Source: an uncultured Schlesneria sp.
GTDB lineage: Bacteria; Planctomycetota; Planctomycetia; Planctomycetales; Planctomycetaceae
Assembly (NCBI GenBank): GCA_903911795.1
Contig: CAIWEX010001040.1
Location: forward strand, 1 to 34,071
Direction of reading: 5' to 3'
Length of the DNA stretch: 34,071 nt
The notes below the pieces were generated by a model. The model did not search any database and had not been told where the DNA came from. It saw only the letters and a program-made list of their open reading frames with translations. Positions 1 through 34,071 of this stretch are shown here, piece by piece (position 1 is the stretch's first letter; each line of letters starts with the position of its first letter). Both the position numbers and the translations under genes were made by a program.

Positions 1-2
1 AA

Positions 3-458
3 ATGAAGCAGACCAAGGCTCGTATGGAAGACGCTCTGCATGCGACGCGTGCAGCCGTTGAAGAAGGTATCCTGCCCGGCGGTGGCGTGGCTCTGTTGCG
101 AGCGATCGCAGCAGTCAGCGAAGTCAAAGCCAAGGGTGATGAAAAGATCGGTATTCATATCGTTGCCAAGGCTCTGGAAGGTCCGATCCGACAGATCGTG
201 AACAACTGTGGTCTGGATGGAAGCGTTGTGGCTGACGAAGTCCGCAACCTGCCAACCAACACCGGTTACGATGCGAACGCTGGTAAATACGTCGACATGT
301 ACAAAGCCGGGATCATCGATCCAGCGAAGGTTGTGAAGAGTGCTCTTCGCAATGCCGCGTCGATCGCCGGTTTGATGCTGACGACCTCGGTCCTGGTGAC
401 TCGTAGCGACGACACCGATGGCAAGCCGAAGTCGAAGGTTGAAGGGGCTGTCCACTAG
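3..458 (+). CDS. groL: Chaperonin GroEL, C-terminal part (gene starts upstream of window)
   Basis: MKQTKARMEDALHATRAAVEEGILPGGGVALLRA... is a hallmark GroEL segment; ORF is open at the window start; ends ...RSDDTDGKPKSKVEGAVH without a GGM tail. Confidence 0.95.
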   Translation: MKQTKARMEDALHATRAAVEEGILPGGGVALLRAIAAVSEVKAKGDEKIGIHIVAKALEGPIRQIVNNCGLDGSVVADEVRNLPTNTGYDANAGKYVDMYKAGIIDPAKVVKSALRNAASIAGLMLTTSVLVTRSDDTDGKPKSKVEGAVH

Positions 459-588
459 TGATTGTCTGCGTCCCTACCGGGCGTGTCTCGGTGGTGAGCA
501 GGCTTATGCACGACATGACGGCTCGATACGATTGATTGAAGACGACGATCCCAGTCCCCCGAGTAATCAGGGGAGAACATGACACCAG

Positions 589-618
589 CGAGCCGCCGAG
601 GTCTTCCTCGGCGGTTCG
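589..618 (+). terminator. Hairpin downstream of groEL, possible terminator or RNA-processing structure
   Basis: CGAGCCGCCGAGG-TCTT-CCTCGGCGGTTCG: 13-bp stem with one G:U-type mismatch and a 4-nt loop; no strong T-tract follows. Confidence 0.5.
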
Positions 619-805
619 TTGTCTATCCGGGACGCGTCGAAGTAAGCGATGATTTCCGAAAACTTGAGAAGTTTTCTCAGGGGCACATTGCCAGGTCGAT
701 GTGTGCATCCTGCGGGAAGCAGTCAACGAGCGACTTTGCGATTCAGGGCGTGAGCTGGAATCCGGTCAAGGGCCTGTCCCTTGAATACGTTGGAGCGGAG
801 CCGTG

Positions 806-1945
806 ATGGCGACGAAGCGGGATTACTACGAAGTGCTGGGCGTCGAAAAGACTTCGTCAGACGACGAAATCAAGCGCGCATATCGCAAGCTGGCAGCCAA
901 GCACCACCCGGACCGAAATCCAGGAGACGAAGCTGCGGTCACTGCTTTCAAGGAAGCGGCCGAAGCCTTCGATATCCTCAGCAATCCCGACAAACGGGCT
1001 CGCTATGATCGATTCGGTCATGCCGGAGTCGACGGTGCTGCCGGGGGTGGGGGAGCGGGCTTCGGTGATGTCGGCGACATCATGGACGCTTTCGGCGATA
1101 TGTTTGGCGACTTTTTCGGCGGGGGGCGAAAAGGAGGTGGGGGTTCACGTGCTCGGCGCGGCAACAGCCTGCAGACCTCATTGACCATTGATCTGCTCGA
1201 CGCGGCTGTCGGTTGTTCACGCGACCTGGAAATCGACAAGCATGTTTCCTGCGTCACGTGTAACGGAACAGGTGCCAAACCCGGGACGAAACCGACGACA
1301 TGTGATTACTGCGGCGGACGTGGTCAGGTTGTCCAATCCCAAGGCTTTTTTCGAGTTCAAACAACCTGTCCGGGCTGTCGGGGACAAGGTCAGGTTGTCC
1401 GTGATAAGTGTGCAGACTGCCGCGGGTCACGCGTAGTTTCGAGGTCATCCAAGATCACGGTTAAGGTTCCCGCCGGTGTCGATAACGGCATGCAGTTGTG
1501 CCTGCGGGGCGAAGGTGAAGCGGGCGAAAGCGGTGGTCCAGCAGGGGATCTCTATGTTGAGATCCACGTCAAGCCGCACAACTTGTTTGATCGAGAAGGC
1601 AAGAATCTGACCTGCCAGGTTCCCATTACGTTCGCTCAAGCGGCACTCGGAACCGAAATCGATATCCCGATCCTGACAGGCAAACACCGGGTCACGGTTT
1701 CACCCGGAACCCAGCCGAGCGAAATCCTGCGGCTGCGAGGGCAGGGAATGCCTGACCCGCACGGTGGTTCACGTGGTGATCTACATGTGCAGTTCCAGGT
1801 GGAAGTCCCCAAGAAGTTGACCAAGAAACAAGAAGAGCTGTTGCGGCAGTTGGCTGAACTGGATGACAAGCAGGTCAGTGCCCACCGAAAATCGTTTTTC
1901 GAGTCGCTGAAAGAGTTTTTCGGGGCCACGGAAGAAGCGGAATAG
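806..1945 (+). CDS. dnaJ: Chaperone protein DnaJ (J domain, G/F region, four CxxCxGxG-type zinc repeats)
   Basis: [70 protein letters not shown]. An in-frame GTG start lies at 803. Confidence 0.97.
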
Positions 1946-2061
1946 CGGAGCAAGCAAATTTCAGGATGACCGCCACGGGGCTGGATTCAAACGAATTCAC
2001 GCATCGTGGTGTGGTACAGAATTGTGTCGGGGCAATGCCCTTGCAAACGTAAGGCTGAATC

Positions 2062-2583
2062 ATGAGTAATGAAACGACAGTTCCTAACGACGATGTCAAG
2101 AACGCCAGCAATCCCGCCGGGTCTCCGACGCTGCACGAACAACTGGAAGCAGCGGCGGCCGAACGGGATCAGTTCAAAGAAAAGTGGACTCGTGCACTCG
2201 CCGACCATGACAATTATCGTCGACGTATGCAGCGGGAGATGGAAGAAGATCGCAAATACGCCGCACTGCCACTCCTGAAGACACTGCTCCCCGCCTTCGA
2301 TGGCCTCGATCGAGCCATTACGGCTGCAACACAATCGAAGAACGTCGACGAATTGATCATTGGGATTCAACTCACGATCAAGCAACTGGAAACAGCCCTG
2401 AACGGCTTCGGTGCCAAGTCGATCCCTGCACTGGGACAACCGTTCGATCCAAACCTCCACGAAGCAATCTCGCAGATCCCCTCACCGGACCATCCCTCCA
2501 TGACAGTCTTGCAGGATGTCGAGCGAGGCTACATGCTACACGACCGAATCGTCCGCCCCAGCAAAGTCATCGTCTCCAAATAG
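2062..2583 (+). CDS. grpE: Nucleotide exchange factor GrpE
   Basis: RALADHDNYRRRMQREMEEDRKYAALPLLKTLLPAFDGLDRAI...GQPFDPNLHEAISQ...GYMLHDRIVRPSKVIVSK; follows dnaJ. Confidence 0.95.
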   Translation: MSNETTVPNDDVKNASNPAGSPTLHEQLEAAAAERDQFKEKWTRALADHDNYRRRMQREMEEDRKYAALPLLKTLLPAFDGLDRAITAATQSKNVDELIIGIQLTIKQLETALNGFGAKSIPALGQPFDPNLHEAISQIPSPDHPSMTVLQDVERGYMLHDRIVRPSKVIVSK

Positions 2584-2588
2584 TTTTT

Positions 2589-2757
2589 TAGTTCGAGCTG
2601 CCGCTCGAACTTGCGAAGCCGCTCACGTTGTTCGCTACACGGCGAGAACGATCGTCGAAACCAGAATTTGATTGTGTTAGTTCGAGCTATCGCTCGGACT
2701 TGCAAAGTCGCTCACGTTGTTCGCTACCTGGGTGAGAACGTTACCAGGCGAGAACGA
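2589..2757. repeat. Two tandem-spaced 50-nt hairpin-capable repeats (2589-2638 and 2678-2727) plus a trailing GGCGAGAACGA motif copy
   Basis: TAGTTCGAGCTGCCGCTCGAACTTGCGAAGCCGCTCACGTTGTTCGCTAC versus TAGTTCGAGCTATCGCTCGGACTTGCAAAGTCGCTCACGTTGTTCGCTAC; 5 differences in 50 nt. Confidence 0.85.
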
Positions 2758-2843
2758 CATTTAAAATCAGCTACTATACGTTTGACCTGCGAAACGCTTT
2801 CGACCCAGAGTTGCGTCTAACAGGCATCAAAAGGGAGATTGGC

Positions 2844-3143
2844 ATGCCGACCTACGATTACAGATGTGGTGCCTGCGAGCATGTGTGGGAAGAATTCCAA
2901 TCGATCAAGGCTGAGCCAACGAAGAAGTGCCCCAGTTGCGGCAAGAAGAAAGCGGTCCGGTTAATCGGTGCGGGTGCTGGGCTGATTTTTCGTGGGTCGG
3001 GATTCTATCTAACCGATTACCGCAGCGATGCCTACAAGAAGTCGGCGGAAGCTGATAAGGCATCGCAGTCACCGCCGAGTGAATCGAAGAAGTCCGATTC
3101 CGGATCCAGCGGAAGTTCATCGGGCTCCGACTCGAAGAAGTAA
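2844..3143 (+). CDS. FmdB-family putative regulatory protein (zinc ribbon)
   Basis: MPTYDYRCGACEHVWEEFQSIKAEPTKKCPSCGKKKAVRLIGAGAGLIFRGSGFYLTDYRSDAYKK, then a Ser-rich tail. Confidence 0.9.
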   Translation: MPTYDYRCGACEHVWEEFQSIKAEPTKKCPSCGKKKAVRLIGAGAGLIFRGSGFYLTDYRSDAYKKSAEADKASQSPPSESKKSDSGSSGSSSGSDSKK

Positions 3144-3155
3144 CAGGTGAGTCTC

Positions 3156-3374
3156 ATGGTTCGTCCGATGACCTGTCCGGTCTGCGGCAAATCGGTGTCA
3201 GCGACATCGGAAGAAGGAACTTCTGCCGCCCCGTTCTGCAGTCTCCGCTGCAAGCAGATCGATTTTGTCCGCTGGACAGACGGCCGCTATGCAATCGTCG
3301 AGCAACTCGATCCCTCACGCCTGGCCGAAGCGATGCGAGGTGAAATCGACGTCGATTCGGAACCCGACGAATGA
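3156..3374 (+). CDS. yacG: DNA gyrase inhibitor YacG family protein
   Basis: TCPVCGKSV...APFCSLRCKQIDFVRWTDGRYAI: paired Cys motifs typical of YacG; alternative GTG start at 3147. Confidence 0.85.
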   Translation: MVRPMTCPVCGKSVSATSEEGTSAAPFCSLRCKQIDFVRWTDGRYAIVEQLDPSRLAEAMRGEIDVDSEPDE

Positions 3375-3708
3375 TCGATTTGCCGGGGCAAACCGATCGG
3401 CCAGACGGAGTCCTCAGGTCCGTAAAGAGGGTGAATGCTGCAATCTCCTTGCGTTTTGCGCCTCTGCGTTTCCTTCCCCACAAGTAGTTGCTGGCGTCTT
3501 TCAGCGAATTCACAACGCCATCCCAGACATCCCAATCGGTGGCTGGGAGTCGCGCAGAAGTGATCCTCCGGTTGCGTTCAGGTTGAGAACACTGGAAAAT
3601 GCCTGCAGAGTGGAATTTCACTGATCAATTTGATGGATTGATCTGTCGGCCAAAGTATCTTGCAGTGCGGATTATCGAGACGTGCGAACCGAGTGTGGAG
3701 AAGAATTC

Positions 3709-6700
3709 ATGCGGTGTTCTGGCTGGTTCACGGTTGTTTGTCTGAACGCAGTTTGTCTGACCTCAATGATTCCAGGCATGGTACTCGGACAAGGCACCGC
3801 CAAAAATTTGCCGATCCCAGAAACGATTGAGTTCAATCGTGATATTCGCCCGTTGCTATCAGACAACTGTTTTCAATGTCATGGCCCCGACAAGAACAAG
3901 CGCGAAGCAGAGTTGCGTCTGGATACCGAAGCGGGGCTGAAAGGTCACGATGGGAAACCCGGGACGATTGTCCCAGGGAAACCGGAAGAGAGTGAGCTGA
4001 TTCGACGGATCATTTCCACTGATCCCGACAAGAAAATGCCACCAGCAGCAAGTGGCAAGACTGTGTCACCTCGGGATATCGAACTGCTGAAGAAGTGGGT
4101 CGCCCAAGGAGGACGATTTGAAGGACATTGGGCATTCCTGCCGCTCCACAAGGACGCCGCCGTCGCGGTGGCGAACGAACAAGCGGCCGTTTCGAAGGTC
4201 GACGAACTCGTTGCTCGCGGTTTGGCAGAGCAAAATCTGAAAGCGGCACCGGAAGCGGATAAGGTCACACTGCTGCGTCGAATCCACTTCGATCTCATCG
4301 GTCTCCCACCGTCTGAAAAAGATGTGGCCGCATTTTTGCAAGACCAGTCTCCTGGCGCCTATGAAAAGCAAGTCGATCGATTGCTGCAGTCGCCACATTT
4401 TGGTGAACGATTGGCGATGTGGTGGCTCGATCTTGTTCGCTATGCGGACACTGTGGGCTATCACGGTGATCAGGAGATGAGCGTCGCGCCGTTCCGGCAG
4501 TATGTGATTGAATCCTTCAATGCCAACAAACGGTTTGATCAGTTCACGGCGGAACAGCTTGCCGGTGACTTGATGCCGAATCCAACGCGCGAACAACGGA
4601 TCGCTTCCGGCTATAACCGATTGGGAATGATGAGTGCCGAAGGGGGCGTGCAGGACAAGGAATATCTGGCGAAGTACATCGCCGAACGCGTTCGCAATGC
4701 TTCTGGAACCTGGTTGGGAGTGACAATCGGGTGTGCCGAATGCCATGACCATAAGTTTGATCCTTTTACCACGAAGGACTTCTATCGATTTGAAGCTTTT
4801 TTTGCCGACATTCAGGAACGAGGCCTCTATTCAGGTGCACACGCCGATGGAAGTTGGGGGCCCAACATTAAGGTCCCGACTCAGCAGCAAGAGACTCAGC
4901 TTGCAGCGCTCGACGCTCAGATTGCGTCATTGAAGCAGAAACTGGAGACTGCAACACCAGAACTTGCCGCAGCCCAGGCTGAATGGGAAAAGACTCAGAT
5001 TCCCTGGACGGTCCTCAAGCCCGATTCGATTGCCTCAGTGGAAGGCGTCACGCTCACGGCTCGTCCCGATGGTACAATCCTCGCCAGTGGCAAGAACCCG
5101 GCGACAGACACCTACACGCTGGCAATCAAGCAGCTACCGCCCGGCGTAACTGCGTTCCGTCTGGAAGTTTTGCCTGATCCGTCATTGCCGCAAAAGGGGC
5201 CTGGGCGAGCGGGAAATGGCAATTTTGTACTGTCGGAATTCATTGCGACGATCAAACCGTCCGTCGGTGATGACCGACCCGTGGCAATTTCTACGGCAAC
5301 GGCGTCGTACGAGCAGACCGGGGCTGCTGGCGACAACCCCTACAAAAAATGGGCGATTGCTGCAGCAATTGATGGCGATGCCAAAGGGAAGAAATGGGGC
5401 TGGGCTGTCATGGAAAAAGTCGGACAACCCCATGTCGCGATTTTTGAAACGGCATCAGACCTGACACTCGAAAACGGTGATACGCTGACAATCGCCTTGC
5501 AGCAGAACCTCGACAACCCCCAACACACGATTGGACTCTTCAGGCTCTCGGCCACGACGGCTCCTCGTCCGGTCAAAGTGACAGATGCTGCTCCGCCGAA
5601 TATCAGTGCGATCTTGGCGATCGCGCCGCCTCAGCGCAGTGAGCCTCAATTGAAAGAGGTCGCTGCCTACTTCCGAACGATTGCTCCGTCGCTTCAGCAA
5701 TCGCGAAACGAATTGGCGGCTGTCGAGAAGTCTCGCAAGGATCTGGATGCAACTATCCCCACGACACTGGTCACGGCAGCGGTTGCGCCGCGAATGGTCA
5801 GGATTCTGCGTCGTGGAAACTGGATGGACGAAAGTGGTGAAGCGGTCACTCCTGCCTTCCCCGCAGTTCTCTCTGCGGCTGCTGCACCTGAAACCCGGTT
5901 GACTCGGCTGGATCTGGCCAAGTGGATCGTTGCTCGAGATAATCCACTGACGGGTCGCGTGTTTGCCAATCGGATGTGGAAGCTCTACTTCGGGACGGGG
6001 CTGTCACGAAAGCTCGATGACCTGGGAGCTCAGGGGGACTGGCCCAGCCATCCTGTTTTGCTCGATTATCTTGCAGCCCAGTTCATGGAATCGGGCTGGG
6101 ATGTGAAGCGGCTTGTGAAAACGATTGTCATGACGAAGGCGTACCGGCAGTCATCACTGATGAATCCCGCTCTGCGTGATGTCGATCCCTATAATCGCTG
6201 GCTGGCTCGACAAGGTCGCTTCCGGTTAGATGCGGAGCTGGTTCGCGATAACGCGATGTCGATCAGCGGGTTGCTGGTGACTCAAGTCGGTGGCAAAAGT
6301 GTTCGACCCTATCAGCCACCCGGTTACTGGGCCTACCTGAATTTCCCGCAGCGTGAATGGCAAAACGGCGTTGGTGACGAACTGTACCGTCGCGGGCTGT
6401 ACACACATTGGCAGCGACAGTACCTGCATCCAAGCCTGCTGGCGTTTGATGCTCCCTGTCGAGAAGAATGCACCGCGGACCGTCCTCGATCGAATACCCC
6501 GCTGCAGTCACTGGTATTGCTCAATGACCCCAGCTATGTCGAAGCGGCACGGGCTTTTGCTGAACTTATTCTGCATCATGAAGGTTCGACGCAGCAGAAA
6601 CTCAATTTTGCGTATCTGCGAGCGGTTTCACGACCCATTGAACCTGCGGAATCCCAACTGCTGGAAAAGCTGTTGGAAACACATTTGAAGGACTACCAGG

Positions 6701-6840
6701 CCGATCCTGCTGCCGCGAATGAATTGTTGAAAATCGGTGCCCGTCCGACCCCGACGGATTTGCCGGCGGCAACTCTGGCAGCGTGGACGAGTGTCGCTCG
6801 AACGATCCTCAACTTGCACGAAGTAATTACTCGAAACTGA
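3709..6840 (+). CDS. Planctomycete-type PSCyt1 / DUF1549 / DUF1553 (PSD1) protein with signal peptide
   Basis: FNRDIRPLLSDNCFQCHGPDKNKREAELRLDTEAG haem-binding motif; WWLDLVRYADTVGYHGDQ; TPLQSLVLLNDPSYVEAARAFAE; ORF extends up to 3682. Confidence 0.93.
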   Translation: MRCSGWFTVVCLNAVCLTSMIPGMVLGQGTAKNLPIPETIEFNRDIRPLLSDNCFQCHGPDKNKREAELRLDTEAGLKGHDGKPGTIVPGKPEESELIRRIISTDPDKKMPPAASGKTVSPRDIELLKKWVAQGGRFEGHWAFLPLHKDAAVAVANEQAAVSKVDELVARGLAEQNLKAAPEADKVTLLRRIHFDLIGLPPSEKDVAAFLQDQSPGAYEKQVDRLLQSPHFGERLAMWWLDLVRYADTVGYHGDQEMSVAPFRQYVIESFNANKRFDQFTAEQLAGDLMPNPTREQRIASGYNRLGMMSAEGGVQDKEYLAKYIAERVRNASGTWLGVTIGCAECHDHKFDPFTTKDFYRFEAFFADIQERGLYSGAHADGSWGPNIKVPTQQQETQLAALDAQIASLKQKLETATPELAAAQAEWEKTQIPWTVLKPDSIASVEGVTLTARPDGTILASGKNPATDTYTLAIKQLPPGVTAFRLEVLPDPSLPQKGPGRAGNGNFVLSEFIATIKPSVGDDRPVAISTATASYEQTGAAGDNPYKKWAIAAAIDGDAKGKKWGWAVMEKVGQPHVAIFETASDLTLENGDTLTIALQQNLDNPQHTIGLFRLSATTAPRPVKVTDAAPPNISAILAIAPPQRSEPQLKEVAAYFRTIAPSLQQSRNELAAVEKSRKDLDATIPTTLVTAAVAPRMVRILRRGNWMDESGEAVTPAFPAVLSAAAAPETRLTRLDLAKWIVARDNPLTGRVFANRMWKLYFGTGLSRKLDDLGAQGDWPSHPVLLDYLAAQFMESGWDVKRLVKTIVMTKAYRQSSLMNPALRDVDPYNRWLARQGRFRLDAELVRDNAMSISGLLVTQVGGKSVRPYQPPGYWAYLNFPQREWQNGVGDELYRRGLYTHWQRQYLHPSLLAFDAPCREECTADRPRSNTPLQSLVLLNDPSYVEAARAFAELILHHEGSTQQKLNFAYLRAVSRPIEPAESQLLEKLLETHLKDYQADPAAANELLKIGARPTPTDLPAATLAAWTSVARTILNLHEVITRN

Positions 6841-6928
6841 TCAAACAACGGGTTCACCCTGATTTTGTGACGAAAACTCGACTGACGAAACAATCATCCA
6901 CCGTTGGCGAAAGTTCGAAGGATTCAAG

Positions 6929-8362
6929 ATGACACTACCCATTGATGTGGCCCGCCGATCATTCTTGCAAACCACGGGAATCAGCCTCGGGTCCATGGCG
7001 CTGCAGTCTCTGCTGGCTCGTGAAGGTCGAGCAGCAGAAGCGGTTTCACCCACCGGACCCAAGTGGCAAGGGGTGCTGCAACCGATGCATCACACTCCTA
7101 AAGCCAAGCGAGTCATCTGGCTGTACATGGCAGGGGGAATGACTCACCTCGAGACGTTCGACCACAAGCCAAAATTGGCCGAACTCCATGGCCAGGCGAT
7201 GCCGGAATCGATTACCAAGGGACAGCAGATTGCTCAATTGCAGGGCCAGAAGCTGAATTGTTTTGGGCCCCAGCATGCCTTCAAACAATGGGGCCAGTCC
7301 GGTCAATCGATCTCTGAAATCTGGCCGCTGCTCGGCTCAAAGTGTGCCGACGAGATGTGTATCGTCCGGTCGCTACACACGGATGCGATCAATCACGATC
7401 CGGCTCATACGTTCATGAACACTGGGAGCATGATTGCAGGACGCCCCGCGATGGGATCATGGCTGCAATACGGACTGGGCTCCGAGTCGGACAGTCTGCC
7501 CGGATTCGTCGTGATGGTTTCCACGGGAAAATTTGGCCAGAAGCAACCGATTGCTGCACGGCAGTGGCATTCGGGATTCCTGCCAGGCGAATTTCAAGGA
7601 GTCGAATTCCGTGGCACGGGAGATCCGGTGTTGTACGTCGGAAACCCCAAGGGAGTGACCAGCAAACGTCAGCGCGATGTCGTCGATGCCATTCAGTCGC
7701 TCAACGGACTGGCGCAGCAGCGGCTGGAAGATCCAGAGATTGCCACGCGCGTCAGCCAGTACGAACTCGCCTTCCGAATGCAGTCGAGTGTTCCGGAGTT
7801 GATGGACGTCAGCAAAGAGCCTGAGCACATTTTCGATCTCTATGGAACCAAAGGTGGAGACGGATCGTTTGCGTCAAACTGTCTGCTGGCCCGGCGATTG
7901 GCGGAACGGGGAGTCCGATTCATCCAATTGTACCATCGCGACTGGGACCATCACGGTGCGGTCAAGGAGCACTCGGCTGGAACTGCCAAGGAAGTCGATC
8001 AAGGGGTCGCAGCTCTGATTACAGACCTGAAGCAGCGAGACATGTTGAAGGACACAATCATTGTCTTCGGGTCTGAGTTTGGTCGCACACCAATGGCTCA
8101 GGGCAACGGAAGAGATCACCACCTGGCAGGCTTCACGATGTGGTTCGCCGGCGGGGGATTTAAGCCTGGAATGAGCTACGGTGCTACAGACGAGTTTGGC
8201 TATCATGCCGTGGAAAACAGAGTCTCGGTTCACGATGTCCATGCAACGCTACTGCACCTGTTGGGAATTGACCATAATCGGTTCAGTTACAAGTTCCAGG
8301 GACTCGATTCCAGACTGACTGGGGTCGAGACCGCTAACGTGGTGAAAGAACTGCTGGCCTGA
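6929..8362 (+). CDS. DUF1501 domain-containing protein (Tat-type N-terminus)
   Basis: RRSFLQTTGISLGSMALQSLL; WLYMAGGMTHLETFDHKPKLAELHGQ; IVFGSEFGRTPMAQGNGRDHH. Confidence 0.93.
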   Translation: MTLPIDVARRSFLQTTGISLGSMALQSLLAREGRAAEAVSPTGPKWQGVLQPMHHTPKAKRVIWLYMAGGMTHLETFDHKPKLAELHGQAMPESITKGQQIAQLQGQKLNCFGPQHAFKQWGQSGQSISEIWPLLGSKCADEMCIVRSLHTDAINHDPAHTFMNTGSMIAGRPAMGSWLQYGLGSESDSLPGFVVMVSTGKFGQKQPIAARQWHSGFLPGEFQGVEFRGTGDPVLYVGNPKGVTSKRQRDVVDAIQSLNGLAQQRLEDPEIATRVSQYELAFRMQSSVPELMDVSKEPEHIFDLYGTKGGDGSFASNCLLARRLAERGVRFIQLYHRDWDHHGAVKEHSAGTAKEVDQGVAALITDLKQRDMLKDTIIVFGSEFGRTPMAQGNGRDHHLAGFTMWFAGGGFKPGMSYGATDEFGYHAVENRVSVHDVHATLLHLLGIDHNRFSYKFQGLDSRLTGVETANVVKELLA

Positions 8363-8385
8363 AGTCACCGCCGAAAATTCAGTCA

Positions 8386-8409
8386 TGAAAAGCGTTCCAA
8401 CGTTTTTCA
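8386..8409 (+). terminator. Small hairpin after DUF1501 gene, possible terminator
   Basis: TGAAAAGCGTT-CC-AACGTTTTTCA, 10/11 pairing plus a wobble and a T-run in the right arm. Confidence 0.35.
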
Positions 8410-8449
8410 GTCGGTCGCGCCGGTAGCCGGTTGATCCAGGAATCATTGA

Positions 8450-9220
8450 ATGTCTCCGGAACAGTTGCAGGAGTTATTTACACAGTGGCAGCGCGGCACC
8501 GTTGACTGGCAGGGCGTCGAACAGACACTGCGAACAGCCTATTCTCCGACGATCGCGGGATCGGACGTACTCGTGGACATGGACCGAGCTCGCCGTTGCG
8601 GGTTTCCTGAAGTGGTTTTTGGTGAGGGCAAATCGGCTGAAGCGATCGTCTCGGTGTTCAGGGCTCAGGCAGCTGCGGGACAGAATTCTTTCGCAACCCG
8701 AATGTCTCCGGAACTGTCGCAACACGTCTGCCAGGCGTTTCCCACAGCACGAGCAAACCACGTTGCTCGAACAGTAACCCTGACCACATCAACGGTCCAG
8801 ACTCGCGGCCGGGTTGTCGTCGTTACTGCAGGGACCAGCGATCGCCCGGTGGCTGAAGAAGCACTGGAGACCGTTTTGTGGATGGGTTGTGACGCAGAGC
8901 TTGTGATGGATATTGGCGTCGCGGGTCCACAGCGACTTTTGGCCAACCGTGAACGGCTGCAGAACTCCGATGTCGTCGTGGTTGTTGCCGGGATGGAGGG
9001 AGCACTTCCGTCCGTTGTTGCCGGCTGGGTCTCGGTCCCTGTGATTGCGGTCCCGACAAGCGTCGGATACGGGGCGAATCTTGGTGGATTTTCGGCTTTG
9101 CTGAGTATGCTGAACAGTTGTGCGGCGAACGTGGCGGTCGTGAACATCGACGCGGGCTTCAAGGGTGGCTATCTTGCTGCGATGATCGCACGACAATCTC
9201 AAATTGAAAAGAAATCATGA
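8450..9220 (+). CDS. larB: LarB-like nickel-pincer cofactor biosynthesis protein (AIR carboxylase-like)
   Basis: DMDRARRCGFPEVVFGEGKS; VVTAGTSDRPVAEEALETVLWMG; VAGMEGALPSVVAGWVSVPVIAVPTSVGYGANLGGFSALLSMLNSCAANVAVVNIDAGFKGGYLA. Confidence 0.9.
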   Translation: MSPEQLQELFTQWQRGTVDWQGVEQTLRTAYSPTIAGSDVLVDMDRARRCGFPEVVFGEGKSAEAIVSVFRAQAAAGQNSFATRMSPELSQHVCQAFPTARANHVARTVTLTTSTVQTRGRVVVVTAGTSDRPVAEEALETVLWMGCDAELVMDIGVAGPQRLLANRERLQNSDVVVVVAGMEGALPSVVAGWVSVPVIAVPTSVGYGANLGGFSALLSMLNSCAANVAVVNIDAGFKGGYLAAMIARQSQIEKKS

Positions 9221-10104
9221 CCGAATCCGTCACAAACATAGAAGTCATTACCAGCTTGCCACTGCTCCCGAGTCGTACGGACGACGCTCATAAGGGGGAT
9301 TGCGGTCGAGCACTGGTGATTGCTGGAAGTCGTGGCATGAGCGGTGCCGCATGTCTGGCAGCCACGGCATCCCTGCGCGGGGGAGCAGGTTTGGTGACGG
9401 CGGCAATTCCACAAGGGATTCAGGACATCGTTGCTGGTTACGAACCATCGTACCTGACCGCGGGCCTACCAGAAGATGAATTGGGACGTTTGAAACCGGC
9501 AGCCCTGAAACGAATTCAAGAACTGGTAGAACCCCAAAATGCAGCGGCAATTGGTCCGGGACTTGGGCAGTCGTCGGGACTTCAGGAACTGGTTTGTGAC
9601 CTTTACGATTCATTACAGATCCCGCTTGTCGTTGATGCAGATGCTTTGAATCTTCTCGCGCGGCGCCCCTATCTGTTCAAGCGACCAGGTGGCGCGGCTG
9701 CACGAATACTGACCCCGCATCCGGGAGAATTCTCCCGGATGACGGGAATTGAAACCGCTGTCATTCAGCAGGATCGCCAGAAGTACGCCGCCGAGTTTGC
9801 CCGCCGGAATGAGGTTGTTCTCGTTCTTAAGGGGCATCAGACGATCATCACAGATGGCAAGCGACTGGCAGTGAATCAGACAGGCAACAGCGGGCTGGCC
9901 ACGGGTGGAACAGGAGATGTCCTGACGGGACTGATCACCGGGCTACTTGCGCAGAGGATGACCGCATTCGAGGCGGCCCAATTGGGAGTACATGTGCACG
10001 GCCTTGCCGGGGATCTGGCCGCCGAAGAGCTTTCAAAGCCAGGAATGATTGCCTCGGATCTGCTTCGTCGGATCGGACGAGCATGGTGCGAATTGGGCGT
10101 GTAG
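9217..10104 (+). CDS. nnrD: ADP/ATP-dependent NAD(P)H-hydrate dehydratase (NnrD / YjeF C-terminal type)
   Basis: HKGDCGRALVIAGSRGMSGAACLAATASLRGGAGLVT; LTPHPGEFSRMTG; GNSGLATGGTGDVLTGLITGLLAQ; ATGA overlap with larB. Confidence 0.93.
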   Translation: MTESVTNIEVITSLPLLPSRTDDAHKGDCGRALVIAGSRGMSGAACLAATASLRGGAGLVTAAIPQGIQDIVAGYEPSYLTAGLPEDELGRLKPAALKRIQELVEPQNAAAIGPGLGQSSGLQELVCDLYDSLQIPLVVDADALNLLARRPYLFKRPGGAAARILTPHPGEFSRMTGIETAVIQQDRQKYAAEFARRNEVVLVLKGHQTIITDGKRLAVNQTGNSGLATGGTGDVLTGLITGLLAQRMTAFEAAQLGVHVHGLAGDLAAEELSKPGMIASDLLRRIGRAWCELGV

Positions 10105-10183
10105 ATCCGAACGATCTACTGAAACAACAGCGTGCGATGCCACCGAATACTGCTGACGACTTTTCAGTTCGGCAATGAATGTG

Positions 10184-12493
10184 TTACACGGCGGTGATCC
10201 ATGTCCCGATCTGGAACGTTGCCAATGCGCCGATGTAGGCCAGAGCAGTCATGTAGGCGAACGTAAACAGTGACCACTTCCAACTGTTTGTCTCGCGACG
10301 GATGACCATCAGCGTCGAGACACACTGTGCACACAGCGCAAAGAACACCATGATCGACAATGCCACGGGGATCGTATAGACAGGGCGACCGTCCTGCCAT
10401 TTTGAATTCTGTAAGGCGTGATGGAGTCCCGTGTGCGACTCATCGACGTCACCTCCCAGACTGTAGATTGTCCCGAGAGTCGACACGATGACTTCGCGAG
10501 CCGGGAACGACGCCAGTACACCGACTCCGATCCGCCAGTCCCAGCCAAGCGGTTTCACAACAGGTTCGATGGTCTTGCCAACCCGGCCGAGATAGCTCGT
10601 TTCCAGCAGGTGCTCAGAAATGGCGTTCTTTTCTTCGATCAGCTTATTGAGTGGTTCGAGGCGAGGCTGAAGGTCTGCGAGTTTTTGATCGAGGACAGTC
10701 CTTTCCGCGGCATCACTTTCAGGCAGTGCTTTTTGTGCTGCCTCCAATTCGGCCTGCTGTGAAAGTTCCGATTGAACGGTTGCTCGCATCTGATCGATCT
10801 GGTCCTCGATCTGATACTGCCTGGAATGGTCCGCAGGGAAATAACTGGCTGCCCAGATCAGGATTGATGTCGCGAAGATCAGAGTCCCGGCTCGAGCCAC
10901 AAATGCACGAGCTCGATCGTAAACGCGATTTAAGACAATGTGAGGCGACGGCCATTTATAGCCGGGAAGCTCCATGACAAACGGAGGAGTTTCTCCGCGA
11001 AACAGAGTCTTTTTGAAGAGCCAAGCGATTGGAATGGCAATCGCCGCCCCCAGGAATGTCATCCCGAAGAACAGGATCCCATGGAGCGAAATCCATCCAC
11101 TCAGCCATTTGATATTCGGGATGAATGCCACAATCATCAGGGTGTAGACCGGGAATCGCGCCGAGCAACTCATGAGTGGAGCGACGAGAATTGTGACCAT
11201 CCGATCGCGGCGGTTCTCAATGGTTCGCGTCGCCATAATTCCAGGGATCGCACAGGCGAAAGACGACATCAAGGGGACAAACGACTTTCCGCTCAGTCCG
11301 ACTTTGGTCATCAACTTGTCCATCAGAAACGCGGCACGCGCCATGTATCCGCAGTCTTCCAGTAGTGCGATGAACAGGAAGAGAAAGCAGATCTGAGGAA
11401 GGAAGATGAGAATCCCGCCGACCCCGGCGATCACTCCGTCGACAACCAGGCTGCGAAATGGTCCCGGTGCCATCCAAGATCCGACAAACTCCCCAACGGC
11501 CTGCTGACCCATTTCGCAATAGCTCATCAGGGGTGATGCGAACGTCGAAATGGATTGAAAGACCGCAAACATGATGAACGCAAATGCCAGCAGACCCCAG
11601 GTTCGGTGTGTCAGCCATTGATCCAGTCGATCGCTGCGTGTTGCAGGCCGTTCTGCGGGTGTCGTCAAAACTCCCGTCAATGTTTCACGAACCCAGGCAT
11701 AACGTGCCTTGGCTTCGGCAGACGGGACCCGAAATCCGTTGGCCTTCAATCGCTCGCGAGCACAATTCAATTCGTCCGGTAACTGTGCAGGAAAACGTGC
11801 CGTGAACGATGTTTCGACTTGCCCACCGACGTCGAGCAACATTCGTTCAGCAACATAAAATGGAACGTCCGGATCACCCCAGCCCTTGAGAATGGACTGT
11901 AATCGCAGCCCTTCTTCGTAAAACTCAGGAGGAAACACACGAGGGGGAGAAATCACGGATTGACCGGCCGCGGACAGAATCGCTCGTTTGACATCGTCGA
12001 TCTGTCGATGACGATGGGCTTCGCACGGCACCACGCGAATTCCAAGTTTTTTCGACAGTGCTTCGGCCTCAATGGTGACACCCCGAGACACCGCCACGTC
12101 CCACATATTCAGGACAAGGACGGTTGGAAGTCCAAGATCGAGAATCTGGCTGGTCAGATACAGGTTGCGTTCGAGGTTTGACGCGTCTGCGATACAGACA
12201 ACGACATCGATCTTCCCGACTTCTGCCTGTCGCCCCAGGAGGACTTCCACCGAGACCATTTCGTCGAGTGATCGGGGCGAAAGACTGTAGGTTCCAGGCA
12301 GGTCGACCAGACGAATTTCGCGATCGTTGAATTGGAACTTGGCAATCTTCTTTTCGACTGTGACGCCAGGGTAATTTCCGATGCGAGAATGAATTCCTGT
12401 GAGTGCGGTAAAAAGTGTGCTCTTTCCGGTATTCGGATTACCAATCACGGCGACAGTAATCGGGCCCGCAGTTGGTGAGGGAGCAGAAGTCAT
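10184..12493 (-). CDS. feoB: Ferrous iron transporter FeoB
   Basis: VAVIGNPNTGKSTLFTALTGIHSRIGNYPGVTVEKK; VDLPGTYSLSP; nucleoside-recognition (Gate) domains; ASFPAREVIVSTLGTIY; ORF extends to 12505. Confidence 0.97.
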   Translation of the reverse strand: MTSAPSPTAGPITVAVIGNPNTGKSTLFTALTGIHSRIGNYPGVTVEKKIAKFQFNDREIRLVDLPGTYSLSPRSLDEMVSVEVLLGRQAEVGKIDVVVCIADASNLERNLYLTSQILDLGLPTVLVLNMWDVAVSRGVTIEAEALSKKLGIRVVPCEAHRHRQIDDVKRAILSAAGQSVISPPRVFPPEFYEEGLRLQSILKGWGDPDVPFYVAERMLLDVGGQVETSFTARFPAQLPDELNCARERLKANGFRVPSAEAKARYAWVRETLTGVLTTPAERPATRSDRLDQWLTHRTWGLLAFAFIMFAVFQSISTFASPLMSYCEMGQQAVGEFVGSWMAPGPFRSLVVDGVIAGVGGILIFLPQICFLFLFIALLEDCGYMARAAFLMDKLMTKVGLSGKSFVPLMSSFACAIPGIMATRTIENRRDRMVTILVAPLMSCSARFPVYTLMIVAFIPNIKWLSGWISLHGILFFGMTFLGAAIAIPIAWLFKKTLFRGETPPFVMELPGYKWPSPHIVLNRVYDRARAFVARAGTLIFATSILIWAASYFPADHSRQYQIEDQIDQMRATVQSELSQQAELEAAQKALPESDAAERTVLDQKLADLQPRLEPLNKLIEEKNAISEHLLETSYLGRVGKTIEPVVKPLGWDWRIGVGVLASFPAREVIVSTLGTIYSLGGDVDESHTGLHHALQNSKWQDGRPVYTIPVALSIMVFFALCAQCVSTLMVIRRETNSWKWSLFTFAYMTALAYIGALATFQIGTWITAV

Positions 12494-12531
12494 TACGAGC
12501 AGCAACTTTCAGGCGAAGGTAGTAAGAGAAC

Positions 12532-12762
12532 TCAGAGGACTTCAATGGCGACGCGTGCCGCTTCGGCTTTGCGGAGTGAGAGCCGGTAGCCACGGATTAG
12601 AAACTCAATCGGGTCACCCAACGGGGCAAATCCCACGAGTTCAATTTCGGCACCTTCCGTCAGTCCCATTTCCATCAGTCGCACAGCGACCGCATCGTCA
12701 CCTGTCACATCAAGAATCTCCCCGCGCTGGCCGGGTTGACGCAGGTCATTGAGAGTTTTCAT
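12532..12762 (-). CDS. feoA: FeoA family protein
   Basis: MKTLNDLRQPGQRGEILDVTGDDAVAVRLMEMGLTEGAEIELVGFAPLGDPIEFLIRGYRLSLRKAEAARVAI. Confidence 0.92.
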   Translation of the reverse strand: MKTLNDLRQPGQRGEILDVTGDDAVAVRLMEMGLTEGAEIELVGFAPLGDPIEFLIRGYRLSLRKAEAARVAIEVL

Positions 12763-13085
12763 CGCGTGACTTCCACCAGAACAGTGGCGCAATCGTCGAA
12801 GCGGAGTGAAAGGCGGTGATCGTTGATCGCCAGGATACAAGGGGAGCCGGAGCGCACCATACGAACGCTGGCCCCTTCGCGCAGGCCCATTTCTTCAAGC
12901 CTGACAACGAGTTCTGGCGACCCGTCCAGGTTGCAGACACGTCCCTGTTCGCCTGTAGACATCATTTCGAGCGGTACGACGAGCATCCGACCCTCGGCTT
13001 TCGCGGATTGAAACTCAGTCTCAACAGTATACCCGACTGCGGCAATATTTCCAAATCGACTGGACGCGAGGTTCAACTTTCTCAT
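12759..13085 (-). CDS. Second FeoA-like protein
   Basis: MLVVPLEMMSTGEQGRVCNLDGSPELVVRLEEMGLREGASVRMVRSGSPCILAINDHRLSLRFDDCATVLVEV; 4-bp overlap with downstream feoA; the true start may be internal. Confidence 0.88.
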   Translation of the reverse strand: MRKLNLASSRFGNIAAVGYTVETEFQSAKAEGRMLVVPLEMMSTGEQGRVCNLDGSPELVVRLEEMGLREGASVRMVRSGSPCILAINDHRLSLRFDDCATVLVEVTR

Positions 13086-13264
13086 ATTTGAGTTGGATTA
13101 TGGGAAGTGGGACCTCTGATGATCTTTGAACCGCTAATGAACACTGATAAACGCTGATGGGCTGATGAGTTAGCAGAATGGCCGCATCGTTGGAAATGCA
13201 CCCGTGACGGGAGGGTGAGGCGGTGAGGCTCCTGCCGAACCGGAATTGGAAACAGACATGGAAA

Positions 13265-13843
13265 TCAGGGGATGATGTACCCGATTCCGCGGAGCATGGA
13301 TGTGAGGGTTATCAGTGGCAGGCCGATGATTGCGGTGTAGTCGGCAGTTTCAATCCGTTCGAACAACGTAATTCCGCGAGACTCGAGCTTGTAAGATCCC
13401 GCGCAATCCAGCGGCTGATCGGCTTCGACGTAACGCTTGATTGCAGGCAAGTCGAGCGGACGCATGGTTAATGTCGTGATATCGACGTAAGTGTTGAGCC
13501 GACCTTCATCCCAGACGGCAACAGCCGTCGCAATCCGGTGCGACCGGCCTGCCAGCAAAGCCAGTTGCTCGATCGCCCGGTCCACCGTTTCTGGCTTATC
13601 CAGAATCTGATTATCCACTTCGACAATCTGATCTCCACCAATCAGCGTGTCGTCTGGGTGAGTCGGAATCAGACTTTCAATCTTGGCCGTGGCTAACGTC
13701 CGTGCCAATCCCGCAGCACTGGTAAAAGGAGACTGTTTCAAGAGTGATTCGTCACACAGCGGAACTCGCTGCTCAAAGGGTAACCCAAGTCGCTCCAACA
13801 GTTGCTTGCGATAGGGTGAGGTGCTGGCGAGGACAATTCCCAT
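13265..13843 (-). CDS. maf: Maf-family nucleotide pyrophosphatase
   Basis: IVLASTSPYRKQLLERLGLPFEQ; LIGGDQIVEVDNQILDKP; DCAGSYKLESRGITLFERIETADYTAIIGLPL. Confidence 0.93.
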   Translation of the reverse strand: MGIVLASTSPYRKQLLERLGLPFEQRVPLCDESLLKQSPFTSAAGLARTLATAKIESLIPTHPDDTLIGGDQIVEVDNQILDKPETVDRAIEQLALLAGRSHRIATAVAVWDEGRLNTYVDITTLTMRPLDLPAIKRYVEADQPLDCAGSYKLESRGITLFERIETADYTAIIGLPLITLTSMLRGIGYIIP

Positions 13844-14161
13844 GGATCAAAATCCCTTGCGTTCCGGTAAATTTTCGATCGATATTACACGCGCTTCAGG
13901 TTGCAAGAGCAAGTAACTTTGCATCGCTGAAATCCGATCAGCAGATTCGGATGCCATTTGAGGCGTGACAACCGACGGGACGTCGAAGGCTGACAGAATT
14001 CGATTTTACAAAATCGGGTGATCACCCATCCATTCCTGAAAGGTACGTCATTCTCCCCGGATTTTGGAGTCAAATTCAGTTTGAACGATTCGCCCGACGC
14101 GATCAGATTGGTACAATTCGACTTGCGGGAAATTTGCGTTCTTTTTCACTTGGATTTTGAC

Positions 14162-15568
14162 ATGACCGACCGTCGCAATCTGTTCAACAAGGTTTGGGAT
14201 CTTCATTCTGTCCGTTCGATCGCTTCCGGACAGACTCAATTGTTTATTGGCCTGCACCTCATCCACGAAGTGACCAGTCCTCAGGCGTTTTCAATTCTGC
14301 GTGACCGTAATCTGACGGTGATGTTTCCCGAGCGGACTCTGGCGACTGTCGATCATATCGTCCCAACCGACAATCAGTTGCGTCCGTTTGCGGACGGACT
14401 GGCCGAAGAAATGATGTCGGCGATCGAAAAGAATTGCCGCGATTTCGGCGTCCGTTTGTTTGACCTGAAGGATATTCGGCAGGGAGTCGTCCACATCGTC
14501 GGCCCCGAACAGGGTTTGACTCAGCCTGGGATGACGATTGCCTGCGGTGACAGCCACACCAGCACGCACGGTGCATTCGGCTCGATCGCATTCGGGATCG
14601 GAACGAGTCAGGTTGCCGACGTTCTGGCGACTCAAACGTTAGCGCTCAGCCGCCCCAAGGTTCGCCGAATCGAAGTCACTGGCAAGCTGCGACCGGGCGT
14701 CTTCGCCAAGGACGTGATCCTGCACATCATTCGCAAATTGGGTGTTCAGGGTGGTGTCGGTTATGCCTATGAGTATGCGGGTGAAGTCTTCGATCGTATG
14801 ACAATCGAAGAACGAATGACCGTCTGTAACATGAGCATTGAAGGGGGAGCACGGTGTGGTTACGTGAACCCTGACCAGACAACGGTCGACTATATCAAGG
14901 GGCGACCATTTGCTCCTCAGGGAGCCGATTTCGATCGCGCTGCCGCATGGTGGTTGAGTCTGGCGTCTCCTGCGGATGCGGAATTCGATGACCGGGTGAC
15001 GTTCAACGGCAGTGAAATCGAACCGACCGTGACTTGGGGAATCAATCCAGCTCAATCTGTCGGGGTTTCGGAGCGACTGCCGAAGTTGTCGACGTTGACT
15101 GCAGACGATCAGAAGGGGACGGGCGACGCCTTTGCCTATATGGGCTTGAATGAAGATCAGCCCATTCAAGGGGTCAAAATCGACGTTGCCTTCATTGGTT
15201 CCTGCACGAATGGACGTATCTCTGACCTGCGCGAAGCCGCCGCAATCGCCAAGGGCCGTAAAGTTGCTGCGGGGGTGAAGGCTCTCGTCGTACCAGGCTC
15301 GCAACTTGTCCGACAACAGGCGATGGATGAAGGATTGGACAAGATCTTCGAAGCTGCGGGTTTTGAATGGCGAGAAGCAGGCTGTTCGATGTGCCTGGCG
15401 ATGAATCCCGACAAGCTGAAGGGCCGCGAAGTCTGTGCGTCGTCCAGCAATCGAAATTTCAAGGGACGACAGGGAAGCCCAACCGGACGAACGTTACTGA
15501 TGAGCCCCGCAATGGTTGCTGCTGCAGCGATCAATGGCTGCGTCAGTGATGTGCGATCGATGCTCTAG
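14162..15568 (+). CDS. leuC: 3-isopropylmalate dehydratase large subunit
   Basis: [95 protein letters not shown]. Confidence 0.97.
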
Positions 15569-15648
15569 GCCGAATTCCTCCTCGAAAACAGCGTACTCAG
15601 ATTCAACGGCAGGGAAGATTTCCCGCTGAAAATAGAAAGAACTTTGCG

Positions 15649-16242
15649 ATGCAACTCATTACACAAGTGACTGGCACTGGAATCCCTTTGTTGCTGGATG
15701 ATATCGATACCGATCGCATCATCCCCGCTCGCTTCCTGCGATGTGTGACATTTGACGGCCTGGGTGAACATTCGTTTGAAGACGATCGTCAGCAGGATCG
15801 TTCTCATCCCTTTGACGATTCCCGATTCAAAGGAGCCGCAGTCTTGGTCGCTGGTCGCAACTTTGGATGTGGCTCTTCACGCGAACATGCTCCTCAGGCA
15901 CTGATGCGATGGGGGATCAAAACGATCATCGGCGAATCATTCGCAGAGATCTTCTTTGGAAATTGCACGACGTTGGGTGTCCCATGCGTCTGTGCCTCGC
16001 GCGGTGACCTCGAAAAATTGACCGCCGCGATCAACGCGGACCCGAAGATTTCCATCTCCGTAGATCTCAACTCGCTGCAGGCCAAGGCTGGGTCATTGAC
16101 AGTTCCGATCTCGATCCCGGACGGTGCTCGACTGGCCCTGACAACGGGGAAATGGGACTTCCTTGGTCAGTTGCTGGAAGGGGCCGATGCAGTTCAGGCA
16201 GCGGCAAAAACGCTCCCCTATATGACCGGATTCAAGGCATAG
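15649..16242 (+). CDS. leuD: 3-isopropylmalate dehydratase small subunit
   Basis: [54 protein letters not shown]. Confidence 0.97.
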
Positions 16243-16330
16243 CACGGCACGGAATAAATTTCAGGTGTCGTTCTGATTGGCCGCTGTGACAATTCAACGA
16301 GTTTGCACCATTGAACCTTCTACGTCAGGA

Positions 16331-17260
16331 ATGAACATGAGACACCCGGTTAGTCGAATGGCATGGATTGCGATTTGCGCACTTGTCGCTGGTCTCCCAG
16401 CGGCCTGCGGTAAAGCATCCGGTGCTGACGAGACTGCAATCACGCATTCGTTTCTGGTCACGGGTGGCGAGACGTTTATTGTTGATGGTAGTGGCAAAAC
16501 CACATGGTCATATCCCAAGTCGACGCGCGATGGCTGGGTCCTGCCCAACGGAAATATCCTGCTGACTATTTCCAAAGCAAACGACGGCGGTTCGGTCGTC
16601 GAAGTGACTCGCGAAGGAAAAGTGGTCTTTGAATTCAATGGGACTCAATCCGAAGTGAATACGGCTCAGGCCTTGGAGAACGGCAACATCATGTTGACGG
16701 AGGCCGGCAACAAGCCTCGGCTGCTGGAAGTCAATCGGGAAGGAAAGATCGTCGTCGAAGTTCCTTTGCAGGCTCAGACCAAGGATCACCATCTGCAGAC
16801 CCGGATGGCTCGCAAGCTGGCGAACGGGAACTACCTCGTTCCACAATTGCTGGATAAGGTCGTCCGCGAATACCAACCCGATGGAAAAATCGTCTGGGAG
16901 GTCGCGACCCCCAACTGGCCATTCACCGCGATCCGGCTGGATGATGGGAATACGTTGATCAACTGCACGATCGGAAACCTGACAATTGAAGTCAATAAGG
17001 CTGGTGAAACGGTCTGGAAGGTCTCCAACGACGACTTTCCATCGAAGCCATTTGATGATGCGTGCGGCGGGCAGCGATTGCCAAACGGAAACACGGTGAT
17101 TACGGCCTACCATGCCTCCTCGGGCAAAACCAAGTTGTTTGAAGTGACCCGTGAAAAGAAGATCGTCTGGACCTACACCGACCAGCGGAAGGCTGGAATT
17201 CACCATTTCCAGATTCTCGATACGAATGGCAAGCCCCTGGAAGGCCGACCACTTCGGTAG
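16331..17260 (+). CDS. Exported beta-propeller (PQQ-like / arylsulfotransferase-like) protein
   Basis: Hydrophobic N-terminus; recurring blades such as EVTREGKVVFEF, EVNREGKIVVEV, EYQPDGKIVWEV, EVNKAGETVWKV, EVTREKKIVWTY alternating with LxNGN. Confidence 0.8.
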   Translation: MNMRHPVSRMAWIAICALVAGLPAACGKASGADETAITHSFLVTGGETFIVDGSGKTTWSYPKSTRDGWVLPNGNILLTISKANDGGSVVEVTREGKVVFEFNGTQSEVNTAQALENGNIMLTEAGNKPRLLEVNREGKIVVEVPLQAQTKDHHLQTRMARKLANGNYLVPQLLDKVVREYQPDGKIVWEVATPNWPFTAIRLDDGNTLINCTIGNLTIEVNKAGETVWKVSNDDFPSKPFDDACGGQRLPNGNTVITAYHASSGKTKLFEVTREKKIVWTYTDQRKAGIHHFQILDTNGKPLEGRPLR

Positions 17261-17262
17261 GT

Positions 17263-17301
17263 GATCCTCAATCGAAGTCTACTCGGATGGGATTGAGGGT
17301 C
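17263..17301 (+). terminator. Hairpin after beta-propeller gene, possible terminator
   Basis: GATCCTCAATC ... GATTGAGGGTC, 10/11 complementary. Confidence 0.3.
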
Positions 17302-17487
17302 AAAGGGTTGGCCGCTCAGAAGAATTCATCGAAACGAGGCCCGGTCGGTCGGAATTGGCCTTGCTCGTACGCGTAAATGATTGTGACGAGAGAAGTTCGC
17401 GAAACTTGACGGTCTCGCCAAGCACTTCTATACTCGCAGGGCCACACGCATCGGGCGTTTTGTGTGGTTTAACAGTACACATCACGG

Positions 17488-18456
17488 ATGTTTGTCAGCA
17501 TGAATACCGAAGATCCTCAGGGCCTACCAACAAACCAACTTGGCCAGACGATTACTGCAATCGGTCATCGGTTGGAAGAACACGCAACCAAGATTGTGAT
17601 GGGAATCTGCGTGATTCTGGTCGTCGCTGCGGGATGTCTCTGGTGGTCACGCCAATCGAGTGCCAAGGCCACCGCTGCTTGGACCTTGCTTGAACAAGCC
17701 TCATCGGTTGAACAATACGCACATATCGCCGACACGCATAAGGGAACGATTGCAGGTCGGTGGGCCAAGCTGCGTGAAGCAGAAAGCTATCAGCAGGCTG
17801 GTATGTCTCGCTTGTTTACGGATCGCGAATTTGCCCTGGGTGAATTGAAGAAAGCGTCCGAACGATATTCGCAAGTTGCCGACGAAAAGGGGGCCGAACC
17901 CGCCATTCTGGAAAGAGCGTTGTGGGGACTCGCGGTTACGACTGAAGCGACGAACAGCGGCGACACTGGCAAGGCGATTGATGCCTACCAACGTTTGCTC
18001 GATGCATTGCCGGAAACGTTTTACAAGCAAGTCGCAGATCAGCGCATTGCGTCTCTGAAAACAGGCGGGGCGAAAGAATTTTACGCGTGGTTCAGTAAGC
18101 AGACGCCAAAGCCATCGGAAGCTCGACCGAAAGACGGCGACACAAAGGACGATCTGGAGAGCATGCTTCCCTCACCCGGAAAGAGTGAATTCAATCACGA
18201 TTCCATTCTGAAGCCGGAAGGTGATGCCAAGAAGCCGGATGCCGAAAAGAAGAGCGACGAAAAGCCAGTAGACCCCGCCAAAAGCGAACCGGCGAAGGAA
18301 GAACCGAAAACGGAAAAGCCCGCTGATCCTGCTAAGCCAGAAGGTGACGCCGCGAAGCCTGAGCCGAAGCCAGAAGCAAAGCCTGAGGCTCCTGCAAAGG
18401 AAGAGGCCAAGCCCGAAGAAAAGCCTGCTGAACCAAAGGCTGAAAAGAAAGAATGA
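17488..18456 (+). CDS. Single-pass membrane TPR-like protein with Lys/Glu/Pro-rich C-terminal tail
   Basis: TM segment IVMGICVILVVAAGCLWW; tetratricopeptide-like helices; tail (KPEGDAAKPEPKPEAKPEAPAKEEAKPEEKPAEPKAEKKE). Confidence 0.75.
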   Translation: MFVSMNTEDPQGLPTNQLGQTITAIGHRLEEHATKIVMGICVILVVAAGCLWWSRQSSAKATAAWTLLEQASSVEQYAHIADTHKGTIAGRWAKLREAESYQQAGMSRLFTDREFALGELKKASERYSQVADEKGAEPAILERALWGLAVTTEATNSGDTGKAIDAYQRLLDALPETFYKQVADQRIASLKTGGAKEFYAWFSKQTPKPSEARPKDGDTKDDLESMLPSPGKSEFNHDSILKPEGDAKKPDAEKKSDEKPVDPAKSEPAKEEPKTEKPADPAKPEGDAAKPEPKPEAKPEAPAKEEAKPEEKPAEPKAEKKE

Positions 18457-18504
18457 TCCGGCTGACTGGATTCAGCCCGATTGATAAATAGCAAAAATCC
18501 TCGC

Positions 18505-18536
18505 TGGCACGCCCCAAGCTTTTTGAGGGCGTGCCA
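18505..18536 (+). terminator. Hairpin terminator-like structure
   Basis: TGGCACGCCC-caagctttttga-GGGCGTGCCA, perfect 10-bp stem, followed by TTCTTGTTGG. Confidence 0.6.
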
Positions 18537-18603
18537 TTCTTGTTGGTAGACTGGTGACATGTCCCTTTCGACATGTCACGCTTCATTTTTGGTGACAGAT
18601 TCC

Positions 18604-19671
18604 ATGACCGATGAAATTCCTGAAGACGAACCCGAAGAGCCAATCGAAGCCGCCGAACCTGCGGCAGAACCGGGGAGCGTCCAGAAAGTCGTCGTGGAAG
18701 CCCGCGCCCATGGATGGCGCGTCGACCATTACCTTTCGAGGTTGCATCCCAATTTCAGTCGCGCTGCTTTTCAGCGAGTCATCGAAGAACGCCTGGTGCT
18801 GTGTAACGGTCTGCCCGTCAAGATGGCGAGGCGACTGCGAGTCAACGATTGTCTCGAATTCCAGTTGCCGAAGAACCCGGACCGCACCCTTCCTCCTGAA
18901 GATATTCCGCTGGATATCCTGTATGACGATGACTACCTGATCGTAATCAACAAAGCCGCCAATATGATCGTCCATCCGGGACGAGGCAACTATCTCGGGA
19001 CATTAGCAGGCGCTCTGCAGTTTCATTTCGACAAGCTCAGTGACGTCGCGGGCAAGCACCGAGCTGGCATCGTCCACCGCCTGGACCGCGATACGAGCGG
19101 AGTCCTGGTGGTCGCGAAAGACAATACAATTCACGCCAATCTGAGCAGTCAGTTTGAGCAGCGGACAGTTGAGAAAGAATATCGCGCAATCGCCTGGGGC
19201 GAAGTCTCTTTCGATCGTGACTTTATTGAGACGCACGTTCGCGTCAGCCAGCGGAACCGGGAACGGATGATGGTCTGCCCCGAGGGTGGTAATTCCCGCT
19301 TTGCCGCGACGTTTTACGAAGTCTTAGAACGCCATCGGGGATTTACGTTCCTACGCCTGTGCCCTCAGACGGGACGAACTCACCAGTTGCGAGTTCACAT
19401 GCATCATCTGGGGCACCCCATCGTTGCAGACCGACTGTATGAAGGCCACAGCTCGCTGAAGATGTCTGATCTCGTGGAAAACCTTCCGCCAGAACAGGAG
19501 GAAGTATTGCTCGCCCGACAGGCATTGCACGCATTGCGTCTCTGCTTTGACCATCCTGTGACGGGTCAGAGGATGGAGTTCGAAGCACCGCTGCCCGACG
19601 ACTTTCAGAAAGCACTCGGTGCCATCCGAACGCATCGCGCGAAGCCAGCCAAGCCCCCTCATAAAAAGTGA
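18604..19671 (+). CDS. RluA/RluD-family pseudouridine synthase with S4 domain
   Basis: VDHYLSRLHPNFSRAAFQRVIEERLVLCNG (S4); AGIVHRLDRDTSGVLVVAKD; GRTHQLRVHMHHLGHPIVAD. Confidence 0.95.
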   Translation: MTDEIPEDEPEEPIEAAEPAAEPGSVQKVVVEARAHGWRVDHYLSRLHPNFSRAAFQRVIEERLVLCNGLPVKMARRLRVNDCLEFQLPKNPDRTLPPEDIPLDILYDDDYLIVINKAANMIVHPGRGNYLGTLAGALQFHFDKLSDVAGKHRAGIVHRLDRDTSGVLVVAKDNTIHANLSSQFEQRTVEKEYRAIAWGEVSFDRDFIETHVRVSQRNRERMMVCPEGGNSRFAATFYEVLERHRGFTFLRLCPQTGRTHQLRVHMHHLGHPIVADRLYEGHSSLKMSDLVENLPPEQEEVLLARQALHALRLCFDHPVTGQRMEFEAPLPDDFQKALGAIRTHRAKPAKPPHKK

Positions 19672-19707
19672 TGCCGCTCATAAGAAGCGACGCGCGATTC
19701 GATTTCC

Positions 19708-20505
19708 TCAGGCAGTCTTCTGCTTTCGGTGAATCCACCAGTGATGGGCCAGTTCCCAGGCTGGTGGCAGTAATGACAAACCGACAATAGCGACCATGAC
19801 GAGTTCAAAGTTCTTCTTGACGATCTCCAACGTTCCGAACCAGTACCCAAGCGGCACGAAAATCAGAACCCAGGCGATGCCTCCGACGACATTGTAGACA
19901 AGAAACAGGCGATAGTTCATCGAGCCCATCCCTGCCACAAACGGGGCAAAGGTACGAATGATCGGGACGAATCGAGCGAGGATGATCGTCTTGCCACCAT
20001 ATTTTTCGAAGAAGCGATGGGTCTTTTCCAGGTGTTCTTTCTTCAGAAACGGGATCTTTCCACTGAAGGCATGCTCGCCGAACCAATGCCCCATCCAGTA
20101 GTTGACGGTGTCACCTGCGATCGCAGCCACAATCAACAACGGCAAGAGCCATTCGATTCGCAACGACCCGTCGGCAGCGAATGCCCCCGCCGCGAACAGG
20201 AGCGAATCGCCGGGGAGAAACGGAGTGACGACCAGACCTGTTTCGCAGAAGATGACTCCAAACAGAATCAGGTGAGCCCACAGGCCATACTGGGCGACAA
20301 TCTTTTTCAGTTCGTCATCCAGATGGAGCAGCAGATCGAATCCCCACCGCAGCAACTCCAGCAGACTGAAGCCTTGCTCGGTGTCGGCAGCGGCCAGAAT
20401 CGTCCAGAACATGGATCCGATCAGTGGTGGTACCGCTGGCCCCGTGCCAGAACCCTGTGGCAATATGACTGTCAGCCGCTCAAGCCAGATTGAAATCTCG
20501 TTCAC
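19708..20505 (-). CDS. DedA-family (VTT domain) membrane protein
   Basis: LFGVIFCETGLVVTPFLPGDSLLFAAGAFAA; AGDTVNYWMGHWFG; FARFVPIIRTFAPFVAGMGSMNYRLFLVYNVVGGIAWV. Confidence 0.93.
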   Translation of the reverse strand: MNEISIWLERLTVILPQGSGTGPAVPPLIGSMFWTILAAADTEQGFSLLELLRWGFDLLLHLDDELKKIVAQYGLWAHLILFGVIFCETGLVVTPFLPGDSLLFAAGAFAADGSLRIEWLLPLLIVAAIAGDTVNYWMGHWFGEHAFSGKIPFLKKEHLEKTHRFFEKYGGKTIILARFVPIIRTFAPFVAGMGSMNYRLFLVYNVVGGIAWVLIFVPLGYWFGTLEIVKKNFELVMVAIVGLSLLPPAWELAHHWWIHRKQKTA

Positions 20506-20572
20506 ATTTCATCCTTGAAAATAACGGGGAATACGTAACAGAATTCCTGGTTCACGAGCAAACTTCACCGTA

Positions 20573-22345
20573 TCAGTTCTTCGGTGCCTGCTTGTCCTCG
20601 GCTGGCTTTACTGTCGCATCTTTCGCCTTGTCTTCTACTTTTGCGACGGCTGGCTTGAGTGCAGCACGCAGCTTCGGAATCTCAACATAGGATGAGACCA
20701 CTGCTGCCGTCAGGAAAAATACCCCTCCCAGGACCAGCAGCATTCGACGGGCAATGCTGGGGCGCAAGGCAGGCGGTAACAAAACCGTATTGATGACCGC
20801 GACGTGCAGACTGCTGAATCCGAGCGCGTAGTTGTAGATCATTCCAGAGAAGATCAGCAAGACGTCCGCTTTGACAAACGAAAGCATCACCAACCCGAGT
20901 CCAGCATAAATGCACAGGACGCCGAAATAGAGCTTGCCGATATGCTTCGTATCCCACGAACGCAGGAACGGCAATGCCGTCCAGCAGACATCGACCCATC
21001 GCCGCAGCACACCGTCAGCCGTGGAGGCCATGCTCGTCGCCAGGACCAGAAACCCGCAGAACAGCGTCAGACTCCAGAACGAATGGTTCAGGAACGAGCG
21101 ACGAATCTGTTGCTTACCGTCGGTCCCCTGAGTTATTTCCGCCTTGCCACCGACCGCTTCACCGACCCCGTCCGCGGTCATGGCAGCCGCCTGATTCTTG
21201 TCCTTCAAGTCGGTCCCACGTGGCAAGAATTGCACCGAAAGCATACTCGGCAATGCCAGCCCCAGAAAACACGCAGGAAGCCACAGCCAGATCTGTTCCC
21301 GTTCGATATGCCAGACCCATCGCTTCCAGCGTTCCAGTGATTCTTTTGTGACCTGGAAAACCATGCCCACATGCGACAATTCGATGGCGTGGCCACCGAC
21401 AATACTGGGGATGGCCCCAACGTGCCGCCCCATTCCCCAGCCCTGTTCGCGTGTAAAGTTACTGATCGGAGTATTGGTCAATCCGCCGTTCCCCGAGATC
21501 GCAATCATGGAAACAAGGATACCAATCATTGACAGGTCGAGACGTGGAAAGAGTCGTCCTTGAGCCCAACTTGAGGAGATGTTTTCAACCTTCGGCTTGT
21601 GAGGACTTTCCCCTTCGTCCTGCTTCCCGTTACCGTTCAAGTCTTCATCGGCAATCACAGGGAAGTTACCGAACTTGAAGAAACCCGAGCCGATTTCAGT
21701 CCATGTATCCAGTCGCGAATAAAACACCGCGAGGAATATGAGAAAACCCATCACGACGATCAGCTTGAACGTCATAATCGCTTTCAATGAATTGTAGACC
21801 TTGCCGCCGATCGTGAGCGGTAGCAGCAAGAGGATGAACAGTACGCACGACAGAACGGCGAGCAGCGACGAATCTGACGCACTGGGAAGGCGTCCTAGAT
21901 ACAATGCTGCCGCCGGAATCGCCGCGTTTGATGCCAGATAGGGCAGAAATGAACCGAAATCCAGAATCAGATAGATTCCCAGCCAGAACATCGGGCCTGG
22001 CAGCGTTCGAAATTTCCCGGTAAAAATCGGTTCGCCCGTGTACAGGGTGTACCGGCTGATTTCGATGTTATAGACAACCTGGCCGAGGATGCTGAGGGTC
22101 GACAGCCACAGGAGCGCACCCCCATATTTCGCTGTGACAAGCGGGCCGGTCAGCCATTCGCCGCCACCGATGGCAGCCGCGGCCATCACCATGCTTGGAC
22201 CGATGAATGCCGTCCAGTTCCGCAACTGAAATACAGGAGCCTCAGGAAGTTCGCCCGCATCCCACTGGGGCATGACCTGCGAACCTGGATGCGGTGGCAC
22301 AAAATCTGCGGATGGCTGGGAAGGGAGCGCGTTCGAATCGGTCAT
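20573..22345 (-). CDS. Nramp-like (divergent) transporter
   Basis: FIGPSMVMAAAAIGGGEWLTGPLVTAKYGGALLWLSTLSILGQ; about 11-12 hydrophobic segments; the ORF 5' extension to 22417 is probably untranslated. Confidence 0.88.
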   Translation of the reverse strand: MTDSNALPSQPSADFVPPHPGSQVMPQWDAGELPEAPVFQLRNWTAFIGPSMVMAAAAIGGGEWLTGPLVTAKYGGALLWLSTLSILGQVVYNIEISRYTLYTGEPIFTGKFRTLPGPMFWLGIYLILDFGSFLPYLASNAAIPAAALYLGRLPSASDSSLLAVLSCVLFILLLLPLTIGGKVYNSLKAIMTFKLIVVMGFLIFLAVFYSRLDTWTEIGSGFFKFGNFPVIADEDLNGNGKQDEGESPHKPKVENISSSWAQGRLFPRLDLSMIGILVSMIAISGNGGLTNTPISNFTREQGWGMGRHVGAIPSIVGGHAIELSHVGMVFQVTKESLERWKRWVWHIEREQIWLWLPACFLGLALPSMLSVQFLPRGTDLKDKNQAAAMTADGVGEAVGGKAEITQGTDGKQQIRRSFLNHSFWSLTLFCGFLVLATSMASTADGVLRRWVDVCWTALPFLRSWDTKHIGKLYFGVLCIYAGLGLVMLSFVKADVLLIFSGMIYNYALGFSSLHVAVINTVLLPPALRPSIARRMLLVLGGVFFLTAAVVSSYVEIPKLRAALKPAVAKVEDKAKDATVKPAEDKQAPKN

Positions 22346-22387
22346 AAATGTCGCTCGTGCGGAAGAGTCGTCAAATAAAATGCCATT

Positions 22388-22407
22388 CCGCCCTCGAACG
22401 AGGGCGG
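22388..22407 (-). promoter_or_regulatory. Perfect short hairpin in the leader of the Nramp-like gene
   Basis: CCGCCCTCG-AA-CGAGGGCGG: 9-bp perfect stem about 45 nt upstream of the inferred start codon. Confidence 0.35.
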
Positions 22408-22561
22408 TACGAACCATTGATGGTAGTCATCAGTGGCACCGGATGCGAGCATCAACAGTGGCGAATCGGTGAATCGCTGCGACGTCTCACCAAAACGAAA
22501 TCTTTTGGGAAACAGTCGCGTTCCGTTGATTGGACACACAACGTAAGGTTCCGGATGGATA

Positions 22562-25060
22562 TCAGCGTAATTGCCCGTTTTTGAAGGGAGAAACCGTGAG
22601 CACCCCGTCGGGACTGATCTCACACCGGACCGCTCCAAATCGTGCTGTTGTCAGCACTTGAGTTTCTGAACCAAATTGCGATGTCAGACGATCTCGAACG
22701 CCATCGTCGCGACAGCTCACAATCAACCATTCCGGAGTCGCCCAGCGGGCCAGATCTCGTGAATTCGCAGCCAGACTCCCGTGATGTGGCGACAGCAGGA
22801 TATCCGCATGGAGACGCTCAGATTTCAGCAGTCGAACGAGGCCATCTTTTTCGATGTCGCCGGTCAACACAATCCGCTTGTCAGCATAAGTCACGCACAG
22901 CACGAGGCTATTGGCATTATCCGACTTGGCGACGAAATCGACCGAGGGATGCAGCACGCTGATTTCGACGCTCGGATCAAGTTCTAACGTTTGTTCCGCA
23001 GCAAGCAGTTGAATGGATGTTCCTGCTGCCGCGGATCGTTCAATCGCTACAGCAACGGGCGGCTGAGTCCAGTCGAGAAATGTGCGGTTGACCAGTAACG
23101 TCCGGGTCGGCACGATTTCCACCAGTTCAGGGACTGCATTGCAGTGGTCCGCATCGGCATGTGAAACCACGATCGCGTCGAGACGCGATTTTCCTGAGGA
23201 CCAGATCGCGGCCTCGATGGAACGCGCCGTCCGAGTTCCACCGCTCATTCCGCCTGCGTCATACAGCAGCGATTGACCATTCGGGAGTTCCAGCAGGACG
23301 CTGAGTCCGTGTCCAACCGACAGGACGGTACAACGGAGCCCCTTCGCCTCCCCCGGTTGCAACGAGACCGCCAGTCCAATCACCGACCAGACCAGCGCCG
23401 CTCGCGCCGACCAGAAGATCCTCCCGTACCACTGATCGACAATGGCAAAGGAGACCGTCAGGGTATAAAAGCCAATCATCCACCACAGGGGCGGTGCCGT
23501 GACGTAGGTGTGCCCCAGATCAAATGTGGCGGCCTGGATGATGGACAAGAACCAGTTGAGCGTCACATCAAACGGAGCTCCCAGGATTCCAAAGATATCT
23601 GGTGAGACCAGGCCGAGGAGCAGAAACGAATAGCCCAGCCAGAACATCAGGGTAATCAACGGGCTCAGCAGCACATTCAAGACGAACCCGATGGGAGAAA
23701 CCAGATGAAATTGCGAAGCAATCAGCGGTGAGGTCATCACCCAGACACCGATGCTGACGATGTATCCTTCGACAAGCGATCGAAACAGCCAGTTCCAACC
23801 TGTGCGCCAGAGGGATCTCGTGCCGATCGGTTCGTTGTCTGACTCCAGTGGTATACGGAACGATTTCAAGAAACTGGTGGTCAGCAGGATCGAGCAGACG
23901 GCAACGAACGAAAGCTGCGCGCCGGAGTTGAACAAGTCACACGGATTCCACGCCAGAACAAGGATGGCCGCCAATGCTAGCGAATTCCATTGAGACGTAT
24001 TCCGACCAATCAACTGACCAGTCGCCAGCACAGCAGCGACGATCGTGGCTCGAACGACTGGCGGATTGGCATCCGTGATCAAGGCGTATGTCGGCAACAG
24101 AATGAGGACGGCACCCAGTGAAATCCGTGGTGATGCGCGCAGCAGTCGACAAACAAACCAGAGCCAACTCCAGAGCAATCCCACGTTCATCCCCGAAATC
24201 GCCAGGACGTGAAGAGTCCCGCTTTCCGCAAACGCTCGCCTGAGATCACGATCCAGTTCGACGCGAGTTCCGAGGAGCAGCGACTGTGCAACAACGGCAG
24301 TTCGCGGCGACAAACGGCTGGTCATCAAGTCTTCGGCACGACGGCGGATGGCTGCCCGCACGACAATCAACCAGTCAACAACAGATCGCTCGCGTCCCTG
24401 GATCTGAATTGCGTCGACGTGTTCAACAGCCAGTGATGCATGAAGCCCCTGTGCTCGCATCCATTGTCGATAATCGAATTCACCTGGATTGGCAGGCTCA
24501 TTCGGGAGAACGATTTTGCCAATGACTTCGATCAGATCTCCAACTGCCAGGCTTTCGAGTTTCCCGTCAACGGACATTCGAACTCGACCCGTTAGCGGGG
24601 TCATTCCCTCAGCGCCACCGATGAGTGAACGGCACTCAACAACAGTCAGTGTTCGCTCGGGGGCTCGCCACGGCACGCTGTCATCAGGTTCTGAAATCAG
24701 AATCAACGGCGCCTGCAAGACCTTGGCCTGAAGCCGAACAAGCCGACCTTGGTCCACGGCCCACGCGGCAATCTGATTTTCAGAAGTACAGGACCAGCAC
24801 CAGTGGTGCCAGCATCCCCCAAGAGTGCCGCATGCGACCAAAATCACGAGTGAAGAAATGAGCCGCCAACGAAATGCGATAGAAATACCGGATACAAGCA
24901 CCAGCGACGCCGTCGCAATCCACCACGTTGACCACGAAATCGCTGCCATTCGATCCGCAATGATCCCGAAGGCGATCGCACACAAGACAGGTAACGCCGG
25001 ACTTCGTCGGATGCGGTCTATTCCGCGAGCGTCGGCAGAAGGTTCGAACACATGCAACAT
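22562..25060 (-). CDS. comEC: ComEC/Rec2 family DNA-uptake protein (Competence plus metallo-beta-lactamase-like domains)
   Basis: ESGTLHVLAISGMNVGLLWSWLWF; NSGAQLSFVAVCSILL; C-terminal SHADADHCNAVPELVE and LLSPHHGSLAANS. Confidence 0.95.
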   Translation of the reverse strand: MLHVFEPSADARGIDRIRRSPALPVLCAIAFGIIADRMAAISWSTWWIATASLVLVSGISIAFRWRLISSLVILVACGTLGGCWHHWCWSCTSENQIAAWAVDQGRLVRLQAKVLQAPLILISEPDDSVPWRAPERTLTVVECRSLIGGAEGMTPLTGRVRMSVDGKLESLAVGDLIEVIGKIVLPNEPANPGEFDYRQWMRAQGLHASLAVEHVDAIQIQGRERSVVDWLIVVRAAIRRRAEDLMTSRLSPRTAVVAQSLLLGTRVELDRDLRRAFAESGTLHVLAISGMNVGLLWSWLWFVCRLLRASPRISLGAVLILLPTYALITDANPPVVRATIVAAVLATGQLIGRNTSQWNSLALAAILVLAWNPCDLFNSGAQLSFVAVCSILLTTSFLKSFRIPLESDNEPIGTRSLWRTGWNWLFRSLVEGYIVSIGVWVMTSPLIASQFHLVSPIGFVLNVLLSPLITLMFWLGYSFLLLGLVSPDIFGILGAPFDVTLNWFLSIIQAATFDLGHTYVTAPPLWWMIGFYTLTVSFAIVDQWYGRIFWSARAALVWSVIGLAVSLQPGEAKGLRCTVLSVGHGLSVLLELPNGQSLLYDAGGMSGGTRTARSIEAAIWSSGKSRLDAIVVSHADADHCNAVPELVEIVPTRTLLVNRTFLDWTQPPVAVAIERSAAAGTSIQLLAAEQTLELDPSVEISVLHPSVDFVAKSDNANSLVLCVTYADKRIVLTGDIEKDGLVRLLKSERLHADILLSPHHGSLAANSRDLARWATPEWLIVSCRDDGVRDRLTSQFGSETQVLTTARFGAVRCEISPDGVLTVSPFKNGQLR

Positions 25061-25279
25061 GCTTCGAGTTCCGTACTTTGTTTTTTGCCGCCTCGAATTC
25101 TCAGCTTAAAGTATCAATGGCGAACTGCGACGGAAAGTCGAAATCGAGGAACGCTCCGCGTTAATGATTTTTTCCTCTTTTCTCTGCATCTGCTACGTTT
25201 GGGTCCTTAGAGCGCATTGCATTTTACTGTATCGCGAAGTTGGAGAAGACCGTAAATTCAGGGGATCTTGGAGGGAACC

Positions 25280-25402
25280 ATAAGAGTCTATTCGAAGGAG
25301 TTTCGCCGCGAGGTGCTGTCGGCGTGTGGCGGCAGGCAATGGATCCGAAAAGCGGCCACATCACCAACAGATCCACGAAACGCTATGCCGAAACCACTTT
25401 AG
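25280..25402 (+). pseudogene. Remnant of the N-terminus of an IS630-type transposase
   Basis: Translation from ATA at 25280: (I)RVYSKEFRREVLSACGGRQWIRKAA..., resembling the helix-turn-helix start of IS630 transposases; ATG replaced by ATA and the reading is lost by the TAG at 25400-25402. Confidence 0.55.
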
Positions 25403-25408
25403 ATCCCG

Positions 25409-25485
25409 GAGCCGCGACCGCCAGGGAGCGGTCTTCCTCTTCCATCGCACACGCCAACCCAACCGCTCACTCACGGTCGCGGCTC
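25409..25485. repeat. 24-bp imperfect inverted repeat pair (25409-25432 / 25462-25485)
   Basis: GAGCCGCGACCGCCAGGGAGCGGT versus ACCGCTCACTCACGGTCGCGGCTC, 21/24 complementary. Confidence 0.8.
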
Positions 25486-25670
25486 GATGCGTTGGGCGCT
25501 GCCGCTTTTAATGCCGCGACACTTAACTGTCATGCGCGCTAGGCAGGGCGAAAAAATAACTTTTACAATTTGGGAGGCCATGCCATGAACCTCACGCCCG
25601 CTTCGCTGAAGGTGCCAGAACGCAAAGTATTCAGGCAACCCAGGTATCGCATCTCCCCAACCACTTCCTA

Positions 25671-25708
25671 TCTTTGCGTCTTCGCGTCTTTGCGTGAGTC
25701 CCTCTTTC
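25671..25708. repeat. GCGTCTT-periodic sequence (also seen in related form at 3446-3480)
   Basis: TCTTTGCGTCTTCGCGTCTTTGCGTGAGTCCCTCTTTC; other copy TCCTTGCGTTTTGCGCCTCTGCGTTTCCTTCCCCA. Confidence 0.6.
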
Positions 25709-25768
25709 ATCCGCGTCTCAAGGTGTGATCGACCGCCAACAAGCGGCTCGGCCTGATGTTCAGCTTCG

Positions 25769-25834
25769 GACAGGGTGGCCGGGACTGGTGCGTCTTCGCG
25801 AAGCCCCGGAATGTGCTATCCACGCGAAGATCGG
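25769..25834 (+). repeat. Dispersed repeat family C, copy C1
   Basis: GGTGGCCGGGACTGGTGCGTCTTCGCGAAGCCCCGGAATGTGCTATCCACGCGAAGATCGG; near-identical to 31549-31610 and to the complement of about 32995-33051. Confidence 0.85.
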
Positions 25835-25904
25835 GGCTTCCCTTCGGTCCAGCCAACAGGAATTCACTGGTGACGGTCGACCCACATTGCACACGAGCTC
25901 GTGG

Positions 25905-26014
25905 GGTAGCTCGATTTGCTTCAAGCCGGGGGCCGAAGATCCAAGAAACCTCAAGCCGACATTTGACAAGGTTTAGCGTGACTCGTACATCGGCGCTCGG
26001 TTTGAAGTTTCTTG
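25905..26014 (+). repeat. Dispersed repeat family D, copy D1, with internal inverted repeat
   Basis: CTCAAGCCGACATTTGACAAGGTTTAGCG (25950-25978) identical to 27391-27419; arms CAAGAAACCTCAAGCCGA (25942-25959) and TCGGTTTGAAGTTTCTTG (25997-26014). Confidence 0.88.
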
Positions 26015-26107
26015 TGCTGGTGAATGGCAGATGGATTTACCCCTGCTCCTTCGAGCCGCATGACTCCAATAATCAGTCCCATTCGCTTGTGATTTTCCGA
26101 ATGACCA

Positions 26108-26953
26108 TCAGAAGGCAGCACATAGCCACGCGATATCTGCGACAAACATCCGGCCCATTACCAGCAAAAGAAACAGCATGCCGACATAGGTCGCCATGAT
26201 TGCAAAATTCTCGGGGCGTTTGCCAAGTACGAACTCGATGATCAAAAACACAAGATGGCCACCATTCAAGCAGGGTATCGGCAAAAGATTAGCTATTCCC
26301 ACTCCGAAAACGGTCACGCCAAAACAGGTCGTCCAGGCTGTCCATGAATAAAGTCCGGCGGAACCGAGTGTTGAAACCCAACCAATAAAACCGCCCCAGC
26401 CTTTCAATGATGCTAATGTTACGACGCGAATCGAGTACTCAAGCACGGTTGACTCGAACAGCAACTTCTGGCCGCCCCACGTTGAAGGGGCTTGAGCGAT
26501 CGTCAAATGCGGCACTGCATTTCTATTCCACTGTTGCGGTAAACCGCGGTCAACGACCACTTGATCTCCGGCAGCGAGAATGGAAATTGCCACACAAATC
26601 AACCCGATGACGATCGAACTAAGTGGTCCGATTAAAAAGATTGCGGCACGTCTGGGGATTGAGAGGTCGCTGTAACGCCCTCGCGGCACATCGACTGCCC
26701 CGTCAACTTCGGAAGCGTCACCGGATTCTTCGACGTCCCCCAGGAATTTAGTGTGGCCTCCTATGGGAATCGCGCTGAGTCGGCATTCGACACCGCTGAT
26801 TGTCTTTTCAAAGATGACGGGACCAAAACCGACCGAAATGCTTTCGACAGTCGCTCCAACCCACCTGCCTACAACGGCCAGGGAAATGACATAAATCGCC
26901 TGTGTTAGTCCGAATGCTAACGCAGTCAACAGCGATGCAATCAACCAATCCAT
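26108..26953 (-). CDS. M50 / site-2-protease-like membrane protein lacking catalytic motifs (probable pseudoprotease)
   Basis: GRWVGATVESISVGFGPVIFEKTISGVECRLSAIPIGGHTKFLGD; RRAAIFLIGPLSSIVIG; ANLLPIPCLNGGHLVFLIIEFVLGKRP; HExxH position reads YVISL. Confidence 0.85.
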   Translation of the reverse strand: MDWLIASLLTALAFGLTQAIYVISLAVVGRWVGATVESISVGFGPVIFEKTISGVECRLSAIPIGGHTKFLGDVEESGDASEVDGAVDVPRGRYSDLSIPRRAAIFLIGPLSSIVIGLICVAISILAAGDQVVVDRGLPQQWNRNAVPHLTIAQAPSTWGGQKLLFESTVLEYSIRVVTLASLKGWGGFIGWVSTLGSAGLYSWTAWTTCFGVTVFGVGIANLLPIPCLNGGHLVFLIIEFVLGKRPENFAIMATYVGMLFLLLVMGRMFVADIAWLCAAF

Positions 26954-27212
26954 CGTATTTCAGTCCGTTCTCGATGGGGAAATGACAAATGACTTTTGAT
27001 ACGTAGGAAGGTGCCAACACCTGTTAACGTCATCCCATTGCCGCCAAGTGACTTTCACTTGAGTGCGCCCGACCGGCAATTCTGGCGATTTCGATCAATA
27101 GTGCGGTCATCGCGGCTGTGCAACACGCGCAATTATATATTGGATGCACGTCTTTGCCACACAAAAACCCCGATCATTGCGAAACAGCACGCTGAACGAT
27201 CGGCAGCTACGG

Positions 27213-27333
27213 CGGGGTGGCAGGGTCAGGTGCGAAGCGGATGGCCCTGAAAGCTTGAGCGTGTACTCCCGCTCGGGGCCTTCCTGTTGGTTCAACCCTG
27301 GCCTGCCAGCCACGGTGATCGAATGACAACCGC
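27213..27333 (+). repeat. Dispersed repeat family A, copy A1
   Basis: CGGGGTGGCAGGGTCAGGTGCGAAGCGGATGGCCCTGAAAG...CTGCCAGCCACGGTGATCGAATGACAAC. Confidence 0.85.
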
Positions 27334-27339
27334 ACATCA

Positions 27340-27453
27340 CGGCAGGGTGGCCCGGCTTGCCTCAATCCGGGGGCCGAAGGTCCACGAAATCTCAAGCCGA
27401 CATTTGACAAGGTTTAGCGAGCATCGGGGCTCGGCTTGAAGTTTCTTGTGCTT
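27340..27453 (+). repeat. Dispersed repeat family D, copy D2, contiguous with A1
   Basis: GGCAGGGTGGCCCGGCTTGCCTCAATCCGGGGGCCGAAGGTCCACGAAATCTCAAGCCGACATTTGACAAGGTTTAGCG...TCGGCTTGAAGTTTCTTGTGCTT; arms 27386-27400 / 27431-27445. Confidence 0.88.
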
Positions 27454-27503
27454 CGCACCGAGCTTGTAGCAAGCTGGGCCCACATCGCCAAGGCCAGGGT
27501 CAA

Positions 27504-27905
27504 TCAACCCTGCGCCGGCGGCGGGGCGCCGTGCTTCCGGATATATGCATCTCGCAACTCGCGAGTATATTCTGCCATATTCTGGCCTGTCTCGGTCCAA
27601 AACAACTCTTCCTCTGGGATGTGCTCACCACAGCCACAACAGAACGAACCAGCACCGTAGAGGAACGGGTTGACCAGATAGCTTCGGATGATCTCCTCGG
27701 GCATGCGCGTGACCACACCGCATTTCGGGTGGCGGTAGCACTGTGGGACGCCGGCCAGCGTCCCCTCGTAACGACCGGTCGGATGGAGCGTGACGTACTC
27801 GTTCTGCTGCCCGTCAGGTCGCAGCGCCTGGTGGTTTTCCTTATGGCCAGAATAAAAGAAGCGGAAAACCCGTTGATGACAGTACGGACACCGAATGAAA
27901 AGCAT
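27504..27905 (-). CDS. Conserved-looking Cys-rich zinc-ribbon hypothetical protein
   Basis: MLFIRCPYCHQRVFRFFYSGHKENHQALRPDGQQNEYVTLHPTGRYEGTLAGVPQCYRHPKCGVVTRMPEEIIRSYLVNPFLYGAGSFCCGCGEHIPEEELFWTETGQNMAEYTRELRDAYIRKHG. Confidence 0.75.
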   Translation of the reverse strand: MLFIRCPYCHQRVFRFFYSGHKENHQALRPDGQQNEYVTLHPTGRYEGTLAGVPQCYRHPKCGVVTRMPEEIIRSYLVNPFLYGAGSFCCGCGEHIPEEELFWTETGQNMAEYTRELRDAYIRKHGAPPPAQG

Positions 27906-28230
27906 TGACTGCCTTCGGGCATAAGGTCTCGTGCGTCTGGAGACCGATATTGGCATCCGCCTGCCGCCGAACGTTCAAGGCAACGGGAACAGTGCTCCGT
28001 TTCCCATTGACTGTCTCGTTCGGCCATTTTTGTACCGTAAGGGCAACCACGAATCAAACAAATTGAACGAACCCTGATCGTACACCACGAAATGTGTCGT
28101 GCCACGTTGTGCCAAGGGGAGGATGTTGAAAGATTTTCCTGATGACGCCATGATTCCGAAGCGACTGGTACATTGATTCCCCAAAGGAAAATCCGATGCG
28201 TGCAGAGGAAACGAGACTGGCAATTCGTCA

Positions 28231-28350
28231 GCGGGGTGGCAGGGTCGGGAGCGAAGCGGATGGCCCTGAAAGTTTGAGTGTCCCCTCTGTTTCGGGACCT
28301 TCCCGTTGATCCCGTTCTGGCCATCCTGCCACCATGATCGAATGACAACA
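28231..28350 (+). repeat. Dispersed repeat family A, copy A2
   Basis: CGGGGTGGCAGGGTCGGGAGCGAAGCGGATGGCCCTGAAAG...; bounded by GGTGGCAGG (28235-28243) and CCTGCCACC (28325-28333). Confidence 0.85.
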
Positions 28351-28405
28351 GACCCCATCACGAATAACTAAACATCCACTTTGAACCACTGCGAAGGCCA
28401 AGTTT

Positions 28406-28783
28406 ATGTCAAACCTCCGTTGGATTATGGTGACTCTATTTGTGATTTTCTCTGGCATCGCTCAGGCCGATGAGCCGGCTGAACCGAAGCTCGGTCGATA
28501 CAACGTGCGGTCATACGGAGCATCGAACCGCCCACCAATTTTTCTGGGCCATTTCGTGCTCGAAGAGGGTGGAAAATACAAGGTACATCTGCCCGGTGGT
28601 CGACTCGTGGGAGAGGGGACTTACGAGTTTGACAAAGAGAAAAAAGAAGTGAAATGGCTCACAGGAAAATACAAGGATGAGGGCTGGACGGGTCGAGTGC
28701 TCGTCGCAAGTGACGATAAATCACTTGTCATCTGGCTGAGACCAACAACTCGGGCGACGCACGTTCCAGATGAAAAGAAGTGA
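28406..28783 (+). CDS. Small secreted hypothetical protein
   Basis: Signal peptide MSNLRWIMVTLFVIFSGIAQA|DEPAEPKLGRYNV...; lipocalin-like strands GGKYKVHLPGGRLVGEGTYEFDKEKKEVKWLTGKYKDEGW. Confidence 0.7.
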   Translation: MSNLRWIMVTLFVIFSGIAQADEPAEPKLGRYNVRSYGASNRPPIFLGHFVLEEGGKYKVHLPGGRLVGEGTYEFDKEKKEVKWLTGKYKDEGWTGRVLVASDDKSLVIWLRPTTRATHVPDEKK

Positions 28784-28896
28784 ATTGTGGGCGAGGCGCC
28801 CTGTTCGGCTGACGGGGCAGACTCAGCAACGATGCGTGTGGAAACGAGCGACCAAGATAGCGTAACGAGCCGGCATTACTCTGCAGAAGAAAGACC

Positions 28897-29955
28897 ATGC
28901 GCGAACTTCACATCAACAAACGCGACATCCGCGACACGCGGTTCGTCGATGTCGAACTGGCGCCGTTGGCCGCAGGCGATGCGCGATTGAAGCTTGACCT
29001 CTTCGCGCTGACCTCCAACAACATCACCTACGCCGCGATGGGCGAGGGCGCGTTTGGCTACTGGGATTTCTTCCCGGGCCCCGAAGCCTGGGGCAAAGTG
29101 CCGGTCTGGGGTTTCGCCACTGTGATCGCCTCCAATGCGCCCGACATCGCCGTCGGCTCGCGCTATTATGGCTATTATCCGCTCGCTGAGACGCTCGACG
29201 TTAGCCCACGCAAAACGGCGACTGGCTTCATCGACACTGCGCCGCACCGCGCCGTCAAAGCCAAGCTCTACAATATCTATACTGAGAGCGGGGCCGACAC
29301 CGCGTACGACGCAAACTACGAGCCGGAGCAGACACTCTTCCGCCCGCTCTACGGCACAGGCTGGTGGGCCGCCGATAGCGTGCGGCACGCACAAGCGCGC
29401 ACCGTCGTCCTCTCCAGCGCGTCATCGAAGACAGCGCTCGCCACTGCGCATCAATTGCGCAATCTCAGCAGCATTGAAGTCGTCGGCCTGACGTCGCCCG
29501 CAAACTCCGACTACGTGCGCGAGAGCGGCGTCTATCATCGCACCGCGCTTTATGACGAGGCTGGTTCGCTCGCCGTGCAAACGCCGGTCACGTTCGTGGA
29601 TTTCCTCGGCCGTCCCGAACTCACCGGCACCATTCACCGCACCCTCGGCAGCAAGCTCACACGCAGCATCATCATTGGCGTCACCGATTGGGCCGCCGCA
29701 CGCGCCGCGCCGGGTGAACCATTGCCAGGCCCGAAGCCAGAATTTTTCTTCATGCCGACTTACGCCGCCGAACGCCTCAAAGCCGATCCGCAACTCGGCC
29801 CCGCCATGGTGCGCGACGTGCGTAATTTTTATCTGGCCTCGCACGCCTTCGTTGACGTCAAACGCGTCACCGGCAGCGACGCCATCCACGCCGCATGGAC
29901 CCGCCTCGTCGCCGGCGAAGTGCCGCCGCGCAATGGGTTGGCGCTTTCGTTTTGA
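28897..29955 (+). CDS. DUF2855 family protein
   Basis: LDLFALTSNNITYAAMGEGAFGYWDFFPGPEAWGKVPVWGFATV; LFRPLYGTGWW; VVLSSASSKTALATAHQL; strongly GC-rich third positions. Confidence 0.88.
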   Translation: MRELHINKRDIRDTRFVDVELAPLAAGDARLKLDLFALTSNNITYAAMGEGAFGYWDFFPGPEAWGKVPVWGFATVIASNAPDIAVGSRYYGYYPLAETLDVSPRKTATGFIDTAPHRAVKAKLYNIYTESGADTAYDANYEPEQTLFRPLYGTGWWAADSVRHAQARTVVLSSASSKTALATAHQLRNLSSIEVVGLTSPANSDYVRESGVYHRTALYDEAGSLAVQTPVTFVDFLGRPELTGTIHRTLGSKLTRSIIIGVTDWAAARAAPGEPLPGPKPEFFFMPTYAAERLKADPQLGPAMVRDVRNFYLASHAFVDVKRVTGSDAIHAAWTRLVAGEVPPRNGLALSF

Positions 29956-30113
29956 CAGCAATTCAGGCTCGACGAGCGAGACGGCTTTACAGAAGGAAGC
30001 GAAATTCTACCGACGATCCATCGTTTCCCTCAGTTAGGACCTTTGAGTCCCCATAGATTCTTGAGCACGTCTGATGCCGCCCCCTCCAACGCCACGCGAT
30101 GCAGTAGTCGCAT

Positions 30114-30147
30114 TGGCACTGGCGATCCAGGGCGATCGCCAGTGCCA
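30114..30147. repeat. Perfect 14-bp inverted repeat with 6-nt spacer
   Basis: TGGCACTGGCGATC-cagggc-GATCGCCAGTGCCA. Confidence 0.9.
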
Positions 30148-30260
30148 CCAAAGAAGTCCATTTGGTTTGATAACCTTTTGTGGATTGTAGCACCGGAAGT
30201 CCCACTCAGTCGCGAGTTGTTGAAGGGCCCCAAAGCCTGGACGTGGTCCAGCGCCCACGG

Positions 30261-30364
30261 CAGGGTGGCCGGGTTTGGAGGCTTTGCGGAAGTGCCGGTA
30301 TCTTTGCTATGAAGCCGCTATTCGTTCACGAGGCCATCCGCTTCGCTTCTGACCCCGCCACCCG
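30261..30364 (+). repeat. Dispersed repeat family B, copy B1
   Basis: CAGGGTGGCCGGGTTTGGAGGCTTTGCGGAAGTGCCGGTATCTTTGC...TTCGTTCACGAGGCCATCCGCTTCGCTTCTGACCCCGCCACCCG; ends GGGTGGC/GCCACCC. Confidence 0.88.
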
Positions 30365-30387
30365 ATCGGAATTCAAAGATACTTCTC

Positions 30388-31530
30388 ATGACCAGACGTT
30401 TCTCGATGACGATTCTGACTCTTTTCCTATCCGCCCGTGTGGCAGTAGCCGGGGTTGATTTCAGTCAATCGAAGTTCTCTACCGACTTGGAAAAAGTTCC
30501 CGCGGGGACGGTGGTGACCTTCAATGTGGTTCTCAAGAATTCGGGAGACAAACTGGCGGACGGGACTGATGTTCGGATCAGGCTTCCGTACAGCGGGTTC
30601 TTCGTCCGGATCGACGAACTGCCGGGGTTAAAGCGGGACGACAAGGAGCGTGAGGTCACGGCGACAGTGAACGTACCCGCAGGGGGTGAATTTCGGTTTT
30701 CGTTTGATCTGCTGGCGTCTCGCTCTGAGGTCGGACATCATCTCACGACATACATCGAAGTCGTCTATCTCTTAGATCAGGTGCGATGGAACTCGGAATC
30801 ATCCATCAGGATCACCAACGCTCCGTCCACAGCAGGGATTGTTATCGGCGGGTTGAGATTTCATCCCGCAGCAGGCTGGTTGCTGGGCTGGATGGTGTTC
30901 GGCGGATTGTTATTCGTTTGGTTACGTGCTCGGCTGCAATGGGTTCGGGAACACCCCAAGTCGAACATGTTGCCTGCCGCCGTTCGTCGAATCCCCGCGT
31001 TCGGAATCGCCATGCTGGTCATGGTTCCGCTGGCGTTCCTGATGGTGCTGGGAGGAATGGCCTGGCGTGACCTGCAAACGCTGACGAGTTGGAAGGAAGC
31101 TCAGGCGACCATTCTGGACCGGCGGGAAATCGTGCAAGGTGGAGAAACGGAATACTACAAAGATGGACGTCGAACTCGGTCTGGCGTGACACGGACACCC
31201 GAATTCGCGTTGAAGTACCAGGTGGGCGAACGCGAAGTCATCTCGTCCGGTTTCGAAACCGGACCGTCTCTGACCGTCGGCAGCCAGATCCTCGGCAAGG
31301 CCGAGATGAACGAATGGCGCGAGGGCAAAACCATTGCGTGCTGGTACGACCCTGGCGATCCTGGTGATGTCGTCGTCCGACGCGGATTCGGCGGAAAGTA
31401 CATCGTATTCGGCTTGTTCTTCGGCCTGCTTCCTCTAGGAATCCTCTGGTTTGGATTTCGCCAACTCAGAATAGTAAGCAACGCCGTCCGACAGCTCGAT
31501 GAGATCGAATCCGCAGGATCGCCTGCTTGA
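30388..31530 (+). CDS. Exported/membrane protein with N-terminal Ig-like (CARDB/DUF11-type) domain and C-terminal DUF3592-like domain
   Basis: Signal peptide; GTVVTFNVVLKNSGDKLADGTDVRIRLP; TM segments; AQATILDRREI...FALKYQVGEREVISSGF...GKTIACWYDPGDPGDVVVRRGFGGKYIVFGLFFGLLPLGILWF. Confidence 0.8.
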   Translation: MTRRFSMTILTLFLSARVAVAGVDFSQSKFSTDLEKVPAGTVVTFNVVLKNSGDKLADGTDVRIRLPYSGFFVRIDELPGLKRDDKEREVTATVNVPAGGEFRFSFDLLASRSEVGHHLTTYIEVVYLLDQVRWNSESSIRITNAPSTAGIVIGGLRFHPAAGWLLGWMVFGGLLFVWLRARLQWVREHPKSNMLPAAVRRIPAFGIAMLVMVPLAFLMVLGGMAWRDLQTLTSWKEAQATILDRREIVQGGETEYYKDGRRTRSGVTRTPEFALKYQVGEREVISSGFETGPSLTVGSQILGKAEMNEWREGKTIACWYDPGDPGDVVVRRGFGGKYIVFGLFFGLLPLGILWFGFRQLRIVSNAVRQLDEIESAGSPA

Positions 31531-31545
31531 TACATGGTCGCCAGA

Positions 31546-31612
31546 TCTGGGTGGCCGGGACTGGAGCGTCTTCGCGAAGTCCCGGAATGTGCGATCTACG
31601 CGAAGATCGGCA
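31546..31612 (+). repeat. Dispersed repeat family C, copy C2
   Basis: GGGTGGCCGGGACTGGAGCGTCTTCGCGAAGTCCCGGAATGTGCGATCTACGCGAAGATCGG. Confidence 0.87.
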
Positions 31613-31713
31613 GGGTGGCCAGGTCTGGAGGCTTTGCGGAAGGCCCGGTATCTTTGCGCTGACGACGCTGTTCGTTCACGGGGCCACCCGCTTCGCGTCT
31701 GGCCCCGCAACCC
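31611..31713 (+). repeat. Dispersed repeat family B, copy B2, fused to C2
   Basis: CAGGGTGGCCAGGTCTGGAGGCTTTGCGGAAGGCCCGGTATCTTTGCGCTGACGACGCTGTTCGTTCACGGGGCCACCCGCTTCGCGTCTGGCCCCGCAACCC. Confidence 0.87.
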
Positions 31714-31720
31714 AGCCGAA

Positions 31721-32210
31721 CTACTTGATCATCAACTTGGTATCTAACACCTTTCGGCAATGCGGACACGACAGAACGTGGAGATTGAACAGGAACCCAT
31801 AGTGACTTCGGTGGACCGTTATAGTGGCGAGTTCTTGACCACAATGTTGGCAGAGTGGTTTCGGCCGGTCATCCGTGCCAACCTGGATATCCAGGGTGTT
31901 CTTTGTGAGCGCCCGCCAGCCAGCCACGACACAAACCCCAGTACCCGTAGAACAGCGAAAGACCGATGATGCCGAACGGCCAGGACCACGCCGGGTACAG
32001 GATTTGCCACGGCAGCGATGTTCTCGTACCGTCTGGAGTCGCGACGTATTCATGACGCAGCCACGGCGAAACGGGCAGACCCAATTCCCACGCGAAATTT
32101 GTACTGCCATCAGCTTGGATTTGCGAGGTGCTGTGGGGTTGCAAGAAGATGGCCAAGCACACAAAAGCCGCAATCAGAACACCGTACTTGAGCAGGCTGT
32201 CGCGTCGCAT
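31721..32210 (-). pseudogene. Membrane protein with C-terminal zinc ribbon, split by a frameshift (two overlapping ORFs: 31869..32210 and 31721..about 31922)
   Basis: N-part MRRDSLLKYGVLIAAFVCLAIFLQPHS...LFYGYWGLCRGW; C-part RALTKNTLDIQVGTDDRPKPLCQHCGQELATITVHRSHYGFLFNLHVLSCPHCRKVLDTKLMIK; junction carries tandem CCAG CCAG. Confidence 0.75.
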
Positions 32211-32387
32211 GTTTTTGGCCTCGAAGGGTTTGCCAACTGACTGTACAAAAAACGTGTTTTGTGCTGATCGCTTCACGGGACAAACGAAGGCGGAACAGTG
32301 AGACTACGAGCGGCCGAACGACATTCAACCGCGCGACTGATATTCGAGTTGGTGTGTGAATTGTGATTTGAGCAAGCCGTGTCGCAT

Positions 32388-32921
32388 CTATTGTTTGAAG
32401 GGCTCAACGAGCAAGTGGAATGTATCATCGTTGTACCGGAATGCTTCGACCGGAGTTCCTTCGGGATAGGTCCCCGGCTTAAGTGTCAGCTTGATGATAT
32501 TTGCAAGCGACTTGCCCTCAGGCATGGGGCCGGTGCTTGAGGTGGTGGCGCTACCACCGGATGCCAACGAGTATTGAACCTTCAGCACGTTAGTCGCCCC
32601 TGCCTTCCATGTGACATGATCTGCGAACAACATAAACTTGATGATCGACCGCATTTCGGGTTTTGAAATATCGCCACTTCCGGCAGCGCTGATGTCACCG
32701 CGAAGTGGCTTATCAGCTTTCAGACGAACGACAGTGCCAGGTCGCGTCTCTATTTGAAACACGCTGATAATCAGGTCGTCGCCCTTGTCAAGCAGAGTTT
32801 CAGTGATGGTGAAGGTCGTCGGATCGGTTATTCGCGAAGTCGCCATAGACGCAGCCGCATACAAAACAACTGCGAAGAGTAGCAGCAACAGTGTCGTAAC
32901 GCGGACGAAATGTGATCTCAT
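32388..32921 (-). CDS. Secreted or membrane-anchored hypothetical protein
   Basis: MRSHFVRVTTLLLLLFAVVLYAAASMATSRITDPTTFTITETLLDKGDDLIISVFQIETRPGTVVRLKADKPLRGDIS... Confidence 0.7.
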   Translation of the reverse strand: MRSHFVRVTTLLLLLFAVVLYAAASMATSRITDPTTFTITETLLDKGDDLIISVFQIETRPGTVVRLKADKPLRGDISAAGSGDISKPEMRSIIKFMLFADHVTWKAGATNVLKVQYSLASGGSATTSSTGPMPEGKSLANIIKLTLKPGTYPEGTPVEAFRYNDDTFHLLVEPFKQ

Positions 32922-32994
32922 TGAATCACCAGTCATTGAGGAGGTTCGAGATGTGCGAATCTGGAACGATGATACCAATCGATCGCTTTACGTG

Positions 32995-33051
32995 TGGGTC
33001 GCTCATTCCGGGACTTCACGAAGACGCTCCAGTCCCGGCTACCCTGCTGAA
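32995..33051 (-). repeat. Dispersed repeat family C, copy C3 (inverted)
   Basis: Reverse complement reads CAGGGTAGCCGGGACTGGAGCGTCTTCGTGAAGTCCCGGAATGAGCGACCC. Confidence 0.85.
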
Positions 33052-33093
33052 CGCGCGAATTCAAAGCGTTATTGGTGAGCTGAGGACCGCGGG

Positions 33094-33717
33094 TCACGAC
33101 CGCGACCCAGGTTTGGAATCAACAGACTGCTTCTCGACGATTTGATCTGTCACCAGATGTCCGCGATGAACTCGCTTTGCCAACCAATACAACAGAAGTG
33201 TGACGACAACGAAAGGGAACATGATGCAGAATGTTCCAGCGAAAAGACTTTGCCGTTCGCCTGTATAGGTTGGGGGTGGATCAAACAAGACAAGTGAAAG
33301 CACCGAAATAACGCACAGCGTGAGAAAACTCGTAGCGTAGAACAATGCTTTGGTGAGAACTGCCCACACGCCAAATGAAGGGCCGATTTGCAGCGGCCTT
33401 AGTAAATCCGAGGGTTGGATCGCACGCCGAATAGCCGTTTGCTCCTCCCGTTCCAGTTCGTCAAGAACCGAGTTGAGTTCACTCCGAATTAGAGATTGCT
33501 GTCGTTGATTTAACGTCAAATCGGAGTGATGATCCAGTTCGATCGTAGTCAATCGCGAAAGCACTTCTACCTTTGCGCGAAGCCTTTCGTACTTACGTAG
33601 GGCGGAGAGTTCGGTATTACGAGAACGTAGCCACTGAAACAGGCCCCCGCCAGTCCAGATGATCGCGGCCAAAATTACGCCACCCACGACGTCATCTGTA
33701 ATGTTCGCAGCGGACAT
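33094..33717 (-). CDS. Hypothetical membrane protein
   Basis: MSAANITDDVVGGVILAAIIWTGGGLFQWLRSRNTELSALRKYERLRAKVEVLSRL...; one N-terminal and two C-terminal hydrophobic segments; ORF extends to 33840. Confidence 0.65.
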   Translation of the reverse strand: MSAANITDDVVGGVILAAIIWTGGGLFQWLRSRNTELSALRKYERLRAKVEVLSRLTTIELDHHSDLTLNQRQQSLIRSELNSVLDELEREEQTAIRRAIQPSDLLRPLQIGPSFGVWAVLTKALFYATSFLTLCVISVLSLVLFDPPPTYTGERQSLFAGTFCIMFPFVVVTLLLYWLAKRVHRGHLVTDQIVEKQSVDSKPGSRS

Positions 33718-33851
33718 GGAATCATTTCTAACGGAGTTGGATAAGTCGAGAAACCGGCAATCGCCGATCGCTGTCAACGAACGATTATTAGTCGAAAACT
33801 TTCTTTTCTGGAAACTCGCTAATTCCGTCTTTTCTGACAAGAAATCCGACT

Positions 33852-34071
33852 ATGTTGGCAACGCGTGCGCCTATTTCAAGGACGCTCGAAATAGTTGATG
33901 GAACGGCGGAACCAATTGACCTACTAGCTGAATTTTGGGTGCATGATCGAAACATGTCAACGGCGTTGCCCCAAAAAACAAAGAAACAACCGTGGTACCA
34001 AGTCGCACCGCCATTAGAAACAGCTCGTAAAATCCTGAACAGCCGCGGCCAGGTGGCAGGGTCAGGAGCGA
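33852..34071 (+). CDS. Open reading frame running off the window end, divergent from 33094..33717
   Basis: MLATRAPISRTLEIVDGTAEPIDLLAEFWVHDRNMSTALPQKTKKQPWYQVAPPLETARKILNSRGQVAGSGA..., no stop before the window end; not in the supplied track because it is unterminated. Confidence 0.3.
   Translation, partial: MLATRAPISRTLEIVDGTAEPIDLLAEFWVHDRNMSTALPQKTKKQPWYQVAPPLETARKILNSRGQVAGSGA
34048..34071 (+). repeat. Dispersed repeat family A, copy A3 (truncated by window end)
   Basis: GCCAGGTGGCAGGGTCAGGAGCGA matches the start of A1 and A2. Confidence 0.7.

Follow-up and report, generated by a model that had tools for sequence, protein, structure and literature searches.

The window analysed here, that is, the whole stretch of 34,071 nucleotides from an uncultured Schlesneria sp., carries on its minus strand a gene encoding a pseudo-site-2-protease (P0001; 26108-26953), of which the frame runs uninterrupted from ATG to stop and encodes 281 amino acids with an M50/RseP-type core and no PDZ domain. 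The gene is a solitary one, with comEC on one side and a small gene of no assigned product on the other. A dispersed intergenic repeat occurs in two direct copies, downstream (25904-26018, plus strand) and upstream (27345-27452, plus strand) of this gene; the copies are 82-94% alike and end in ...TTTGAAGTTTCTTGTGCT or a near variant. The repeat matched 29 places in the genome, several of which are clustered on contig C1156. The same intergenic patch contains a second repeat pair (27212-27330 and 28231-28349; 119 nt, 80% alike), and a 150-amino-acid ORF (27504-27956, minus strand) with several CxxC-like motifs that give it the look of a zinc ribbon (CPYC, CCGCG) had no Pfam match. The resemblance to a promoter at 27160-27132 (minus strand) was no greater than chance would give. 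Bin contamination was rejected, as the contig carries planctomycete cytochrome and DUF1501 genes and a comEC gene with 66% identity to its counterpart in a congener. Similarly, a phage or plasmid origin was rejected, since matches there were only weak or RseP-like. Upstream of comEC in the congeners, none of the window's neighbours was present, and the P0001 locus is therefore species-specific within the sample. The comEC matches in two congeners (G005:C78, L090; G006:C88, L089) contained one in-frame stop each (TAA and TAG).

Both profile searches and structure prediction assign P0001 to the site-2 protease (S2P) or M50 fold family. Pfam PF02163 (Peptidase_M50) matched the protein with an E-value of 1.7e-26 (93.3 bits; cut-off 27.2), and an AlphaFold2 model based on an 18-row alignment (pLDDT 86.8, pTM 0.83) comprised a helix at residues 2-31 (TM1), a beta-hairpin (36-52/55-70), a helix at 99-126 (TM2), two short strands at the site of the RseP PDZ domains, helices at 159-178, 189-202, 204-222 (TM3) and 230-243, and a C-terminal helix. 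The retained membrane-associated beta-hairpin (residues 36-70, VESISVGFGP...IPIGGHTKF; 26744-26848, minus strand) was located by alignment and modelled with a pLDDT of about 89-94. Foldseek matched the model to RseP of Escherichia coli (7w6x; E 2.0e-10, TMq 0.66), Aquifex and Kangiella, and weakly to the S2P of M. jannaschii, which bears out the preserved M50 fold signature that the initial annotation had read from the sequence. The most divergent member of the family described below was predicted to have the same elements and gave the same Foldseek matches. An RseP core fold of P0001 is supported by these models, yet the RseP rows in the alignment guide the prediction, making it homology-dependent. 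The best solved relatives by profile were RseP of Kangiella (7w6y; E 2.4e-27) and of E. coli (7w6x; E 6.8e-18); the family profile aligned with both halves of one solved RseP structure through model residues 2-146 and 168-272, placing Tyr opposite the first His of HExxH and Asn opposite the Asp. Among the sequences and structures searched, RseP was nearest to the family, of which no member reached the cut-off of TIGR00054 (RIP metalloprotease; 147.55 bits), P0001 scoring 75.8 bits and the other two members 85.8 and 63.0 bits.

In S2Ps, the HExxH and LDG motifs bind zinc, and the Glu activates a water molecule. Activity is lowered when these motifs are mutated (PMC10202637). In P0001, the place of HExxH in TM1 is taken by YVISL (residues 21-25; 26879-26893, minus strand), which aligned to the HELGH or HEWGH of RseP, and no HExxH was found elsewhere when the whole protein was scanned. 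The second motif lies in NLLPIPCLNGG (residues 222-232; 26258-26290, minus strand), in which NxxP is kept and the zinc-ligand Asp of LDG is replaced by Asn230 (codon AAT, 26264-26266). Both replacements had been proposed earlier, with coordinates that were exact, as had the absence of a PDZ domain; here, Pfam detected M50 alone and the alignment showed that the PDZ block of RseP is missing, so that none of the PDZ domains is found of which RseP (group I S2P) has at least one between its core halves. Judged by its sequence and by the tree, P0001 is a member of the PDZ-bearing, group I RseP lineage, the other sampled members of which nearly all possess a PDZ domain.

Searches in related genomes placed P0001 in a small family of pseudo-S2Ps. 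P0002 was retrieved from the 170 genomes of the source family (genome G182; E 2.3e-47, 34% identity, full length), and a search with the alignment of P0001 and P0002 revealed P0003 in another family of the class (genome G732; E 1.5e-51). Both relatives are 32-34% identical to P0001 over their full length. The three members come from three genera and two families, with carriers amounting to 2 of the 170 genomes in the source family and 1 of the 95 in the family of G732. No further member was found in these 95 genomes, in 398 sampled genomes of the class or in 392 of the phylum, and the sole matches in 14 sampled congeners were RseP proteins. These sensitive searches covered the Planctomycetota; other bacteria were scanned for close relatives with P0001 alone. 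Rare and scattered as the family is, it cannot be essential to the group, and it may serve a niche role. Homologues that retain HExxH were considered as orthologues of P0001 and rejected. Indeed, the RseP matches in relatives hit P0001 in two separated halves, were mostly frames of 480-840 amino acids, and kept HE[LMF]GH where the motif lay within the stretch examined; they are therefore orthologous to the RseP that each genome encodes and not to P0001. The HExxH-bearing homologues thus comprise RseP, a paralogue of P0001, and other M50 proteins.

The two relatives display the same losses. P0002 contains AVYVVVQA and MIPIIPMNGG, P0003 contains AVYTLAQA and LLPLPSLNGF, and both lack a PDZ domain. 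At the HExxH position, P0001, P0002 and P0003 read YVISL, YVVVQ and YTLAQ, so that none has the motif of an active S2P in TM1; at the LDGG position they read LNGG, MNGG and LNGF, with the third zinc ligand replaced by Asn in all three. Conservation across homologues, proposed earlier as a check, held for the Tyr at the first His and the Asn at the Asp (3/3), whereas the remaining letters of YVISL vary. The 13 planctomycete RseP proteins compared have 62 invariant columns; 24 of these persist in two or all three of the pseudo-S2Ps, among them P63, G65, G66, R102, G109, N222, P225, G231, E240 and D273, which include the PxGG of the beta-hairpin, and the metal ligands and catalytic Glu (H, E, H, D) were lost in all three. 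Eleven other positions are invariant specifically in this clade, namely A19, Y21, A26, G29, T68, S112, V178, W186, W207, N230 and R268. The former active site, F-H-E-L-G-H-F in RseP, reads A-Y-x-x-x-[LQ]-A in each member, accompanied by an invariant GWGG (residues 185-188; 26390-26401, minus strand) in the loop that aligned to the site of GPIGI in RseP. In all three proteins, Ala stands in place of the Phe on both sides of the motif, Tyr in place of the first His, Gly in place of Ala56 of RseP and Asn in place of the Asp. These substitutions are non-random, and the remodelling is common to the clade. The 15-residue stretch surrounding the former HExxH holds four of the 11 clade-specific invariants; the hypergeometric p of about 0.002 is a rough value, as the columns there are constant in the enzymes and favour such counts.

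With these residues gone, the loss of proteolysis in P0001 is well supported at the level of sequence. An alternative, a still hydrolytic enzyme built around a new active site or another metal, finds support in the polar Y21 and N230, which are clade-invariant and at aligned active-site positions. However, the only His residues of P0001 (67, 149 and 233) are not common to P0002 or P0003, no His or Cys occurs at an aligned position common to the three, and E240 and D273, the acids that are still invariant, are just as constant in RseP without serving there as metal ligands. A substitute metal site is therefore unlikely, a site built from other residues was rejected for want of a conserved His or Cys, and a new hydrolase is considered very improbable.

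The three pseudo-S2Ps appear to share one origin. In trees of 33 M50 proteins and of 22 RseP-type proteins, they formed one side of a branch (support 100/99, and 100/100 once the motif columns had been taken out). Leaving out P0002 or P0003 did not separate P0001 from the other member. The pseudo-S2P branches are long and the tree program warns of joins among long branches, so the exact placement of the clade beside RseP is unsure; the grouping, with branches of such length, leans partly on derived residues in common. Among the three genes, identity at third codon positions was 0.23-0.32, compared with 0.24-0.26 expected by composition, pointing to synonymous saturation, and it was 0.41-0.47 at first positions and 0.57-0.62 at second positions, compared with 0.28 expected by composition for the latter. 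Such a pattern is expected from prolonged purifying selection on the protein. Core identity was 32-35% among the pseudo-S2Ps versus 62% between the RseP proteins of G000 and G182, and the pseudo-S2Ps are therefore fast-evolving, old or horizontally moved. The catalytic residues have thus been lost in a clade that was kept over a long divergence, with three members and saturated synonymous sites, which is the mark of a pseudoprotease. A decaying or recently killed RseP paralogue, that is, a pseudogene in progress in this species only, would fit the absence of the gene from the 14 sampled congeners and its repeat-rich, non-syntenic location beside comEC. Yet two independent relatives, at 32-34% identity, have the same losses and the same replacements Y21 and N230, the frames are open in all three and the codon positions reveal constraint at the protein level, leaving decay a very slight probability. 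P0001 is thus probably a maintained, non-proteolytic protein of the S2P fold (probability about 0.8). The initial annotation had favoured a regulatory or binding role over decay; the second half of this claim holds, given two diverged relatives with the same losses, one clade, intact frames and codon constraint, and the role itself is something that we infer.

Intact RseP proteins accompany the pseudo-S2Ps. The source genome encodes, on contig C1177, an RseP of 688 amino acids from the chosen GTG start, with HELGH, LDGG and PDZ-like stretches, adjoining a gene that we take to encode DXP reductoisomerase. Several further M50 proteins were present in this genome, and P0001 is therefore an extra member. 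An RseP with HELGH is encoded in all three genomes with a pseudo-S2P. P0001 shares with the stress-signalling protease RseP of E. coli, Kangiella and Aquifex the lineage, the core fold (TM1-beta-hairpin-TM2-TM3) and the motifs GFGP, IPxGG and NxxPxxxLxGG, but differs in having no HExxH, LDG Asp or PDZ domain, in the GWGG in the GPIGI-motif loop, and in its 281 amino acids compared with about 650-780 for planctomycete RseP. The gene for P0002 lies 98 bp downstream of what is presumably a Gfo/Idh-like oxidoreductase gene (G182), and that for P0003 lies 52 bp downstream of a presumed aldehyde-dehydrogenase-like gene (G732). No conserved gene neighbour or operon partner was found across the three loci; their neighbours differ, and the genome context therefore names no partner.

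The most likely mode of action is that of holding membrane helices instead of cutting them. The RseP-type core, made up of TM1, a membrane-embedded beta-hairpin, TM2, TM3 and a C-terminal helix without PDZ domains, would not cut by the S2P mechanism, as all three metal ligands and the catalytic Glu are gone. Those elements that hold the transmembrane substrate in S2Ps, namely the cleft, beta-hairpin and NxxP...xNG helix, are retained, and the former active site is repacked in a clade-specific manner. The pseudo-S2P then probably binds transmembrane segments without cutting them and serves as an adaptor, decoy or modulator of the intact RseP of the same genome, in a mode likened to that of iRhoms and Derlins among the rhomboids and EGY3 among plant S2Ps. 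A role as helix-binding adaptor or modulator in general is somewhat more probable than not; a retained fold alone is no proof of helix binding. For P0001, we infer the absence of any enzymatic activity, the binding of transmembrane helices and the identity of any client or partner.

Two sub-cases of this adaptor or modulator role may be distinguished, each of which, taken singly, is possible and rather unlikely; they carry equal weight and the analysis makes no choice between them. In one, P0001 would inhibit RseP or act as its decoy, damping regulated intramembrane proteolysis through competition for substrate or pairing in the membrane. The relatedness of the pseudo-S2Ps to the RseP lineage and the retention of an HELGH-bearing RseP in all carriers argue for this, as does the precedent of BofA, a membrane protein that fills the cleft of the S2P SpoIVFB and thereby regulates it (PMC9042235). 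However, planctomycetes with RseP but no pseudo-S2P manage, the PDZ domains that gate RseP substrates are missing, and there was no linkage to rseP, sigma or anti-sigma genes in the stretches examined. In the other, P0001 would work independently of RseP, as a Derlin-like chaperone or as an adaptor for feeding or stabilising membrane proteins, be it in quality control or by lipid distortion. Rhomboid pseudoproteases act in this way, according to one account (PMC8641752), EGY3 reportedly stabilises other proteins of the chloroplast (PMC10978774), and the substrate-holding elements of P0001 are kept with catalysis lost. This is an argument by analogy, however, and no AAA-protease or chaperone gene is a conserved neighbour.

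Pseudoproteases are well known among rhomboids, and among S2Ps they are known in plants. Rhomboid pseudoproteases provide the precedent for binding membrane clients without cutting, iRhoms and Derlins having kept an intramembrane protease fold and lost catalysis (PMC3149277, PMC8641752); they work alike, but their protease fold is unrelated to that of P0001 and they are eukaryotic. The precedent of EGY3, raised in the initial annotation, is correct, as this plant S2P homologue with a non-proteolytic role is classed as a pseudoprotease for its lack of HExxH (PMC10978774). The likeness to P0001 is drawn from that description; EGY3 is a plant chloroplast protein, whereas P0001 is bacterial and RseP-like. 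No description of a bacterial S2P pseudoprotease family was found in the literature searched, which was covered in part. P0001 might tentatively, and with less than even confidence, be the first S2P-class intramembrane pseudoprotease to be described from bacteria, namely a PDZ-less, dead RseP that would bind transmembrane segments and tune either signalling through RseP or the quality control of membrane proteins in planctomycetes, as an iRhom or EGY3 counterpart of bacterial origin. A dead bacterial RseP would make the function of an intramembrane protease scaffold devoid of catalysis testable in a simple heterologous system, for which RseP reporters are established.

A PDZ-less RseP-type M50 protein of 241 amino acids that keeps HELGH and LDGG was encountered in genome G044 (P0005; L045:5705-6430, minus strand), apparently an active, minimal RseP to judge by its motifs. 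It resembles the pseudo-S2Ps in its RseP-like core without PDZ domains, but scores 173.5 bits with TIGR00054, keeps both catalytic motifs and groups apart from the pseudo-S2Ps in the trees. Loss of the PDZ domain alone is therefore not tied to loss of catalysis.
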